Positions 1-64,000 of a DNA stretch of 64,000 nt are shown piece by piece. Positions within the stretch are counted from its first letter, which is position 1, and each line of letters starts with the position of its first letter. The stretch covers positions 186,001 through 250,000 of the forward strand of contig JAIOPN010000017.1 of assembly GCA_021413865.1 (NCBI GenBank). Reading direction: 5' to 3'. A program made the translations under genes and the position numbers. The notes below the pieces were generated by a model. It was not told the origin of the DNA. It was given only the letters and a program-made list of their open reading frames with translations, and ran no database searches. The stretch comes from Planctomycetota bacterium (GTDB lineage Bacteria > Planctomycetota > Phycisphaerae > Phycisphaerales > Phycisphaeraceae).

Positions 1-1110
1 GATGGATTCGTCGCGTGGGATGCGGCCGGACTGGATGAGCTTGATAGCACACGCGAGCGTGGTGCCGCCGGCGGGCTCGGTGAAGATGCCCTCGGTGCGG
101 GCGAGCAGCTTGATGGCATCAAGAATTTCCGGGTCGGTGGACGACGCGCCCGAGCCGCCGGACTCACGGACCACCTTGAGCACGTAATACCCGTCGGCGG
201 GATTGCCGATGGCGATGCTCTTGGCGATCGTGTTGGGCTTCTGCGGGCGGAACAGATCAGTGCCCTCCTCGAGTGCCTTGACGATCGGGTTGCAGCCGGC
301 GGCCTGTGCGGCGTGCATGCGCGGCGCGTTGTCCTTCACCAGGCCCAGGGTGATGAACTCCTGGTAGGCCTTCCAGACTTTGGGCAGGATCGTCCCGCCG
401 GCGACGGGCAGGACGGTGTGGCGCGGGAGCTGCCAGCCCATCTGCTCGGCGATCTCGAAGCCGTGCGTCTTGGCGCCCTCGGTGTAGAACGGGCGCAGGT
501 TTACGTTCACGATGGCCCACTTGTATTTGTCGGCGATCTGCGAGCAGAGGCGGTTCACGTCGTCGTAGTTGCCCTTGATCTTGACGACGCGCGGGCCGAA
601 GACGCTCATGCCGACCATCTTCCCCTCTTCGAGGTCGTGGGGGATCATGACAAACGCCTGCAGGCCCGCGGCGGCGGCGTGGGCGGCGACGCTGTGCGCG
701 AGGTTGCCGGTCGAGGCGCAGCCGACGGTGTCGAAGCCGAACTCGATCGCCTTGGTGATGGCGACGGCGACCACGCGGTCCTTGTAGGAGAAGGTCGGGT
801 AGTTGACGCTGTCGTCCTTGATGTAGAGCTCTTTGACGCCCAGCTCGGCGGCAAGTTTCTTGGCGGGGATGAGCGGCGTGTAGCCCGAGCGCAGGCCGGC
901 GCGCGGCTCACCGTTGATGGGCAAGAGGTCCTTGTAGCGCCAGAGCGAGCGCGGGCCGGCGGCGATGGAGTCGCGCGTGACTTTGCCGCGCATCGCCTCG
1001 TAGTCGTACGCCACCTCGACGGGGCCGAAGTCGTGGTCGCAGACCGTGCGCGGCTCGATGGGGTAGTCCGCCCCGCACTCCTTACACCGCAATGCCTTGA
1101 TGAAGCTCAT
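1..1110 (-). CDS. thrC: Threonine synthase (3' end cut by window edge)
   Basis: PLP enzyme converting O-phosphohomoserine to threonine, the last step of threonine synthesis. The visible 370 codons begin with a short Cys-rich segment (C9, C12, C24) followed by the GPVEVAYDY stretch typical of the plant/actinobacterial type of threonine synthase. The PLP lysine is K110 in SYKDR, and a CASTGN phosphate-loop motif and a Gly-rich segment (GGSGASS) follow. The reading frame stays open to position 1, so the C-terminus lies outside the window. The start ATG at 1110 has GGAG just upstream. Expression is almost certainly set by the SAM-I riboswitch and terminator directly upstream (1148-1359). The enzyme call is strong. 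Whether the true role is threonine supply or a step tied to methionine metabolism is open, given the SAM control. Confidence 0.93.
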   Translation of the reverse strand, partial: MSFIKALRCKECGADYPIEPRTVCDHDFGPVEVAYDYEAMRGKVTRDSIAAGPRSLWRYKDLLPINGEPRAGLRSGYTPLIPAKKLAAELGVKELYIKDDSVNYPTFSYKDRVVAVAITKAIEFGFDTVGCASTGNLAHSVAAHAAAAGLQAFVMIPHDLEEGKMVGMSVFGPRVVKIKGNYDDVNRLCSQIADKYKWAIVNVNLRPFYTEGAKTHGFEIAEQMGWQLPRHTVLPVAGGTILPKVWKAYQEFITLGLVKDNAPRMHAAQAAGCNPIVKALEEGTDLFRPQKPNTIAKSIAIGNPADGYYVLKVVRESGGSGASSTDPEILDAIKLLARTEGIFTEPAGGTTLACAIKLIQSGRIPRDESI

Positions 1111-1147
1111 GTCCTGCTCCGTGACGCCGTTCTCAAATCAGCGCAAT

Positions 1148-1180
1148 AAAAAACCCTTCTTATGTTCGATAAGAAGGGCC
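1148..1180 (-). terminator. Intrinsic terminator of the SAM riboswitch expression platform
   Basis: On the minus strand a 10-bp stem (1169-1178 pairing with 1154-1163, loop 1164-1168) is followed by a run of six T residues. It lies about 40 nt upstream of the thrC start and after the riboswitch aptamer, so it acts in the thrC leader rather than at a gene end. Its 5' arm is complementary to the 3' strand of riboswitch helix P1. Confidence 0.92.
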
Positions 1181-1207
1181 TTCATCCTGGGTGGGAATCT
1201 GCCGCTT

Positions 1208-1359
1208 CTTATCTTCCCCCATTCACTCCGGTTTGGGCCCTTGCGGGCTTTGCCGAACGACGGGGCAGGAGTTCGCACCAGTTTCCCCACCGGCTTTCGC
1301 CGGCGGCGGAACGGTTGCGGTGGCTTCACAGGGCCTGTCCCTCAGCCACTCTCGATAAG
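1208..1359 (-). promoter_or_regulatory. SAM-I (S-box) riboswitch in the thrC leader
   Basis: The minus-strand sequence carries the S-box core in order: P1 5' strand CTTATC (1354-1359), AGAG, GAGGGAC, GGCCC, TGAAGCC, GCAACC, then GGTGCGAACTCCTGCC, and the P1 3' strand GATAAG (1208-1213). These are the invariant SAM-binding and kink-turn segments of the family. The aptamer is followed by a terminator whose 5' arm can instead pair with the P1 3' strand, the usual arrangement of an OFF switch: SAM stabilises P1, the terminator forms and thrC is shut off. The assignment rests on sequence and pairing only; the mechanism is inferred from the family. Confidence 0.96.
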
Positions 1360-1385
1360 TCGCGTGTATTCAGTTGTAGAAACCC

Positions 1386-1414
1386 ATAATAGCAGCGTCT
1401 GCCCAGCGGGTCAA
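1386..1414 (-). promoter_or_regulatory. Sigma70-type promoter for the riboswitch-thrC transcript
   Basis: A minus-strand TTGACC (1409-1414), 17-nt spacer and TATTAT (1386-1391). The predicted start near 1379 gives about 20 nt before riboswitch helix P1, so the whole aptamer is transcribed. Confidence 0.8.
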
Positions 1415-1435
1415 CGCCGGACGCGGCAAACTTCC

Positions 1436-1702
1436 TTACGCGGGAACGACGAAGAAACCGACGAACCCCAGCAGAATCAGCGCCCAAGGCAGTACGGCCC
1501 AGATGCTCTTTTCCACGCCGAGCATCGTGTCGTTCCCCCAAAGCCAGAGCGTCGTCACGCAGTAGCACAAGACCGACGCCAGCCCGAGCAGAAGCATGTA
1601 CCGCGGGTCGCCGGGATTGTTGTCGAAATATGTGTGGCCGAGGAAATACCCGGTCACCAGGTAGAGCCCGCAAACCGCGGCAAGTGCCTTGTAAACGGAC
1701 AC
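1436..1702 (-). CDS. Small hydrophobic membrane protein, unknown function
   Basis: An 88-residue protein with three predicted membrane segments: about residues 4-22, 35-55 and 66-86. The short polar loops include a DNNPGDPRY stretch. No family is recognised. The gene lies between rpsG (stop at 1771, 68 nt upstream) and the promoter of the thrC riboswitch transcript, so it could be read through from rpsL-rpsG. No strong ribosome binding site decides the start. The length, hydrophobic pattern and lack of a competing frame make it a likely real gene. Confidence 0.7.
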   Translation of the reverse strand: MSVYKALAAVCGLYLVTGYFLGHTYFDNNPGDPRYMLLLGLASVLCYCVTTLWLWGNDTMLGVEKSIWAVLPWALILLGFVGFFVVPA

Positions 1703-1770
1703 GGCTGTGCCTCACAAAAATTGGCAACGCCACGGACCGCACAATCACCAACTCACGGCGCAACCGGGCA

Positions 1771-2247
1771 TCACCACGCGAAGTGGGCGAAGGCCTTGTT
1801 CGCGTCGGCCATACGGTGCGTCTGCTCGCGGGTCGTCACGGCCTTGCCCTCGTTGCGGGAGGCGTCGTGAAGTTCCTTGGCCAGACGCAGGAACATCGGC
1901 TTGCCCTTCTCGCTGCGGGCGGCGTCGATGATCCAGCGGAACGCCAGGCTCTGCTGACGCTTGCGGTTGACCTGCATGGGCACCTGGTAGTTGGCGCCGC
2001 CGACCCGGCGGGAACGGACCTCGACCTCGGGGCGGACGTTCTCGAGCGCCTTCTCGAACACCTGGACGCAGGTGGGATCGCCCTTGGTGCGCTTCTCGAT
2101 CTCTTCGAAGGCGTCATACACAACGCGCTGGGCGACGGCCTTCTTGCCGTGCTCCATGACGCAGTTGATGAAACGGGCGACTGTCTTGTTGCCGTAGCGC
2201 GGGTCGGGCTGAAGCTGGCGATCCGCACGGGTGATACGACCTGACAT
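1771..2247 (-). CDS. rpsG: 30S ribosomal protein S7
   Basis: Primary 16S rRNA-binding protein of the 30S head. It is 158 residues long, full family length, with the N-terminal SGRITRA start, the LQPDPRYGN segment and the C-terminal MADANKAFAHF motif. It lies 104 nt downstream of rpsL in the classical S12-S7 order, but the usual following genes fusA and tuf are not here. Instead a small membrane protein follows. In the family S7 can repress its own operon by binding mRNA; no such site was identified here. Confidence 0.98.
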   Translation of the reverse strand: MSGRITRADRQLQPDPRYGNKTVARFINCVMEHGKKAVAQRVVYDAFEEIEKRTKGDPTCVQVFEKALENVRPEVEVRSRRVGGANYQVPMQVNRKRQQSLAFRWIIDAARSEKGKPMFLRLAKELHDASRNEGKAVTTREQTHRMADANKAFAHFAW

Positions 2248-2351
2248 CGAGGCATCCTTTCTTTACGGCTCATCCACCCCGTCGGGGTCTTTTGTTCACC
2301 CGCGGCGACAATGCCGCGGATTACTTGCCGTTGGTTGATAGCTAACTTGTA

Positions 2352-2729
<378 letters not shown>

Positions 2730-2758
2730 GAGTTCAGGCCCTACTGGTTGAGCTATAC

Positions 2759-2788
2759 ATTGTAACAGAAAGCGGTACGACATGGCAA
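2759..2788 (-). promoter_or_regulatory. Promoter of rpsL-rpsG
   Basis: Minus strand TTGCCA (2783-2788), 18-nt spacer and TACAAT (2759-2764), placing the transcription start about 20-25 nt before the rpsL ATG. It supports the downstream rpsL start over the longer open frame. Confidence 0.6.
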
Positions 2789-2823
2789 CCACGGCGAAAC
2801 CGGGGGTTATGACTCCCAAGTCA

Positions 2824-4038
2824 CTACTTCTCAGCCGCCGCGCGGAGCACCGCCTCCAAACGATCCACGTGGCGTTTCATGCTCAATTCCTCGGCCAAGC
2901 CCGCCGACGCCGCCGCGCAACGGGCCCGCTCGGCGGGGTCGGAAAGCTCGCGCATCGCCGCCGCCAGGGCCTCCACATCGTGCGGGTCGGGGATCACCCG
3001 TCCCCGCACCAGCCCCCCCGCGACGATGAAGTCGGATGCCCCGTTGAACGCGGTGCTGATCGCCGGCGTGCCCATCATCAGCGACTCGATCACCACCTTG
3101 CTCGACGGGTCATAGAACGTCGGCAGCACGGTCACGTCGGCGGCACAGTAGAGCGCGGCCATCTGCGACGTCTGGCCGACGATCTTCACCGAGTCTCGCA
3201 CGCCCAATCGCGCGGCCTGTAACTGCTCGGCATAACCGATCGACCCCACCATGAGCAGCGTCGCGGGAACCCCCTGCTCGCGAATCGCCGCGAAGGCGTC
3301 GAGCAACGGACGGGCGCCCTTGAGCTTCATATTGAGCGCGGCGAAGAGGTACACCGTATCCGTCTCTGCTATGCCGTACCCCTGGCGGACCTCGTCACGC
3401 CACGTGCGCCGCTGCGCGTCGTCCGTCACCGGCATCACGGCCGCGTTGGGGATCAGGCTGATCTTCGAGGGATCGACCCGGTAGTGCCGGCGGAGCTGGT
3501 CGGAGACGTACCGGCTCACTGAGACGATGCGCCTGACGCGCGGGTCGGTCAGCGTCGCCCGCTCCTGTGCGAGCAAGCGTCGCTGCTTGGGCGTGACAGC
3601 CACGAGCGTGCGTTTGAGCCAGCGGGAGAACGCCGAGCGGCGCAGCGCGATGTTGCGATCGATCGTCTCGCGGACGGTCCCGCTGCGCGGCTGGACGACG
3701 GAGGCGGGCACGGCCGTGGTCACGGAGAGGCTCACGTCGTACCGCCCCTCTTCGAGCTGACGCATGGCCCAGCGCGAAAAACCCCGGAGGCTCATGGCGT
3801 CGAACTTGCGGTGGCTGCCCATAAAACGGCGGACGTCCGGGCCGTCGAAACCACGGTCGGAGGCGACGCCTGCGAGGATGACGACGTGGTGCCCGCGCGA
3901 GATGAGCTCGTGGGCGATCTGCGCGGTGGAGCGCTCCGCGCCGCCGCCGTCCGGATCGTAGCGTTCGATGACGATCGCCACGCTCATGGGCCTGGCGTTG
4001 GCGGCCGGCGTTGTCGTGTGGGCCGGGGTTGCGGTCAT
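2824..4038 (-). CDS. Glycosyltransferase family 4 (LPS-core WaaG-like)
   Basis: A GT-B fold sugar transferase of 404 residues. The N-terminal domain has a GGAERS-type acceptor-side loop near the start of the conserved part. The C-terminal domain has the GT4 donor-site region [18 protein letters not shown] with its conserved glutamate. The ATG at 4038 overlaps the stop of the upstream heptosyltransferase gene (ATGA), so translation is probably coupled and this start is preferred to longer ones. The neighbours waaF and gmhB point to lipopolysaccharide inner-core synthesis at the cytoplasmic face of the inner membrane. The donor and acceptor cannot be read from sequence; a glucosyl- or heptosyl-transferase role is equally possible. 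Confidence 0.88.
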
Positions 4039-5135
4039 GCCGGGGCGGGAGAAAGGCGCAGGAGCGAGGCCGCCTGGTCGAAGACCATGTCGGGCGTGAC
4101 CTCTTTCATGCAGCGGTGATCGTCGGGGGTGTTCTTGAGCGGGCAGATTTTTTTCTGGCACGGCGAGCAGTAGAGCTTGACCATGACCTTGCGCTCCATG
4201 GCGAACTCGATCTCCGTCCACGCGGGGTCGGTCGGGCCGAAGATCGTGACGACCGGCACGCCCATCGCCGCCGCGACGTGGCGTGGGCCCGTGTCGTTGG
4301 TGATCACGATCGCAGCCCTGCGGATCACGCTCTTGAGCACGCCCAGTTCCAGCCCCATGCGGGGGAGGTCAAGCACGGGTGTCCGCGCCGCGGCGATGAG
4401 CTGGTCGATAATGGCCCGCTCTTTGGGCGCGCCGGTCACGGCAACGGTGGCGCCGAAATCCCGCGTGCAGCGCTCCGCGACGGCGGCGAAACGGTCGGGC
4501 GACCACATCTTCGCCTCGCCGTAGTTCGCCCCGGGGTTGAGCATCACAAGCCGGCCTCGCTCCGTATCAAAGCCACCGGCGCGCAGCAGTTCGTCGGCAC
4601 GGCGGTCGTCTTCGGGGCGGGTGTTGAGCTGCATGGTCGGGTCGGGGTTGACGGAGCCGAGATAGCGGGCGATGCCCAGGTAGTAATCCCTGGTGGGCAC
4701 GGGGACGAATTTGCCCTTGGTGCGCATGGGCAGGAGGCGGTCGGTGAGGAGGAAGCCGCGGCCGTCGCGGTCGTAGCCGATGCGGCGCGGGATGCCCGCC
4801 ATGCGGGCAAGCAGCGCCGATCGGAAGCTGTTGGGCAGGAGGATGGCGGTGTCGAACTTGCCGGCCGTGAGCCTGGCGGCGAGCGGGAACGGTCCCACAC
4901 GGCGGCCGTCGGGCATGCCCCGGCGGGCATGGCGCACGGTGACGAAGCGGTCGATCCAGGGACAGGCGTCGAGGACGGCGCGAACCGGCGCGCGGGCCAG
5001 CGCGGTGATGTGCGCCTCGGGCCAGAGCAGGCGGAGGGCGCGGAGCGTCGGCGTGGCCATCACGCCGTCCCCGATCCACGAGGGCATGACAACCAGCAAC
5101 CGCTGCGAGGGCCTGTGCTGAGGCGTGAGAGACAT
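4035..5135 (-). CDS. waaF: ADP-heptose:LPS heptosyltransferase II (GT9)
   Basis: Adds the second heptose to the LPS inner core using ADP-heptose. The 366-residue protein has the family opening LLVVMPSWIGDGVMATPTL, the mid-protein LNPGANYGEAKMW segment, the nucleotide-sugar site TNDTGPRHVAAAMGVPVV, and the type II C-terminal signature SPCQKKICPL with a later HRCM. It follows gmhB, which acts earlier in ADP-heptose synthesis, by 85 nt and overlaps the next glycosyltransferase by four bases. The presence of this gene implies a heptose-containing LPS and a Gram-negative outer membrane. Confidence 0.95.
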   Translation of the reverse strand: MSLTPQHRPSQRLLVVMPSWIGDGVMATPTLRALRLLWPEAHITALARAPVRAVLDACPWIDRFVTVRHARRGMPDGRRVGPFPLAARLTAGKFDTAILLPNSFRSALLARMAGIPRRIGYDRDGRGFLLTDRLLPMRTKGKFVPVPTRDYYLGIARYLGSVNPDPTMQLNTRPEDDRRADELLRAGGFDTERGRLVMLNPGANYGEAKMWSPDRFAAVAERCTRDFGATVAVTGAPKERAIIDQLIAAARTPVLDLPRMGLELGVLKSVIRRAAIVITNDTGPRHVAAAMGVPVVTIFGPTDPAWTEIEFAMERKVMVKLYCSPCQKKICPLKNTPDDHRCMKEVTPDMVFDQAASLLRLSPAPA

Positions 5136-5220
5136 CTATCTGAGTATAGCGTGTGGGGCCGATCGGCCCGGAAGCAGGACCCCGGCGACTCGCGGACTCG
5201 TCATCGGGCGTGGCGGTGGA

Positions 5221-6360
5221 TCAGCGATGGAACAGCAGCGCCGCGATGACAGTCAGTTGCGTGAACAGCGCCGAGCCCATCCAGGCATGGAACGCCTCGG
5301 CCGACTCCTTGCCCATCCAGAGCGAGGCGACGAACAGGCAGAGCGCCACCAACTGCAGGATCACCGCGAGGAACTTGGTGTACGAGAAATCGCCCGAGTG
5401 CGCCCGGTACTGGCGTATCTCCTGCAGGATCTGCCGCAGCGTCTCGTCTTCCCGCGCGGAGCGATCGGCGTCCAACGCCTGCCGGGGGGGTGGGGATTTC
5501 TCCATGTTGAGAGAGGCCCTTTCGGTGGACGCCAACCCGGGAGCGGGCGGCGCATCGGTTGATGCCGCGTGATCCTCGAACGCCCCGGCCGCGTCCACGG
5601 GCTGCGCGTGCGTCGGCTGCGTTGCCTCCACCTCTTCCCGTGCCACGGTGTCGGGTGACGCCGCCACCGGCTGGCGCGTCAGACGTGCCGCCAGTGGGTC
5701 CCACTTCTTGCCGCCCCGGTCCCGGTTGCGCGCCGCCTCGGCCGCGATCTCGGGCTTACGCTGCTGCGCGATGATGCGCACCGCCTCGACAAGGTTCCGG
5801 GCCGTGAACAGCGGTGACGAAACCTCCCCCGCCTCGGTGCGCCGGTCGTGGTTCTTGGCGATCGTGTCCAGACGCAGAGGCGAGAGTTCCTCGGCGTCGG
5901 GCGTCAGCAGGATCGTGCGCACCCCCGCCATCGCGCCGGCGTCCGTGTCACGCTGCTGGTCCCCCACCATCCAGCATTGGGCTAGGTCCAGGTCCAGGTC
6001 CTTGGCAGCCTGCAGGAGCATCCCCGGCTGCGGCTTGCGCCACGGATGCTCGCGGCGGTATTTCTCAACCGTCCCCTCGGGATGGTAAGGGCAGTAATAA
6101 AAACGGTCGATCCCCACGCCGCTGATCGTTTTCACGACCTGGTTGATGCGGTCATTGACGGCGTCCACGTCGGCCTCGGTGTACTTCCCCCGCGCCACGC
6201 CCCCTTGGTTGGTCACCACGACGATGCGAAAGCCCAACCCTTTGAGCGACGCGATCGCCGACGCCGCCCCTTGGATGAGCCGCACCTGCCCCGGGTCACC
6301 CAGGTCGCCGTCGTTGTGGATCAGCGTGTTGTCTCGATCGAGGAATACCGCGGAGTTCAT
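5221..6360 (-). CDS. gmhB: Heptose-bisphosphate phosphatase (HAD) with C-terminal membrane anchor
   Basis: Residues 1-185 are a HAD phosphatase of the D-glycero-D-manno-heptose-1,7-bisphosphate type: DRDNT with Asp8 and Asp10, VVTNQGG, RKPQPGML and GDQQRDTDAG. The zinc loop of the E. coli enzyme is not kept: its four ligands align to C90, Y92, H105 and W107. Residues 186-310 are a long Pro/Ala-rich, low-complexity linker. Residues about 330-349 and 362-379 form two membrane segments, giving 379 residues against the usual 180-190. The start ATG is at 6360. Position between gmk and waaF supports the ADP-heptose pathway. The linker and membrane tail are unusual for this family. Confidence 0.88.
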   Translation of the reverse strand: MNSAVFLDRDNTLIHNDGDLGDPGQVRLIQGAASAIASLKGLGFRIVVVTNQGGVARGKYTEADVDAVNDRINQVVKTISGVGIDRFYYCPYHPEGTVEKYRREHPWRKPQPGMLLQAAKDLDLDLAQCWMVGDQQRDTDAGAMAGVRTILLTPDAEELSPLRLDTIAKNHDRRTEAGEVSSPLFTARNLVEAVRIIAQQRKPEIAAEAARNRDRGGKKWDPLAARLTRQPVAASPDTVAREEVEATQPTHAQPVDAAGAFEDHAASTDAPPAPGLASTERASLNMEKSPPPRQALDADRSAREDETLRQILQEIRQYRAHSGDFSYTKFLAVILQLVALCLFVASLWMGKESAEAFHAWMGSALFTQLTVIAALLFHR

Positions 6361-6383
6361 GTTGAGTCCCGTTCGCTTTCCGC

Positions 6384-6986
6384 TCAGCGCCGCGCCGCCC
6401 GCAGGTGCAGCTCTCGCGTCACCAACTGAACCACCTTCTCCACCGCCTTGCCCAGGTCGTCGTTCACGATGAACTCGTTGTACACGCCGCACTCCATGGC
6501 GCGGACGATCTCGCTCAGGGCCTTGCTGAACCGCCGCTGGATCACCGCCTCTTCCTCGCGTTTGCGCTTGCGCAAGCGTTCGAGCAGGACTTCCTCGCTC
6601 GGGGGCAGCACGAAGACCGCGAAGATGTCGTGCATCTTACGCTTGACCTGCTCGGCGCCCGCCACGTCGATCTCCAGGATCATCAGCTTGCCCTCGCGCA
6701 ACGCCTCCTCGACCGGCCTGCGGGGTGTGCCGTAGCTACAGCCCGGGTAAACCTCGGCCCATTCGAGCAGTTCATCGGCATTACGCGCGCGATCGAACTC
6801 ACTCTGATCGACGAAATGGTAGTCCACGCCCTCACGGTCACCGGCAGCACGCGGCCGCGTGGTCATTGAAACGCTGAACACGCCGTTGAGCGCCTTCTCG
6901 ACCTCGTGCGTGATGGTGGTCTTCCCCACGCCCGAGGGGCCGGAGATGATCAGGAGCATGCCGGGATGCGGGGGGTTCTTGGCCAT
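6384..6986 (-). CDS. gmk: Guanylate kinase
   Basis: Phosphorylates GMP to GDP. It is 200 residues long with the P-loop GPSGVGKT at residues 16-23, the GMP-binding TTRPRAAGDREGVDYHFV region, the EWAEVYPGCSYGT loop, and a Lys/Arg-rich lid (RLRKRKREEE). The start at 6986 gives a nine-residue lead before the next possible Met. It lies 29 nt after pyrB and 23 nt before gmhB, so it is probably cotranscribed with both. Confidence 0.97.
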   Translation of the reverse strand: MAKNPPHPGMLLIISGPSGVGKTTITHEVEKALNGVFSVSMTTRPRAAGDREGVDYHFVDQSEFDRARNADELLEWAEVYPGCSYGTPRRPVEEALREGKLMILEIDVAGAEQVKRKMHDIFAVFVLPPSEEVLLERLRKRKREEEAVIQRRFSKALSEIVRAMECGVYNEFIVNDDLGKAVEKVVQLVTRELHLRAARR

Positions 6987-7015
6987 GGGGTGCGTTGCAC
7001 GAATGTCGTTGCGGC

Positions 7016-7999
7016 TCACGCCTGCGCTGGAGCGGCGCCCTGCGCGCCGACGACGAGGAAGAGCGTGGCCATCCGCACCGCCAGGCCGTTGGTCACCTGC
7101 GAGAGCACCGCGCTCTGGGCGCCGTCGGCGACGGCGGAGTCCATCTCGATGCCGCGGTTGATCGGGCCGGGGTGCATCACCACCAGCCCCGGCTTGGCCT
7201 GCCGCAGCCGCTGGGTCGTCAGCCCGAAGAAGGTCGCGTACTCCCGCACGCTCGGGAAGGCCTGGCTTGTCAGCCGCTCGAACTGCACGCGCAGCATGTT
7301 CACCGCGTCCACACGGGGGAGAACCTCGTCGAGGTTGTTCGACAGCTCGCAGCCCATGTCGGCGAAGCCGCGCGGCAGGAGCGTCGCGGGGCCGACGAGG
7401 ATCACCTTGCCGCCGAGCTTCCGCAGGCCATGAATGTTTGACCGCGCCACACGGCTGTGCGCCACGTCGCCGACGATGGCGACGGTAATACCTGTGAAGT
7501 CGAAGGTCTCCATCCGGCCCAGACGCTGGGCGAGCGTGTAGAGGTCGAGTAACCCCTGCGTCGGGTGCTCGTGCTGGCCGTCCCCGGCGTTGACCACGGA
7601 GCACTTGACCGACTGCGCGAGTTGGTGCGTCGCGCCGCTGAGCGGGTGGCGGCAGACGATCACGTCCACGCCCATGGCCTCGATGTTCCGCGCCGTGTCA
7701 CGCAGAGTCTCGCCCTTCGAGACGCTCGACCCCTGCACCGTGAAGTCCAGCACGTCGGCCGTCAGCCGCTCGGCGGCGAGCGTGAAACTGGCGCGGGTGC
7801 GCGTCGAGCTCTCGAAGAAGAGGTTGACGACGACCCGGCCGCGCAGGGCGGGCACCTTCTTGACGCTGCGGGTGCTCACGTCGGCCAGGCCGCGCGCGGT
7901 GTTGAGCAGGAAGCGGATGTCCTGGGCCGAGAGATAATCAAGCCCAAGCAGGTGCTTGTGGGTCCACACATAAGGCTGGCCCGTGGCCGGTGTCATCAC
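7016..7999 (-). CDS. pyrB: Aspartate carbamoyltransferase catalytic subunit
   Basis: Catalyses carbamoyl phosphate plus aspartate to carbamoyl aspartate, the committed step of pyrimidine synthesis. It is 327 residues long with the carbamoyl-phosphate site SSTRTR (64-69), HPTQ (145-148) and HPGPINRG (276-283). It overlaps pyrR by four bases (ATGA), so the two are translationally coupled. No regulatory subunit pyrI or dihydroorotase follows; gmk is next. This resembles the pyrR-pyrB pairing of several phyla but without the adjoining pyrC. Confidence 0.97.
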   Translation of the reverse strand: MMTPATGQPYVWTHKHLLGLDYLSAQDIRFLLNTARGLADVSTRSVKKVPALRGRVVVNLFFESSTRTRASFTLAAERLTADVLDFTVQGSSVSKGETLRDTARNIEAMGVDVIVCRHPLSGATHQLAQSVKCSVVNAGDGQHEHPTQGLLDLYTLAQRLGRMETFDFTGITVAIVGDVAHSRVARSNIHGLRKLGGKVILVGPATLLPRGFADMGCELSNNLDEVLPRVDAVNMLRVQFERLTSQAFPSVREYATFFGLTTQRLRQAKPGLVVMHPGPINRGIEMDSAVADGAQSAVLSQVTNGLAVRMATLFLVVGAQGAAPAQA

Positions 8000-8553
8000 C
8001 GCCTGCCCTCCTTGCGACGGATCAGTATCTCATCTTTGTCATCGGTCGGTTTTAGGTGGACCTCGACCACCTCGTCCTCGGCGATCGGGACCGAGCCGTC
8101 GGTCAGGTCGAGCGCCGCGTGGTCCGGGGCGATGGGCAGCTCGCGCCCGCCGCGATCCACCAGGACCGCCAGCCAGACCCGCCGGGGACGGCCGATGTCC
8201 ATCAGCGACTGGATCGCCGCCCGGATCGAGCGGCCCGTCATCAACACGTCATCGACTAGCACGACCTGGCACTGGTCGATATCAAAAGTGATCTCGGTGG
8301 TGCGGACGACAGCGTGGGCGCCGATCTCGGAGAGGTCGTCGCGGTAGAGCGTGATGTCGAGTGAACCGACGCGGTCGCCGACGAGGTCTTTGAGCCGTTC
8401 GGCGAGGCGTTGGGCGATGAGGTCGCCCCGGCTGCGGATGCCAACGAGCGCCCAGACCTGGTTCTTGCCCGAGCGGGCGGCGTCCCGGCGGATGGATTGC
8501 GCCAGGCGGTCGATCAATCCGGCAACCCCGTCCTGGTCGGCAATGCTCCGCAT
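7996..8553 (-). CDS. pyrR: PyrR, pyrimidine attenuator / uracil phosphoribosyltransferase
   Basis: A 185-residue phosphoribosyltransferase-fold protein with the PRPP loop VVLVDDVLMTGRS (97-109, Asp101-Asp102) and the PyrR-type GIRSRGDLIAQRL segment. In Firmicutes PyrR binds pyr mRNA in the presence of UMP to promote termination, and it has weak UPRTase activity. No clear PyrR-binding loop or terminator was found in the short leader between this gene and the lipoprotein gene, so RNA-based control here is not shown. It overlaps pyrB by four bases. Confidence 0.94.
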   Translation of the reverse strand: MRSIADQDGVAGLIDRLAQSIRRDAARSGKNQVWALVGIRSRGDLIAQRLAERLKDLVGDRVGSLDITLYRDDLSEIGAHAVVRTTEITFDIDQCQVVLVDDVLMTGRSIRAAIQSLMDIGRPRRVWLAVLVDRGGRELPIAPDHAALDLTDGSVPIAEDEVVEVHLKPTDDKDEILIRRKEGRR

Positions 8554-8625
8554 GGCCGGGCATCGTACCGATTCTGAACCCGGGACGAAAGTTCGGAGCG
8601 TCGCTGCACAACAGCCGCTGAACGG

Positions 8626-9873
8626 TTACTTCGAGACCATCGACGGGTCGGCGACGATGCGCAGGGGGATGGAGGTCTCGTCCATGCTGCCCCCCTTCTT
8701 GTCGGTCATGCGGACCTTGAGGCGGAACTTGCCGACGGTGAGCCTGGCGGGCAGCTTGACCAGTTGCACGACGAAGAAATCCCGCCGCTCGTTCCGCGAA
8801 CGGTCCACGACCTCGACGGGCGCTTCCTGCCAGACCGCCAGGCCGTCGCTCTCGTTGTAGAGCGTAAGTTCCTGCGAGAGGCTCACGGCGTACTCCCCGC
8901 CGTCCATCTTCTCGGAGTGGAAGTTCTCCAACTCGACATAGACGATCACCGGCTGCTCGCGCCCGGCGAGGAAGGCCGCGTCGTCGAACGCCTCGTAAAT
9001 GCCGAAGCCCTTCACGCGTCGGCAGAGCTGCATGTTGCGGATACGAAGCGGCTGCTCGCCCAACGCCTTACGGAACTCCTCGGAAACCTGGTCGGGCTGC
9101 ATGAACGGATCGCCCGCGGCCAACCGTTCCGCGACCACGGCCAACGCCTTCTGTAACCGCTCGATGCGGGCCCGCTGGGTTGCGTCCAGCTTGGCGATGT
9201 CTTCGGACGACGGCTTGAGCGAGGGATCGAACAACGAGAGCGCCGCGAGACGCGTGGTCTTCACCGCCTGCGGGTCGTCGCCGGTGCGGATGTCCTCGGC
9301 CAGGCGTTGCAAAAGATCGGTGCGCGTCAGTGATGCGGAGGGTACGTTCGCGGCGGTGCGGACGGGGGTCACACCGACAGACTTCGTCGGCGCGGCGGCG
9401 TGATTCGGCGTTGCGGGATTCGACGCCGCGCTTGCGGTGGGCTGGGTTTTCGTGGTGTTGGGCACGGGTGTTGCCGCAGTGGAGGTGGACGACTCGATCC
9501 ATTTCACCGCGACGGGTTTGGCCTGCGTCGGCTTTGGCGTGGGCTTGAGCGTAGGTGCGGCCGCCGGTGTCGGCGCGGCGGCGCTCGCGTCACGATCGGC
9601 GGGTGAACGGTCCATCGCCTCGGTCACACGGCGGGCCTGCTCCTCGCTTTGCCGCGTCAGTCGGGCGACCTCGGGGTCCATCGGCTCGGCCTTGCCTTCG
9701 CCGGCTTTGGCTGTCTTCTTCGCGGCATCCGATTTCGCGGCGGCCGTGTCGGGCTTATCGGCGGGCGTCTTGTCGCCCATCATTGGCCAGCCGCCTCTCG
9801 AGCATCCGGGCAACGTCGCCAATGACAAAACAAGGACCGTCAGACCCCAAACTGTTGGAAGGGTGCGTCGCAT
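8626..9873 (-). CDS. Predicted lipoprotein, unknown function
   Basis: A 415-residue protein with a signal peptide and a lipobox ending LPGC (Cys24), so it is predicted to be lipid-anchored outside the inner membrane. Residues about 30-180 are a low-complexity region rich in Ala, Pro, Thr and Lys, with many TPKPT- and AAAPT-like runs. The C-terminal half (about 190-415) is folded-looking, with a helical segment and then a beta-rich end containing YVELENFHSEKMDGGEYAVSL. No family is recognised. The pattern of long linker plus conserved C-terminal domain recurs in planctomycete periplasmic proteins. It lies 72 nt upstream of pyrR and 115 nt after holA. Confidence 0.82.
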   Translation of the reverse strand: MRRTLPTVWGLTVLVLSLATLPGCSRGGWPMMGDKTPADKPDTAAAKSDAAKKTAKAGEGKAEPMDPEVARLTRQSEEQARRVTEAMDRSPADRDASAAAPTPAAAPTLKPTPKPTQAKPVAVKWIESSTSTAATPVPNTTKTQPTASAASNPATPNHAAAPTKSVGVTPVRTAANVPSASLTRTDLLQRLAEDIRTGDDPQAVKTTRLAALSLFDPSLKPSSEDIAKLDATQRARIERLQKALAVVAERLAAGDPFMQPDQVSEEFRKALGEQPLRIRNMQLCRRVKGFGIYEAFDDAAFLAGREQPVIVYVELENFHSEKMDGGEYAVSLSQELTLYNESDGLAVWQEAPVEVVDRSRNERRDFFVVQLVKLPARLTVGKFRLKVRMTDKKGGSMDETSIPLRIVADPSMVSK

Positions 9874-9988
9874 GTCGCCTCCTGCGTTTCCCGGGTCGAA
9901 CGACCCGGCGGTTCATCCTGAACCATTGCGGACAAGGGCCAGATTATCACCCACCGGACCGGCCGTCGAGGGCCGGCCGCGCGGGGCC

Positions 9989-10999
9989 TCACACCATCTC
10001 ATCGGACAGCGTGGCGAAGAAGCATTCGAGATTCCGCGTCGCCTCGCCCCGACCGGTCTTGGACCGCACGTCCATCTCGATGATGCGGTCGAAAAGCTCG
10101 GCCGTCTTCGTGGCGGGGAGCTTCCGCAACACCTGCGCGAACAGTTCGGCACGCGGGCCCCACAGCTTCAGCTCCGTGGCGATCGCGCGGTCGTTGGCCC
10201 CCTGCCGCTTCATCTGTGCGGCGACGTGCAATTTCCTCACCAGGTCGGCGACGAAATAGGCCACCAGAATGTCCGGCTGACCCGACAGGTCGATCAGCTC
10301 GTGCAGCTTCTCGATCACCTCGCCCCGCCGACCCGCGAGCGACTGCAACACCGCCTCTTGCACCGCCCACGCCTCTTCCTCGCTGCTGCGGCCGACGAGC
10401 TGCTCGACCAGCGCCACACCGATCGGCTCGTTGTCCTTCACCATCACGGCGAGCTTGCCAAGCTCGCTGTCGATCAGGCTCAGGTCGCCGCCCAGGCGTT
10501 CGGCGAGCAGCTCGACGGCGCGGGGATCGAGCTTCCGGCCGTGCACCTTCTCGGCGCGCGTCACCAGCCAACGGCGCACCTCGCCCGGCGGGAGCGGCTC
10601 GCACTTGGTGATGAAGCCGACCTTCTCGATCAGCTTGTCGAGGTTGCCCTTGTTCCACTTGCCCGCACGGAGCAAAAGCAGGGCGCTCTCGACCGGGGCC
10701 TCGGCGTAGCGCACCAACGCCTCGCGGTGCGCGGCGACGAAGACGTCGGCGTCGTCGACGATCACGATCTTGTGCCGCTGCATCAGCGAGAAGCTGCGCA
10801 GCTCGTCGAGCACGTCCGCCAGCGAGGCGGATTTGCCGTCGTAGATCATCACCTCGGCCTCGCCGTGCACGGATTCGATCTCGGAGCGGAGACGGTCGAG
10901 GGCCTCGCGCTTGAGCATTTCTTCCGGGCCGTAGAGCACGGCGATGCGCGGCGGGCTGGCGGCGCTCTCTTTGGGTGATGTTGAGGGCTTGCGGGCCAT
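9989..10999 (-). CDS. holA: DNA polymerase III delta subunit
   Basis: Clamp-loader wrench subunit that opens the beta clamp. The 336-residue protein has the AAA-like N-terminal start VLYGPEEMLKREAL without a functional Walker A, the VIVDDADVF segment in the Walker B position, and the helical C-terminal domain with FVADLVRKLHVAAQ. Start MARKPSTSP at 10999; a longer frame upstream is unsupported. Family length and domain pattern agree with HolA. It lies 105 nt downstream of surE and ahead of the lipoprotein gene on the same strand. Confidence 0.92.
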   Translation of the reverse strand: MARKPSTSPKESAASPPRIAVLYGPEEMLKREALDRLRSEIESVHGEAEVMIYDGKSASLADVLDELRSFSLMQRHKIVIVDDADVFVAAHREALVRYAEAPVESALLLLRAGKWNKGNLDKLIEKVGFITKCEPLPPGEVRRWLVTRAEKVHGRKLDPRAVELLAERLGGDLSLIDSELGKLAVMVKDNEPIGVALVEQLVGRSSEEEAWAVQEAVLQSLAGRRGEVIEKLHELIDLSGQPDILVAYFVADLVRKLHVAAQMKRQGANDRAIATELKLWGPRAELFAQVLRKLPATKTAELFDRIIEMDVRSKTGRGEATRNLECFFATLSDEMV

Positions 11000-11104
11000 G
11001 AGGCGATCGTACCACGGGGGTTGGTTGGCGACCGAATTGAACGCAAAACGTGGAGGGAATAAAGCCCCCGGCGCTTCGGTGGACCTCAGCATCGGGCTTG
11101 GTTT

Positions 11105-11902
11105 TCAGACCTGTTTTTCGGCGTATTGCAGGTACCGGCCCCACGTCGCCAGACGACCCTTGTGGGTCAGGTCGAAGTGGAGCGGGGTCAGGGTGATGTG
11201 GCGGCGGAAGATGGCGTCCACGTCGGAGTCGGGTGGGGTGTGGTGGAAGCCCATGCCGCCGTCGTGGTTGTAGGAACGATCACCTCCCGCCTCGTCGGTG
11301 GGCGAGTAGCTGTCGATGATCGGGCTGGTCGAGATGGGCACGACGCGCAGGCCCAGCGGCTCGGCGCCGTCGTCGAGGATCGGGATGTTGACGTTGAGCA
11401 CCGTGTGCGGTTCGAAGGGGCCTTCGAGGAGCCGCGAGATGACGGCCCGGGCGTGGCGCGACGCCAGGTCCCAGCGCGTGCGGGTCGAATCGCCCAGGTG
11501 CAGGCTCACGGCGATGGCGGGCACGCCCATGAAGCCCGCCTCCATCGCGGCGGCGACGGTGCCGGAGTAGATCACGTTGATCCCGATGTTCGCCCCAGCG
11601 TTGATCCCGCTGATCACCAGGTCGATCGGCGAGGGCACGAGGTGGGCGACGGCCAGCTTCACGCAGTCCGCCGGCTTGCCCTCGACGGCGATGCCCTCGA
11701 ACAGGTGGCCCGCGCCGTCGCTCCGCATCACGCGGTGCGTCCGGGTGGCGATCTTCTTATGAAACGTGACGGCGTGGCTCTGGGCGGACTGCACCTCGGC
11801 GGGGGCGACGACGTGAACCTCTCCCATGTCGTGGACGGCGTGGTAGAGCGCCGCGAGGCCCGGGGCGGAGATGCCGTCGTCGTTGGTAAGAAGGATGCGC
11901 AT
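11105..11902 (-). CDS. surE: 5'/3'-nucleotidase SurE
   Basis: Metal-dependent nucleoside monophosphate phosphatase of the stationary-phase survival family, 265 residues. It opens MRILLTNDDG with the metal-binding aspartates in NDDG (7-10). It also has SGINAGANIG and YSGTVAAAMEA, both part of the active-site region. The ATG at 11902 is the family start; upstream codons run into the palindromic repeat at 11933 and are not coding. Confidence 0.96.
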   Translation of the reverse strand: MRILLTNDDGISAPGLAALYHAVHDMGEVHVVAPAEVQSAQSHAVTFHKKIATRTHRVMRSDGAGHLFEGIAVEGKPADCVKLAVAHLVPSPIDLVISGINAGANIGINVIYSGTVAAAMEAGFMGVPAIAVSLHLGDSTRTRWDLASRHARAVISRLLEGPFEPHTVLNVNIPILDDGAEPLGLRVVPISTSPIIDSYSPTDEAGGDRSYNHDGGMGFHHTPPDSDVDAIFRRHITLTPLHFDLTHKGRLATWGRYLQYAEKQV

Positions 11903-11932
11903 GTAGGGATCGTAGCGGGAAGGAGTGCATCT

Positions 11933-12027
11933 TGTAGGGTGGGCTGAATCTTCGAAGCCCACCATCCGCGTATTCGTGCGCCGAAGAGAAAAGTGGTGGG
12001 CTTCGAAGACTCAGCACCACCCTACAA
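11933..12027. repeat. Palindromic intergenic repeat (family A)
   Basis: Two nearly identical inverted arms of about 32 bp, beginning TGTAGGGTGG and containing TTCGAAGCCCACC, lie at 11934-11965 and 11994-12026, separated by about 28 nt. The element sits between surE and the end of the ribosomal operon and does not code. It resembles a small folded repeat or MITE-like remnant. Confidence 0.8.
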
Positions 12028-12030
12028 ATT

Positions 12031-12070
12031 CCCAAAACAACAGAGCCCGCGGCAAGCCGCGGGCTCTGTG
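12031..12070 (-). terminator. Terminator of the S10-spc-alpha superoperon
   Basis: A perfect GC-rich 13-bp stem (12041-12053 with 12056-12068; in practice a tetraloop) followed on the minus strand by TTGTTTT. It lies 27 nt after the rplQ stop, the place expected for the end of the ribosomal transcript. Confidence 0.85.
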
Positions 12071-12096
12071 AAAATCGAAATCAAAACGTACTCGGC

Positions 12097-12669
12097 TTAC
12101 TCGGCCTTGGCTTCCGCGGCCTTCTCGGGCTCGGCGGGCTTTTCGCTCCTGGCCTTGCGGAGCTTGGCGGAGAACTCCATCCGCTTGTTCGCCTTGTCGC
12201 GGCGGCGGGAGTGCTGGCCCTGGACCTGCGGGCCCGTCTCGTCCTTCTGCACGAGCATGAGGAGCACCAGGCTGCTGCCGTCACCGATGCGGTGCTTGGC
12301 GAGCTTGACGATCCGGGTGTAACCGCCCGGGCGGTCTGCGTAAACCGGGGCGATCTCGTCGAAGAGCTTCTTGATCAGGCGCGGGCCCTTGACCAGTTCG
12401 CCGTAGCGGTTGCGGGTGACCGCGTCGTCCTGGTCGTTCTTGACGATGATGCGGTCGCCCAGCTCGGAGATCACGTGCCGGCGTGCGGCGAGCGTGCCCC
12501 TCTTGGCGAAGGTGATCATGCGCTCGACGAAGGGCTGGACGCTCTTGGCCTTGGGCAGGGTGGTGGTGATCTGCCCGTGCGTCAGGAGCGCGGCGGCGAG
12601 ATTGCGGCGGAGGGCGCGGCGGTCTTCACCGTCGCGACCGAGTTTGTAACCTGCAACTGCGTGTCTCAT
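12097..12669 (-). CDS. rplQ: 50S ribosomal protein L17 with C-terminal extension
   Basis: Large-subunit protein at the exit tunnel side, last gene of the superoperon. It starts MRHAVAGYKLGRD and has the conserved ALRRNLAAALLTHG and FVERMITFAKRG segments in residues 1-60. At 190 residues it is longer than the usual 115-130. The extra length is a charged Lys/Glu/Ala-rich tail from about residue 150. rpoA precedes it by 54 nt. Confidence 0.97.
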   Translation of the reverse strand: MRHAVAGYKLGRDGEDRRALRRNLAAALLTHGQITTTLPKAKSVQPFVERMITFAKRGTLAARRHVISELGDRIIVKNDQDDAVTRNRYGELVKGPRLIKKLFDEIAPVYADRPGGYTRIVKLAKHRIGDGSSLVLLMLVQKDETGPQVQGQHSRRRDKANKRMEFSAKLRKARSEKPAEPEKAAEAKAE

Positions 12670-12723
12670 ATTTCACCTCAGGGACCCGCGTTTTCATGCG
12701 GGGCCGGCCGGCCGCTTGCGCGG

Positions 12724-13728
12724 TCAGACCGTCTTGGATTTGAGTTCCTCGGGCAGTTCCATGCCCATCGTCAGACCCAGGTCCGACAGCTTGCGCTTGA
12801 CCTCGCGCAGCGACGTCTTACCGAACGAACGCACCTTGAGCAGCTCCGACTCGCTCTGGCGGACCAGATCGGCGACGGTCGTGACCTTCGCCGATTCGAG
12901 GCAGTTGCTGGCCCGCACGGAGAGCTCGAGCTCGCCGATGGGCATGTTCAGCTTGCGGATGAGCTCCTCGTCCACGCGGGCGGCGGCGGCGGCGCTCTCG
13001 CTGGCGCTGGCGTTGCCGATCTCGAAGTACTGGACGAAGGGGTTCAGGTGCTTGCGGAGGATCTTGGCGGCCTCGACCATCGCCATCTCGGGCGTGATCG
13101 TGCCGTTGGTCCAGACCTCGAGGGTCAGCTTGTCGAAGTTGACCTTCTGGCCGACGCGGGTGTCCTCGACCTTGTAGCGGACGCGGGTGACGGGGGAGAA
13201 GATCGCGTCCACGGGGATGAGGCCGACCTCCTGGTCCTCGCCGGAGTTGTACTGCTCGCTGGCGGGGATGTAGCCGCGGCCCTTCTTGACCACGAACTCC
13301 ATGTCGAAGTCGCGTTGCTTGGTGAGGGTCGCCAGCACCAGGTCCTTGTTGTGGATGGTGATGGAGGAATCGGCCTCGATCAGCTCGCAGGTGACCTCGC
13401 CGGGGCCTTCGGCGGAGAGGCGCATCGTCTTGGTCTCCTCGCCCTCCATCGAAACGACCATGCTCTTGATGTTCAGGATGATGTCGGTGACGTCATCCAT
13501 CACGCCTTCGAGGCTGGTGAACTCGTGCTCGGCGCCCTTGATCTTGACGGCGGTGACGGCGGCGCCCTCGAGGCTGGACAGGAGGATGCGGCGCAGCGAG
13601 TTACCGACCGTGGTGCCGAAACCGCGCTCGAAGGGCTCGATGGTGAACTTGCCGTACGTGTTGCTGTTGAGGCTGGTATCCGGGACGACCCTGCTGGGCA
13701 GTTCCAAGCCTCGCCATCTCATGCGCAT
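12724..13728 (-). CDS. rpoA: RNA polymerase alpha subunit
   Basis: A 334-residue alpha subunit. The N-terminal assembly domain (about 1-235) has FERGFGTTVGNSLRRILLSS and a VEDTRVGQK segment. The C-terminal domain (about 255-325), which contacts UP elements and activators, has ELELSVRASNCL and VRSFGKTSLREVKRKL. GGAG eight bases upstream supports the ATG at 13728. rpsD, which usually lies between rpsK and rpoA, is absent. Confidence 0.98.
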   Translation of the reverse strand: MRMRWRGLELPSRVVPDTSLNSNTYGKFTIEPFERGFGTTVGNSLRRILLSSLEGAAVTAVKIKGAEHEFTSLEGVMDDVTDIILNIKSMVVSMEGEETKTMRLSAEGPGEVTCELIEADSSITIHNKDLVLATLTKQRDFDMEFVVKKGRGYIPASEQYNSGEDQEVGLIPVDAIFSPVTRVRYKVEDTRVGQKVNFDKLTLEVWTNGTITPEMAMVEAAKILRKHLNPFVQYFEIGNASASESAAAAARVDEELIRKLNMPIGELELSVRASNCLESAKVTTVADLVRQSESELLKVRSFGKTSLREVKRKLSDLGLTMGMELPEELKSKTV

Positions 13729-13873
13729 GACTGATCTCCAGATTCAGCAGACTTGGGTGGAAGCGTCTGTCGGGATTCACGCCCTGGGCCGCGCTGCTGA
13801 ACCGCGGGGTTGGGCTTCTGTTCCCGAAGAGAAAATCGCACAGCCGAAAACGGCTGAAGGGTGTCGGGGGAAA

Positions 13874-14251
13874 TTAGACGCGGCGGCGCTTGGGGGGGCG
13901 GCAACCGTTGTGGGGGATCGGGGTGTGGTCCTCGATGGCGGTAATCTTGAGGCCGGCGGCCTGGAGGCCGGTGACGGCGGACTCACGGCCCGCGCCGGCG
14001 CCGCGGACACGGACCTCGATCTCGGTCACGCCGTACTTCTTGGCCTTCTGGGCGGCGTCCTCGGCGGAGCGGGTGGCGGCGAAGGGCGTGCTCTTGCGCG
14101 AGCCCTTGAAGCCGACCGTGCCGGCGGAAGCCCAGCAGAGCACCTCGCCGTTGACGTCGGTGATGGTGACCTGGGTGTTGTTGAACGACGCCTTGATGTG
14201 GGCGATCGCTCGGCTGATGTTCTTGCGGACCTTTTTCTGCTTCTTGGCCAT
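13874..14251 (-). CDS. rpsK: 30S ribosomal protein S11
   Basis: Platform protein of the 30S subunit that contacts the anti-Shine-Dalgarno end of 16S rRNA. The 125-residue chain has [15 protein letters not shown] and ends [12 protein letters not shown], both diagnostic. It lies between rpsM and rpoA; a 145-nt gap toward rpoA carries no gene and marks where rpsD would normally be. Confidence 0.98.
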
Positions 14252-14361
14252 GATTTCCTCGCGAAGTTATTAGCGCTGCCACTCTCCCGCTCGGGCGGGC
14301 AGCTCGCTTCGGGTTGGGACGGACGACCGGGACCGGCGGCCCCGGCATGAACGGCTGGGGC

Positions 14362-14745
14362 TTACTTGAGGGCCTTGACGCCCTTCTTGCCGGCGACGGT
14401 CTTGCGCTTGCCCTTGCGGGTGCGTGCGTTGGTGCGGGTGCGCTGGCCGCGGACGGGCAGGCCGCGGCGGTGACGGTCGCCGCGGTAGCAGCGGATGTCG
14501 CGCAGACGGGAGATGTTCTGCGAGATCGCGCGGCGGAGGGCGCCCTCGACGACGTAGTTGGCGTCGATGAGGGCGACGATCGCGGCGATCTGGTCCTCGG
14601 TGAGCTTGTTGGCACGGATAGTGCCGTCCACGTTGGCCTCTTTGAGGATGACCTCGGCGTTGGCCGGGCCGATCCCGTAGATGTAGCGCAGGGCGACGCG
14701 GATGGGCTTGTTGTCGGGGACGTCGATACCGGAGATACGGGGCAT
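14362..14745 (-). CDS. rpsM: 30S ribosomal protein S13
   Basis: Head protein forming intersubunit bridges to L5. It is 127 residues long, starting [13 protein letters not shown], with ALRYIYGIG and the C-terminal [18 protein letters not shown]. The family start is the ATG at 14745; four further upstream codons are open but do not fit the family. Confidence 0.98.
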
Positions 14746-14796
14746 GGTGGACTCCAAAGGTGCGCGGGCGGTTGGCCCGCGGCTGGGTGCGTGGGC

Positions 14797-14910
14797 TTAG
14801 CCCTGCCTCTGCTTGTGCTTGCGGTTGGTGCAGATGACGCGCAGGACGCCCTTGCGCCGCACGATCTTGCAGTGCTCACAGATTCTCTTGACGCTGCTGC
14901 GAACCTTCAT
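14797..14910 (-). CDS. rpmJ: 50S ribosomal protein L36
   Basis: A 37-residue zinc-ribbon protein. It starts [15 protein letters not shown] and has the zinc ligands C11, C14 and C27 plus a late His in NRKHKQRQG, the C-C-C-H pattern of the zinc-binding form. It lies between infA and rpsM, as in many bacteria. Confidence 0.97.
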
Positions 14911-14955
14911 GGTCAAATCCTCTTGTTGCTCGGGCCTCTAAAAAATCGTGCGGAC

Positions 14956-15177
14956 TCAATGCCGGTAGGTGATGCGTCCCTTGGTCAGGTCGTAGGGGCT
15001 GATGTCCACCGTGACGCGGTCGCCGGGGAGGATGCGGATGTAGTTCATGCGCATCTTTCCGGAGATGACGGCCACGATCTCGGGCTTGTGCGGCATGTCC
15101 AGCCTCACACGGAACATCGCGTTGGGCAGGGCATCCACCACTTCGCCTTCGACCTGTAGCTTTTCTTCCTTGGGCAT
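14956..15177 (-). CDS. infA: Translation initiation factor IF-1
   Basis: An S1/OB-fold factor of 73 residues that occupies the ribosomal A site during initiation. It has [30 protein letters not shown] and the terminal [10 protein letters not shown]. Start MPKEEKLQ at 15177. Placed between map and rpmJ, the common order in bacteria that keep infA in the spc/alpha region. Confidence 0.98.
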
Positions 15178-15243
15178 ACGTCCTCGTGAGCCTTGCAGTC
15201 TCGTCGGGCGAACCATTCGCCCGCTTTTTGTTCCTCGTCCCGC

Positions 15244-16020
15244 CTACCGGCCGTCGGTCAGCACGTCGGCCCCACTGGCCGTGACGGCGACGGTGTGCTC
15301 GTAGTGTGCCGACGGCTTACGGTCCGCCGTCACCACCGTCCACTTATCCGCCAGGGTTTCGGTCGCCGAGCCGCCCACGTTGCACATGGGCTCGATGGCC
15401 AGGACCAGACCCTCGCGGAGCACGATATCGTCGCGGAGCAATTCGCGGCTGACGTAGTTGGGAACCTTGGGGTCCTCGTGCATCTTCTGCCCGATGCCGT
15501 GCCCGACAAATTCCTTCACAACGCTCAGCCCGTTTTCCTCCGCGTAGTTCTGCATCAGCCTTGCGACCTGGCTCCACCGGCGGCCGGGTCGGATATTCTC
15601 AACGGCGATCTTCAGCACGTGCTCCGTCACTTCACAGAGCCGGCGGACCTCCGGTTTTACGTTCCCGACCATCACCGTCGTTGCCGAGTCACCGCACCAG
15701 CCGTCCACCTCCACGCCGCAGTCGATCCCGACGGCGTCGCCGTCCGCGATCACCCTTTCACCCGCGATCCCGTGAACAACCTCTTCGTTCACGCTGATGC
15801 ACAGGTTCGACGGGAAGCCCTCGCCCGGGCGGTACGTCGGGTAGTTCTTGAACAGGCCCCTCGCGTTGAGCGAGGTGAACACCCGGTACGCTTCCTCGTC
15901 GATCTGCCGGGTGGTTACGCCCGGCACACATATCTCCCGGCAGCGTTGGAGGGTCTTGTAAACGACCCGCCCCGCGGCCCGCATTTTCTCGATCTCGTGC
16001 TGCTTCTTGAGCCTGATCAC
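15244..16020 (-). CDS. map: Methionine aminopeptidase, type I
   Basis: Removes the initiator Met cotranslationally. It is 258 residues long with the pita-bread metal ligands visible in IDCGVEVDGWCGDSA (two Asp), GHGIG (His), IEPM (Glu) and the last Glu in the AHYEHTVAV region. The best start is GTG at 16020, with GGGAG seven bases upstream; the first residues (VIRLKKQHEIEKMR) match the family. It directly follows secY without the usual adk gene between them. Confidence 0.95.
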   Translation of the reverse strand: MIRLKKQHEIEKMRAAGRVVYKTLQRCREICVPGVTTRQIDEEAYRVFTSLNARGLFKNYPTYRPGEGFPSNLCISVNEEVVHGIAGERVIADGDAVGIDCGVEVDGWCGDSATTVMVGNVKPEVRRLCEVTEHVLKIAVENIRPGRRWSQVARLMQNYAEENGLSVVKEFVGHGIGQKMHEDPKVPNYVSRELLRDDIVLREGLVLAIEPMCNVGGSATETLADKWTVVTADRKPSAHYEHTVAVTASGADVLTDGR

Positions 16021-16115
16021 CGACCGGACTCCCGCACCCGGCCCGTCCAAACAGGCCGGGAGAGGGAATCGACTACTGTACCAGATGACCGCCGCCGCGC
16101 CAACCGCATGTCGGA

Positions 16116-17504
16116 TCAGCTCCTGGGGCCCCGGATCCGCGTCGCACGGGTGCCGCCGCTGCCGCCCCCGCCGCCCAGGAACCCGCCGTAGTTCCGCATC
16201 ATCAGGCTCGCCTCGATACGCTGGATCAGGTCGAGCATCACGCTCACCACGATGAGCAGGCCCGTGCCGCCCAGGAAGCTCGATACCGTATGCGGGATGT
16301 GGAACACGCCCGAGATGATCGTCGGGATCACCGCGATGATCGCCAGGAAGCCCGCGCCGACGTAGGTGATGCGTTCCATCACGATTTCGAGGTAGTCAGC
16401 CGTGCGCGGGCCCGGGCGCAGGCCGGGGATGAAGCTGCCGTGGTCGCGGAGCTGGGTCGCCATCTCCTTGGGCTGGAACTGCACGGTCGTCCAGAAGTAG
16501 GCGAAGAAGTAGATCAGCGCGATGTAGAGGACGACGTACAGGTACCCGTCCATCTTCATGCTGTCGGCGATGGTGTGCAGCGCCCAGAAGCCGGGGAAGG
16601 ACTTGTTGAGGTAATCGAAAATGATCGCCGGCAGGATCATCAGGGAGCTGGCGAAGATGATCGGCATGACGCCACCGTGGTTGACGCGGAGCGGCAGGTA
16701 GGAGCGCTGGCCGCCATAGACGCGCCGGCCGCGGGTGTGCTTGGCCTGCTGGATCGGGATGCGGCGCTGGCCTTGGGTGATGATGATCGAGCCGGCGACG
16801 ACGACGATGAAGGCGATAATGAGGAAGAAGACTGTATCGGGGTGGTACTGAGCGGTGTCGGATTGGCCGAGGGTGAAACTCCCGGCGATCTCGCCGATGG
16901 CGGCGGGGATGCGCGAGACGATGCCCGCGGTGATGATCAGCGACACGCCGTTGCCGATGCCGTAGCGGTCCACCTGCTCGCCCAGCCACATGAGGAAGAC
17001 CGTGCCCGCGGTCAGACCGATGGTGCCGCAGAGCCAGAAGGTGGGCGTGTTGAGATAGTCGGCGTAAACCAGCGGCTTCTCGCCGCGCTGGAGGAAGATG
17101 AGCCAGAACGCCGCCTGGATGATGCAGAGGATGACCGTGACGTAGCGGGTGTATTCGGAGATCTTCTGCCGACCGGCGGGGCCTTCCTTCTGCATCGCCT
17201 GCAGGGAGGGGACGACGGTGGCCAAGAGCTGGAAGATGATGGAGGCTGAGATGTAGGGCATGATGCCCAGGCCGAAGATCGTGGACTGGTGCAGCGAGCC
17301 GCCGGTGAAGATGCCGACGTAGGCGATGAGGTTGCCGGCGGCGGTGCCCTGGGCCTTCTCCGCCCAAGCGTTGAGCTGCGATTGATCGACGCCCGGCAGC
17401 GGGATGAAGAACCCGATGCGGTAGATCGCCAGCATCGCCAGCGTGAAGAAGATTTTATTCCTCAGCTCGGCGATGCGCCAGATATTCAGAAAGGCTTGGA
17501 GCAT
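16116..17504 (-). CDS. secY: Preprotein translocase subunit SecY
   Basis: Central channel of the Sec translocon, 462 residues with ten membrane segments. Family segments include RIGFFIPLPGVD, GGSLHQSTIFGLGIMPYISASI, GIGNGVSLII and the cytoplasmic loop with LPLRVNHGGVMPIIFASS. The C-terminal tail has a Gly-rich run (GGFLGGGGGSGG) before RATRIRGPRS. It follows rplO and precedes map. Confidence 0.98.
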   Translation of the reverse strand: MLQAFLNIWRIAELRNKIFFTLAMLAIYRIGFFIPLPGVDQSQLNAWAEKAQGTAAGNLIAYVGIFTGGSLHQSTIFGLGIMPYISASIIFQLLATVVPSLQAMQKEGPAGRQKISEYTRYVTVILCIIQAAFWLIFLQRGEKPLVYADYLNTPTFWLCGTIGLTAGTVFLMWLGEQVDRYGIGNGVSLIITAGIVSRIPAAIGEIAGSFTLGQSDTAQYHPDTVFFLIIAFIVVVAGSIIITQGQRRIPIQQAKHTRGRRVYGGQRSYLPLRVNHGGVMPIIFASSLMILPAIIFDYLNKSFPGFWALHTIADSMKMDGYLYVVLYIALIYFFAYFWTTVQFQPKEMATQLRDHGSFIPGLRPGPRTADYLEIVMERITYVGAGFLAIIAVIPTIISGVFHIPHTVSSFLGGTGLLIVVSVMLDLIQRIEASLMMRNYGGFLGGGGGSGGTRATRIRGPRS

Positions 17505-17618
17505 AGGGTCTGAGACCGGGGACTGGTGCCGAGGGTTCGGGGTGTGGCGGGGTCCGCCGCGGGTTGGTTGTCCGGGGAGTAAATCCCGGAAACGGAACGT
17601 GGACGCCAGTGCCCCCTT

Positions 17619-18074
17619 TTACTTCACGACCTCGGCCGTGCCGCCGGCCTTGGTGATTTTTTCCTGCGCGATCTTCGAGAACGCCGCCGCCTTGACGGTG
17701 AGCTTCTTGGAGAGCTCGCCGCTGGCGAGGATCTTCACCGGCGTGCGGGTGTTGGAGATCAGGCCCGCCTTGACCAGCGCCGCCGGATCGACCACGTCGC
17801 CGTTGTTGAAACGGCCCTGCAGGTCGCTGACGTTGATCGCCGCGTACTCGACGCGGAAGTTGAAGTTGCTGAAGCCGCGCTTGGGTATGCGGCGGAACCA
17901 GGGGGTCTGGCCGCCTTCACGGCCGGCGCGGATCGAACCGCTCCAGCCCGAGCGCGAGCCCGCGCCCTTGGTGCCGCGGCCCGAGGTCTTGCCCTTGCCG
18001 CTGCCGATGCCTCGGCCAAGCCGCTTGGACTTCTTGTTCTTGCCGGCCTTGGGGGTGATTTCATGGATCATCAT
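17619..18074 (-). CDS. rplO: 50S ribosomal protein L15
   Basis: Large-subunit assembly protein of 151 residues. The N-terminal half has the Gly/Arg-rich family signature KRLGRGIGSGKGKTSGRGTKG and GREGGQTPWFRRIPKRGF. It lies 58 nt after rpsE. That gap is too short for rpmD (L30), which is therefore missing from its standard place. Confidence 0.98.
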   Translation of the reverse strand: MMIHEITPKAGKNKKSKRLGRGIGSGKGKTSGRGTKGAGSRSGWSGSIRAGREGGQTPWFRRIPKRGFSNFNFRVEYAAINVSDLQGRFNNGDVVDPAALVKAGLISNTRTPVKILASGELSKKLTVKAAAFSKIAQEKITKAGGTAEVVK

Positions 18075-18132
18075 GGCGTGATTCGCTCCCGCGCGGGCCG
18101 TTGTGCCCGACGCATCATCTATCTAAACAACG

Positions 18133-18864
18133 TCACTTGGCTGCCGGTGCGCCGCCAGCATCGGGCGCTGTCGGCGCCACGGGTGCGATCGGGGCTGCGC
18201 CCTGGGTCTCGTCACCGCCGCCGCGTCGGCCTCGGTTACCACCGCCGCCGCGGCCACCACGACCGCCGCCGGTCTTGTTGCCCACCGTGTTCACGGGGCC
18301 CTTGGCCTTCATCGTGCCTTCGACACGCGTGGGGATATATCGGCGACCGACTTCAAGCATCTCCTCCACGCGGGTCGAGGTGATCTCGACCGAACGCAGG
18401 GCCGCGACGCTCTCGCGTGTGCGGAGACGGAGCAGGCCCTCTATGGCGGCCTTGCAGAGGTTCTTCTGGTTGGTGGAGCCGTACGCCTTGGTCAGGCAGT
18501 CGCGGACGCCGACCATCTCCAGGACGGCGCGGACCGTGCCGCCGGCGATGACGCCGGTGCCGGGCGCGGCGGGGATGAGCCGGACGCTGGACGCGCCGAA
18601 CTCGCCGTACACCTGATGGGGGATGGTGCCCTCCTTGAGGGTGATGCGTACCATCTGCTTCTTGGCGTCCTTCTGCGCCTTCTCGATGGCGGTGGGCACG
18701 CCGCCCGCCTTGCCGTAGCCGATGCCGACGTTTCCACGCCGGTCGCCCACGACCACCATCGCCGCGAAGCTGAAGCGACGACCGCCCTTGACCACCGTGG
18801 CGGTCCGGTAGATGCCGACCGTCGTGGATTCAAGGCCCTGAGATTCTTCCATCATTTCTGCCAT
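18133..18864 (-). CDS. rpsE: 30S ribosomal protein S5 with Gly/Arg-rich C-terminal tail
   Basis: Decoding-fidelity protein of the 30S body. Residues 18-190 are the S5 core: VVKGGRRFSFAAMVVVGDRRGNVG, the APGTGVIAGGTVRAVLE segment and KNLCKAAIEGL. At 243 residues it exceeds the usual 165-200. The extra part is a Gly/Arg-rich stretch at 199-217 (several RGG repeats) followed by an Ala/Pro tail to the end. The start at 18864 has GAGG six to seven bases upstream. The RGG tail could bind RNA, but that is inference. Confidence 0.97.
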   Translation of the reverse strand: MAEMMEESQGLESTTVGIYRTATVVKGGRRFSFAAMVVVGDRRGNVGIGYGKAGGVPTAIEKAQKDAKKQMVRITLKEGTIPHQVYGEFGASSVRLIPAAPGTGVIAGGTVRAVLEMVGVRDCLTKAYGSTNQKNLCKAAIEGLLRLRTRESVAALRSVEITSTRVEEMLEVGRRYIPTRVEGTMKAKGPVNTVGNKTGGGRGGRGGGGNRGRRGGGDETQGAAPIAPVAPTAPDAGGAPAAK

Positions 18865-18918
18865 GTTCGTACCTCGATAGCCGAGCCGACCCCGCCGCGC
18901 AACGGCGCGGCGGCCGGA

Positions 18919-19278
18919 TCAGAACTGCAAACCCCCCTCGCGGGCGGCGTCGGCCAGAGCCTTCAGACGCCCGTGATACCTGAAACCGTTCCGGTCCATC
19001 GCCACTTTGGTGATGCCCGCCGCCTTGGCCTTTTCGGCGAGCAGCTTGCCCACCTCGGCCGCGCCGGTCTTGTTGCCGCCCTTGGCGCCCAGCTTCGCCT
19101 CGACCGAGCTGGCGGCCGCGAGCGTCCTGCCCGAGGCATCGTCGATGATCTGTGCGTAGATCTGCTTGAGGCTGCGGTAAACCGTCAGCCGGGGACGCTC
19201 GGTCGTGCCGAACAGGTCCTTGCGGATGCCGATCTTGCGGCGCTGACGACGTTTCTGTTTGAGGAGGACGTTGCTCAT
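18919..19278 (-). CDS. rplR: 50S ribosomal protein L18
   Basis: 5S rRNA-binding protein of 119 residues. It starts [20 protein letters not shown], then has [20 protein letters not shown] and the C-terminal [20 protein letters not shown], all family segments. The ATG at 19278 is used; a longer upstream reading has no family support. It lies between rplF and rpsE. Confidence 0.98.
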
Positions 19279-19340
19279 GGTTCTGCTTCCCGCCGGGCCG
19301 CTCACTTGTGCGCCCATGCGAATCTAATAAATCCCTACGA

Positions 19341-19886
19341 TCAGGCCCCACCGCCGGCGAAGGCCTTGCCCTGCTTGCGGACGATGATCTCGTCGATGTA
19401 CTTGATGCCCTTGCCGTTGTACGGCTCGGGCGGGCGGTGCGAGCGGATCTGCGCCGCCAACTGGCCGACCACCTGCTTGTCCGGACCGCTCACCTTGATG
19501 CGGTTCTGCACAACCTCCACCTTGGCGCCGGGAGGAATGGCGACCTCACGCACGTCGGCGTAGCCGACCGACATCATCACCTTGGGGCCCTGGACCTTGA
19601 TGGTCCAGCCCACGCCGTTGAGCTCCAGCTCCTTGACGAAGCCGGTGGTCACGCCCGTCACCATGTTGCTGATCAGGGCGCGGGTCAGTCCGTGCAACGC
19701 CCGCGCCAGGCGCGACTCGTTGCTCCGCTCGATGGTGATCTGCTTGCCATCGCTCTTGACCACGACCTGGTCGTGGTGCTCGATGGAGAGCTTGTTCTTG
19801 CCGCTCTCGATGGTGACCGTCCGGCCGTTGATGTTGGCCTTGACGTTCGTCGGGAGGGGCACGGGTTTCTTACCGATACGGGACAT
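19341..19886 (-). CDS. rplF: 50S ribosomal protein L6
   Basis: A two-domain protein near the factor-binding site, 181 residues. It starts MSRIGKKPVPLP and ends with the conserved RPPEPYNGKGIKY segment. It is preceded by rpsH and followed by rplR in the standard spc order. Confidence 0.98.
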   Translation of the reverse strand: MSRIGKKPVPLPTNVKANINGRTVTIESGKNKLSIEHHDQVVVKSDGKQITIERSNESRLARALHGLTRALISNMVTGVTTGFVKELELNGVGWTIKVQGPKVMMSVGYADVREVAIPPGAKVEVVQNRIKVSGPDKQVVGQLAAQIRSHRPPEPYNGKGIKYIDEIIVRKQGKAFAGGGA

Positions 19887-19930
19887 GGCTTGGTTCCAGT
19901 TCTAGCTTGGTGCCTGTTGCGGGCCGACGG

Positions 19931-20329
19931 TTATTCCACGGTGCAGAGCAGTTCGCCGCCGACCTTTTGCGCACGCGCCTGGCGGTCGCTGAGCACGCCC
20001 TTGGGCGTGGTGAGGATAGCGATGCCCATCCCCTCCAGCGGCCGGGGCAGCGCCTCGACGCCGGTGTACACCCGGCAGCCGGGCTTACTCTTGCGGACGA
20101 TCGTGTGGATCATCTGCTCCCCGCGCGGGCCGTAGCGGAGCTCGACGCGGAGGATGCCCTGGCGGCCGTCGTCGATGACGGAGAAGGCGCTGATGTAGCC
20201 CTCCTCCTTCAGGACGCGGGCGATACCCTGGCAGATGTTGCTGTTGCGGCAGTCCACCTTGGTGGCCTTGTTACGGGCCGCGTTGCGGATGCGGGTCAGC
20301 ATGTCGGCGATTGTGTCGGACAGAGACAT
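19931..20329 (-). CDS. rpsH: 30S ribosomal protein S8
   Basis: Primary 16S rRNA-binding protein of 132 residues. It starts SLSDTIADMLTRIRNA and its C-terminal half has TTPKGVLSDRQARAQKVGGELLC. In E. coli S8 represses the spc operon at the rplE site; no equivalent target was identified here. Confidence 0.98.
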   Translation of the reverse strand: MSLSDTIADMLTRIRNAARNKATKVDCRNSNICQGIARVLKEEGYISAFSVIDDGRQGILRVELRYGPRGEQMIHTIVRKSKPGCRVYTGVEALPRPLEGMGIAILTTPKGVLSDRQARAQKVGGELLCTVE

Positions 20330-20380
20330 TCACGTTCTCCAGATAGCCGTTAGCGGTCAGCCATCAGCTTTGTCACGTAC

Positions 20381-20650
20381 TTACCAGGAGGCCTTCCTCA
20401 TACCCGGGACCTTGCCCTCGAGCGCCAGCTCGCGGAGCTTGATGCGGCAGAGCTTGAACTTGCTGTACACCGCGCGGCTGCGGCCGGTCAGGGCGCACAG
20501 GTTGCGGATGCGGGTCGGGCTCGCGTCGCGGGGCAGCTTCGTGAGGCCGGCGTAATCACCCGCCTCCTTCATCGCCCGGCGGCGCTCGGCGTATTTCGCC
20601 ACCGTCGCCTCCACCCTCTTCATCCGCTCAACCGTTGACTTGCATGCCAT
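20381..20650 (-). CDS. rpsN: 30S ribosomal protein S14 (long, zinc-free type)
   Basis: Head protein of 89 residues with [22 protein letters not shown] and the terminal [11 protein letters not shown]. It lacks the two CxxC pairs of the zinc form and has the long N-terminal half, so it is the zinc-independent type. It lies 28 nt after rplE. Confidence 0.97.
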
Positions 20651-20678
20651 TTGATGGCTCCTGTCGTAGTTCTATTGC

Positions 20679-21275
20679 TTACCGGCCGACGCGACGCGCT
20701 TCCTCGGGCTTGGAGAAGGGCACGCCCAGCTCCGCGAGGAGCAGGCGGCTGCGGTCGTCGGTGCTGTTCTTGATCACGATGGTGATGTTCATGCCGTGCG
20801 TAAACTGCGCCTCGGCCATGTTCACCTCGGGGAAGAGGCCCTGCTCGTTCACGCCGAACGAGTAGTTGCCCATGCCGTCGAAGCTCTTGGGGTTCAGGCC
20901 GCGGAAGTCCTTGATGCGGGGGATCGCCAGGCTGATGAGCCGGTCGAGGAACTCCCACATGCGGTTGCCGCGGAGCGTCACCATGGAGCCGATCTCGTAA
21001 CCCTCGCGGAGCTTGAAGTTCGAGACCGACTTGACGGCGCGCTTCATGATCGGCTTCTGGCCGGAGATCACGGTCAGGTCGTGGAGGACCTGGTCCTTGG
21101 CCTTGGCGTTGAGCTTGGAGCCCTCGAGCTGCTTGCCCAGCCCGACGTTGATGACCACCTTCTCGACGCGCGGCATCGCCATCGGGTTCGTGATGCTGAA
21201 GGTCTGGCCGACCTTGGGCATCACGTTGGTCTTGAAGTGGTCTTTGAGTCGGGGTGTGTAGGTCGTCGTGCTCAT
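20679..21275 (-). CDS. rplE: 50S ribosomal protein L5
   Basis: Central-protuberance 5S rRNA protein of 198 residues. Diagnostic segments are VEKVVINVGLGK, SGQKPIMKRAVKSVSNFKLREG, GNRMWEFLDRLISLAIPRIKDFRG and HGMNITIVI. It lies only three bases after rplX, suggesting tight coupling. Confidence 0.98.
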   Translation of the reverse strand: MSTTTYTPRLKDHFKTNVMPKVGQTFSITNPMAMPRVEKVVINVGLGKQLEGSKLNAKAKDQVLHDLTVISGQKPIMKRAVKSVSNFKLREGYEIGSMVTLRGNRMWEFLDRLISLAIPRIKDFRGLNPKSFDGMGNYSFGVNEQGLFPEVNMAEAQFTHGMNITIVIKNSTDDRSRLLLAELGVPFSKPEEARRVGR

Positions 21276-21278
21276 GGA

Positions 21279-21620
21279 TTAGTCTCGTGCCTTGCGGAGT
21301 TCGGTCCCGATCACCTGGCCGGTGCGGACGGCGATGCGGACCTTGGAGCCGTCCTTGCGGTTCTCGAAACGCACCCGCGTCGGCTTGCCGTCGGCGACGG
21401 GGGCGACGTTGGAGATGTGGATCGGCATCTCCTTGTCCACCACGCCGCCCTGCGGGTTGGCCTGGGTGGGCTTGATGTTCTTGCGGCGGACGTTCACGCC
21501 CTCGACCAACACGCGGTTTTCCTTGGTCAGGATGCGCAACACCTTGCCGGTGAGCTTCTCTTTGCGGCCCTTGCCCGCGATCACCTGGACCAGGTCGCCT
21601 TTTCTGATGTTTCGTGCCAT
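21279..21620 (-). CDS. rplX: 50S ribosomal protein L24
   Basis: Assembly-initiator protein of the large subunit, 113 residues. The KOW motif lies at the N-terminus (IRKGDLVQVIAGKGRKEKLTG) and the family segment VEGVNVRRKNIKP follows. The VDKEMPIHISNVAP segment is also typical. Gene order rplN-rplX-rplE is standard. Confidence 0.98.
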   Translation of the reverse strand: MARNIRKGDLVQVIAGKGRKEKLTGKVLRILTKENRVLVEGVNVRRKNIKPTQANPQGGVVDKEMPIHISNVAPVADGKPTRVRFENRKDGSKVRIAVRTGQVIGTELRKARD

Positions 21621-21684
21621 GTGCGTATCTCTGTCTGTAATATCTGTTGGGGCGGGCGTCTCGCCCGCCTCCGATCTTGTTTAC

Positions 21685-22068
21685 TCAGACCACTTCCGAC
21701 GCCAGAGAAACGATCTTCATGTACTTCTCCCGCAGCTCACGCGCCACGGCCCCGAAGATGCGGGTGCCGCGCGGGTTGCCCTCGTCGTCGATCAGCACCA
21801 CGGCGCTCTTGTCGAAACGCACGTAGCTGCCGTCCTCACGCATGACCGGGTAGCGGGTGCGGACGACGACGGCCTTGACCACCGTGCCGGCCTTCATGTC
21901 GCCGCCGGGCAGCGCCTTCTTGACCGCGCAGACCACCATGTCGCCAACGGTCGCCGTGCGGCGGGTGAAACGGCCCCGGGGGGTCGTGCCGCCCGAGACG
22001 TGGATCACGCCGACGATCTTCGCGCCGGTGTTGTCCGCGACCTCGACTCGTGTTTCATTCTGAATCAT
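21685..22068 (-). CDS. rplN: 50S ribosomal protein L14
   Basis: Subunit-interface protein of 127 residues. It has [17 protein letters not shown] and [29 protein letters not shown], which are family hallmarks. The N-terminal glycine-rich turn is GGTTPRGRF. It lies between rpsQ and rplX. Confidence 0.98.
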
Positions 22069-22112
22069 GACTCAATCCTTCACTCTCGCGTCCCCTGCGG
22101 GCGCGGGTGTCA

Positions 22113-22427
22113 TTACTTGGTCTCGATCTCGGTCTTGTGCTCCAACTGCCCCGCCGTCCGCTCGACCACCTTGATCAGCCGCCAGCTCTTGGTCTTGCTG
22201 ATGGGCCGGCAGTTGGCGATCTCGACGCGGTCGCCCAGCTTGCTCTCGTTCTTCTCGTCGTGGACGTGGAAGACGGTGCTGCGCTTGAGGTACTTGCCGT
22301 ACTTGGGGTGGCGGACCTGGAAGTCCACCGCCACAGCGCGGGTCTTGTCGCGCTTGTCGCTGGTGACGACGCCGATCTTGGTGCCCGTCAGGTCGCGAGG
22401 GGCCGGGGTTTTTGCTTCGGTAGCCAT
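22113..22427 (-). CDS. rpsQ: 30S ribosomal protein S17
   Basis: An OB-fold 16S rRNA protein of 104 residues. It has [35 protein letters not shown] and [20 protein letters not shown]. The ATG at 22427 lies two bases after the rpmC stop. A longer open frame upstream belongs to other genes' antisense or out-of-frame reading and is not used. Confidence 0.98.
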
Positions 22428-22429
22428 GT

Positions 22430-22630
22430 TCACTTGCTCTCCTTGATCACGCGGGCGCGCTGCTCGGTCATCAGGCGGGCGATGTCGCGCTTGAGGTTGC
22501 CGACCTTGTGCGGGTTTTCGAGCTTCTCGGTGACGGCCTGGGACCGCACGTCGAACAGCTCCTTGCGGAGGCGCTGCTCCTCGATCTTCAACTCTTCCTT
22601 GCTCAGGCCGTGTGTTTCTTTGGCTTTCAT
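22430..22630 (-). CDS. rpmC: 50S ribosomal protein L29
   Basis: Helical-hairpin protein at the tunnel exit, part of the docking site for SRP and trigger factor in the family. It is 66 residues with [23 protein letters not shown] and [13 protein letters not shown]. Two in-frame ATGs occur; the one at 22630 is chosen because GAGG lies seven bases before it, whereas the ATG at 22636 is too close. Confidence 0.95.
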
Positions 22631-22663
22631 GGTCATTCCTCGTTTCGTTGCGCCGGGGCGCTA

Positions 22664-23080
22664 TCAGGCGTGGCGGCGCTCCACAAAACGGCACTTGAAC
22701 GGCATCTTGTGCGCCACGCGTGAGAGCGCCTGCTTGGCGACCTCGCTGGCGACGCCGGCGATCTCGAACAGGACCGTTCCGGGCTTGACGCGGGCCGCCC
22801 AGTACTCGGGCTCCGCCTTGCCGGTGCCCATTCGGGTCTCCAGCGGTTTCTTGCTGATGGGCTTGTCGGGGAACACGCGCACGTAGATCTTGCCCTCTCG
22901 CTGGAGGAAGTGCGTCGCCGCGACGCGGCCCGCCTCGATCTGCCGCGCCGTGAGCCAGCCGATGTCCATGCACTGCAGGCCGTACTCGCCGAACGCAACG
23001 TAGTTGCACCGGGTCGCAACACCGCGCAGCTTGCCTCGCTGCTGCTTGCGGAACTTCACTCTTTTAGGCATCAACGGCAT
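22664..23080 (-). CDS. rplP: 50S ribosomal protein L16
   Basis: Protein near the A-site tRNA elbow, 138 residues. It has [32 protein letters not shown] and [11 protein letters not shown]. The start at 23080 is supported by AAGGA about eight bases upstream; a second Met three codons in is possible. It lies between rpsC and rpmC. Confidence 0.97.
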
Positions 23081-23114
23081 GATTCAGGTCCTTGGGCGGT
23101 CTCTCAAAAGTTAG

Positions 23115-23819
23115 TTAGTGGCGGCCACGGGCACGGGGGCGAGCGCCGGCGGCCTTGGACTCGAGCTCGGTCTCGCTGACGGTCTGGTACGGGCCCTTGT
23201 AGATCCACACCTTGACGCCGATGACGCCGTAGGTGGTCTGCGCCTCGCAGAAGCCGTAGTCGATGTTCGCCTGCAGCGTCGCCAGCGGGATCGACCCCAG
23301 GCGGATGTCCTCGGTGCGGCTCATCTCGTGCCCGCCCAGTCGGCCTGCCAGGCAGATCTTCACGCCCTTGGCACCGGCGTTCATGACGGCCTCGGAACGC
23401 ATCTTCATCACGCGGCGGAAGCTGGCACGCTTGGCGATCTGCTCGGCGATGCCGGCGGCGACAAGCTGAGCCTCGACGTCGGGGTTGCCGATCTCGATGC
23501 AGCTGATCGAGACGTTGCGACCGGTCAGGCCCTGGAGCTCGGCGGTGAGGCGGTCGATCTCGGCGCCCTTGGGGCCGATGACCAGACCGGGCCGCGCGGT
23601 CTTGATGATGATCTTCAGTTCCTCACGCGTGCGCTCGATGTGGATGTCGCTGACACCCGCACCGGGGGGACGTTTGTTGAGGCGGTCGTCGAGGAACTTG
23701 CGGATGCGCACGTCCTCGATGAGCAGCTCGCCGTAGAGCGCCTTGGGGGCGTACCAGCGGCTCTTGTGGGCCTCGGTGATCCCGACGCGGAAACCGAATG
23801 GATGAACTTTCTGTCCCAT
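23115..23819 (-). CDS. rpsC: 30S ribosomal protein S3
   Basis: mRNA-entry protein with helicase role, 234 residues. It starts MGQKVHPFGFRVGI. The KH domain lies in the middle (ARPGLVIGPKGAEIDRL), and the C-terminal domain has GVKICLAGRLGGHEMSRTE and GVIGVKVWIYKG. Standard place between rplV and rplP. Confidence 0.98.
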   Translation of the reverse strand: MGQKVHPFGFRVGITEAHKSRWYAPKALYGELLIEDVRIRKFLDDRLNKRPPGAGVSDIHIERTREELKIIIKTARPGLVIGPKGAEIDRLTAELQGLTGRNVSISCIEIGNPDVEAQLVAAGIAEQIAKRASFRRVMKMRSEAVMNAGAKGVKICLAGRLGGHEMSRTEDIRLGSIPLATLQANIDYGFCEAQTTYGVIGVKVWIYKGPYQTVSETELESKAAGARPRARGRH

Positions 23820-23859
23820 GGTTCTTTATCTCGGCCTGCGGTTGGCAGGGGCGCCGTTA

Positions 23860-24225
23860 TTAGGCGGCTTGCTCCGGGGAACGTTTAGCGGCGGCCGCCT
23901 TGACATCCACCGACACGGTGATGTGGCAGGAGCGCTTGAGGATCTGGTGCGAGCGGCCGCGGTCCTTGGGCTGGAAACGCTTCATGGTCGGGCCGGCGTC
24001 CACGCGGGCCTCGACGACGTACAGGCCGCGCAGGTCGGCCTCGGCCTGGTCGGCGTTGGCCTTGGCGGCCAGCAGCGCCTGGCGGATGAAAACCGCGCAG
24101 CGCTTCTTCGACAGCGCCATCATGGTCACCGCCTCGTCGAGACGTTTGCCGCGGATCTGACAGATCACCGGGCGCACCTTCGTCATGCTCATGCGGACGC
24201 CGCGGTGGATATTCGTGTAAGCCAT
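23860..24225 (-). CDS. rplV: 50S ribosomal protein L22
   Basis: Tunnel-lining protein of 121 residues. It has the helical MTKVRPVICQIRGKRLDEA start region and the C-terminal hook MKRFQPKDRGRSHQILKR that reaches into the tunnel. The ATG at 24225 is preferred because GAGGA lies six bases upstream; the ATG at 24231 overlaps that site. Confidence 0.96.
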   Translation of the reverse strand: MAYTNIHRGVRMSMTKVRPVICQIRGKRLDEAVTMMALSKKRCAVFIRQALLAAKANADQAEADLRGLYVVEARVDAGPTMKRFQPKDRGRSHQILKRSCHITVSVDVKAAAAKRSPEQAA

Positions 24226-24279
24226 GGCCATTCCTCGGTCATGCCCTGCCGTGTTCGGCGGGCAGGGGTTGATCTCTAC

Positions 24280-24570
24280 TTAGACGCTGCCGACGGAGCG
24301 CTGCGCCTTGGTGCCGGTGGTGTGCCCGCGGAACGTGCGGGTCGGGCTGAACTCGCCGAGCTTGTGGCCGACCATGTCCTCGGTGACGAAGACGTTGTTG
24401 AACGCCTTGCCGTTGTGGACCAGGAAGGTGTGGCCGACGAACTCGGGAACGATCGTGCAGGCGCGGGCCCAGGTCTTGATGGGCTCCTTGCGGTTCATCT
24501 GATTGAGCTTCTCCACCTTGCGGAAGAGTCGCTCGACGACGAACGGGCCTTTTTTCAGTGAACGGGGCAT
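24280..24570 (-). CDS. rpsS: 30S ribosomal protein S19
   Basis: Head protein of 96 residues. It has [11 protein letters not shown], a [22 protein letters not shown]-type core and [16 protein letters not shown]. It lies between rplB and rplV. Confidence 0.98.
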
Positions 24571-24594
24571 GGTGTATTCCTGTGTCTTACTTGC

Positions 24595-25449
24595 TTAGAG
24601 CACCAGCTGGCCGAACCGCTTGCTGAAGCGGCGACGGATGATGCGCTTGTTCGAGGGCTTGTACGGCTTGCGGGTCTTGCCACCCTTGGAGAGCACGCCC
24701 GTGCGGGACGAAGGCGGGCGGTTGCCCTTGCTGCGGCCCGAGCCGCCACCCATCGGGTGCTTGTCGTGGGTCATGGCCACGCCGCGGGTCGTCGGGCGGA
24801 CGCCCATGTGGCGCTTGCGGCCGGCCTTGCCGAGGCGGACGTTCTGGTGATCGAGGTTGCCGACCTGGCCGATGGTGGCCCGGCACTCAACCGAGACCTG
24901 TCGGATTTCACCGGAGGGGAATACAAGCGTTGCCCAGCCGCCCTCTTTGTTCGTCAGGCGGGCGTAGGTGCCGGCCGAGCGGCAGAAGATGCCGCCGGCG
25001 TTGGGGACGTTCTCGATGTTGTGGACGTCGAGGCCCGACGGGATGAGCTTGAGCTGCATCGCGATGCCGGGCTTGGGGTCCACGTACTGCGTGCTGGAGA
25101 CGATGTTCTGGCCATCGACCAAACCCAGCGGGGCGAGGATGTAGCGGACCTCGCCGTCGGTGTACTTGATCAGGGCGATGTTGCAGGAGCGGTTGGGGTC
25201 GTATTCGATGCCCACGACCTTGCCCTGCACGTCGAGCTTCTCACGGCGGAAGTCGATCACGCGGTAGCGTTGCTTGGCGCCGCCACCGATGTGGTGCATC
25301 GTGATGAAGCCGTGGTGGTTGCGCCCGCCGGTCTTGGACTTGGGCTTGAGCAGGCTCTTCTCGGGCTTGAACTTGGTCACCTCCGAGTAGAGGTTGACCG
25401 ACGCGTTGCGTCGGCCGGCGGAGGTCTTTTTGTAGATGCGGATGGCCAT
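24595..25449 (-). CDS. rplB: 50S ribosomal protein L2
   Basis: Core protein near the peptidyl-transferase centre, 284 residues. It has GRNHHGFITMHHIGGGAKQRYR, an SH3-type middle with RYILAPLGLVDGQNI, and GVRPTTRGVAMTHDKHPMGGGSGRS with the conserved histidine of the catalytic-centre loop. It lies 43 nt after rplW. Confidence 0.98.
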   Translation of the reverse strand: MAIRIYKKTSAGRRNASVNLYSEVTKFKPEKSLLKPKSKTGGRNHHGFITMHHIGGGAKQRYRVIDFRREKLDVQGKVVGIEYDPNRSCNIALIKYTDGEVRYILAPLGLVDGQNIVSSTQYVDPKPGIAMQLKLIPSGLDVHNIENVPNAGGIFCRSAGTYARLTNKEGGWATLVFPSGEIRQVSVECRATIGQVGNLDHQNVRLGKAGRKRHMGVRPTTRGVAMTHDKHPMGGGSGRSKGNRPPSSRTGVLSKGGKTRKPYKPSNKRIIRRRFSKRFGQLVL

Positions 25450-25492
25450 GGCTTATCTCGTTATGCGCCCCGCGGCTCGCGGGACGTAAGGG

Positions 25493-25774
25493 TCAGAACA
25501 GGTCGATCTTGTCCTCGGGGTGCAGGGTGACCAGCGCCTTCTTCCACTTGCCGGTGTTGCTCTCGCCGTAGCGGGTGCGGAAGCTCTTGCCCTTGCGCAC
25601 CTGTGTGCGGACCTTTTCAACCCGCACGTTGTACAGCTCGGCGATCGCGGCCTTGATCTGTTCCTTGTCCGCGCTGGGGTGAACCACGAAGGAGTACCGG
25701 TTGCGGTCGGTGCCCTCCCACGTGCTCTTCTCCGTGATCAGCGGACGCTTGATGATGTCGATGGCGGTAAGCAT
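25493..25774 (-). CDS. rplW: 50S ribosomal protein L23
   Basis: Tunnel-exit protein contacted by trigger factor in the family, 93 residues. It has IIKRPLITEKST and the loop around KVRTQVRKGKSFRTRYG. Its ATG overlaps the rplD stop by one base (TGATG), indicating translational coupling. Confidence 0.97.
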   Translation of the reverse strand: MLTAIDIIKRPLITEKSTWEGTDRNRYSFVVHPSADKEQIKAAIAELYNVRVEKVRTQVRKGKSFRTRYGESNTGKWKKALVTLHPEDKIDLF

Positions 25775-26430
25775 CAGTTGGCCTCCGTCTTAGCGGGCTT
25801 GACGCCCACGATGGCCTTGTCGAGCCACCCCTGGAACGCGGACCGCTCCGCGACGAGGAAGCGGTTGTTCAGGAGATTGAAGACGTTGATCTGATCGATC
25901 CGCGTGAGATGAACGGAGTTGAGATTGGCGGCGGATCGGGCTTCGTGCGAGCGGGTGTCTGCGAGGGCTACCAGGGCCGAGCGGTTGACTTTGAGGGCTT
26001 CGAGGATGTCCTGGAACTTCTTGGTGCTGGGCTTGTCGAACTTGAGCGTGTCAACCAGCTTGATCTCGCCGTCAACGGCCTTGGCGAGGACCGCGTTGCG
26101 GTTGGCCAGGCGGCGCATCTTGTCGGGCATGTCCTTGCGCCACGAGTGCGGCACCTTGGCGTGGCCGCGGCCGCCGCCCTTCATGATGTTGGTGCGGATC
26201 GCGCCTCGGCGGGCCCCGCCGGTGTGCTTCTGCTTGAACAGCTTGCGGGTCGAGCCCTCGATCTCACCGCGGCCCTTGGTCTTGCTGGTGCCGAGGCGGA
26301 GGTTGGCGTGGTAGCGGTTGAAAGCGAGCTTGAGGAGAACAGGATTGACCTCGCCGCCAAGGAGTTTTTCGTCCACCTTGACGGAGCCGACCTGCTTCCC
26401 CTGCGCGTCATAGACTGGGATATCGATCAT
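25774..26430 (-). CDS. rplD: 50S ribosomal protein L4
   Basis: Tunnel-constriction protein of 218 residues. It starts MIDIPVYDAQGKQVG and has the extended loop TRKLFKQKHTGGARRGAIRT. The ATG at 26430 has AGGTGA about six bases upstream. In E. coli L4 represses the S10 operon; here a long structured spacer (26431-26629) lies directly before this gene. Confidence 0.97.
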   Translation of the reverse strand: MIDIPVYDAQGKQVGSVKVDEKLLGGEVNPVLLKLAFNRYHANLRLGTSKTKGRGEIEGSTRKLFKQKHTGGARRGAIRTNIMKGGGRGHAKVPHSWRKDMPDKMRRLANRNAVLAKAVDGEIKLVDTLKFDKPSTKKFQDILEALKVNRSALVALADTRSHEARSAANLNSVHLTRIDQINVFNLLNNRFLVAERSAFQGWLDKAIVGVKPAKTEAN

Positions 26431-26629
26431 GACTCTCACCTGCGAATCCGTCCCCACATAAACGCGGGGAAGGGGATGCTTCGACGGTCCGTTCCAGCCT
26501 GTCGGTGCCGACCGACGGGCGTGTGCTCAAGCTCGATTGTCGTGGCGTCGCAGTATCTGCCCGGGCGAACCGGGTGCCTCTTGCGGCGGGGCTCTCTGGC
26601 TCACCAGAGCGTGCCCCGTCGCGGCCGAC
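26431..26629 (-). promoter_or_regulatory. Structured 199-nt spacer between rplC and rplD
   Basis: The only long gap within the first ten genes of the operon. It can form three clear stems: 26588-26617 (GGGGC outer and CTCTGG inner pairs), 26560-26574 (CCCGG stem) and 26501-26516 (GTCGGT stem). It holds no open reading frame of note. It could be a protein-binding leader for L4 or a processing site; function is inferred only from position and folding. Confidence 0.45.
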
Positions 26630-27313
26630 TTACGACGCCTTGGCCAATTTCGCCTTGCGCGAGTAGAGGCGCGTTGCCTCCCGAATAACGACCAGTCCGT
26701 GATTCGCCCCGGGCACCGCGCCCTTGACGATCAGGAGATTGTTCTCTTTGTCACGGCCGATCACTTCCATGCTGCGAGCGGTGACCCGCTCGTCGCCCAG
26801 GTGGCCGGACATCTTCTTGCCCTTCTTCGGGCGTCCGCTGTAGCCACGGTTGGTCGCGTGGCTAGCGATCGAGCCCTGGGAGCGGTGCTTGCGTTCGGTG
26901 CCGTGGCTGGCGCACAGGCCCTTGAAGTTGTGACGCTTCATGGTGCCCGCGAAGCCCTTGCCCTTGCTCGTGCCGGTGACGTCCACGAAGCGGATGCCCT
27001 CGAACATCTCGACGGTGAAGAGTTGGCCCGCCTCGACGCCCGTGAGCTGGTCGGCCTTGAGCCGGAACTCGCGGTGCTCACGCTTGGGCGTGAGGCCCGC
27101 CTTGGCGTCGTGGGCGATCTCGGGCATGGTGGAGTTGCGGGCCTTGACATCCTCGAACGCCAGTTGCACGGCGTCGTATCCGTCGGTCGCAACGGTCTTG
27201 ACCTGGCTCACGTGGCACGGGCCGGCCTGGATGACCGTCACGGGGACGTTCTTGCCGGTCGAGTCGTTCAGCCGGGTCATTCCGATTTTTCTGCCGATCA
27301 GTGCTGCGGGCAT
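26630..27313 (-). CDS. rplC: 50S ribosomal protein L3
   Basis: Protein reaching the peptidyl-transferase centre, 227 residues. It starts MPAALIGRKIGMTRL and has the conserved FVDVTGTSKGKGFAGTMKRH segment, HGTERKHRSQGSIA, and GRPKKGKKMSGHLGDERVT. It lies between rpsJ and the structured spacer before rplD. Confidence 0.98.
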   Translation of the reverse strand: MPAALIGRKIGMTRLNDSTGKNVPVTVIQAGPCHVSQVKTVATDGYDAVQLAFEDVKARNSTMPEIAHDAKAGLTPKREHREFRLKADQLTGVEAGQLFTVEMFEGIRFVDVTGTSKGKGFAGTMKRHNFKGLCASHGTERKHRSQGSIASHATNRGYSGRPKKGKKMSGHLGDERVTARSMEVIGRDKENNLLIVKGAVPGANHGLVVIREATRLYSRKAKLAKAS

Positions 27314-27418
27314 CGGTCCAAACCTCCCAGGGGCCTGTCGCCATCGTTACGCGGTGGCTGACGGGGGATCATGACACTTGGTCAGAGGATCACGGCCCTG
27401 ATTGATTCATTCAAAAAC

Positions 27419-27727
27419 TCAGGCCTTAATCTTCACGAACACACCCGCGGGCACCACGAGGCGGTTGAGCGCCTCGACCGTGCGGGCGTTGGGGTCGCTG
27501 ATGTCGATGATCCGCTTGTGCGTGCGGATCTCGAACTGCTCACGGCTCTTCTTATCGATGTGCGGGCTGCGGAGCACCGTGTAACGCTCGATGCGGGTCG
27601 GCAGCGGGATCGGGCCCGCAACCTTCGCGTTCGTGCGCTTCGCGTGGTCCACGATCTCGCGCGCCGAAGCGTCCAACGCCTGGTGGTCGTACGCTTCCAT
27701 CCTGATTCGAATCTTGCCTGCGGCCAT
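27419..27727 (-). CDS. rpsJ: 30S ribosomal protein S10
   Basis: First gene of the superoperon: a 102-residue 30S head protein also known in other bacteria as NusE, an antitermination factor. It has [36 protein letters not shown] and [13 protein letters not shown]. The ATG at 27727 is the family start. Confidence 0.98.
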
Positions 27728-27756
27728 CGATCGATTCACCTCTACTCCTGCCTTCG

Positions 27757-27777
27757 ATCGGAAGAATCATCCTTCCG
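27757..27777 (-). promoter_or_regulatory. Hairpin in the rpsJ leader
   Basis: A six-base-pair stem (CGGAAG at 27759-27764 with CTTCCG at 27772-27777, seven-base loop) lies in the roughly 60-nt leader between the superoperon promoter and rpsJ. It is much simpler than the E. coli S10 leader, and a role is unproven. Confidence 0.35.
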
Positions 27778-27794
27778 ACGGGCAGAGAATCGTG

Positions 27795-27822
27795 ACTGTA
27801 ACACAGCCCGCATATTTGTCAA
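27795..27822 (-). promoter_or_regulatory. Promoter of the S10-spc-alpha superoperon
   Basis: Minus strand TTGACA (27817-27822), 16-nt spacer, TACAGT (27795-27800), about 70 nt upstream of rpsJ. The only good promoter seen before the 28-gene run. Confidence 0.75.
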
Positions 27823-27994
27823 CTCCGCCCCTCCCCCCCTTCCCAGCCCTACCTATATATAGGATGACCCAGGCCACGCCCGATGCTGAGGTCTTCCGAA
27901 ACGTCGGGGTCTGGTCCTCTTTATCCCCCATTGAATCCCACCGGCCTCCGCGTTGAAATAGATACCCACCCCGCCACGACCCCGGAACCCCACC

Positions 27995-28828
27995 ATGTCC
28001 TACCTCACCCCGCAGCAGATGTCGTTCTTCGACACCTTCGGCTACCTCGCTTTCCCCGGCCTGCTCAATGACCGCATCGCCAAGATCATCGAGGCCTTCG
28101 AGGAACTCTGGGCGCTCCACGGCGGCGGGCACAACGGCAAGCCGCACGACGGCAAGCAGCGATCCTGCCTCGCCCCCTGCGCCGATCGCAGCGAGTACCT
28201 CTCTTCCCTGCTCGACGACCCACGCATCGAGGGCATCGCCGCGAGCGTGCTCGGTGACGACTTCAACTATGGCGGGTCCGACGGCAACCTCTACGCCGGC
28301 GATACCGGCTGGCACTCTGACGGGTGGAACCCCTCGTCGCTCAACATCAAGTTCGCCTTCTACCTCGACCCGGTCGGGCGCGACACGGGCTGCCTCCGCG
28401 TGATCCCCGGCAGCCACCGCATCGGCGAGCCATGGCCCGAGCTGCTCCAGAAAAACATCGGACGCTGCCAGGAGGTCTGGGGCGTGGGCCAGCGCGACAT
28501 CCCCGCGCTGGCGCTGGAGACCAAGCCCGGTGACCTGGTCATGTTCAATCACAACACCAAGCACGCCGCGTTCGGCGGCAGCGCGCGGCGCCGCATGTTC
28601 ACGCTCAACTGCGGCCAGCGCGTACCCGAAGATCGTTTGCAGGAACTGCGCAACGACCTCGCCGGCGCTGCGCGTTTCTGGGTCGATCGCGCCTACGGCG
28701 AAGCGATGATCCGCACCGCCGGCCCGCGCCGCATGGTCCACCTCGAACAACTCCTCGCCAACGACGGCCACCTCGCCGAGCTCTCCCGCAAGGCCCGCGA
28801 AAAAATGTCCGAGCCGTCGCGCGGGTGA
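27995..28828 (+). CDS. Phytanoyl-CoA dioxygenase (PhyH) family protein 1
   Basis: A Fe(II)/2-oxoglutarate-dependent oxygenase-like protein of 277 residues. The iron-binding facial triad is complete: His107 and Asp109 in WHSDG, and distal His190 in the NTKHAAFGG segment, with Arg residues 198-200 suitable for 2-oxoglutarate binding. The middle has FYLDPVGRDTGCLRVIPGSHR, typical of the family. The substrate cannot be told. It diverges from the ribosomal operon and is followed by a convergent gene. Two further members (41602, 55430) are only distantly similar in sequence. Confidence 0.9.
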   Translation: MSYLTPQQMSFFDTFGYLAFPGLLNDRIAKIIEAFEELWALHGGGHNGKPHDGKQRSCLAPCADRSEYLSSLLDDPRIEGIAASVLGDDFNYGGSDGNLYAGDTGWHSDGWNPSSLNIKFAFYLDPVGRDTGCLRVIPGSHRIGEPWPELLQKNIGRCQEVWGVGQRDIPALALETKPGDLVMFNHNTKHAAFGGSARRRMFTLNCGQRVPEDRLQELRNDLAGAARFWVDRAYGEAMIRTAGPRRMVHLEQLLANDGHLAELSRKAREKMSEPSRG

Positions 28829-28865
28829 ATGTTTGTTCGGCGCGGATTGGTTTCGATAAGCGCGC

Positions 28866-28905
28866 AAAAAAACGGACGCCGTGAACCTCACGGCGTCCGT
28901 CTTCA
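28866..28905 (-). terminator. Hairpin terminator between two convergent genes
   Basis: A 13-bp perfect stem (28872-28884 with 28888-28900) with a three-base loop. On the minus strand it is followed by seven T residues, which fits termination of the 28926-29417 gene. The plus-strand side has only CTTCATTT, a weaker tail for the PhyH transcript. Confidence 0.85.
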
Positions 28906-28925
28906 TTTCAAAATCAAAACCAAAC

Positions 28926-29417
28926 TCACAGGTTCGGGCGCGTCGGGCCGGAGGGGCCGGGCGGTCCCTGACGCGGGTTGTTCGGGCTGGGGCGCGGGGC
29001 GGGCTGGCCCTGCATCCCCGCGCGTGGCCCTAAAGGACCACCCGGCCTCGGGCCGGAATAGCTCGGGCGCGGGCCGGACAATGCCTGGCGAGGCGGGCCG
29101 CCGCGCTGCGGCGCGCCATTCGGATTGCGTTCATCCCACCGCTTCTTGCGCTCCACCTTCTCGGTGAGCTTGTCGGCGGCGGCTTTCTGCAAAATCACCA
29201 GCCGCGCCACCGACTGCGTGAGCAGCCCGATCTTTTCCTCCGGCAATGGTTTGACCTTTTTTAGCCGCTCGAGTTTCTCGCCCAGCAGCCGGGCCTCCTC
29301 CGTGAGGCGCTGGGCGCGCTCGGCGAGTTTCGCCATGTTCATTTTTTCGAGAGCCGCAAGGGACGGCGAGGGCTCGCCCAGCAGCATCGGATCGTTCCTG
29401 ACTTTCCTGTCGCGCAT
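28926..29417 (-). CDS. Hypothetical protein, coiled coil plus Pro/Gly-rich tail
   Basis: A 163-residue charged protein. Residues about 20-90 are strongly helical and likely coiled coil (LAERAQRLTEEARLLGEKLE, then a Lys-rich stretch). Residues 100-163 are Pro/Gly/Arg-rich and probably disordered (repeats of GPRPS and PGPRAG type). No family is recognised. ATG at 29417; an in-frame TTG lies five codons upstream. It ends 21 nt before a strong terminator. Confidence 0.7.
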   Translation of the reverse strand: MRDRKVRNDPMLLGEPSPSLAALEKMNMAKLAERAQRLTEEARLLGEKLERLKKVKPLPEEKIGLLTQSVARLVILQKAAADKLTEKVERKKRWDERNPNGAPQRGGPPRQALSGPRPSYSGPRPGGPLGPRAGMQGQPAPRPSPNNPRQGPPGPSGPTRPNL

Positions 29418-29601
29418 GGCCCTGAACTCCAATTCGGATAAATGCCAATTGCCGTGTGCCGCCGCGCAGCACCCCCACCGGGCACAAGAATCATTCTACC
29501 GCCCCTCGCGTGCCATGTCGGACGATGTGGAAATCCCCACCATCCACAAAATACCCCGCCACGATCTTCGCCCAGCCATTGCCATCGCGTAACATCATTG
29601 C

Positions 29602-29630
29602 TTGACGCTTTTTCCCGCCAGCGATAGATT
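29602..29630 (+). promoter_or_regulatory. Promoter of the 29676 HEAT-repeat gene
   Basis: TTGACG (29602-29607), 17-nt spacer, TAGATT (29625-29630). The start codon at 29676 follows 45 nt later with GGAG seven bases before it. Confidence 0.65.
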
Positions 29631-29675
29631 GCACACAGCCCCGCGATAAACGCATTCTCCCCTTGGAGTTCACGC

Positions 29676-31868
29676 ATGCCCCTCCTGTTGCGACGCAGCA
29701 TCTGGTCACTGGGTCTGGTCCTGACGCTTCTGCTCACCGGTGCGGCCGCGGTCGCCCAGGAGGAAGCGGCCCCCAAGACCGAAACCACGCCCAAGACGCT
29801 GTGGGCCGACTTCAACCATTACGTCCGCATCGCTCGGCCCGACCTGGCGCAGGCCGCCGGCTCCGTGCTGCTCGAAAAAGCGGACGGCAACCAGCTCCTG
29901 GAGATCGTGGAGAGCGGGGACTACCCCGACTACGAGCGGACGCTCCAGCTCGCCGCGCGCATCGAGGGCGTGAAAGAGACCGCCGCCAAGATCGGCTCGA
30001 AGATTCAGGAGGCCCGCGTCGCCCGCAGCCGTGAGGCCACACGGATCAGCACCGACATCGAGAAACTCGGCGAGGGCGAGCGCGCCAACGCGAACGCCAC
30101 CGTCCGCCTCCGCGCGGCCGGCCAGTATTCCGCGCCGGCGCTGCTGTCGGCCCTCGTGAACGAGAAGCAGAAACAACTGCATCCCTACGTGCTGACCGCC
30201 ATGGCGCAGATCGGCCGCCCTCTGGTTTACCCGCTCTGCGTCGCACTGCCGAGCCTGGAGCCGGTGCAACAGGGCCAGGTGGCGCAGGTGCTGGCCGAGA
30301 TCGGCTACCCCCGCGCTCTGCCGGCACTCAAGGCCGTCTCCGAGAATCCCAAGACCGACCCCAACGCCAGGAAGATGGTTGACGCCGCCTACCGCCGGCT
30401 GGCGCAATCGACGGACCTGCCCGCCAATGTGTCGGCCGCTGAACTCTTCCTCACCCTGAGCCAGAACCACTACCGCTCCGCCACTCTGGGCGACAAGGAG
30501 CCCAACGCCGACCTCTCGCAGAACAAGGGCGTCGTCTGGGTGTACAGCAAGACTGCCGGGCTGGTGGCGATCCAGGTCCCGCTGGCGATCTACGGCGACG
30601 TGATGGCGATGCGCTCGGCGGAAATGGCGCTCACCCTCAACCCGCAGATGGACCAGGCGCTGAGCCTCTGGCTGGCGTCCAACCTCCGCCGCGCCAACCG
30701 CCTGCCTCAGGGCGAAACCGACCCGAGCTACCCGGCGGGCCACCAGCCCCCGGCGTTCTATCTCGAGATGGCCGGCCCGCTCCGCCAGCACGACGTGCTC
30801 GCACGCGCGCTGGACGACAAGGACTCCGCCCTGGCGCTGAACGCGATCGCCGGCCTGACCGCCACCGCCGGGACCGACGCCCTGATCAACCGCGAGGGCA
30901 CCGTGCAACCCCTGCTCCGCGCCCTCTCCTACCCCGACCGCCGCGTGCGCTTCGCCGCCACCTTCGCCATGACCAACGCCCGCCCCAAGGCCGCCTTCCC
31001 CGGCAGCGCCCGCGTCGTGCCGGTGCTCGCCGAGGCTCTCCGCCAGGGCGCCGATCGCTTCGCCGTCGTACTGGGCAAGGACCGCGAGTCGCTCAACAAA
31101 ATGGTCGCGCTGGCCAAGGACCTGGGCTACAAGTCCTATGGCGGGCTCAAGCTCGCCGACGTGGCGGAACAGGTCAGCGCCGGGCCGGGCGTGGACCTGA
31201 TCCTCACCGACCTGGGCGTCGATGACGTGCGGACGCTCGACCGCCAGACGACGACGGACTACAAGCTCGCCGCCGTGCCGATCCTCGCGGTCGTCAACGG
31301 TGCGGACCAGATCGCGCTGAACCACCTCTACCCCGAGACGGATTCCCGCGTGCGTTCCACGGTGCTGTCCGACGACGCGGCGGCGCTGAAGCAGGCCGTC
31401 GCCGACGCGACCGCCGTTTACGCCGGCGAGACGATCAGCCCCGAAGAGGCCGAGCGTTACGCCCTGACCTCGCTCAAGCTGCTGACCCAGGTGTCGCAGG
31501 ACGGCGCGGGCGTGTTCGACGTGAAGGAGGCGCTGCCGGCTCTGATCGAGGCGCTGGCCGACAAGCGTCCAGCGATCGCCAGCGGCGCCGCGGAGGTGCT
31601 GGCCACGGTCAATTCCGCCGACGGCCAGATCGCCGTCGGTGACGCGGCGCTCGACGCGGCCCGGCCCCAGGAGCTCCGCATCGCCCTGCTCCAGAGCCTC
31701 GCCAAGTCCGCCACACTCATGGGCAACCACCTCAACGAGGTGCAACTCGGCAAGCTGCTTGAGACCATCAAGACCAGCCAGGGCGAACTGGCCCTCGCCG
31801 CCGCCAAGGCGCACGGCGCCTTGACCCTGCCGACCGCCAACGTCGTGCAGTTGATCGAGCAGCCCTGA
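29676..31868 (+). CDS. Secreted HEAT-repeat protein
   Basis: A 730-residue protein with an N-terminal signal peptide (residues about 1-27, ending AAAVAQ). It is made largely of alpha-helical HEAT-like repeats, for example PALLSALVNEKQKQLHPYVL, ALPALKAVSEN and LPALIEALADKRPAIASGAA. A middle stretch (about residues 450-540) looks like a receiver-type alpha/beta fold (VDLILTDLGVDD, then VPILAVVNGAD), with a possible Asp in TDLG but no clear phosphorylation set. It probably acts as a periplasmic scaffold. Own promoter and SD seen. A second secreted HEAT protein lies at 38638. Confidence 0.82.
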   Translation: MPLLLRRSIWSLGLVLTLLLTGAAAVAQEEAAPKTETTPKTLWADFNHYVRIARPDLAQAAGSVLLEKADGNQLLEIVESGDYPDYERTLQLAARIEGVKETAAKIGSKIQEARVARSREATRISTDIEKLGEGERANANATVRLRAAGQYSAPALLSALVNEKQKQLHPYVLTAMAQIGRPLVYPLCVALPSLEPVQQGQVAQVLAEIGYPRALPALKAVSENPKTDPNARKMVDAAYRRLAQSTDLPANVSAAELFLTLSQNHYRSATLGDKEPNADLSQNKGVVWVYSKTAGLVAIQVPLAIYGDVMAMRSAEMALTLNPQMDQALSLWLASNLRRANRLPQGETDPSYPAGHQPPAFYLEMAGPLRQHDVLARALDDKDSALALNAIAGLTATAGTDALINREGTVQPLLRALSYPDRRVRFAATFAMTNARPKAAFPGSARVVPVLAEALRQGADRFAVVLGKDRESLNKMVALAKDLGYKSYGGLKLADVAEQVSAGPGVDLILTDLGVDDVRTLDRQTTTDYKLAAVPILAVVNGADQIALNHLYPETDSRVRSTVLSDDAAALKQAVADATAVYAGETISPEEAERYALTSLKLLTQVSQDGAGVFDVKEALPALIEALADKRPAIASGAAEVLATVNSADGQIAVGDAALDAARPQELRIALLQSLAKSATLMGNHLNEVQLGKLLETIKTSQGELALAAAKAHGALTLPTANVVQLIEQP

Positions 31869-31923
31869 AGCCGCTCGCGGCTCAGCGTCCTGTCCGTAAA
31901 GTTCTAAAAGACCTGGCGCCCGC

Positions 31924-33819
31924 TCACTCCACCGTCACGCTCTTGGCGAGGTTGCGCGGCTTGTCCACGTCGTGCCCACGCAGCACCGCCGCGTGGTACG
32001 CGACCAGTTGCAGCGGGATCACCGTCACCAGCGGCTGCAGCGCCTCGGGCACGTCCGGCACAGTGAAGACCGCGTCGGCGTACTTGTGGATCTTCGTGTC
32101 CCCCTCGGTCGCCACCGCGATCACCTTCCCGCCGCGCGCCCGGACCTCCTCGATGTTCGACATCACCTTGTCGTACTGCGACCCCTGCGGCGCGACGAAC
32201 ACCACCGGCATCCCCTCGTCGATCAGCGCGATCGGGCCGTGCTTCATCTCCGCCGCGGGCATGCCCTCGGCGTGAATATAAGAAATCTCCTTGAGCTTCA
32301 GCGCCCCTTCGAGGGCCACGGGGTAGTTGTACCCGCGCCCCAGGAAGAGCCAGTTCTCGCGGTGAACGTGGCGCTCGACGCACTCGCGGATGTGGTTCGA
32401 CTGCTTGAGAACATTCGCCACGTGCTCGGGCAGCCGCTCCAGGTGCGCCAGGTAATTGCGGATCACGTCGTCCGACAGGTATCGCCGCTTGCCGATGTAG
32501 AGCGCCAGCAGCGTGAGCACCGCCACCTGGCCGACGAACGCCTTGGTCGAGGCGACACCGATCTCGGGGCCGACGTGCAGGTAAACCCCCGCGTCGGTCT
32601 CCCGCGCGATCGACGAGCCGACCACGTTCACCGCGCCAACCGCCAGCGCACCGCGCTCCTTGGCCTCGCGCAGCGCCGCCAGCGTGTCGGCCGTCTCGCC
32701 CGACTGGCTCACGGCCACCGCGACCGTGCCGTCCTCAATAATCGGGTTGCGGTAGCGGAACTCGCTGGCGTACTCGGCGCGGGCGGGGATCTTCGCCAAA
32801 TCCTCCATCAGGTACTCGCCGATCCGCGCCGCGTGGAATGCAGTGCCCTGGCCCACCAGCAGGAACCGGCTGGCACGCACAAGCTCCCGCGTGTACTTGC
32901 CGAGCCCACCCAGCACCACCCGCGACTCACGCAGGTCGATCCGCCCGCGCAGGCAGTTCCGGATCGACTCGGGCTGCTCCATGATCTCCTTGAGCATGAA
33001 GTGACGGTAGCCGCCCAGCTCGATCTGCTGCAGGTCGAACTCCAGCTCCTGCACGTCGCGCGTCACGCGCACGTTGTCGATCGTCGTCGTCTTGAACTCG
33101 ACGGCCCACGGCCCGCCCGCGGCGTCACCCGTCGCCAATCTGTCGTTCGGCCCGGCGCAGAGCTTCACCACCTGGTAGTCGTCCAGCGTGATCACCTGTG
33201 TCGTGTGGCTCACGATCGCCGACGCGTCCGACGCCACGATGTAGCTCTTCTCCGCGATGCCCACGATCAGCGGCGAACCCTTGCGGGCGCAGACCAGCGT
33301 GTGCGGCTCGTTGTCGCACACCACCGCGATCGCGTACGCCCCCGTCACCTCGCGCAGCGCCGCCTGCACCGCCCGCTCCAGGTCGCCGTCGTACAGCTCG
33401 GCCGTTAGCTTCGCCAACACCTCCGTATCGGTCTGCGAGGTGAAGACGTGGCCCTTCTCGGTGAGGTATTTCTTGAGCGTCGCGTAGTTTTCGATGATGC
33501 CGTTGTGTACCAGCGCGATGGTGTGACCGGATTTCGTCTTGCCGGTGTGCGGGTGGGCGTTGGCCTCGGTGGGCGGGCCGTGCGTCGCCCAGCGTGTGTG
33601 GGCGATGCCCAGGTGCGCGTCGTACGCGCCGGCGGCCGCCTGCTCGACGTGCGCCTCCAGCACGCTCACCCGGCCGACGGTGCGCGCGATCTTCAGCCCG
33701 CCCGGCGTCACGACCGCCAGGCCCGCGCTGTCGTACCCGCGGTACTCCAGCCGCTTGAGGCCCTCGACCAGCAGCGGCCACACGTTCTTGTTACCGACGT
33801 AGGCGACGATTCCACACAT
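31924..33819 (-). CDS. glmS: Glutamine-fructose-6-phosphate aminotransferase
   Basis: Makes glucosamine-6-phosphate from fructose-6-phosphate and glutamine, feeding peptidoglycan and LPS synthesis. It is 631 residues long. The N-terminal Ntn glutaminase begins MCGIVAYVG with Cys2 as nucleophile and has RLEYRGYDSAGLAV and HTRWATHGPPTEANAHPH. Two SIS domains follow, with SQSGETADTLAALREAKERGA and the C-terminal DKPRNLAKSVTVE. No glmS ribozyme-like leader was recognised in the 112-nt gap upstream. Confidence 0.98.
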   Translation of the reverse strand: MCGIVAYVGNKNVWPLLVEGLKRLEYRGYDSAGLAVVTPGGLKIARTVGRVSVLEAHVEQAAAGAYDAHLGIAHTRWATHGPPTEANAHPHTGKTKSGHTIALVHNGIIENYATLKKYLTEKGHVFTSQTDTEVLAKLTAELYDGDLERAVQAALREVTGAYAIAVVCDNEPHTLVCARKGSPLIVGIAEKSYIVASDASAIVSHTTQVITLDDYQVVKLCAGPNDRLATGDAAGGPWAVEFKTTTIDNVRVTRDVQELEFDLQQIELGGYRHFMLKEIMEQPESIRNCLRGRIDLRESRVVLGGLGKYTRELVRASRFLLVGQGTAFHAARIGEYLMEDLAKIPARAEYASEFRYRNPIIEDGTVAVAVSQSGETADTLAALREAKERGALAVGAVNVVGSSIARETDAGVYLHVGPEIGVASTKAFVGQVAVLTLLALYIGKRRYLSDDVIRNYLAHLERLPEHVANVLKQSNHIRECVERHVHRENWLFLGRGYNYPVALEGALKLKEISYIHAEGMPAAEMKHGPIALIDEGMPVVFVAPQGSQYDKVMSNIEEVRARGGKVIAVATEGDTKIHKYADAVFTVPDVPEALQPLVTVIPLQLVAYHAAVLRGHDVDKPRNLAKSVTVE

Positions 33820-33931
33820 GAGATGCCCCTCTGTTTCCCGGCGTTAGCAGGCCATAACCACCCGACAGACGGGCGCGTCCGCACTCACGCTAGTTGCATC
33901 GGCCGAATCGTTTCGCGAATTGACCCAGGCG

Positions 33932-34825
33932 TTATTGGACGGGTGTCACCACCCACGTCGGTTCAACGCCTTCAATGCCGCCACGCGATATCTCGCTGAC
34001 GTGATGGCGAACCAGCCCGACCGCCCCACGCGGATCGTCCGGCAGATCGATCTGCCATAACCCCTGCCCGTGGGGGTGCCGCCGGTTGCTCAATAACGGC
34101 GCACCGGCATTGACGAATTGTACGTGTGCAAACGGCCCGGAGTTCGCCCGCCACGCCCACGGCTCGTGGATGTGCCCGTGCAGATAAACCACCCGCGCCC
34201 GGCAGGCCGTGAACATCTCCCCCACCTCCCGCGCGTCGCACAGCCGGTGGCTCGGCCGGTCCGTCCGCCCCTCGGGCAGTACGAACGGGTAATGGCACAC
34301 CGCCACCACCCCCTCGTCTTCGCGCAACCCCGACAGCCAACGCGACGCCTCCTCCAACTGAGAATGCCCGACCAGCCCCCTCGCCATCATCAGGCTCGGC
34401 CGCGCCGCGTTGAGCGCCAGCAACCGCCACCGCCCGACAAGGTCGCGCGTGTGCGGGAAACGCGCGGGGACCATGTCGCCCAGGTGTTTCTCCATGCGGC
34501 GGCGGCGCACGGCCGTGTAGGTGTAGTGGTCGTGGTTCCCCGGCACGCCGACCTTGGGCACGCCGATCAAGGAATGACGGATCGCTCGCGCCACGTCGGC
34601 GAACTCCCCGGAGCGCGAGGTCGTCGTCAGGTCCCCGCTGAAGACCGCCATGTCCGGCCGCAACGAGGCCGCGCGGTCCAGCGTCGCCTCCAGCAGCGAG
34701 AGGTCGATGTGCCGGGCCCGGTTGAACCAGAGGTTCAGTTGACCCAGTGCCGGCTTGCCCAACAGCTCCCACGGCGGCGACCACCGCCGGTAAGCATGCA
34801 CGTCGCCGATCAACACCAATCGCAT
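33932..34825 (-). CDS. Calcineurin-like metallophosphoesterase
   Basis: A 297-residue phosphoesterase with all five metal-binding motifs: GDVHA (Asp8, His10), SGDL, GNHDH, CHYP and GHIH. The fold is soluble and no signal peptide is seen. Substrate unknown; family members hydrolyse phosphodiesters or cyclic nucleotides. Its upstream end abuts a palindromic repeat (34839-34925) that separates it from the divergent MobA-like gene. Confidence 0.88.
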   Translation of the reverse strand: MRLVLIGDVHAYRRWSPPWELLGKPALGQLNLWFNRARHIDLSLLEATLDRAASLRPDMAVFSGDLTTTSRSGEFADVARAIRHSLIGVPKVGVPGNHDHYTYTAVRRRRMEKHLGDMVPARFPHTRDLVGRWRLLALNAARPSLMMARGLVGHSQLEEASRWLSGLREDEGVVAVCHYPFVLPEGRTDRPSHRLCDAREVGEMFTACRARVVYLHGHIHEPWAWRANSGPFAHVQFVNAGAPLLSNRRHPHGQGLWQIDLPDDPRGAVGLVRHHVSEISRGGIEGVEPTWVVTPVQ

Positions 34826-34838
34826 CGTCGCTCCGAAC

Positions 34839-34925
34839 TGGACGAGCCGCGACCGTGAGGAAGCGGTTCTCTGATGAGTCTAACTTCCAAGAGAAGCCCG
34901 CTCCCTTACGGTCGCGGCTCGTCCA
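34839..34925. repeat. Palindromic intergenic repeat (family B)
   Basis: Inverted arms of about 28 bp: one begins TGGACGAGCCGCGACCGT at 34839, and its complement ends at 34925. A single related arm with GGACGAGCCGCGGCCGTGAG occurs at 42359-42394. Lies between two divergent genes. Confidence 0.8.
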
Positions 34926-34959
34926 GAGTGAACCACCGCCGGTTACAGTGACCGCAGCG

Positions 34960-35628
34960 ATGATAACACCCCCGCGCGACGCCCGGTTCATCCTCTGCCT
35001 CCTGGCCGGCGGCCGCTCCAGCCGGTTCGGTGCCTCGAAGCTGCGCATCCGGCTCGACGGCGAGGCGATCGCCGCGTGGCAGAGGCGCCGTTTATTGCCC
35101 GCGGGCAACGCGTTCATGCACAGCGAGTGTTGGATCAACCTCGCCCCGGGCAGCGCCGCCCCGCCGGGGAGCGAGGGCTGCACCCGCCGCATCGACGACC
35201 CCGCGGAATACGGCGGGCCATTGGAGGGCATGCTCGCGGTGCTGCGGGCGGCGGAGACGTATGATGTCGTGGCGTTCGTTCCGATCGACATGCCGGCTCT
35301 GACGCCGTGTGATTTAGAAAAATTGCTCGCCGCCGTGCTAGCGGACACAGCCACGATCGGCGCGATGTCGAAATGGTCCACCGGCCCGAGCGCCCGCGTC
35401 GTCGAACCGTTCCCCTCCGCCTGGCACGCCGGTCCGAGCGTCGTACTCATCGAAGCCGCTCAATCCCACGGCGTCCGCGGCCCCTCGGGTTTGTCCACCT
35501 TCTCCGGCGTGGCATGCATCGACCTCAAATTCCCCGACGACATAGCCGCATGGTCGAGCGTGAACCACCGTGAAGACCTCGACGCCGTAGCCGGCACGCT
35601 CGGCGTCACCGCGACGGTGGATGAGTGA
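34960..35628 (+). CDS. MobA-like nucleotidyltransferase
   Basis: A 222-residue protein of the MobA/NTP-transferase 3 family, which makes molybdopterin guanine dinucleotide or other activated compounds. The nucleotide-binding signature LLAGGRSSRFGASKL lies at residues 14-28 with the Gly-Gly, Arg22 and Lys27 expected. A later FVPIDMPALT segment matches the metal-binding aspartate region, and YGGPLEGM precedes it. ATG at 34960; the longer upstream frame runs through the palindromic repeat and is not used. No other molybdenum-cofactor gene is nearby, so the nucleotide and acceptor are open. Confidence 0.82.
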   Translation: MITPPRDARFILCLLAGGRSSRFGASKLRIRLDGEAIAAWQRRRLLPAGNAFMHSECWINLAPGSAAPPGSEGCTRRIDDPAEYGGPLEGMLAVLRAAETYDVVAFVPIDMPALTPCDLEKLLAAVLADTATIGAMSKWSTGPSARVVEPFPSAWHAGPSVVLIEAAQSHGVRGPSGLSTFSGVACIDLKFPDDIAAWSSVNHREDLDAVAGTLGVTATVDE

Positions 35629-35634
35629 GTCTTC

Positions 35635-35690
35635 CCCTCTCCCCTTGCGGGAAGAGGGTGGCGAGTCCGCGAGCCGGGTGAGGGATGCTC
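35635..35690. repeat. Partial repeat arm (family E)
   Basis: A single arm starting CCCCTCTCCCCTTGCGGGAAG and ending GGGTGAGGG, related to the full inverted repeat at 44632-44751. Non-coding, just after the MobA-like gene. Confidence 0.6.
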
Positions 35691-35732
35691 ACCGACTACT
35701 GCGACGCCTGATTGATGCGGTAATTCTCTGAA

Positions 35733-35989
35733 CGCCCCGGATGGGGCGGCGGATTGTAGCCACGGGTGGAGCGTAGCCCGCCCCCGGGGGCGCGGGCGCA
35801 GCACAACCCGTGGAAAGCGGTCCCTTCCTAAATCTTCACGCCCCGGCAGGGGCGACGGAAGTCTGCGTAACAAGGTGCGCTTCCTCCGCACCCTCCGGGG
35901 CGGAAGAAAAATAAACGATCACTCTCCACGAGTTACGCGGCGAAGACGCCGCTCCACCCGTGGCTACAATCCCGCGCCCCGCCGGGGCG
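35733..35989. repeat. MITE-like inverted-repeat element (family C)
   Basis: About 257 bp bounded by 37-38-bp near-perfect inverted arms (35733-35770 and 35953-35989) with CGCCCCGG ends and GTAGCCACGGGTGGA inside. Internal GC-rich palindromes (CCCGCCCCCGGGGGCGCGGGC and GCCCCGGCAGGGGC) add more structure. It holds no convincing gene. It fills most of the 470-nt gap between 35628 and 36099; nothing else is seen in that gap. Confidence 0.75.
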
Positions 35990-36098
35990 AAGAAATACAG
36001 CAAGACCTACGACACGAGACATGCCCGCTATCGCCCCTGATTTCAAGCTATGCTGTGAATGGACGGTTCGTCTGCAATCTAGTCAAGTTTGTGGGCCA

Positions 36099-36620
36099 AT
36101 GGACATCACCCGCTTGAAAATAATCAACTACCGCGGCGGCGTCATTCGTTTCCGTATTCCGGCTTCTTGGGCCGAGGAGTACGAGGACGCTGGCGGGGGC
36201 ACGTTCTATGGGCCAGGCGATGACACCGGCACGCTACGGCTTAACATTCTCACTATGGAAGCGCCTACGAAGAAAGCAGTCAATGCGGACACTGCCGCGA
36301 ACGTTCTCAAACAAGAATCGCAGGAGTACGGCGTTCCAATCGTGCCTCTGCGCGAAGGCGTGGCCATGATTCGGTATGACCTGCCCGCGGAAGAGCGTGG
36401 TCAGTCACTGACTATCAGGTACTGGCGGATCGCCCAATCACTGCCTCCGAAGAATGTTCGTATGGCGTTGTTTTCGTACACATTGCGGACTGAGCAGTTC
36501 AAAAACTCATCCGTTGAAAATGAATTGGGGGTGATTGACCGGGAGATTGCGGTCGCGGAACTCGCGCCCGCTCTCGGTCAAGCATCGCCGTCGAAAAAGC
36601 CTTGGTGGCGGCCGTGGTGA
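36099..36620 (+). CDS. Hypothetical protein
   Basis: A 173-residue soluble protein starting MDITRLKIINYRG. It has an RFRIPASW segment, then GGGTFYGPGDDTGTLRLNIL, and later RYWRIAQSLPP. The pattern suggests a small alpha/beta protein like DcrB/PsbP-type domains, but this is a weak resemblance. It ends PSKKPWWRPW. Base composition looks lower in GC and codon use less biased than neighbours, and it is flanked by repeats, which may indicate acquisition. Upstream in-frame start codons exist but are less plausible. Confidence 0.68.
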   Translation: MDITRLKIINYRGGVIRFRIPASWAEEYEDAGGGTFYGPGDDTGTLRLNILTMEAPTKKAVNADTAANVLKQESQEYGVPIVPLREGVAMIRYDLPAEERGQSLTIRYWRIAQSLPPKNVRMALFSYTLRTEQFKNSSVENELGVIDREIAVAELAPALGQASPSKKPWWRPW

Positions 36621-36672
36621 TGGCGGTGCAGCCTACCCCTAACCACCGCTGTAACAGACGGAACGGGGTGTT

Positions 36673-37257
36673 TTAGAGAATCCCCTTCGTGCTCGGGATC
36701 TCCGTCCCCGTCACCGACACCGCTTGGCGCAGCGCTCTACCTAAGGCCTTAAAGATGGCCTCGGCGATGTGGTGGTGGTTGATCCCGGTCGTAACCTCGA
36801 CGTGGCAGTTGAACCGGGCGGCGTTGGCGAAGGCGGTGAGGAACTCGCGGACGAGCTGGGTGTCGAACGAGCCGATCTTCGTCCCCTCGGGCGGGAACTG
36901 GACGTTGAACACCACCGCGGCGCGGCCGGAGAGGTCCACGGTCACGCGGGCCAATGTCTCGTCCATCGGCACGGAGGCGAAGCCGAACCGCTCGATACCC
37001 TTCTTGTCGCCCAGCGCCTTTTCCAGCGCCTGGCCCAGCACGATGCCCACGTCCTCGACCGTGTGGTGGTCGTCGATGTGGTAGTCGCCCTTGGCCTTGA
37101 CGTTCAGCCCGAACCGGCCGTGCTTGGCGACATGGTCGAGCATGTGGTCGAAGAAGCCGACGCCCGTCTTATTGGAGTACGGACCACCGTCGAGGTTCAG
37201 CTCGACGGTGATGTCGGTCTCGTTGGTCTTGCGATGGATGGTGGCGGTGCGGGGCAT
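36673..37257 (-). CDS. hisB: Imidazoleglycerol-phosphate dehydratase
   Basis: Sixth step of histidine synthesis, a Mn-dependent dehydratase of 194 residues, the monofunctional form (no HAD phosphatase domain). It has the metal-binding histidine motifs FFDHMLDH, DDHHTVED and GINHHHIAEA. It follows hisC on the same strand with a 142-nt gap holding a repeat. Confidence 0.97.
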   Translation of the reverse strand: MPRTATIHRKTNETDITVELNLDGGPYSNKTGVGFFDHMLDHVAKHGRFGLNVKAKGDYHIDDHHTVEDVGIVLGQALEKALGDKKGIERFGFASVPMDETLARVTVDLSGRAAVVFNVQFPPEGTKIGSFDTQLVREFLTAFANAARFNCHVEVTTGINHHHIAEAIFKALGRALRQAVSVTGTEIPSTKGIL

Positions 37258-37289
37258 GGTGTTGCTCGGGGCGTTTTAGTTATCCAAAT

Positions 37290-37392
37290 TGAACACAGAG
37301 ACACAGAGGCGGATGAGGTCAGAGGAGAAGCGCTGGATGCGAATTGCTTTTAGCCCTCCTCCGGCTCTTCTCTGTGTTCTCTTTGATGCCAC
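37290..37392. repeat. Imperfect inverted repeat between hisC and hisB
   Basis: ACACAGAGACACAGAGG near 37293 is matched by an inverted TTCTCTGTGTTCTCT near 37368-37382, with a GAGGAG/CTCCTC core between. Intergenic, does not code; resembles simple CTCTGTGT repeats common in planctomycete genomes. Confidence 0.5.
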
Positions 37393-37399
37393 AAAAAAC

Positions 37400-38473
37400 C
37401 TAAATCGCCTGCAGGAGCTTGTCGTTCTGCGCGGTGGTGCCCACGGTGATGCGGAGCTTGTCGCGCAGGCGGTCCTGGTCAAAGTATCGCACGAAAATGG
37501 AGCGTTCCTTGAGGGATTGGTAAATCGCCCGCGCATCGGGCCCGGAGGCGGGCGGCGTGGCGAGGATAAAGTTCGATTCGCTGGGGATGACCCGATAACC
37601 CTTGGCGGTCAGCGCCTGCGTCAGTCGTGCCCGCTCGGCGATCACGGCCCGCCACGTCCGCGCCGCCTCGGGGCGGTGTTCGAGCGCCGCCGTCGCCGCC
37701 GCCTGGCCCAGCACGTCGGTGTTGTAGCTGTCCTTGGCCTTGTTCATCGCGTCGATCAGCGGCGTCGACCCCATGCCGTAGCCGAACCGCAGGCCGGCGA
37801 GCGAGTAGCCCTTGCTCAGCGAGCGGAGCAGCAGCACGTTGTTCAACCCGCGCGCCGGGTCGAGCAGCGGCACGGCGTCGCGCGACGCGAAATCGACGTA
37901 CGCCTCGTCCACCATCAGCACGCCCTTGAACGCCCGGGCGACGCGCTCGAGCCGATCGATCGGCTCCAGCTTCCCCGACGGCGCGTGCGGGTTGACGACG
38001 ATCGCCAGCCCGCAGCCGGCGTCGTTGAGCCGGTCCGCGAAATCGTCCGGCAGCGACCAGTCTTCGCGCAGCGGCACGGCCGTGATCCGCGTGTCCTGGA
38101 TTTCCGCGAGCACGGGGTAGAGCGAGTAGCTCGGCTCCGCGACGCCGACGCCCTTGCCACCACCCCCGGAGCGGTTCGGGTCGCAGAAGACGGTGACGGC
38201 CAGTCGCAGCAGTTCGTCGCCGCCGTTGGTGGCGATGACCTGCTCCGGCCTGATGCCGTGCACCTTCGCGGCGGCGTTGCGGAAGCGGTCCGCCAGCGGC
38301 GGCGGGTAGCGGCGGAGCGACTCTGCGTTCACCGAGCGGATGGCCCCGAGCACGGCGTCGCAGGGCGGGTAGGGGTTTTCGTTGGTGTTGAGCTTCACCA
38401 CGTCCACCGACGAGGGCTGCTCGCCGGGGGTGTAGCCCGCCATCGCCTTGATGTTGTCTCGTTCGTAGGTCAT
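37400..38473 (-). CDS. hisC: Histidinol-phosphate aminotransferase
   Basis: A fold-type I PLP transaminase of 357 residues. Family segments are LNTNENPYPP near the N-terminus, GGDELLRL, the mid-protein VDEAYVDF and the PLP lysine in LRSLSKGYSLAGLRFGYG. Start MTYERDNIKAM at 38473, with the open frame upstream ignored. It pairs with hisB, but other his genes are not in the window. Confidence 0.94.
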   Translation of the reverse strand: MTYERDNIKAMAGYTPGEQPSSVDVVKLNTNENPYPPCDAVLGAIRSVNAESLRRYPPPLADRFRNAAAKVHGIRPEQVIATNGGDELLRLAVTVFCDPNRSGGGGKGVGVAEPSYSLYPVLAEIQDTRITAVPLREDWSLPDDFADRLNDAGCGLAIVVNPHAPSGKLEPIDRLERVARAFKGVLMVDEAYVDFASRDAVPLLDPARGLNNVLLLRSLSKGYSLAGLRFGYGMGSTPLIDAMNKAKDSYNTDVLGQAAATAALEHRPEAARTWRAVIAERARLTQALTAKGYRVIPSESNFILATPPASGPDARAIYQSLKERSIFVRYFDQDRLRDKLRITVGTTAQNDKLLQAI

Positions 38474-38528
38474 GGAACCCTGTAGTTTCCCACGACGCGG
38501 GGCGCGGGTCAATCACCGACCTATATTC

Positions 38529-38605
38529 GGTGGGGCAGGCGTCCCGCCTGCCTTCTTGCTCCCCGCTTGTCCCCGCGAAGAGGCAGGCGGGACGCCTACC
38601 CCACC
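38529..38605. repeat. Palindromic repeat GGTGGGGCAGGCGTCCCGCC (family D, copy 1)
   Basis: Arms at 38529-38555 and 38579-38605 are near-perfect inverted copies separated by about 25 nt. Located between divergent hisC and the HEAT-repeat gene. Two more copies at 41478 and 42419. Confidence 0.88.
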
Positions 38606-38637
38606 GGACGCCCAGATGCGGGTAAACTACCCGCACC

Positions 38638-40161
38638 ATGATGATCTCCCGACGCACCGTGTTCGTGCCCTTCCTGCTGCTCTGCTCGGCCCTGGCCGCT
38701 CTCCCCCACCGCGCCCTGGCCTCCGGCGCGGACGAGACCTTCGACTCCGCGGTCTTCCTCCTCAAGCAATGCCTCACAGCGAGTCCCGACGGACGGCACA
38801 ACCTGCTGCTCCGTGCCCTGAGGCAGCTACGCGACCCGCAGCTCGAACCGCTCTTCAGCGAGAAGGTGCAGTCGGAGAGCCCGACGCTCAAGATCCACGG
38901 CCTGCTGGGCCTGGCCGAGGCGCAGAAGGACCGCAAGCTCGACCTGGTGCGCATCGCCGCGATCGAGAACCCCATCGTGCAGGCCGAGGTCATCAGCGCC
39001 GCCATGGACAGCGACCTGGTCAGCGACGAGCAGGCACGGCAACTGCTCAACTGGCCGGGGCTGGAGGTCGGGGTGAAGGTCGTTGTCGCAGCACCGCTGG
39101 TGAAAAAGAAACAGCTCCCCGACCCGACGTTCCTCCGCGACGCCGCCAAGAAGAGCGACAACCTCGGCCGCGCCACGCTCTGCCACCTCATGCTCCTCCA
39201 GCTCGGCGACCCCGGCGAACTCGACCACCTCAAGGCCCTGGACAAATCCACCGACCCGAAACGCGACACGGTGCGCGAGATGGCTTTGCAGACAGCGCTC
39301 CGATATGAGTTCGACCGCGTCGCCCCCTGGGCTATGGCGGTGGCGACCGAGCCGGGCGTGAGTTCCAGGCTCGGGCTGCTTGCGCTCCGCGCCGCCCTGC
39401 GGTTCGGCGCCCCGGGTGCGGCGGACCTCTGGAAACGCCAATACGCCTCCAACGACGACCCCTCCGACCGCACCCGCCTGGCGCTGATCGTGCTGCAGTT
39501 GTCGCCCTGGATGGAGGCGAGCGTTTACGAACCTCTGATGAGCAACAGCGACCCGCTGATCCGCAAGATCGGCGTGGTGGGCAAGGCGGTCGTCGCCAAG
39601 CAGAACATCGCGCCGGCGATCGTTGACCTGGTGCAGTTGAACCACCCGGTCGCCAGCAACTGGGCGATGATGTACGCCAAGGACTACGCCACCGACGCCG
39701 ACGCGCAGACGATCCTGCTGGCGATCATCCTCGCGACGGACAGCGGCCCCGCCCGCAACCACGCCCAGCGCCTCGACGACGCCGTCTCCGCCACGCAGAT
39801 CCTCAGCGAGAAGCCCACTCTCGAGGCCGGCAAGCTCCTGCGGTCGGTCCTCGTCGATCCCAAGACCTCGAACGACATGGCCAAGGCGATCCTCGTGGGC
39901 ATGATGCGTTCCGACACCGCTACTCCCGACAAGCTGCTTGAAAACCTCCCCACCTTCGACGACCCCGCGACCAACAACGTCGCCCTGCTCCTGCTCGCCA
40001 AGCACGGCCGCAAGCTCACGCCCGACCAGCTCAACGACCTGTCGCTGGCGGTGCGCGGCGGCGGGTCGCTGCTCCCCACGCTCCGCGTGCAAGCGGCGTG
40101 GACCTATCTCAAGATCACCAACAAGACGCGCGAGGCGCTGGCCGAGGTCCTGGGCGGCTGA
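38638..40161 (+). CDS. Secreted HEAT-repeat protein, second
   Basis: A 507-residue protein with a signal peptide (residues about 1-29, cleavage after ALA near SGADE). The rest is all helical, with HEAT-like units such as LLLRALRQLRDPQLEPLF, ARWALRLG-type and LRSVLVDPKTSNDMAKAILV. No catalytic motif is seen. It is similar in plan to the protein at 29676 but not an obvious close copy. Function unknown; probably a periplasmic scaffold. Confidence 0.78.
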   Translation: MMISRRTVFVPFLLLCSALAALPHRALASGADETFDSAVFLLKQCLTASPDGRHNLLLRALRQLRDPQLEPLFSEKVQSESPTLKIHGLLGLAEAQKDRKLDLVRIAAIENPIVQAEVISAAMDSDLVSDEQARQLLNWPGLEVGVKVVVAAPLVKKKQLPDPTFLRDAAKKSDNLGRATLCHLMLLQLGDPGELDHLKALDKSTDPKRDTVREMALQTALRYEFDRVAPWAMAVATEPGVSSRLGLLALRAALRFGAPGAADLWKRQYASNDDPSDRTRLALIVLQLSPWMEASVYEPLMSNSDPLIRKIGVVGKAVVAKQNIAPAIVDLVQLNHPVASNWAMMYAKDYATDADAQTILLAIILATDSGPARNHAQRLDDAVSATQILSEKPTLEAGKLLRSVLVDPKTSNDMAKAILVGMMRSDTATPDKLLENLPTFDDPATNNVALLLLAKHGRKLTPDQLNDLSLAVRGGGSLLPTLRVQAAWTYLKITNKTREALAEVLGG

Positions 40162-40284
40162 ACGCCCGCGGCCGCGCCATCGATGTTGCACCCGGCGCAC
40201 GCGCCGCGCCGATAACGCATGTGACACGCCCCAACCACCAAGCCCCCCGCGCCGCGGGCGATTGACACCCGAAAGACCAGACGC

Positions 40285-41469
40285 ATGAGCAGCATGATCC
40301 CCCTGAGCCAGCCCGACATCACCGACGCCGAGATCCGCGCCGTGACCGACACGCTGCGCTCGGGCCGGCTGAGCATCGGCCCGCGCCAGGTGCAGTTCGA
40401 GGAGGCCGTCGCCGAGCGCACCGGGCGCCGCCACGCCGTCGCCGTCAGCTCCGGCACCTGTGGGCTCCACCTCATCATGCTCGCCTTGGGCGTCGGGCCG
40501 GGCGACGAGGTGATCACCACCCCCTTCTCCTTCATCGCCTCCGCCAACTGCATCCTCTACGTCGGCGCCAAGCCCGTCTTCGTCGATATCGACCCGCGCA
40601 GCCTGAACATGGACCCGGAAAAGCTCGAGAAGGCGATCACGCCGCGCACCAAGGCGATCATCGGCGTCGAGGCGTTCGGCAACCCCGTCCACATGGACCG
40701 CCTGGCGCAGATCGCCCAGGCGCACGAGATCCCCTACATCGAGGATTGCTGCGAGGGGCTGGGCGGTGTTTACCGCGGCCACCCCATCGGCTCCTTCGGC
40801 CGCGCGGGCGTCTTCGGCTTCTACCCTAACAAGCAGATCACCACCGGCGAGGGCGGCATGATCGTCACCGACGACGACCGCCTGGCGGACCTCTGCCGAT
40901 CGATGCGCAACCAGGGCCGCGGCGAGATGGCCGTCCCCGCGAACACCTCGGGGCTCGACAACCGCGGCGGGTCGTGGCTCGCGCACGAGCGTCTTGGATA
41001 CAACTACCGGCTCAGCGAGATCAACTGTGCCCTGGGCGTCGCACAGATGGGACGGCTCGACGCCATGCTCGAGGCGCGCCGCCGCGTCGCCGCCTCCTAC
41101 ATCCGCCGGCTGATGGATTTTCGCGACCTCATCCTCCCCACCGTCGAGGAGGAACTCGCCGAGGCCATGAGCTGGTTCGTCTTCGTCGTCCGCCTCAACG
41201 ACACCTACACCCACGTCGAACGCGACCGCATCATTACCGGCCTGCGGAGGCACGACATCGGCGCCGCCAACTATTTCCCCTGCATCCACCTCCAGCCCTT
41301 CTACCGCGAGCGTTTCGGCTTCGCCCCCGGCGCCTTCCCCATCGCCGAGTCCGTCAGCCACCGCACCATCGCGCTGCCGTTCTACAACACGCTCGACGAC
41401 ACACAGATCGAGCTGGTCTGCCTGACGCTCAAGGTGATGCTCGACCGCGAGCAGCTTATGAAGCGTTGA
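40285..41469 (+). CDS. DegT/DnrJ/EryC1 sugar aminotransferase
   Basis: A PLP-dependent sugar-nucleotide aminotransferase of 394 residues. It has VSSGTCGLHL (cofactor phosphate side), Asp154 in YIEDCCEGLGG and the PLP lysine K183 in YPNKQITTGEGG, with the family's NYRLSEINCALG. Such enzymes amine ketosugar nucleotides for LPS, O-antigen or glycan synthesis. It is followed, after a repeat, by a PhyH gene. The sugar substrate is not readable from sequence. Confidence 0.93.
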   Translation: MSSMIPLSQPDITDAEIRAVTDTLRSGRLSIGPRQVQFEEAVAERTGRRHAVAVSSGTCGLHLIMLALGVGPGDEVITTPFSFIASANCILYVGAKPVFVDIDPRSLNMDPEKLEKAITPRTKAIIGVEAFGNPVHMDRLAQIAQAHEIPYIEDCCEGLGGVYRGHPIGSFGRAGVFGFYPNKQITTGEGGMIVTDDDRLADLCRSMRNQGRGEMAVPANTSGLDNRGGSWLAHERLGYNYRLSEINCALGVAQMGRLDAMLEARRRVAASYIRRLMDFRDLILPTVEEELAEAMSWFVFVVRLNDTYTHVERDRIITGLRRHDIGAANYFPCIHLQPFYRERFGFAPGAFPIAESVSHRTIALPFYNTLDDTQIELVCLTLKVMLDREQLMKR

Positions 41470-41477
41470 GTTGATTC

Positions 41478-41546
41478 TGGTGGGGCAGGCGTCCCGCCTG
41501 CCTTTCGGAAGGTTGGGCAGAGACAGGCGGGACGCCTGCCCCACCA
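41478..41546. repeat. Palindromic repeat (family D, copy 2)
   Basis: TGGTGGGGCAGGCGTCCCGC arm and its inverted copy ending GCCCCACCA, separated by about 20 nt. Between the aminotransferase and PhyH 2. Confidence 0.88.
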
Positions 41547-41601
41547 GACCCCTCCGCCGATTCCACGGTAAAATCTCCCCTCACCCCTCCCGAGCTATCC
41601 C

Positions 41602-42354
41602 ATGACCCTCGATGAACAACTCGCCTTCTTCCAAACCAATCAATACCTCTTCTACCCCACCGCGTTGACGAAGGACGAGGTCGGCCGGCTCAACGAGGCC
41701 ATCGACCGCAACCGCCGCGACCACCCCGCGCTCTGGTCCAGCGGCGTGCGCATGCAATCCGTCCAGTGCTTCCTCGAAATGCCCGAGACCGATTTCCTCG
41801 TGCGCCACCCCTCTTTCTTCCCCGCCGCCAAGCGCATCCTCAACGACGACATCGTCTTCTCCGAGTTCAGCATCATGATCCGCGCCGGCGGCCAGAAAGA
41901 GGGCTCTGTCGAGGGCTGGCACCGCGACTTCACCCCCAACGATAAAAACCCGCACGGCGTCTCCGCGCTCTCCCCAATCTTCTATCTCACCGACGTGGAC
42001 GAAACCACCGCCCGCTACTCCCTCATCCCGGCCAGCAACCGCATCGAAACCCCGCCCGCCAAGATCAAAGAGGAGAGCGAGGACCGCGTCAACGAAAAGC
42101 AGATGTTCGGCCCGGCCGGCTCCTGCATCCTCGTCAACTCCGGCCTCTGGCACTGCGGCCGCTGGGGCGCCGGCCCGCGCGAACGCCGCACCATCCACAT
42201 GTACCTCCAGCCCTCCAACATCCCCCCCGTCAGCAACCACAACATCTTCCCCCGCCGCCTCTGGGACGTGAAGGACCCCGAGCAGCGGAAGTTTTACTCG
42301 CACTACAACCCGATCACACGGGCGGTGGTGGATGATTACGCGGCGAAGCGGTGA
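41602..42354 (+). CDS. Phytanoyl-CoA dioxygenase (PhyH) family protein 2
   Basis: A 250-residue Fe(II)/2-oxoglutarate-type oxygenase. Triad: His107 and Asp109 in WHRDF, His184 in LWHCG, with Arg195/196 for the cosubstrate. The middle has YLTDVDETTARYSLIPAS, the family's sterol-like core. It begins with a short FFQTNQYLFYPTALT helix-strand. It follows a sugar aminotransferase gene 132 nt away, which may hint at a sugar- or amino-sugar-linked substrate, but that is inference. Confidence 0.88.
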   Translation: MTLDEQLAFFQTNQYLFYPTALTKDEVGRLNEAIDRNRRDHPALWSSGVRMQSVQCFLEMPETDFLVRHPSFFPAAKRILNDDIVFSEFSIMIRAGGQKEGSVEGWHRDFTPNDKNPHGVSALSPIFYLTDVDETTARYSLIPASNRIETPPAKIKEESEDRVNEKQMFGPAGSCILVNSGLWHCGRWGAGPRERRTIHMYLQPSNIPPVSNHNIFPRRLWDVKDPEQRKFYSHYNPITRAVVDDYAAKR

Positions 42355-42358
42355 TGTT

Positions 42359-42394
42359 GCCGGACGAGCCGCGGCCGTGAGGGAGCGGGCTGCT
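42359..42394. repeat. Single arm of repeat family B
   Basis: GGACGAGCCGCGGCCGTGAG plus flanks, about 75 percent or more identical to the arms at 34839-34925. Lies directly before family D copy 3. Confidence 0.6.
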
Positions 42395-42418
42395 TGACCG
42401 CGATTCCAAACTCTTTCC

Positions 42419-42485
42419 GGTGAGGCAGGCGTCCCTCCTGCCTCTGTGTGATCGCGAAGAGACAGGCGGGACGCCTGCCCCACCA
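42419..42485. repeat. Palindromic repeat (family D, copy 3)
   Basis: GGTGAGGCAGGCGTCCCTCC arm with one or two mismatches to copies 1 and 2, and an inverted GGCGGGACGCCTGCCCCACC arm. Between PhyH 2 and the DUF2784 gene. Confidence 0.85.
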
Positions 42486-42497
42486 GACTAATCCCGC

Positions 42498-42923
42498 ATG
42501 CCCGGTGACCTCCCCTACCAACTCCTCGCCGACGCTGTGCTCGCACTACACGTCGCGATCGTCGCCTTCGTCGTCCTCGGCCTCATGGTCATCATCCTGG
42601 GCAACCTCCTCCGCCCCAAATGGCGGTGGGTCAACGCGCCGTGGTTCCGGCTCACGCACCTGGCCGCGATCGCCGTCGTTGTCGCCGAGTCCTGGTTAGG
42701 CATCACCTGCCCGCTGACCACGCTCGAAATGCACCTGCGCGAGAAGGCCCACGAAACCACCTACGCCGGCGGCTTCATCGAGCACTGGCTGCACCGCGTG
42801 TTGTACTACGACGCCCCGGCGTGGGTCTTCCCGCTGGCGTACACGGTGTTTGGCGTGGCGGTCGTGGTGACGTGGTGGTGTTTTCCAACGATTTCCCGCA
42901 AACGGCGGGAACAAATCGAGTGA
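42498..42923 (+). CDS. DUF2784 membrane protein
   Basis: A 141-residue inner-membrane protein with four predicted helices (about residues 8-33, 52-70, 95-112 and 107-130 overlapping the last two). It has LLADAVLALHVAIVAFVV, the PLTTLE segment and GFIEHWLHRVLYYDAP, which match the DUF2784 family. Function is unknown in the family. The upstream gap holds only the family D repeat. Confidence 0.85.
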   Translation: MPGDLPYQLLADAVLALHVAIVAFVVLGLMVIILGNLLRPKWRWVNAPWFRLTHLAAIAVVVAESWLGITCPLTTLEMHLREKAHETTYAGGFIEHWLHRVLYYDAPAWVFPLAYTVFGVAVVVTWWCFPTISRKRREQIE

Positions 42924-42960
42924 CCAACACGTCCAATGCGGGTATGTGCCCGGAGCTACG

Positions 42961-43935
42961 ATGAGAAAACCGCTGACCATCCTCACGCTTGCGTTCGCCT
43001 GCATGGCCCTCGCCATGGGCGCGGCCGGCTGCTCTTCCCGCCCCTCGAGCGTGGGCGAGTTGGCCCGGCGCACCGCCGGCGAAGAGGCGGTGCTCGTCGC
43101 CTCGGTCGAGCCCGTGATCCGGCAGATGCTGCGGGAGTGGGAGCCGTGGGGGAAGACATTCTCCGGTAAGCCGGTGGTGACGGACTACCAGAAAATTCCA
43201 ACCCGATACGCGTTCGTGAAGGAAGGCCAACCGGTTTTTCGACCAGCGACGAAGGAAGAGATTGAGCGCCACCAGAAGAGCCTTTCGGGCTTGTTCGCCT
43301 GCGTTGAAATCGCCGACGTGTGGATGAGACCCACTCGTGACATCAAAGTGCTTAGGGGCGACAATTATGACATCCAAGCTATCGAGCGCATTTATTCATA
43401 TGAGATTGATCGTGTGGACCGGGTGCAACGCACCGCCGATCCACGGTTCCCTTTCGAAGCCGTCATCCGCGTAAAAGTAACGACAACGGCGCGCGTGACC
43501 CGCACGGAGCACCTCTCCATCACTCCGGAGTCGCCGGCCGGATTCCGCAGGCTCACCGACGATGAAACAAAACTTTGGCGCGCGTGCAACGATAACACGA
43601 TCTCGGGGGTTTTTTACTGCAACCAGATCCACACCCGCCGTCACCGCATGCCCCCTGACATCCGAGACCTCGACCTCCCCCTGCCTGGACAATATCACAC
43701 CTATCCCGAGTACTCCGAGCGGTACTACAGCCACCTACACAAGCCCGACACAAAGCATCCGGCGATCGTGCAGGAAGTAATCGACAGGCACGTCGCCGAG
43801 TGGGAGAAGATGACGCCGTCGGTTACGACGGGCATCGAAACCGTCTCGCTCTGGTACTCACTGGAAGAGGCCCGCTGGGTCACGCGATGGCGGGAGCACC
43901 CGAAATTCAAGGACGATATTTTTTCGGTGAAGTGA
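42961..43935 (+). CDS. Predicted lipoprotein, unknown function
   Basis: A 324-residue protein. Signal peptide with lipobox ending GAAGC (Cys about residue 24). The rest is mixed, with an IYSYEIDRVDRVQRTADPRF segment, a TTTARVTRTEHLSI strand-rich stretch and a Trp-rich C-terminus. No family recognised. The start at 42961 is used because the upstream codons run back toward the previous gene; the two are separated by 37 nt and may be cotranscribed. Confidence 0.75.
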   Translation: MRKPLTILTLAFACMALAMGAAGCSSRPSSVGELARRTAGEEAVLVASVEPVIRQMLREWEPWGKTFSGKPVVTDYQKIPTRYAFVKEGQPVFRPATKEEIERHQKSLSGLFACVEIADVWMRPTRDIKVLRGDNYDIQAIERIYSYEIDRVDRVQRTADPRFPFEAVIRVKVTTTARVTRTEHLSITPESPAGFRRLTDDETKLWRACNDNTISGVFYCNQIHTRRHRMPPDIRDLDLPLPGQYHTYPEYSERYYSHLHKPDTKHPAIVQEVIDRHVAEWEKMTPSVTTGIETVSLWYSLEEARWVTRWREHPKFKDDIFSVK

Positions 43936-44024
43936 GTCGTCTCTACATACAGGCGGAATTACATCACAAACACGGGCAAACAGGCCGCGCTTGCGGGGTC
44001 GTAGCTCGGATGACTGGAAAAGGC

Positions 44025-44495
44025 TCAGCCATTGAGCGAGAGGCTGCTGATCGCCGTCTGCTGCGCACCCGTGTCACCGACACGATCGCCCGCGGGTTTA
44101 CCACCCCCGCCGCCGGTGCCGTCCGCCAGTTGCTTCATCAGCAACTGCCAGGTCTCCTTCTCAAACTCGAGCAGGCGGATGGCCTCGTCCACGGCGGGGA
44201 GGTCGTGGCGGGTGCTGCCATCGACGAGGCGACGGTAGATGTAGGTGTAGAGCGCGCTGAGCCGATCGCACAGCTCGGGGGCGACCTTGTGGTTGAGACT
44301 GGTGGAGAGCTCGAGGACGATCTTCTGGGCTCGCATCAGGCCGTTGTAGCTGGTCTCGTGGTCGTTCTTGGCCAGGGCCTCGCGGGCCTGCCGGCAGAAG
44401 CGGATCGCGCCCTCGTATAGCATGAGCCGGAGCTCCTCGGGCGAGGCGGTCATGATCTTGGTGCGGAGGTAGGGGTTGGTCGGCTTGGGTTGCAT
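44025..44495 (-). CDS. fliS: Flagellar export chaperone FliS
   Basis: Binds flagellin in the cytoplasm and prevents premature polymerisation. It is 156 residues with the family segments NPYLRTKIMTASPEELRLMLYEGAI, and helical LVDGSTRHDLPAVDEAI. The C-terminal tail is Gly-rich (GTGGGGGKPAG), longer than in E. coli. It lies 267 nt downstream of fliD on the same strand, with repeat family E in the gap. Confidence 0.93.
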   Translation of the reverse strand: MQPKPTNPYLRTKIMTASPEELRLMLYEGAIRFCRQAREALAKNDHETSYNGLMRAQKIVLELSTSLNHKVAPELCDRLSALYTYIYRRLVDGSTRHDLPAVDEAIRLLEFEKETWQLLMKQLADGTGGGGGKPAGDRVGDTGAQQTAISSLSLNG

Positions 44496-44631
44496 ACGGA
44501 TCACACTCGCCCGCGGCGCGGGGTTCGTTCATTACTTATCGGTTGGGGGCGACGGCGTTCCTTAGTGCGGGAGCACGATCGGGAGATGGGTAAGGTGGAG
44601 CACGCCCATCCGCTTAGAGGCTGTTTCTCCG

Positions 44632-44751
44632 CCCCCTCTCCCTCCGGGAGAGGTCTGGGGTGAGGGCGTCTTCGGTCGTAGATCAAGCCAAGAATTGAAC
44701 CCTTCTGTTACCTGCCGCCCTCACCCTAACCCTCTCCCGGAGGGAGAGGGG
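44632..44751. repeat. Inverted repeat (family E)
   Basis: Arm CCCCCTCTCCCTCCGGGAG at 44632 and its inverted partner ending 44751 (CTCCCGGAGGGAGAGGGG), about 35 bp each, 50 nt apart. Between fliD and fliS. A half-copy lies at 35635-35690. Confidence 0.85.
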
Positions 44752-44762
44752 ATCAGAGCCGC

Positions 44763-47528
44763 TTAGCCGGACTTCGAAGCGGAGGCCGCGCTAGAGAGCG
44801 CGGTCAGGGAGGAACTCTGGCTCTGCATCTGCGCCAGGGCCTGCTCCATGGCGTTGAACTGCGCCTGCAGGAGCGACCGCTTATTGGCCAGCGTGATGTC
44901 CATCGTCGCCATGCGGTCGGTGTTCAGCTTGATCGTGTCGTTGAGCGTATTCACGGTCGAGAGCAGCGGGCCGTCCGTGTCGGTGAGCTTCTTGAGCAGG
45001 GCGTCGAGCCTCGCCCCGATGCCCCCCTTGGTGAGCACCTGGTTGCCCGCGCTGTTGGTGGTGGTCTCTTTGTAGGTGAAGAGCTGCTGGACGGCGTTGC
45101 GGTCGGTCTGCAGGGCAGCCGCGAACTTCTCCTGGTTGAGCGAGAGCTTGGCGCCGTCGCCCACCGTGATGCCGATCGACGAGAGCGTGGCGAACTGCGT
45201 GGTCAGGTCGCTGTTTCGCCCGTTGATCAGGGAGTAGAACGAGCTGCGGATGTTCGCGATCGTCGGGTCGCCCAGCAGCAGGCCCTTCTGCTGCGTGTCG
45301 GCGTTGTAGCTGTCGTACTTGCCGAAGGCGTCCACCACGGTGTTGAAGTCGGTGACGAACTTCTGCACGGCGGCGGTGATCTGCGAATCGTCGCGTGAGA
45401 TGTTGACCTGCACCGGGGACGAACTGGTGTTGAGCAGGTTGATCGTCGCGCCGGGGATGACGGCGGTTAGTGTGTTGGTCGTGGATGTGATGGCGACGGA
45501 CTGGCCCGCGTCGGGTGAGCCGAAGAAGACGACCGCGTCGCGGCCCTTCACCAGGGACGTGGCGCCAAGACCCAACCCGCCGTCGTCGAAGGTGAACGAC
45601 CCGCCCTGCCCGCTCTTGGTGGAGAGCAGGCTGAGCCGGTAGGGGTTCACGCCCGAGCCGTCGCTGATGATGGTGGCCCTGACGCTCAGGCCGGCGGCGT
45701 TGATGGCGTCGGCAGCGTCCTGCAGCGTGTCCGTCGCGCCGATGGTGACGGTCTTCTCGAAGGAACCGTTGATCGCCTCGCCGGGGTTCGCGGCGGAGCC
45801 GAGGATGCCCAGGTCTTTGGCGGTGGTGGAGCCTGCCTCGCCGATCTTCAGGGCCAGGGTGCCCGGCCCGGTGTCCTCGATGAGCAGGCCGTCGCCCGTG
45901 TCGTTGATGCGGGCGTTGACGGCCAGGCCCCGGCTGTTGATCTCGGCGATGACGTCGGCGAGCGTGACCTCGTTGCCCTGGGTCAGGTCCACGGTGGCGC
46001 TGGCGCCGGCGGAGTCGGTGATGGTGAACTTGCCGCGGGTGATGCCCGTTCCCCCGTTGAGGCTTGAGAGCCGGGTGGCCTCGGAGATGTAGCGGAACTG
46101 GAGGTTGCCGGACTTGATGGCGTCGGAAGCGACGGACTGGGCGATGCCCAGGTCTGTCGCGCCGGTGCCGGTGACGTTGGAGACGATGAAGTTCGAGGCG
46201 GTGGAACCGGTGGCGTCGCTGAGCTTGATGCCGTTCCCCGCGTCGTTGAGGGCGGCCGAGACGTTGTGCGTCGCGCCGGCCTCGTTGATCTTCGCGACCA
46301 CGTCGCTGATGGACTTGGCGTTGGTGAGGTCGGCGGTGAAGGCGACGCCTGCCCGGTTGGTGATGGCGATGACGCCCAGGCTCGCGCCGGTGCCGCCGTT
46401 GAGGTTCTTGACCAGGCGTGAGTTGAGCCCCGCGAGGAGGCGTGCCCCGCCGATGATGCCGTCGGCGTTGTCGTCGGCGGTAAGGATGCCCAGGTCCGAG
46501 GCGGCCTTGGGGCTGTTGAGGGCGGTGACGCCGAACGTGGAGCCGTTGTCGGTGGATGTGTCGGTGAGCTTAAGGCTCACGCCGTCGTCGCCGACGGCGG
46601 CGGTGACGTCGCCGCCGGAGGCGGTGTTGATCTTGCTGATGATGTCGCTGAACTTCGTGGCCCCGCCGAGCGCGACGTCGAAGGTGGTGCCGTCCCGGCG
46701 CTGGATGCGGATGTCGGCCGAGGCGGTGTTGAGGCGGACACCGTTGCCGTCGTTGAGGGTGTCCAGCAGCGTCGCGGAGCCGACGCGGTTGATCTGTGAG
46801 CCGGTGAGGGTCGTGCCGACCGCGGCACCCGCGATGCCGAGGCTGGTCGCGGTGGCGGTCGTGCCCAGGTTGGTCACGTTTAGCGAGGTCGTGGTCTGCC
46901 CCGTGTTGTCGGTCAGGACGATGTGGTCGCCATCGACGGCGGCGGTGACGTTGATCCCGCTGGCGGAGTTGACGGCGTCGAGCACGTCGTTGACGGAAAC
47001 CACCCGGGTCAGATCGATCACCGCAGACGCGCCGGACTTGTCGGTGATCCTGATTTTCCCACGCGAGATGCCGGCGCCGCCGTTGAGTTGGGAGAGCGGC
47101 GTCTCGGCATCGAGCCGTGCGCTACCCTGCTCGAAGGTGAGCGTGCCCCCCGAGGGGGCGACCGCGGTGGCGGTGGTGTCGGAGAAGCCTTGGGTGATGA
47201 GTTGCTGCGTGCTGACCAGCCGCGCGACGGTGAAGCTGTAACTGCCGGGCGTCGCGGTGTTGCCGCTGCTGGCGGTGATCGCGGTCGGGTCCGATGTATT
47301 GGTCGTCGTGGACTGGAAGACCTTGTTGGATGTGAAGCTGCCGGAAGAAAGCTTCAGGCCCAAGAGCTTGGCGTTGATGTCCTGAAAGGCGATGGTCTGC
47401 GAGGTCAGGACCGCGTTGCGGGCGGTGAGAAGGTCCTTGGGCTTCGCGTCGATGGCGATCAGCTTGTCGATGAGGTCTGCGGTGTTAATCCCGCTGATGA
47501 GCCCAACACCGGTCGTAATCTGTCCCAT
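44763..47528 (-). CDS. fliD: Flagellar hook-associated protein 2 (filament cap) FliD, extended
   Basis: Cap protein at the filament tip that directs flagellin polymerisation. The N-terminal 110 residues (GQITTGVGLISGINTADLID) and C-terminal coiled-coil region (TLNDTIKLNTDRMATMD to the end) are typical. The length of 921 residues is about twice that of E. coli FliD. The extra middle (about 145-580) is four tandem units of about 110 residues, each starting with an LNGG or LND-like motif (near 148, 257, 376 and 489) and ending with a DLGI or SLGI motif. These look like flagellin hook IN repeats. ATG at 47528 is chosen by family alignment. Low-complexity Ser/Thr content is high. Confidence 0.93.
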   Translation of the reverse strand: MGQITTGVGLISGINTADLIDKLIAIDAKPKDLLTARNAVLTSQTIAFQDINAKLLGLKLSSGSFTSNKVFQSTTTNTSDPTAITASSGNTATPGSYSFTVARLVSTQQLITQGFSDTTATAVAPSGGTLTFEQGSARLDAETPLSQLNGGAGISRGKIRITDKSGASAVIDLTRVVSVNDVLDAVNSASGINVTAAVDGDHIVLTDNTGQTTTSLNVTNLGTTATATSLGIAGAAVGTTLTGSQINRVGSATLLDTLNDGNGVRLNTASADIRIQRRDGTTFDVALGGATKFSDIISKINTASGGDVTAAVGDDGVSLKLTDTSTDNGSTFGVTALNSPKAASDLGILTADDNADGIIGGARLLAGLNSRLVKNLNGGTGASLGVIAITNRAGVAFTADLTNAKSISDVVAKINEAGATHNVSAALNDAGNGIKLSDATGSTASNFIVSNVTGTGATDLGIAQSVASDAIKSGNLQFRYISEATRLSSLNGGTGITRGKFTITDSAGASATVDLTQGNEVTLADVIAEINSRGLAVNARINDTGDGLLIEDTGPGTLALKIGEAGSTTAKDLGILGSAANPGEAINGSFEKTVTIGATDTLQDAADAINAAGLSVRATIISDGSGVNPYRLSLLSTKSGQGGSFTFDDGGLGLGATSLVKGRDAVVFFGSPDAGQSVAITSTTNTLTAVIPGATINLLNTSSSPVQVNISRDDSQITAAVQKFVTDFNTVVDAFGKYDSYNADTQQKGLLLGDPTIANIRSSFYSLINGRNSDLTTQFATLSSIGITVGDGAKLSLNQEKFAAALQTDRNAVQQLFTYKETTTNSAGNQVLTKGGIGARLDALLKKLTDTDGPLLSTVNTLNDTIKLNTDRMATMDITLANKRSLLQAQFNAMEQALAQMQSQSSSLTALSSAASASKSG

Positions 47529-48020
47529 CGCGGATCGCCTTTCCCTGGTGAGGCGGCAGAGCGGCACATGGCCTGTGGAAGGGCGAGATCGGCTTCTTGC
47601 GAAGGTTTCCCGCCCACCTGAGGCGACGCCATGTGCAGCGTCTTTCAACAGTTATCGACCCATAACAAAGGGGGACTTGAACCCGATGTGGAAATGTACG
47701 GACAAATCCGTTCATGCCGGTTATGTCAAAGAGTGCAATGGTGGCCAAGCCATCGCCTACTGAGGGTAATTCGTAAATGAAAAACACGATCTTGCTCTCG
47801 AACTCTGGCATCAAATGACATGCATGCCTCCTCTAAAGCATACGGCGTAATTATTGTAAATATTGTTTTTATATATAGTTAAGAAAATAATACTGGGCAT
47901 AACCGTAGGCGAAATACAAAATATCCACCAGTTCTCCGCTTCGTCCGCAAATGTTGCAAGCACCGACCGGGCTACTACATTCCTGCCCACGCGACACGGG
48001 GAGGGGGACAAACACACGGA
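47529..48020. other. 492-nt intergenic region with AT-rich core between fliD and luxR-like gene
   Basis: Between two divergent genes. Bases about 47815-47935 are strikingly AT-rich (TATATATAGTT, AATATTGTTTTTAT), against a GC-rich background. A minus-strand GAGGAGG followed by ATG at 47821 opens a 31-codon frame (47726-47821), probably not a gene. A weak TTAACT-N18-TACAAT pair lies on the minus strand. No clear sigma28 or sigma54 site was found. Confidence 0.5.
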
Positions 48021-48824
48021 GTGACGCGCAGCACTCCGGCCCCGACTCAGCCAGAATTGGAAAACATCCAGGTGGTATCCGAAGAACTCACGCTGTATTC
48101 GCAGCTCGAATCGCTTTTGTTTGGCGCGATGGTCCATGCCGTGCACGTAGCCGCGCCGGCCATCAGCGCTGACCTGGCCGCCGCACGCGTTTTCGACGGC
48201 CAGCCCGATCCCACCCGCGTGTATGTTTACACGGGCCATCTCAACCTGCCGCCCTCGGTGGAATCGCAGGTCCACGCATGGCCCGCGTCGCCAGGCTCGC
48301 TCTTCGACTTTGCCGATAAGCAGGCCCTCTACGACCACGCCTTCCGGCCCCGGCAGCTCGTTGATGACGCCGCGTACGCCCGGCTCTCGCTCTTCAAGCC
48401 CATCGAGGCGCACACGCCCGTGGTCGATGCCTACTGCATCACCTGCCCGCTGGCCAACAATGCGTGGTGCATGTTCGCCTTCCTGCGCTGCGGCGAAAGC
48501 AGGTTCTTCGCGCCGCGAGAAACCGAGATGCTCCTGCGGCTTAAGCCTGCGATCCTCCGGCTCGTCCGCACCCAGCAGCAGCGCAGGCCACGCCAGGGAA
48601 ACCCCGGCGACGCACCGGAGACCTCCGACCACACCGTGCTGCTGGCCAAGCTCAGCCAGTCCGAGCGTCACATCCTCCAACTGCTCCTGGCCGGCCACAC
48701 GGAACGCAAGATCGGCGCGGACCTCCACCGCTCGCCGCACACCATCCACGTCCACGTGAAAAACATGTATCGCAAGCTCAACGTCAACTCGCGACGCCAG
48801 CTCCAGGAATTGTTCGGCGCCTGA
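48021..48824 (+). CDS. LuxR-type transcriptional regulator
   Basis: A 267-residue protein with a C-terminal LuxR/FixJ helix-turn-helix (about residues 205-262): LSQSERHILQLLLAGHTERKIG then RSPHTIHVHVKNMYRKL. The N-terminal 190 residues hold no recognised receiver, PAS or autoinducer domain. The reading frame begins GTG at 48021 with a distant GAGGGGG; no ATG is available nearby. It diverges from fliD across an AT-rich gap and could control it, but that is inference. Confidence 0.85.
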   Translation: MTRSTPAPTQPELENIQVVSEELTLYSQLESLLFGAMVHAVHVAAPAISADLAAARVFDGQPDPTRVYVYTGHLNLPPSVESQVHAWPASPGSLFDFADKQALYDHAFRPRQLVDDAAYARLSLFKPIEAHTPVVDAYCITCPLANNAWCMFAFLRCGESRFFAPRETEMLLRLKPAILRLVRTQQQRRPRQGNPGDAPETSDHTVLLAKLSQSERHILQLLLAGHTERKIGADLHRSPHTIHVHVKNMYRKLNVNSRRQLQELFGA

Positions 48825-48862
48825 GACCGGCGCGATGGCACGCTGAGGGCAGGCGGTTACGG

Positions 48863-49681
48863 CTACGACCCGATGAACTTCATCGCCGCCTGCAGGTCCG
48901 ACCAGACCTTCTTGCGGTTCTCCATCGTGTACGCCCTGAGCAGGTACGCGGGGTGGAACGTCGGCATCACCGGCACCGGCGGGTTGAACGCCTTGCACTC
49001 CGCCCAGATGCCGCGGATCGACGTGATCCCCTTGTCCGTCTGCAGCACCCGCTTGGTCGCGGGCCCACCGAGCGTGACGATTACGCGCGGGTTGATCGTC
49101 TCGATCTGGCGACGCAGGTAGTCCCAGCACGCCTCCACCTCGTCGGGCAGCGGCGCGCGGTTGTTGGGCGGGCGGCACTTCACCACGTTGGCGATATAGA
49201 CCTGCTCGCGCGTCAGCCCCATCGCCACGATCATCTTGTCGAGCAACTCACCCGCCCTGCCGACGAAGGGCCGGCCGGTCTCGTCCTCGTTCTGCCCCGG
49301 ACCCTCACCGATGAACATGAGCTTCGCGTCGGCATCTCCCTCGCCGAAGACGGTGTTGATCCGGCCCGCGCAGAGCGTGCACTTCTTGCAGGGCTTCACC
49401 TCGGACTCGTTCATCGCTCCAAGGACGCGCAATTTCGTTTCGCGGTCCAGCGACGGCCGCGGCTTGGGGGGCGCGGCGGCGAACAACGGCCCCCCCACCG
49501 GCGTCAACTGCACGGGAACGTGTGCGTGCCCGGGCTCCGCGGGCTTCACAACGGATTCTGCAGCGTCGGAATCGCTCGGCTGCGCCGCGGGACGCTCGCC
49601 CATCGGCACCGCATCGACACCCAGCAGCGCGTCGGTTTTCACGTGTTGCTTCAGCACCCGCTTGGCGCGTAGGGGTTCCAT
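48863..49681 (-). CDS. Uracil-DNA glycosylase family 4 (Fe-S type)
   Basis: Removes uracil from DNA. It is 272 residues: residues 1-80 are a variable Pro/Ala-rich extension, and the enzyme domain follows. The 4Fe-4S cysteines are C98, C101 (PCKKCTLC), C169 and C185, with the C-x15-C spacing of the family. The active-site loop GEGPGQNEDE is at 125-134, and FHPAYLLR is at the end. ATG at 49681; longer upstream frames are antisense to the bactofilin gene. Confidence 0.93.
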   Translation of the reverse strand: MEPLRAKRVLKQHVKTDALLGVDAVPMGERPAAQPSDSDAAESVVKPAEPGHAHVPVQLTPVGGPLFAAAPPKPRPSLDRETKLRVLGAMNESEVKPCKKCTLCAGRINTVFGEGDADAKLMFIGEGPGQNEDETGRPFVGRAGELLDKMIVAMGLTREQVYIANVVKCRPPNNRAPLPDEVEACWDYLRRQIETINPRVIVTLGGPATKRVLQTDKGITSIRGIWAECKAFNPPVPVMPTFHPAYLLRAYTMENRKKVWSDLQAAMKFIGS

Positions 49682-49868
49682 GGCGTGCGAGCATAACACA
49701 TCAGTCAGCGGGCATCGCCCTATAACTCGCGTCCGAGAATTACCGCTCGCAAACGTAGTTTCCGGGACACGTCCGAAGAATTGGACGGAAACGGGATCGC
49801 CGTCCGATGTGGAGTGGGCGAGCAGGGGCTGCCCCGCTCGAAATACTGCACAAGCACGGAGCAACAAC

Positions 49869-50576
49869 ATGAGCAACGCATCATCCAACAAAACAGTTCT
49901 CGGCACGGACTGCCGCCTCACCGGCGAGCTATCGCTCGATAGCGACGCGGTGATCATGGGCCACTTCAAGGGGGTGCTCCGCGTGAGCGGCATGCTTGAG
50001 ATCACCGAGTCCGCCCACGTGAGCGGCACCATCATCGCGGGCGGCGCGCGCCTGGCCGGTGCGATCGACGCGCAGGTCATCCGCATCGCCGGGGCGCTGG
50101 AGATCACCAACACCGCCAAGGTGAGCGGCACGATCCTGACCGGCACGCTGCGTCTGGCCGGCGCCGCCGAGGCCGACGTCATCGCCGAGCACGGCACGGA
50201 ACTCCTGCCCGGCGCGCAGCTCAACGGCCAGCTCTACACCACCACGCTCGCGGTCGTCGAGGGTGCGGTGTTCCAGGGCGAGGTCTGCGTGGGTCCCAAG
50301 GCGATGCAGAACGCGGCGGCGCTCTTGAGCGAGATCGATCAGGCCGCCGCCTCTCCGGGCACGCCGGCCGCGGAGACCACGCAGCCCGCCGAAGAGCCCG
50401 CCCCGCAGTGGGAGGAGGCCGCCGAACCCACCGAGCCGGCCACGCAGCCGGTGCAGACGGTTTCCGCCTCGCTCAACAACATGCTGCAACGTCGCCGGGC
50501 CCGCATCCTCAGCGCCTCGGGCGGCGTCCGCCCCCTGGCCACCGGTAACATCCACGGAGCACAGCGCCAGCCGTGA
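49869..50576 (+). CDS. Bactofilin family cytoskeletal protein
   Basis: A 235-residue bactofilin. The central domain (about 8-150) is the repetitive right-handed beta-helix: units such as GELSLDSDAVIMGHFKGVL and ARLAGAIDAQVIRIAGALEIT. The C-terminal third is Ala/Glu/Pro-rich and probably disordered. Bactofilins polymerise into filaments without nucleotide and often shape cells or anchor complexes. The ATG at 49869 is used. The next gene overlaps by four bases. Confidence 0.92.
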   Translation: MSNASSNKTVLGTDCRLTGELSLDSDAVIMGHFKGVLRVSGMLEITESAHVSGTIIAGGARLAGAIDAQVIRIAGALEITNTAKVSGTILTGTLRLAGAAEADVIAEHGTELLPGAQLNGQLYTTTLAVVEGAVFQGEVCVGPKAMQNAAALLSEIDQAAASPGTPAAETTQPAEEPAPQWEEAAEPTEPATQPVQTVSASLNNMLQRRRARILSASGGVRPLATGNIHGAQRQP

Positions 50577-51025
50577 GCCCCATCCGCCCGGTATTCAACC
50601 TGTTCCACCTGCGGACGCCCCGGCCCTCAAAAACCCGGGACGTCCGCTGTTCCAATTGCTCCCACCAGTTTGAGGTGAGCCAGCGGGCCCTGGTTGTCCG
50701 CTGCCCACGCTGCACCCACCCCGTCCGTCTCGAAGACGTCACCATCCGCCACGAGGTCCACGGCGACATGCACACGCTGGGCAATGTCCGCATCACGCCC
50801 GGCAGCACCGTCGTCGGCCGGCTCGTCTGCTCTCAACTGGTCAACGCTGGCAAGCTCGACGGCCAGATCAACGTCACCGGCTCGATCGAGCTGATGGAAA
50901 ACAGCAGCACGACCGGCGAGCTGCACGGCCAGAGCCTGCGCGTCTTCCTCGGGGCCAACCTCCGGGGCAAGGCGATGATCGCCCCCAACTCCCGCAAGAA
51001 GCTCGCCAACCCGGTCCCCGCGTGA
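50573..51025 (+). CDS. Zinc-ribbon bactofilin
   Basis: A 150-residue protein overlapping the previous stop (GTGA, start GTG). Residues about 23-55 form a zinc ribbon with two Cys pairs: RCSNCSHQF and RCPRCTHPV. Residues 56-150 are a short bactofilin beta-helix (GNVRITPGSTVVGRLVCSQL, GQINVTGSIEL). The fusion of a zinc ribbon and a bactofilin unit, and the coupling to a second bactofilin, suggest they work together as a filament. Confidence 0.85.
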   Translation: MSPIRPVFNLFHLRTPRPSKTRDVRCSNCSHQFEVSQRALVVRCPRCTHPVRLEDVTIRHEVHGDMHTLGNVRITPGSTVVGRLVCSQLVNAGKLDGQINVTGSIELMENSSTTGELHGQSLRVFLGANLRGKAMIAPNSRKKLANPVPA

Positions 51026-51418
51026 TCAATCGTCGGGGTCCGTGTCCGGTTCACTCCCCTTCTCCTCCTCGATGAGCGTGGGAGCGTCGGGCTGCGTTGC
51101 CGGCGCGGCGATCCGATCCCCAAACACTACCCAAGGTGTGATCCGCTCCAGGGTCCGCGCCCCGATCCCGCTCACGCGGCGCAACGCCTGCGCGTTGCCG
51201 AATCGCCCATAGTGCGTGCGATCGGCGATGATCCTCCCCGCCATCTTCGGGCCGATGCCCGGCAACAGCGACAGCTCGACGACATCGGCGATGTTTACGT
51301 CCACGACGTGATTGACGCCCCGCGAATCGCCAGCCATCGACCGATACGTCCACAACAGCAACGCCCCGGCGAGGACGGCCGCAACGAAATACGTGAGCAG
51401 GACGGTGGTAGCCCGCAT
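51026..51418 (-). CDS. ComEA-like helix-hairpin-helix protein
   Basis: A 130-residue protein with an N-terminal membrane segment (about 5-27) and two HhH motifs: VELSLLPGIGPKMAGRII (residues about 46-64) and LRRVSGIGARTLERI. This is the plan of ComEA, the double-stranded DNA receptor of natural transformation. No other com genes are nearby. It is convergent with the zinc-ribbon bactofilin and is followed on its 5' side by a GH10-like gene 21 nt away. Confidence 0.82.
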   Translation of the reverse strand: MRATTVLLTYFVAAVLAGALLLWTYRSMAGDSRGVNHVVDVNIADVVELSLLPGIGPKMAGRIIADRTHYGRFGNAQALRRVSGIGARTLERITPWVVFGDRIAAPATQPDAPTLIEEEKGSEPDTDPDD

Positions 51419-51439
51419 GTTGCAACGGCGACGAAAGGA

Positions 51440-52993
51440 TCAGGTGGTGCCCGGCGGCGCCGCGGCGGCGGCCTGCCCAGCGCCGGCCGTGCCGGGCAGG
51501 ATGGCGCGCCGCACCATCACCATCCGCCGGAAGGAGCTCTTGGGCTGCATGTCCTCGCTGATGAGACCCGAAAGGGGCAGGTCCATCTGCGGGTGATCGA
51601 TCAGGTCGTTCCACGCGACGGATTCGATGAACGGCTTGCTCAGCGCGATGTGGACAAGCGCCTCGAGCCAGTGGCTCTGCACCTGCTGCGACCATGGCTT
51701 GCGCCAGAAGCCCGACGAGGGATCGACCGCCTCCTGCCCCTCGGGGACGGCGATCATCTCCTGTGTCACCATCTCGCTGGGCGCCGCCAGGGTCAAGTGG
51801 ATCGGCTTGCCGAACACGGCGAAGTGGTCGAGCAGGTTGCTGATCTGCATGAGGTCGCGGGTGAACTGCCCGGGCATCGCCTGGCCCATGAGGAGCTTGA
51901 GCGAGAGCGCGTCGAACGCCACCGCCCCCTGCACCAGCAGGTCGGTGTACATCATCGGCGGGATCGAGCGGGGGTTGGCCGCGAAGTATTCGCCGAACGG
52001 CTGGCGTATCTCCACCATCACCCGCGCCGCCGGCTGGACCTTCTTGACCAGCATCGTGGCCATGCGGGTCAGGTCCATCAACTGCTCGAAGTTGAACGTG
52101 AAGTGGCTGTTCACGTGCAGGCCCGAGACCACGTTCCACGTCATCACCGCGTTGCGGTAGCGGGTGACGATGCGCTCGACGTGCTCGTAGATCACGTCAC
52201 GGACGGTGTCGTAGTCGTGCTCCCAGATAAAGAGCCAGTCCGGCAGGGTGCTCGGCTCGAAGCAGACCACCGGGCCGGCGATCACGGGCATGCGGTTCTT
52301 CGACGCCCACTCGACCCAGTTGTCGAGCTGCGCCAGGCGGTACTCTCCCTCCTCGGGCGTGAGCGATTTCCAGGGCGTGGGCACGGCGACGAAGTCGAAG
52401 TTCGCCGCCAGCCCCGCGCGCATGCGCTCGTTGGTCTGCTCCAACGCGACGCCGCAGCCGATCGGGTGGCGCGGCACCATCTGCGTCTGCTTGCGGCGGT
52501 TCAGGAGCAGCTCGGCGTGGGCGACGGCCAGCTCCTCGCTGCCGTCCAGCGCCGCCGCCAGGCAGTCACGGGAAAGCTTGTCGGCCCGCGCCGGCTCGTC
52601 CTTCTGGGCGCAGAGCGCCTCGATGAACAGCCGCCTGGCCAGCTCGGCGCGGCGGGTCACCGGGTGGTCTGGGCCGGTGTCGAACATCGCCCAGTCTTCG
52701 AGCTTGGTGTAGAGCGTCATCAGCCGGTGCCGCGCCAGCTCGAGCGTGAGGATGTAGGGCTCCTCGCGCTCGGGCAGCAGGCAGGTCTGGACCGTCAGCT
52801 CGCCGCACTCCCCCACCGGCGCCTGCAGCGCCAGCGAGGCCGCCCCCATCTCGCGCTTCTCGCAGGCGATCACCCCGTTGTCAAAAACGATCGTGCCCCG
52901 CATCGGATTGTTGTCGGACCCAATCAGGTACGAGTTACGGATCGACCACTGGGTGGCCGGCCGACCGTCATCAAACACGAGAAATTTCAGCAT
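51440..52993 (-). CDS. GH10-like protein lacking both catalytic glutamates
   Basis: A 517-residue protein with a C-terminal (about 175-480) TIM-barrel domain that aligns with endo-xylanase family GH10. The acid/base position reads WNVVSG (286-291) instead of the usual WDVVNE, and the nucleophile region reads HLTLAAPSE (399-407) instead of TELD, so both catalytic glutamates appear replaced (Gly291 and Leu402). Residues 1-170 are an N-terminal beta-rich domain. No signal peptide is seen. It is probably not a hydrolase, or uses another chemistry. It is preserved as an open frame without stops, so it looks functional. Confidence 0.72.
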   Translation of the reverse strand: MLKFLVFDDGRPATQWSIRNSYLIGSDNNPMRGTIVFDNGVIACEKREMGAASLALQAPVGECGELTVQTCLLPEREEPYILTLELARHRLMTLYTKLEDWAMFDTGPDHPVTRRAELARRLFIEALCAQKDEPARADKLSRDCLAAALDGSEELAVAHAELLLNRRKQTQMVPRHPIGCGVALEQTNERMRAGLAANFDFVAVPTPWKSLTPEEGEYRLAQLDNWVEWASKNRMPVIAGPVVCFEPSTLPDWLFIWEHDYDTVRDVIYEHVERIVTRYRNAVMTWNVVSGLHVNSHFTFNFEQLMDLTRMATMLVKKVQPAARVMVEIRQPFGEYFAANPRSIPPMMYTDLLVQGAVAFDALSLKLLMGQAMPGQFTRDLMQISNLLDHFAVFGKPIHLTLAAPSEMVTQEMIAVPEGQEAVDPSSGFWRKPWSQQVQSHWLEALVHIALSKPFIESVAWNDLIDHPQMDLPLSGLISEDMQPKSSFRRMVMVRRAILPGTAGAGQAAAAAPPGTT

Positions 52994-53199
52994 GCCGTCG
53001 TGTCTCGCGCGTAACGCTCAAAGGCCGGAGTCAAGGCACACACACCGCCCCCGCAGCGCCCCCATCCCTCCCTGGTCCGCGCCCTGTTCGCCGGCCTGTC
53101 GCCACGTTGTTCCGACTTCTCTCTCGACAGGCCCTGGCGAGCTCTGCCCACGGGCCGATCCCATCGACCCGTGCAGATTATCCGCCCACGCCGCCCACC

Positions 53200-53232
53200 T
53201 TGCAACGCCGCTCCGGGTGCGGCGTTTTTGCC
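53200..53232. terminator. Weak hairpin near the 3' end of the fusion oxidoreductase gene
   Basis: A seven-base-pair stem (ACGCCGC/GCGGCGT) at about 53205-53225 with five T residues on the plus-strand side only. It lies just after the minus-strand stop at 53240, but the minus-strand tail lacks a T run, so its role there is doubtful. Confidence 0.35.
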
Positions 53233-53239
53233 GCCCCGC

Positions 53240-55246
53240 TCAGGCTTCGAGGTTCAGCCACTTCACCTCGCGGGCCGACAGGTCGACCTCCAGAGCCCTG
53301 AACGAGCTGCGCGTCTCCGCCAGCGTGCGCGGACCGATGAGCGGGAAGGTCGGGAACGGCTGCGCCAGCACATACGCCAGCGCGATGTTGATCGGCTCGA
53401 CGCCGCGCTTCTTCGCCAGCTCCACCGCCCGCTCGCGGCGCTGGAAGTTGTCCTCGCTGAACCAGCAGCGTGACAGCTCCTTGTCCGCCGTGTATCCGGG
53501 GTGGACGTGCGGCAGGAAGAACCCGCGCGCCTGGCTGGACCAGGGCATGAGCGCGAGCTGCGACTTCTTGAGCCACTTGCGGTACTCGGGGTCGGAGGCC
53601 GCGATGCACCCACCCCACACGGCATCCACCATGCGGGCGAGGCTGAAGTTGTTGCTGATCGCCGTGAAGCCGGTCAATCCCTTGCGCTTGGCGTAGGCGT
53701 TGGCCTTCTTCACGCGCTCCAGCGACCAGTTCGAGCCGCCGAACGCACGGATCGAGCCTTTGGCCTTCAGCTCATTGAGCACGTCGATGAACTCGCCGAC
53801 GGGGATCTCCGGGTTGTCGCGGTGCATCATGTACACATCGACGTAATCCGTCTGCAGCCGCTCCAGGCTCTCGGCGTGCTGCGAGCGAATCGCGTCGGGG
53901 TTGCAGTGCGGGGTGTGGGCGCCCTTGCTCAGAACGACGACCTTCTCGCGCAGGCCGCGCGACTTGATCCACGAGCCCAGGTGGCGTTCCAGGACGCCCC
54001 CGCCGTAGATGTAGCCGGTGTCGAACGAGTTGCCGCCGCGCTCGAAGTAGTCGTCGAACATGACATAGGCGTGCGGGTAGAACATCTGGTTGTCCACGCC
54101 CAGGACCAGCCGCGCGACAGGCTTATTCACACCGACGATCTCGCCGTATTTCATCTTGTTGTCGGCGGCGACGGCGAGCGGGCGGTTGGCGACGGTGACG
54201 CTCTTGGCGCCGGGTTTCTCCTCATTGAATACCACGCCGACACCCGCGCGCCAGCGGTCGAGGGTGCGCAGGTTGGCCAGCGTGTCGTCCCAGGTCATCG
54301 CGGGGAACGGCGGCTGTTTCTTCCCCTCGGCCACCGCCCGGGCGACCACGTCCGCCTCGATGGTGAAGGCGGTGACCTCGGTGCGGATGACGATGTCTTC
54401 CTGCGGCTTGCCGTGGCGATTCACGAAGATGTGAAACTCGCCGCCGTTCTGCCGGTCGGCGGTCCAGGGGTTGGGGATGAAGATGCTGCCGCCCGTGCCG
54501 AAGATGCGGACCACGTTTTCGAGACCGACGCCGACACCCGTCGAGACCTCGGCGATGATGTCGCCTGGGAAGGTGAGCACCGCCGCGGCGTAGGAATCCA
54601 CGCCCGTCGGGGCGAGCACGCCCGAGGCCTTCACGTCCGTCGGCTCCGCGACAGCCACGCCCGTCGCCGCGGCGGCGACCAGCCGCGACATCGACACCGC
54701 ATAGCAGCCCACGTCCATGATCCCGCCGCCGCCCAACTCATTGGCCCAGATGCGGCTCGTCGGGCTGTAGCCCGCGCCGAAGCCGAAGCTCGCGACGACC
54801 ACGCGCACGTCGCCAATCGCCTTTTCCTTGAGCAGCTCGACCAGCTTGGCCGTCTGCGGGTGGCAGCGGTACATGAACGCCTCCATGCAGAAGACGTTGT
54901 GCCGCACCGCCGCCTCGAACATGGCCATGGTGTCCGCCGCGTTAAGGGACATCGGCTTCTCGCACAGGATGTGCTTGCCCGCCTCGGCGGCCTTGATGGC
55001 CCACTCCGGGTGCATCGGGTGCGGGGTCGAGATATAGACCGCCTGCACCTGCGGGTCGTTCAGCAGCGCCTGGTAGCTGCCGTGCCGGTTGGGGATGTTG
55101 AACTGGCCGGCGAACTTGTCGGAGGCCTCTTTGGTTCGGCTGCCGACGGCGACGACCTTGCCGGTCTTGGAGTTCGCCACCGCACGGGCGAAGGCGGAGG
55201 CGATAGCGCCGGTACCGATGATGCCCCAGTTGAGGACGTTACTCAT
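53240..55246 (-). CDS. Fusion of Gfo/Idh/MocA oxidoreductase and aldo/keto reductase
   Basis: A 668-residue two-domain enzyme. Residues 1-345 are a Gfo/Idh/MocA dehydrogenase: Rossmann GIIGTGAIASAFA (8-20) and the catalytic EKP (96-98). Residues about 370-668 are an aldo/keto reductase with the tetrad Asp409, Tyr414, Lys441 and His475. The two halves are joined by a short linker. The two NAD(P)H-dependent activities may act in sequence on one sugar-like substrate. Such fusions are unusual; normally the families are encoded separately. No frameshift is seen. Confidence 0.9.
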   Translation of the reverse strand: MSNVLNWGIIGTGAIASAFARAVANSKTGKVVAVGSRTKEASDKFAGQFNIPNRHGSYQALLNDPQVQAVYISTPHPMHPEWAIKAAEAGKHILCEKPMSLNAADTMAMFEAAVRHNVFCMEAFMYRCHPQTAKLVELLKEKAIGDVRVVVASFGFGAGYSPTSRIWANELGGGGIMDVGCYAVSMSRLVAAAATGVAVAEPTDVKASGVLAPTGVDSYAAAVLTFPGDIIAEVSTGVGVGLENVVRIFGTGGSIFIPNPWTADRQNGGEFHIFVNRHGKPQEDIVIRTEVTAFTIEADVVARAVAEGKKQPPFPAMTWDDTLANLRTLDRWRAGVGVVFNEEKPGAKSVTVANRPLAVAADNKMKYGEIVGVNKPVARLVLGVDNQMFYPHAYVMFDDYFERGGNSFDTGYIYGGGVLERHLGSWIKSRGLREKVVVLSKGAHTPHCNPDAIRSQHAESLERLQTDYVDVYMMHRDNPEIPVGEFIDVLNELKAKGSIRAFGGSNWSLERVKKANAYAKRKGLTGFTAISNNFSLARMVDAVWGGCIAASDPEYRKWLKKSQLALMPWSSQARGFFLPHVHPGYTADKELSRCWFSEDNFQRRERAVELAKKRGVEPINIALAYVLAQPFPTFPLIGPRTLAETRSSFRALEVDLSAREVKWLNLEA

Positions 55247-55429
55247 GTGATGACCCTGTGTGGTTAAATCGGGTGGGATACGCGGTTCCCCTGTTGGGAG
55301 CCCGGGTGCGAGCCACGAAGGTTATAGCGACCGCCAAAAAGGTGCAATCGCACCCCGATTCCCGATACCATGCCACACACCTGCACGGCCGCGGGTGCGG
55401 CCGTCTCCCCCGGTTCAAAGGTTTACCCC

Positions 55430-56221
55430 ATGCCCAAGATTGCCATACCGCCCTTCCACACCGCCAAACCCAGCGAGGCTCAACTCGTGCAGTGGGAGAC
55501 CGCCCTGCAAAACGAGGGCTACCTCATCATCCCCAACGCCCTGCCGCCCGAAACGTGTCACCACTTCCTTGACCGCATCAAACAGATGCCCGACCACCCT
55601 TTCTACGGGTCGAACTCACTGGTGCGTCTGTTCGAGCACGGCATGGACTTCGTCCACCTCCTGGAAAACGAGCCGATCCTCACGCTGATGGAACGGGTGC
55701 TCGGTAAAAACCTGCACATCATCGCGCTGCAGGGTCACCGCATGTTCAAGGGCAACGAGGTCGCCACTTTCCACGCCGACGAGATTTATCTGCAACGGCC
55801 GGAAAACGTGGGCGACGACGTCGAGTACCCGCCGATCATCAACGTCATCAACTGCCACTACTACCTGATGGACGTGCCGCTGGAGCTCGGCCCCACCGAG
55901 GTGGTGCCGTTCAGCCACCGCGCCTGCCGATCGCCCAGGCCCACCGATGGCAACCCACCGAAATGGAACGGCCGGTCTCACGCGACGCTGACCTGCAAGA
56001 TGGGCGATTGCGTCATGTACTCCAACCAGACCTGGCACCGCGGCGCGCCGAACCAGACCGACCGCACGCGCTACTCCGTGGTGCCCTCGTACAGCCGGCG
56101 CTTCGTCGCCCAGCGATTCTGGCCGTTCCTCAATTACAACCTCTCACGCGAGATCATGGATCAATGCACGCCCCGGCAGCGCGAGCTGCTCGGCGAGCAC
56201 GGCCGGGGGGCGTACGGTTGA
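55430..56221 (+). CDS. Phytanoyl-CoA dioxygenase (PhyH) family protein 3
   Basis: A 263-residue oxygenase with His115 and Asp117 in FHADE, distal His203 in WHRGA and Arg214 near RYSVV, the complete iron and cosubstrate set. It has NCHYYLMDVPLELGPTEVVPFSHR in the middle. Start MPKIAIPP at 55430. The dimethylformamidase-like gene follows 22-82 nt later on the same strand, so the pair is probably cotranscribed. Confidence 0.9.
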   Translation: MPKIAIPPFHTAKPSEAQLVQWETALQNEGYLIIPNALPPETCHHFLDRIKQMPDHPFYGSNSLVRLFEHGMDFVHLLENEPILTLMERVLGKNLHIIALQGHRMFKGNEVATFHADEIYLQRPENVGDDVEYPPIINVINCHYYLMDVPLELGPTEVVPFSHRACRSPRPTDGNPPKWNGRSHATLTCKMGDCVMYSNQTWHRGAPNQTDRTRYSVVPSYSRRFVAQRFWPFLNYNLSREIMDQCTPRQRELLGEHGRGAYG

Positions 56222-56303
56222 AGACCGGCAAGCCGGGATACCGATGATTTCCCGACCGTTCGAGAGTGCAAGCCGCCTCATTTGTTCCTCGGAACGATCA
56301 GTG

Positions 56304-58499
56304 ATGGCCACCCGATCCCAAAAATACACGCATCAACCCGCCGCCAAGCCAATCCCCTGTGCGGACGATCTTTCTTTCCTCCCCCCGCACGAACCGACGC
56401 CCGTAGCGGGCTTTCACGCCTACGCCCGTCAGATGGGCGTCGCGCCGGGCGAGTCGATCGAGTTATGCGTCTCGCACGACGGCCCGGTCGATGTGCGCAT
56501 CGAGCGGTACGGCCCGGAAGACCGCAAGGGCGTAACGCTGGCGACACTATCGGCGGTCGAGTCGGAATTGGAACCGATCCACCGCGGGAGCTACGTCCAC
56601 GTCGCCAGGCCGATCGGCCGCTGGCCCGAATTCAGCGTCGAGGTCTGGTTCCGCACCCTGGCCGACGCGCCGCTGGCGGGCTTGGTCTCGCAGAATACGT
56701 TCACCCTCTCGCTCCGCCAGGGGAACGTCCCCTGCTTCGGCGTGCGCACAGACAAGTGCTGGCACGAGTTCTCAGGCTCAAGCTTGTCACTCAAGGAGTG
56801 GCACCACCTCGTCGCCACGTGTGACGGGAAGCTGATCCACCTCCACATCGACGGCAAACCCGTGCGTGAGCCGATGCCGCTGTTCGGGGCGGTTGACTGG
56901 AAATCGCCGGCGAAAGAGCCGTTACGGCTGGCGGCCCTCGGCGACGCACTGGGACAGGCGTCGGCATTCTTCACCGGCGATCTGTGCGGTCCGGCGGTTT
57001 ATCCTTACGTACTCAAGCCCGCGCTGATCGCCTCGCGTTGGAAAAAACGTGAGACCGATCCCGCGCCGCGCGCCGTCGCTCACTGGAAATTCGACGCCAT
57101 CGGCGGGAAGCCCTACCGCGACGCCACCGGCACGCGGCACGGCAAACCGGTGAACTACCCCATCCGCATGGTACCGGGCCCGCAACGCATCGACGACGAT
57201 GACTGGTGCACCTACAACCCGCTGAAAGACCACCGGTACGGCCACGCCGCCCGGTTCATGGCCGACGCCCTGGTCGATTGCCGCTGGCCCATCGCCGCGC
57301 GGTGGCGCGTGCCGGCATCCGCTCGCTCTGGGCAATACGTCGCGCGTGTCACCAACGCCGCCGGTGAGATACGCCATGTCCATTTCATCGTTCGGCCCAA
57401 AAAGCCGACCGCACGGCTCGCCTGCCTCTCCACGACCAACACGCGCGTCGCATACAACTTCGACCCCTTCGCCAATGACAAGCTCGACTACGGCGCCTAC
57501 CGCGTGCACCCGTCGTATCCGGTGCTCGGGCAAATCCTTGGCGTACGTCGGCCCTCCACCGGCGAGCCGTGGCAGCGCACCACCGTTTTTTTCGAGACGC
57601 CCTTCTACGCCTGGCTGGAGCGTGAGGGCATCGCTTACGACCTCTATACCGAGTGGGACCTGGAGGCCGACCCGTCGCTGCTGGATGATTACGACGTGGT
57701 CGCGTGGGCCGGGCACAGCGAATACTGGAGCGTCAAGCAGTACGAGGCGCTGCGCGCGTTTGTCGCCCGCGGCGGCCACATCGCCTGCTTCTCGGGCAAC
57801 ACCGCGTTCTGGCGCGTCAGCGTCGATCTCAAGAACTCCGCCATCGAGGTACGCAAGCACGACCGGCGGCCCTGCCCCGGGACCACCTGCGACCCGATGG
57901 TCCACCGCGCCCACTGGCACCAGATGGACCACCTGCCCGGCACCTACATGCACACCTCCGGCTGGCCGCAGACAAGCCTGATCGGCTCGGTCACCACCGG
58001 CTTCACCAACCCGCCGCTGCAAGGGCCCCGCGCGTCGTACGAGGTCACCGCCGCCGACCACCCGCTCTTCCACTCGCCCCGCCCGATCGACACCGCCGGG
58101 CCTTTCGCGCTCAACGGCGCAGGATACGAGACCGACGTCTCCGCCCGCTCGATGCTCAAGCTCTACGGTGAGTCGAAAATAAAACCCTACCCGGCGCGCG
58201 ACCGTTCCCGCGTGCCCCGTTTGGCGGACCCGTTCGACAAGGGACTCACCGTCCTAGCCCGCGCGAAGATTCCCAACTCCAACGTGCTCGACTACGACGT
58301 GAATTTCAGCCCCAGCGGCGAGCTCTGGGGCGAGATGACGATCATCGAACGCCCCGACCTCAAGGGCCACGGCCTGGTCTTCACCTCGGGCAGCGTGCTG
58401 TCGAGCGAAGCATTGCTTACCGACGCGAACTTCTCAGATTTCGCGAAGAACGTCCTGAACCGCATGGGGCTGGACGTGCCGCTCAGTAACGGGCAATAA
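56304..58499 (+). CDS. N,N-dimethylformamidase large-subunit-like protein
   Basis: A 731-residue protein (751 if the ATG at 56244 is used; neither start is clearly better). The N-terminal part (about 75-250) looks like a ConA/LamG-type beta-sandwich (EFSVEVWFRTL, HLVATCDGKLIHLHIDG). The C-terminal half matches the dimethylformamidase large-subunit family: LACLSTTNTRVAYN, YDLYTEWDLE, and GHSEYWS near residue 470. The family uses a metal site with Tyr/Glu/His; the GHSEYW motif is compatible. It may cleave formamide-type bonds in a natural substrate. Which substrate is not shown. Paired with PhyH 3. Confidence 0.82.
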   Translation: MATRSQKYTHQPAAKPIPCADDLSFLPPHEPTPVAGFHAYARQMGVAPGESIELCVSHDGPVDVRIERYGPEDRKGVTLATLSAVESELEPIHRGSYVHVARPIGRWPEFSVEVWFRTLADAPLAGLVSQNTFTLSLRQGNVPCFGVRTDKCWHEFSGSSLSLKEWHHLVATCDGKLIHLHIDGKPVREPMPLFGAVDWKSPAKEPLRLAALGDALGQASAFFTGDLCGPAVYPYVLKPALIASRWKKRETDPAPRAVAHWKFDAIGGKPYRDATGTRHGKPVNYPIRMVPGPQRIDDDDWCTYNPLKDHRYGHAARFMADALVDCRWPIAARWRVPASARSGQYVARVTNAAGEIRHVHFIVRPKKPTARLACLSTTNTRVAYNFDPFANDKLDYGAYRVHPSYPVLGQILGVRRPSTGEPWQRTTVFFETPFYAWLEREGIAYDLYTEWDLEADPSLLDDYDVVAWAGHSEYWSVKQYEALRAFVARGGHIACFSGNTAFWRVSVDLKNSAIEVRKHDRRPCPGTTCDPMVHRAHWHQMDHLPGTYMHTSGWPQTSLIGSVTTGFTNPPLQGPRASYEVTAADHPLFHSPRPIDTAGPFALNGAGYETDVSARSMLKLYGESKIKPYPARDRSRVPRLADPFDKGLTVLARAKIPNSNVLDYDVNFSPSGELWGEMTIIERPDLKGHGLVFTSGSVLSSEALLTDANFSDFAKNVLNRMGLDVPLSNGQ

Positions 58500-58500
58500 C

Positions 58501-59592
58501 TCAGACGTTGAAGAGGAAGTGCGCGATGTCGCTGTCGTGCATCACGTAGCTCTTGCCCTCGACGCGCATCTTGCCCGCGGCCTTGATCCCGGCCTCGGTC
58601 TTGTATTGCTCAAGGTCGGCCACGCCGTATATCTCCGCCCGAATGAAGCCCTTTTCAAAATCGCTGTGGATCACGCCCGCCGCCTGCGGGGCCGTCGCCC
58701 CGATGGGGATTGTCCACGCCCGGATTTCCTTGGGCCCTGCCGTGAAATAGCTCTGCAAACCCAGCAGCTTGTAAGCCGCACGGGTCAGGCTCGCCAGCGC
58801 GGGCTCTTCAAGCCCCAGGCTGCCGAGCATCTCGGCGCGGTCGTTGCCGTCCAGTTCCGCCAGTTCGCTCTCCAGTTTGGCGCACACGGGCACCACCGCG
58901 CCGCCTTCGGCCGCGGCGCGCCCTCGCACCTTCATCGCCAACGGGCCCTTGCCGTGCAGGTCGGACTCGTCCACGTTCACCACGTAGAGCACGGGCTTGG
59001 CGGTGAGCATGGAGAGGCCCTTGAACAGCTTCGCCGCGTCGGGGTTCTCGAACTTCAGCCCACGCACCGGCTTGCCCTCGGCCAGCAGCTTCTGGCAGGC
59101 GGTCATCACCTCGACGCGCAGCTTGCCTTCCTTGTCCCCCACGCGGGCGGCGCGCTGCGCCTTGTCCATCGAGCCCTCGATCGACTCCAGGTCGGCGAGC
59201 ATCAGCTCGGTGTCGATCGTCTCGATGTCGCGGATCGGATCGACGCTCCCCTCGACGTGGGTGATGTCCGAATTCTCGAAGCAGCGCACGATGTGGATCA
59301 CCGCATCCACGCTGCGGATGTGGGAGAGAAATTTGTTGCCCAGCCCCTCGCCCTTGCTCGCGCCGCGCACGATGCCGGCGATGTCGATGATGCGGAGCAT
59401 CGCCGGGACGATCTTCTCGGATTCGATGTGCTTGCGGATGGCCTCGAGGCGGTGGTCGGGCACGGCCACGACGCCAACGTTGGGCTCGATGGTGGCGAAG
59501 GGATAGTTCGCCGCCAGCGCCCCCGCGGAGGTGAGGGCATTGAAGAGCGTGCTCTTGCCGACGTTCGGGAGGCCGACGATACCTGCTTCCAT
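58501..59592 (-). CDS. ychF: Redox-regulated ATPase YchF
   Basis: An Obg-family P-loop protein of 363 residues that prefers ATP. It has GLPNVGKS (7-14), [17 protein letters not shown], and the altered base-recognition motif NVDESD that goes with ATP use. The C-terminal TGS domain ends [19 protein letters not shown]. It converges with the dimethylformamidase-like gene, their stops one base apart. Confidence 0.96.
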
Positions 59593-59681
59593 GGTGCTGC
59601 GCGGCTCGGGGTGGGTGGTTTGGGGCGGGCATGATAGCCCCTCGCGCCCCGCCGGGCGAACCGCTGCTCACGCCGCCAAAA

Positions 59682-60650
59682 TCAAGCGACCCACACGCCG
59701 CCGACGCGCTCGATCAGGATGCGGTCCAGCCCCGCCTGCCCGTGGCGTCGGCTGAACTCGGCCCGCAGCCGTTCCATCGGCTCGTGCAACGGCTCGTCGG
59801 AGAGCACGAACGTGCTGTGGTGCATCGGCAGCAACCTCTTGGCGCGGGCGTGGTCGGCCATCGCCACGACCTGCTCGGGGTTGGCGTGCGACTCGATCCA
59901 CGGGTTGTACGCCCCGATCCCCATCACCGCGAGGTCAACCGCGGCCTGATCACGGAAACCCTCGTGGAACGCGGTGTCGCCTGCATAAAGCACGCGGTGC
60001 CGCGGGGCGTCGCACCCTTCAAGCACGAAGCCCGCGTAGCCCCGGTGGCGGTCCTGGATCGTACGTGCGCCCCAGTGCTTCACGGGGATGGCGGTGAAAT
60101 TCAGCGACTCCACCGCAGACGTCTCGCCCCACCGGAGTTCCGTGACCGACGCAAACCCCATCCCGTGGATCAGGTCGCTGTTGTGCTCCGACGTGATGAC
60201 GCGGGCGCCGGGGAAACGCCTACCGAGGCGGCGCAGCGACGGGCGGTCCATGTGATCGAAGTGGGCGTGCGAGATGAGCACGACGTCGATAGACGGCAAC
60301 TCATTGATGCGCAGCGCCGGCGCGAGCAGCCGGCGCGGCCCGGCCGTCACCACACCCAGGCCCAACCCCACACGGTTGGAGAAGACCGGGTCGGTCAGCA
60401 CTGTCAATCCCGCAACGCGGAGCAACACCGTCGCGTGACCCAGCCACGCCGCCGCCAGTGCGTGGTGCTCCCAGCGTGAAAGGTCCGGCTTCTGCGGCGC
60501 GGGGGCGACGCGCGGGACGCAGTCGATAACCCGCCACCGGCCGGCGGAGGGCGAGCGGTCGATGCGGCGCGTCAGGCCCATCACGGCCGGGTGGCGCGAC
60601 ATCGTCTCCAGCTTCCCGATAAAGAACTTGGCGGATCGGCTGTAGCTCAT
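59682..60650 (-). CDS. Metallo-beta-lactamase fold hydrolase (NAPE-PLD-like)
   Basis: A 322-residue protein with HAHFDH (His128, His130, Asp132, His133) as metal-binding motif and GDTAFHEGF and LPMHHSTF supplying later ligands. The N-terminal SRWEHHALAAAWLGHATVLLR region matches the NAPE-PLD/UlaG-like branch. The ATG at 60650 is preferred; longer starts are unsupported. Substrate unknown. Confidence 0.88.
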   Translation of the reverse strand: MSYSRSAKFFIGKLETMSRHPAVMGLTRRIDRSPSAGRWRVIDCVPRVAPAPQKPDLSRWEHHALAAAWLGHATVLLRVAGLTVLTDPVFSNRVGLGLGVVTAGPRRLLAPALRINELPSIDVVLISHAHFDHMDRPSLRRLGRRFPGARVITSEHNSDLIHGMGFASVTELRWGETSAVESLNFTAIPVKHWGARTIQDRHRGYAGFVLEGCDAPRHRVLYAGDTAFHEGFRDQAAVDLAVMGIGAYNPWIESHANPEQVVAMADHARAKRLLPMHHSTFVLSDEPLHEPMERLRAEFSRRHGQAGLDRILIERVGGVWVA

Positions 60651-60794
60651 CGTGTGTTGCGATTGTAGGAGCCTTCGCGGGCCGAGGGACACCGCCCCTT
60701 GCCGCCCGGCATGGATTCGATGAAACTACCCGTCCGTCCCGAGGGAACCACCGCACGGGACCGCATCTGTAAACCGCACCCGGAGGCATCATCC

Positions 60795-61823
60795 ATGGCA
60801 CGTCCCGTCACGCTCTTCACCGGCCAGTGGGCCGACCTGCCGTTCGAGACGATCTGTCAGAAGGCCAAGAGCTTCGGCTACGACGGCATCGAGCTGGCGT
60901 GCTGGGGCGACCACTTCGAGGTGGACAAAGCGATCAAGGACAAGAACTACTGCAAGGGCCGCTGGGAGATCCTCAGCGACTTCGGCCTCACCGCCTTCGC
61001 GGTCTCCTCCCACCTGGTCGGCCAGGCGATCTGCGACAACATCGATGAGCGTCACAAGCTGATCCTCCCGCCCGACGTTTACGGCGACGGCGACCCCGAG
61101 GGCGTCCGCAAGCGCGCCGCCAAGAAGATGATCGAGACCGGCAAGGCCGCGCGGCTCTTTATCGACGCCAAGCCCGGCGCGAAGAAGAACACCACGGCCG
61201 TGGTCAACGGCTTCACCGGCTCCTCCGTGTGGCACTCCATCTACGCCTTCCCCCCGACATCGCAGGAGTACTGGCAGAAGGGCTTCGACGACTTCGCCAA
61301 GCGCTTTGCGCCGATCCTCAAGGCGTTTGACGACGCAAACGTGAACTTCGCCCTGGAGGTCCACCCGACCGAGATCGCCTTCGACATCGCCAGCGCCCAG
61401 CGCGCGGTTGAGGCGGTCAAGGGCCACAAACGGTTCGGCTTCAACTACGACCCGTCGCACCTGGGCTACCAAGGGGTGGATTACGTGAAGTTCATCCGCA
61501 CCTTCGCCGACCGGATTTACCACGTGCACATGAAGGACGCCTGGTGGGGCCACGGCGACGGCACGGTGGGCGTCTTCGGCGGCCACGCCAGCTTCGCCGA
61601 CCCGCGCCGCTTCTGGGACTTCCGCTCGCTGGGCCACGGCGACATCAACTTCGAGGAGATCATCGTCGCCTTGAACGACGTGCGCTACCAGGGCCCGCTC
61701 TCGGTTGAGTGGGAGGATTCACGCATGGACCGCGAGCACGGCGCCACCGAGGCGGCCGCGTTCGTGAAGAAGATCGACTTCAAGCCCAGCGCGATCGCGT
61801 TCGATGCGCAGTTTGATCGGTAG
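60795..61823 (+). CDS. Xylose isomerase-like TIM-barrel sugar epimerase/isomerase
   Basis: A 342-residue AP endonuclease 2/xylose-isomerase fold protein. Metal and sugar ligands are visible in [30 protein letters not shown] and VEWEDSRMD. It starts [18 protein letters not shown] with GAGG eight bases before the ATG. Such proteins isomerise or epimerise sugars or inositols, often with Gfo/Idh/MocA dehydrogenases, and such a dehydrogenase domain occurs at 53240. An NfeD-like gene follows 30 nt later. Confidence 0.88.
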
Positions 61824-61853
61824 CATCCCGGCCCCATTGACCACCGGATCGAC

Positions 61854-62351
61854 ATGAACGACACCTACGTCATCTGGGCGGTTATTTTCCTCGCCGCCGC
61901 GCTGGTGCTGTTCATCATCGAGTTGGTCCTGCCCTCGGCGGGGATCATCGCGATCCTCGCCGCGGTCTCGCTCGTGGCCGGGATCGTCATGCTCTTCAAG
62001 CTCGACACCACGATCGGCCTGATCGGGGCGACGGTCACCGTGATCGGGGCGCCCTTCCTCTTCGCCCTGGCGCTCAAGCTCTGGCCTAACACCCCAATCG
62101 CGCGGCTGGTCATGCTCCGGCACGAACAGGCACGCCTCACCGGCGACCAGCGGGAAACCGCCGCCGACGACGGCCCACAGGTCGGGGCCCGCGGCACCGC
62201 CGTCACGGACCTGCGCCCGGTCGGCACCTGCCTGATCGACGGGCAGCGCATCGAGTGTCTCGCCGAGGGGGGCGTCATCCGCGCACAGACGCCGGTGCGT
62301 GTCGTCGCTTGCGACGGCATGCAAATCAAGGTCCGACCCGATGATGAATAG
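61854..62351 (+). CDS. NfeD-like membrane protein
   Basis: A 165-residue protein with three membrane helices in residues 1-90 (WAVIFLAAALVLFIIELVLPSAG, then VSLVAGIVMLF, then TVTVIGAPFLFALAL). A C-terminal OB-fold domain (about 105-162) has GARGTAVTDLRPVGTCLIDGQR. NfeD proteins partner with stomatin/SPFH proteins, but none is seen here. The short form lacks the ClpP-like protease domain. Confidence 0.85.
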   Translation: MNDTYVIWAVIFLAAALVLFIIELVLPSAGIIAILAAVSLVAGIVMLFKLDTTIGLIGATVTVIGAPFLFALALKLWPNTPIARLVMLRHEQARLTGDQRETAADDGPQVGARGTAVTDLRPVGTCLIDGQRIECLAEGGVIRAQTPVRVVACDGMQIKVRPDDE

Positions 62352-62380
62352 TGGACGGCCCGGGAGACGGTGGGCGGGTG

Positions 62381-62680
62381 TTACTGCGCCACCCGTTCCT
62401 GGCCGGCCGGTTCCTTGCTCGCGATCGCCTGCACGCGCTCGCGCGGTGATCCGATGTGGTTGATGCGGATGCCCCAGTTCTCGCCGACCTTCACCACCAC
62501 GCCGCGCCCGACCTTCTTGTTGTTCACGAGCAGGTCCAGGTCGTCTTCCGCAGGCTTGTTCAATTCGAGGATTGCGCCGGGGCCAAGGGCGAGCACGTCG
62601 TCGAGCTGGAGGTGATGCTCACCGACCTGCACGATGACGGGGACGGAGAGCTTCAGGATCGTGTGGATATCGGCTGACAT
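62381..62680 (-). CDS. fliN: Flagellar motor switch protein FliN (SpoA domain)
   Basis: A 99-residue C-ring protein with the SpoA domain: LKLSVPVIVQVGEHHLQLDDVL, LELNKPAEDDLDLLVNN and VVVKVGENWGIRI. The ATG at 62680 is used. It lies away from the fliD-fliS locus and behind two peptidase-like genes on the same strand, so it is an isolated copy. It could equally be a type III secretion-like FliN homologue. Confidence 0.88.
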   Translation of the reverse strand: MSADIHTILKLSVPVIVQVGEHHLQLDDVLALGPGAILELNKPAEDDLDLLVNNKKVGRGVVVKVGENWGIRINHIGSPRERVQAIASKEPAGQERVAQ

Positions 62681-62745
62681 CGGTACAGGTTTATCGGCGG
62701 GACGCACCGTGCTTCTGCACAGACGCGTTTGGCGGATGAACACCG

Positions 62746-63801
62746 TCAGACTTTCACTTTCACCCACGGGCCGGGTGCCCGCCCGCCGCGGCAGGTCCAC
62801 AGCACGCGCTCGTCGCAGAGGGCGATGAGGCTATCGAGCGTCATCGAATCGACGGCCACCAGGCCCCGCCCCGCGGGATATTGATGCAGCCAGGGCCAGG
62901 CCGACCCGCGATCGGTGAGTATCTTCTTCGTCGCAGCAGCGTCGATCTTTCCACGGTAGCGCCGGAGCAATGCCTCCATTCTCGCCTCACGCTGGAGCGT
63001 CGACGTCTTTTTCTTACTCGGTGTGATCTGCTTGCCGCAGCGGATCACGTCGTTGCACCGGTAGTGATTCGCCCGACTGATGAGCGGGTCGCGCACGGTG
63101 ACCCGCCGCCCGGGCATCGCCTCGACCGTGATGCTCCCTCCCCTCGCGTCGCCCAGCATGAAGATGAAGCAGCCCGCGTGGCGCAGCGTGTCGAGGTAGG
63201 CCAACGCTTCATCGACGGTGCGGCGGAGCAACAACTCGGCGATGACGACATAGGTGGGCACGCCGACCACCGGCTTGATGCGTGGGAAGACCCCGCCGGT
63301 GGTCCACATGAGCGCCAGGCCATGCTCGTTGAGACCCGCGCCGGCCCAGAGGCCTGGGTAATGGAGCGTGAGCGTACGGGGCTGCCCGGTGATGCGCAGG
63401 CGGAGCAGGCCACCCCACTGATACAGGTTCGGCGCCCAGTCCCAGTTCTGCGCGACGATCGTCTTGCCCCCGCGCGTCGCCGCGCCGGTGGCGACGAACG
63501 CGGTGCAGTGCGGCAGGTGACAGATCTCTTCGTGCAGCATCAAAAGCGTAACGTGGTCGAGCGAGAGGCGACACCCCTTGGCCATGCCCTCCATGAAGGC
63601 CCCGGCGGTCGGCGACGTGCGCTCGACGTGCGGCCAGCAGCGGCGGGCGTAGGCGAGGCGTTTTTTGTCGGGCCGCAATTCCTGGCGGAGGAACCCGAGG
63701 ATCGCGGTCTCGAACGCGCGGCCGTATTGCTCGCCGCAGGAGTGCGCCGAGCCCCGCAGTTCCGTGAGTTTGAGGCGGTCGTCGCTCATAGGGTGGTTCA
63801 T
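62746..63801 (-). CDS. C45 family (acyl-CoA:6-APA acyltransferase-like) Ntn hydrolase
   Basis: A 351-residue protein of the penicillin acyltransferase-like family. The likely nucleophile after autoprocessing is Cys99 in HCTAF. Later motifs are NWDWAPNLY, GLWAGAGLNEHGLAL and GSITVEAMPGR. An N-terminal propeptide of about 98 residues is expected. The start ATG overlaps the stop of the upstream M24 gene (ATGA), so the two are coupled. The substrate is unknown; such enzymes cleave or transfer acyl groups on amino compounds. Confidence 0.85.
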   Translation of the reverse strand: MNHPMSDDRLKLTELRGSAHSCGEQYGRAFETAILGFLRQELRPDKKRLAYARRCWPHVERTSPTAGAFMEGMAKGCRLSLDHVTLLMLHEEICHLPHCTAFVATGAATRGGKTIVAQNWDWAPNLYQWGGLLRLRITGQPRTLTLHYPGLWAGAGLNEHGLALMWTTGGVFPRIKPVVGVPTYVVIAELLLRRTVDEALAYLDTLRHAGCFIFMLGDARGGSITVEAMPGRRVTVRDPLISRANHYRCNDVIRCGKQITPSKKKTSTLQREARMEALLRRYRGKIDAAATKKILTDRGSAWPWLHQYPAGRGLVAVDSMTLDSLIALCDERVLWTCRGGRAPGPWVKVKV

Positions 63802-64000
63802 CGCGTGAACTTGAACGGATACGGTGACAGGTTTTCCAAACCCGTGGCGGTGACAAGGTATGTGTTTTCAAGGCGGACATACACGCCGAGCTTGGCGTTG
63901 TACCCGCCCGGCTCGAAGCAGAGCACGTCGCCCTCTTCGATAATCCCCTCGCGGTCGCGGTTGAGGTCGGGGTCGAGGTGGACCCGCATGCCCAGGCCGT
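63798..64000 (-). CDS. M24 family metallopeptidase, C-terminal end (5' part outside window)
   Basis: The visible 66 codons encode the end of a creatinase/Xaa-Pro dipeptidase-type M24 protein: GLGMRVHLDPD, then EEGDVLCFEPGGY with a metal-ligand glutamate, then GVYVRLENTYLVTATG. The gene extends past position 64000. It overlaps the C45 gene by four bases, suggesting a common amino-compound-degrading role. Confidence 0.85.
   Translation of the reverse strand, partial: GLGMRVHLDPDLNRDREGIIEEGDVLCFEPGGYNAKLGVYVRLENTYLVTATGLENLSPYPFKFTR

Follow-up and report, generated by a model that had tools for sequence, protein, structure and literature searches.

What does a SAM riboswitch control when the gene behind it reads as threonine synthase? 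The question is raised by the minus strand at the start of the window, i.e., the whole 64,000-nucleotide stretch of Phycisphaeraceae DNA analysed here, where the original prediction placed a SAM-I (S-box) riboswitch at 1148–1414 and took a threonine synthase gene as its target. By that label, the target lies outside the methionine genes usual for SAM-I. We favor another reading of the gene and give it a probability of about 0.83: a SAM-I OFF switch would control an operon whose products make homocysteine from O-phosphohomoserine, headed by a MetM-type enzyme. Most likely, the label misnames an enzyme of this type, which serves methionine synthesis and is distinct from the cell's threonine synthase; the riboswitch would then exert ordinary feedback, on a methionine pathway that is unusual and was described only recently. 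The reading draws on the anatomy of the RNA, on which genes accompany it and how far they are conserved, and on the finding that the usual enzymes are absent here and from most of the genomes that carry the gene.

The leader RNA agrees closely with what was predicted. Read on the minus strand, positions 1414–1110 carry promoter, SAM-I aptamer, terminator and start codon in this order. The expected TTGACC-17-TATTAT promoter is sigma-70-like, lies at 1414–1386 and matches 10 of 12 consensus positions; it is the sole promoter found in the stretch, where one such arrangement occurs, compared with 0.0 on average over 50 shuffles. The aptamer (1361–1206) scores 73.8 bits with the RF00162 covariance model (gathering score 44.4, E 2e-15), and the alignment spans model positions 1–108 of 108. 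It is the single match over the gathering score in the 64 kb, and the 4.37 Mb genome (95% complete) yielded no other RF00162 match. The 3′ strand of P1, GATAAGAAG (1213–1205), is also the 5′ half of an antiterminator: it is the exact 9-nt complement of CTTCTTATC (1176–1168), the antiterminator 3′ half, located within the 5′ arm of the terminator. The predicted intrinsic terminator (1178–1148) consists of a perfect 10-bp stem with a 5-nt loop (hairpin 1178–1154; −15.9 kcal/mol for this segment) and six T (1153–1148). A simple terminator scan of the stretch did not list the 1178–1154 hairpin; our guess is that the scan extends the stem into the T run. A likely ribosome binding site, GGAG (1120–1117), precedes the ATG start codon (1110–1108). 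In folding predictions, the leader reaches −100.4 kcal/mol with P1 and terminator and −94.7 kcal/mol with the antiterminator. This is the layout of a classical S-box transcriptional OFF switch, in which the aptamer would be expected to bind SAM and the leader to respond to it. Aptamer, promoter, terminator and antiterminator layout are common to this leader and the SAM-I family of RF00162, whereas two arms carry inserts of 20 and 36 positions here where the consensus shows 4 and 4.

The first 370 of the gene's 422 codons occupy 1110–1 (minus strand), and the gene continues beyond the window edge at base 1. The full 422-residue protein passes the cut-offs of both TIGR00260 (thrC; 290.3 bits, cut-off 167.1) and NF006050 (PRK08197, threonine synthase equivalog; 306.6 bits, cut-off 303), so databases will name it threonine synthase, and the solved structures that it matches are threonine synthases. 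For NF006050, the 370 in-window residues alone give 291.7 (cut-off 303), and the full protein of another locus of the class, L131, scores 290.8, i.e., below the same cut-off. The genome encodes six proteins of the PALP fold, and a second, canonical threonine synthase is found at G000:C21 (TIGR00260 248.4 bits), only 28% identical to the S-box-controlled protein. The two differ in motifs around the PLP lysine and the phosphate site: the S-box protein has NYPTFSYKDRVV and STGNLA, the canonical ThrC NPSGSFKDNGM and STGNTS. The motif comparison took 31 loci and left out 8 without a blast hit; the S-box protein does not carry the compared canonical motifs NP[ST][GC]SFKD[RN]GM and STGNT[AS], and we assume that such motifs define activity. 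A quick tree, which we used for the split from canonical ThrC, for phylum labels and for the odd place of two sequences, and which left out L140 and L143 (same contigs as class genomes), separates 93 S-box-type proteins from 10 canonical ThrC with an SH-aLRT of 100 and long branches between. With threonine synthase, as defined by TIGR00260 and NF006050, the protein shares the sequence family, both cut-offs and the likely substrate, O-phosphohomoserine; it differs in motifs, operon and clade.

The gene heads an operon that runs beyond the window and was read on the longer locus L119. The enzyme gene (8110–6842) is followed by a ThiS-family sulfur carrier of 96 residues with the C-terminus AIAGG (6820–6530; ThiS 1.6e-16), an NIL protein of 84 residues (6476–6222; NIL 4.3e-11), a ThiF-family E1 of 367 residues (5607–4504; ThiF 1.7e-71) and a cysteine-desulfurase-family protein (2951–1701; 383.8 bits, cut-off 377), with two DinB_2 proteins (L119:3427–4580) between E1 and desulfurase. 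Across the 13 longer loci of the class (L119–L131), the carrier is present in all 13, the NIL protein in 9, the E1 (at least 54% identity) in 8 and the desulfurase in 6. One of them, from genome G057, has a carrier–E1–rhodanese protein (ThiS, ThiF and Rhodanese; L124:638–2092) roughly 1 kb ahead of the enzyme gene. On the other side of the riboswitch, the window holds an 88-aa ORF (1436–1702) that looks membrane-protein-like by eye and, beyond it, an ORF at 1771–2247 resembling, also by eye, ribosomal protein S7.

The rest of the path was searched for in the source genome. metX has no match there, and of all 16 candidates scored for PF01053 (the family of MetB, MetC, MetY and MetZ), none matches at 1e-20. 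MetH is present. Canonical ThrB gave weak matches only (best 4.4e-6) and was rejected; a putative homoserine kinase of TIGR02535, over its cut-off, is the candidate instead and could supply phosphohomoserine. The NIL protein had suggested a methanogen-type homocysteine route, which we rejected on the finding that HcyBio (PF01837) is not found in this genome.

We hypothesize that cysteine would be the sulfur source, by way of the operon's desulfurase, and that the ThiF-like E1 would attach this sulfur to the carrier's C-terminal GG, giving a thiocarboxylate. From the carrier it would pass to the PLP enzyme, in whose reaction sulfur would take the place of the phosphate group on O-phosphohomoserine. 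Both the reaction and the direction in which sulfur flows are predictions, and any part played by the NIL protein is likewise putative. At low SAM, P1 would be loose, its 3′ strand would pair with the 5′ arm of the terminator, and the operon would be read, drawing phosphohomoserine to homocysteine. At high SAM, P1 would close, the terminator would form and homocysteine synthesis would stop, leaving phosphohomoserine for the separate canonical threonine synthase. In plants, SAM activates threonine synthase; thus, both arrangements would steer flux to threonine at high SAM. The original prediction had described the control as opposite in sign to that of plants, but this follows only if the S-box gene is itself threonine synthase; with a MetM-type enzyme as target, high SAM would favor threonine, which is the plant direction. 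If this is true, the phosphohomoserine branch point is tied to SAM in both, with bacteria switching off the competing methionine enzyme and plants activating threonine synthase.

The arrangement recurs in the class. Among 297 Phycisphaerae genomes, 82 SAM-I matches were found in 77 (over the cut-off in 75), using stricter RNA filters with which weak copies may be missed. Looking for the S-box before the same gene in other Phycisphaerae had been suggested along with the original prediction, and it is found there: 45 of the 82 sites, in 43 genomes, lie upstream of the S-box-type gene, which we read as MetM-type. One of these sites (in G111) scores 44.2 bits, slightly below the gathering score. 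Since 28 of the remaining 37 sites have same-strand MetX or MetY/MetB relatives downstream, SAM-I in the class appears mostly tied to methionine genes. A protein search recovered the S-box-type enzyme, at 53–100% identity, in 44 genomes; after a gap, the remaining matches at 1e-60 or better reach 40% at most. SAM-I is directly upstream in 43 of the 44; the last genome, G058, gave no SAM-I match, and its enzyme match starts at residue 73.

The genomes with the S-box gene tend to be those in which the usual homocysteine enzymes are missing. A PF01053 match better than 1e-20, a limit of our own choice (Pfam's own cut-off gives a match in 295 of the 297 genomes), is absent from 33 of 43 genomes with the gene vs. 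4 of 254 others (Fisher p 1.5e-30), and within the four families that bear the gene from 33 of 43 vs. 2 of 17 (p 5e-6); these p-values are too small, because the genomes are related and independence is overstated. The 254 include G058, although it carries the gene. At most six candidates were scored in nearly all genomes, and the 11 genomes in which all were scored agree. The operon's own desulfurase barely reaches the Pfam cut-off of PF01053 (27.1 vs. 27). A strong MetX match occurs in 6 of the 43 vs. 122 of the 254, where no match in any genome reaches the cut-off of the MetX model. A good PF01053 protein is kept in 10 of the 43 genomes. Six of these (G016, G038, G040, G051, G140 and G210) have a strong MetX match together with a MetY over the TIGR01326 cut-off, so a normal route exists there beside the S-box gene, which is therefore not the only route in every genome. 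In G101, a cystathionine-synthase-like protein is split across two frames, and the PF01053 proteins of G057, G071 and G128 are all divergent and of about 600 aa. If the MetM-type reading is true, the homocysteine step missing from 33 of the 43 sampled class genomes with the S-box gene is filled, and the gene label should be corrected from threonine synthase to probable homocysteine synthase.

Could the label nevertheless be right, with the gene being the cell's threonine synthase and SAM shutting threonine synthesis off? The cut-offs passed by the full protein and the threonine synthase structures that it matches speak for it, yet the canonical ThrC elsewhere in the genome, the differing motifs at the PLP lysine and phosphate site, the sulfur-carrier operon and the exclusion with enzymes of the MetB/MetY family make this reading very unlikely. 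Repression of the threonine branch by SAM was set aside, as it fits poorly with the neighboring genes and with a second ThrC in the genome. What stands of the threonine synthase target in the original prediction is the label; a role as the cell's own threonine synthase is not supported. The second ThrC, the operon, the absence of MetB/MetY and the match to MetM together point, by genomic inference, to a methionine-pathway enzyme downstream of the riboswitch, an outcome that the original prediction had itself named as counting against it. An enzyme of both kinds, which makes threonine and homocysteine from O-phosphohomoserine and is lowered by SAM in both, would find a parallel in a cyanobacterial MetM homologue that, in the available part of PMC12172450, makes threonine and also converts threonine to alpha-ketobutyrate. 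However, a second TIGR00260 match of at least 231 bits is found elsewhere in at least 29 of the 43 genomes with the S-box gene, i.e., a second ThrC is kept here and in at least 28 others, so a threonine role for the S-box enzyme is unneeded and we consider the bifunctional enzyme unlikely.

A further doubt concerns the RNA: the aptamer might no longer sense SAM, being either a decayed copy or a variant for another ligand. Variants of SAM-I for spermidine do exist (PMC10853860), but the full-length match to the SAM-I model and the recurrence of SAM-I before the same gene in 43 genomes and in other phyla leave this extremely unlikely. The 13 spermidine variants in the available part of that paper come from Gram-positive genera and metagenomes and lie upstream of polyamine genes (PMC10853860).

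The nearest known system is MetM/MetO. In work by Hasebe et al. from 2024, MetM is said to draw its sulfur from a carrier, MetO, and a sulfur-carrier gene reportedly adjoins metM in Streptomyces. The available part of PMC12172450 describes MetM as a homocysteine synthase found in Streptomyces (Hasebe et al., doi 10.1128/aem.01247-24) that turns O-phosphohomoserine into homocysteine. It gives S. albulus metM an upstream SAM riboswitch and the M. aeruginosa gene none; M. aeruginosa ThrC is 51.6% identical to MetM, made threonine and was not fully MetM-like in action (PMC12172450). A threonine-synthase homologue and an upstream SAM riboswitch, the latter in S. albulus, are common to Streptomyces and the present locus, as is, reportedly, a neighboring sulfur carrier. 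Putative membership of our protein in the MetM group is judged from the available part of PMC12172450 and from a comparison with Nonomuraea gerenzanensis (Actinomycetota), where SAM-I, an enzyme 50% identical to ours and a carrier 49% identical follow in the same order. In Nonomuraea, an apparent cold-shock gene and groEL, as read from the translations, come after the carrier, whereas the operon here adds an NIL protein, an E1 and a cysteine desulfurase to the two proteins of about 50% identity. The Nonomuraea record (L239, NZ_LT559118.1, 11.85 Mb) is catalogued as a plasmid. The S-box itself is real and its mechanism ordinary; the system is probably of a known type, MetM/MetO under SAM-I, with more sulfur-relay genes than in Nonomuraea.

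Other PLP enzymes are fed by protein thiocarboxylates: CysM takes sulfur from that of CysO, and the Wolinella methionine pathway uses a PF01053-type enzyme. This mode of sulfur supply would be common to them and the present enzyme, while the substrates differ and the Wolinella enzyme belongs to another family than ours. The available part of PMC5764234 cites the protein-thiocarboxylate methionine pathway of Wolinella and describes a DUF39/NIL homocysteine pathway in methanogens and Desulfovibrio. The NIL domain is common to the latter and our operon, with HcyBio as the part not found in the source genome. If the MetM-type reading is true, the small NIL protein is pointed to as a sulfur-transfer partner. 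In Bacillota, the available part of PMC12452182 reports thrC under T-box control and hom1 under tandem SAM riboswitches. A literature search, with most subscription papers outside it, yielded no further paper recognisable as being on MetM, which is weak evidence of novelty.

Relatives in other phyla were collected in a scan of named genomes, from which we took the best 80 of at least 585 (53–84% identity; L139–L218). Of these 80 loci, 39 have a SAM-I match upstream in the same orientation (12, 6, 7 and 14 in the four batches), and three of the 39 repeat class genomes (contigs L140, L143 and L175); no Rfam match to SAM-I was found in the other 41, some with little upstream DNA. In 31 of the 39, the SAM-I end is within 400 nt of the match, and these loci belong to Planctomycetota, Verrucomicrobiota, Kiritimatiellota, Myxococcota, Pseudomonadota, Acidobacteriota, Methylomirabilota and Omnitrophota or are unclassed. 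The 8 loci with SAM-I at 403–2239 nt add Binatota, Thermodesulfobacteriota and Chloroflexota. Among the leaders, 29 of 45 in the class and 31 of the 39 others have a terminator-like hairpin, and antiterminator complements of at least 7 nt occur in 20 of 45 and 15 of 39, respectively. Termination may therefore not be general; leaders without a found terminator or antiterminator may act on translation, or the elements may have been missed.

The sulfur carrier travels with the enzyme as well. Among the best 80 of at least 585, L175 has no complete gene; in the other 79 loci, a carrier is near the enzyme gene in 64, an NIL protein in 45 and an E1 in 20, and no desulfurase (0 of 79) was found within 3 kb. 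At least 500 nt of downstream DNA is available in 75 of these, for which the carrier count is 67, under a distance limit different from that of the 64 of 79. In the 68 loci with a carrier match, GG is C-terminal in 29 carriers and lies among the last 12 residues in 32, with 7 carriers of other kinds; the residues after GG in many carriers suggest processing before activation. Carrier (ThiS) and NIL protein are fused near the enzyme in four loci (L150:5645–6160, L160:4275–4790, L168:4288–4803 and L183:4248–4769), where GG is internal and a protease would be needed to release the carrier.

We consider the chances even that SAM-I on a MetM-type enzyme is a widespread and largely unrecognised methionine control, spread over about twelve phyla, nine of them with SAM-I no more than 400 nt from the gene. 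In part, it would be fuller than in Nonomuraea, with a dedicated relay of desulfurase, E1 and carrier and with the NIL protein, fused to the carrier in four loci, as a working part; the phosphohomoserine branch would be set by SAM in the plant direction, by means of an RNA. In the quick tree, the enzymes of G057 and G063 (L124 and L125) group with Kiritimatiellota and Verrucomicrobiota, apart from the other class genomes, as if separately gained. The enzyme of L141, on a contig titled Acidobacteria that may be mis-binned, is 74% identical to the one in the window and is placed among Phycisphaeraceae.
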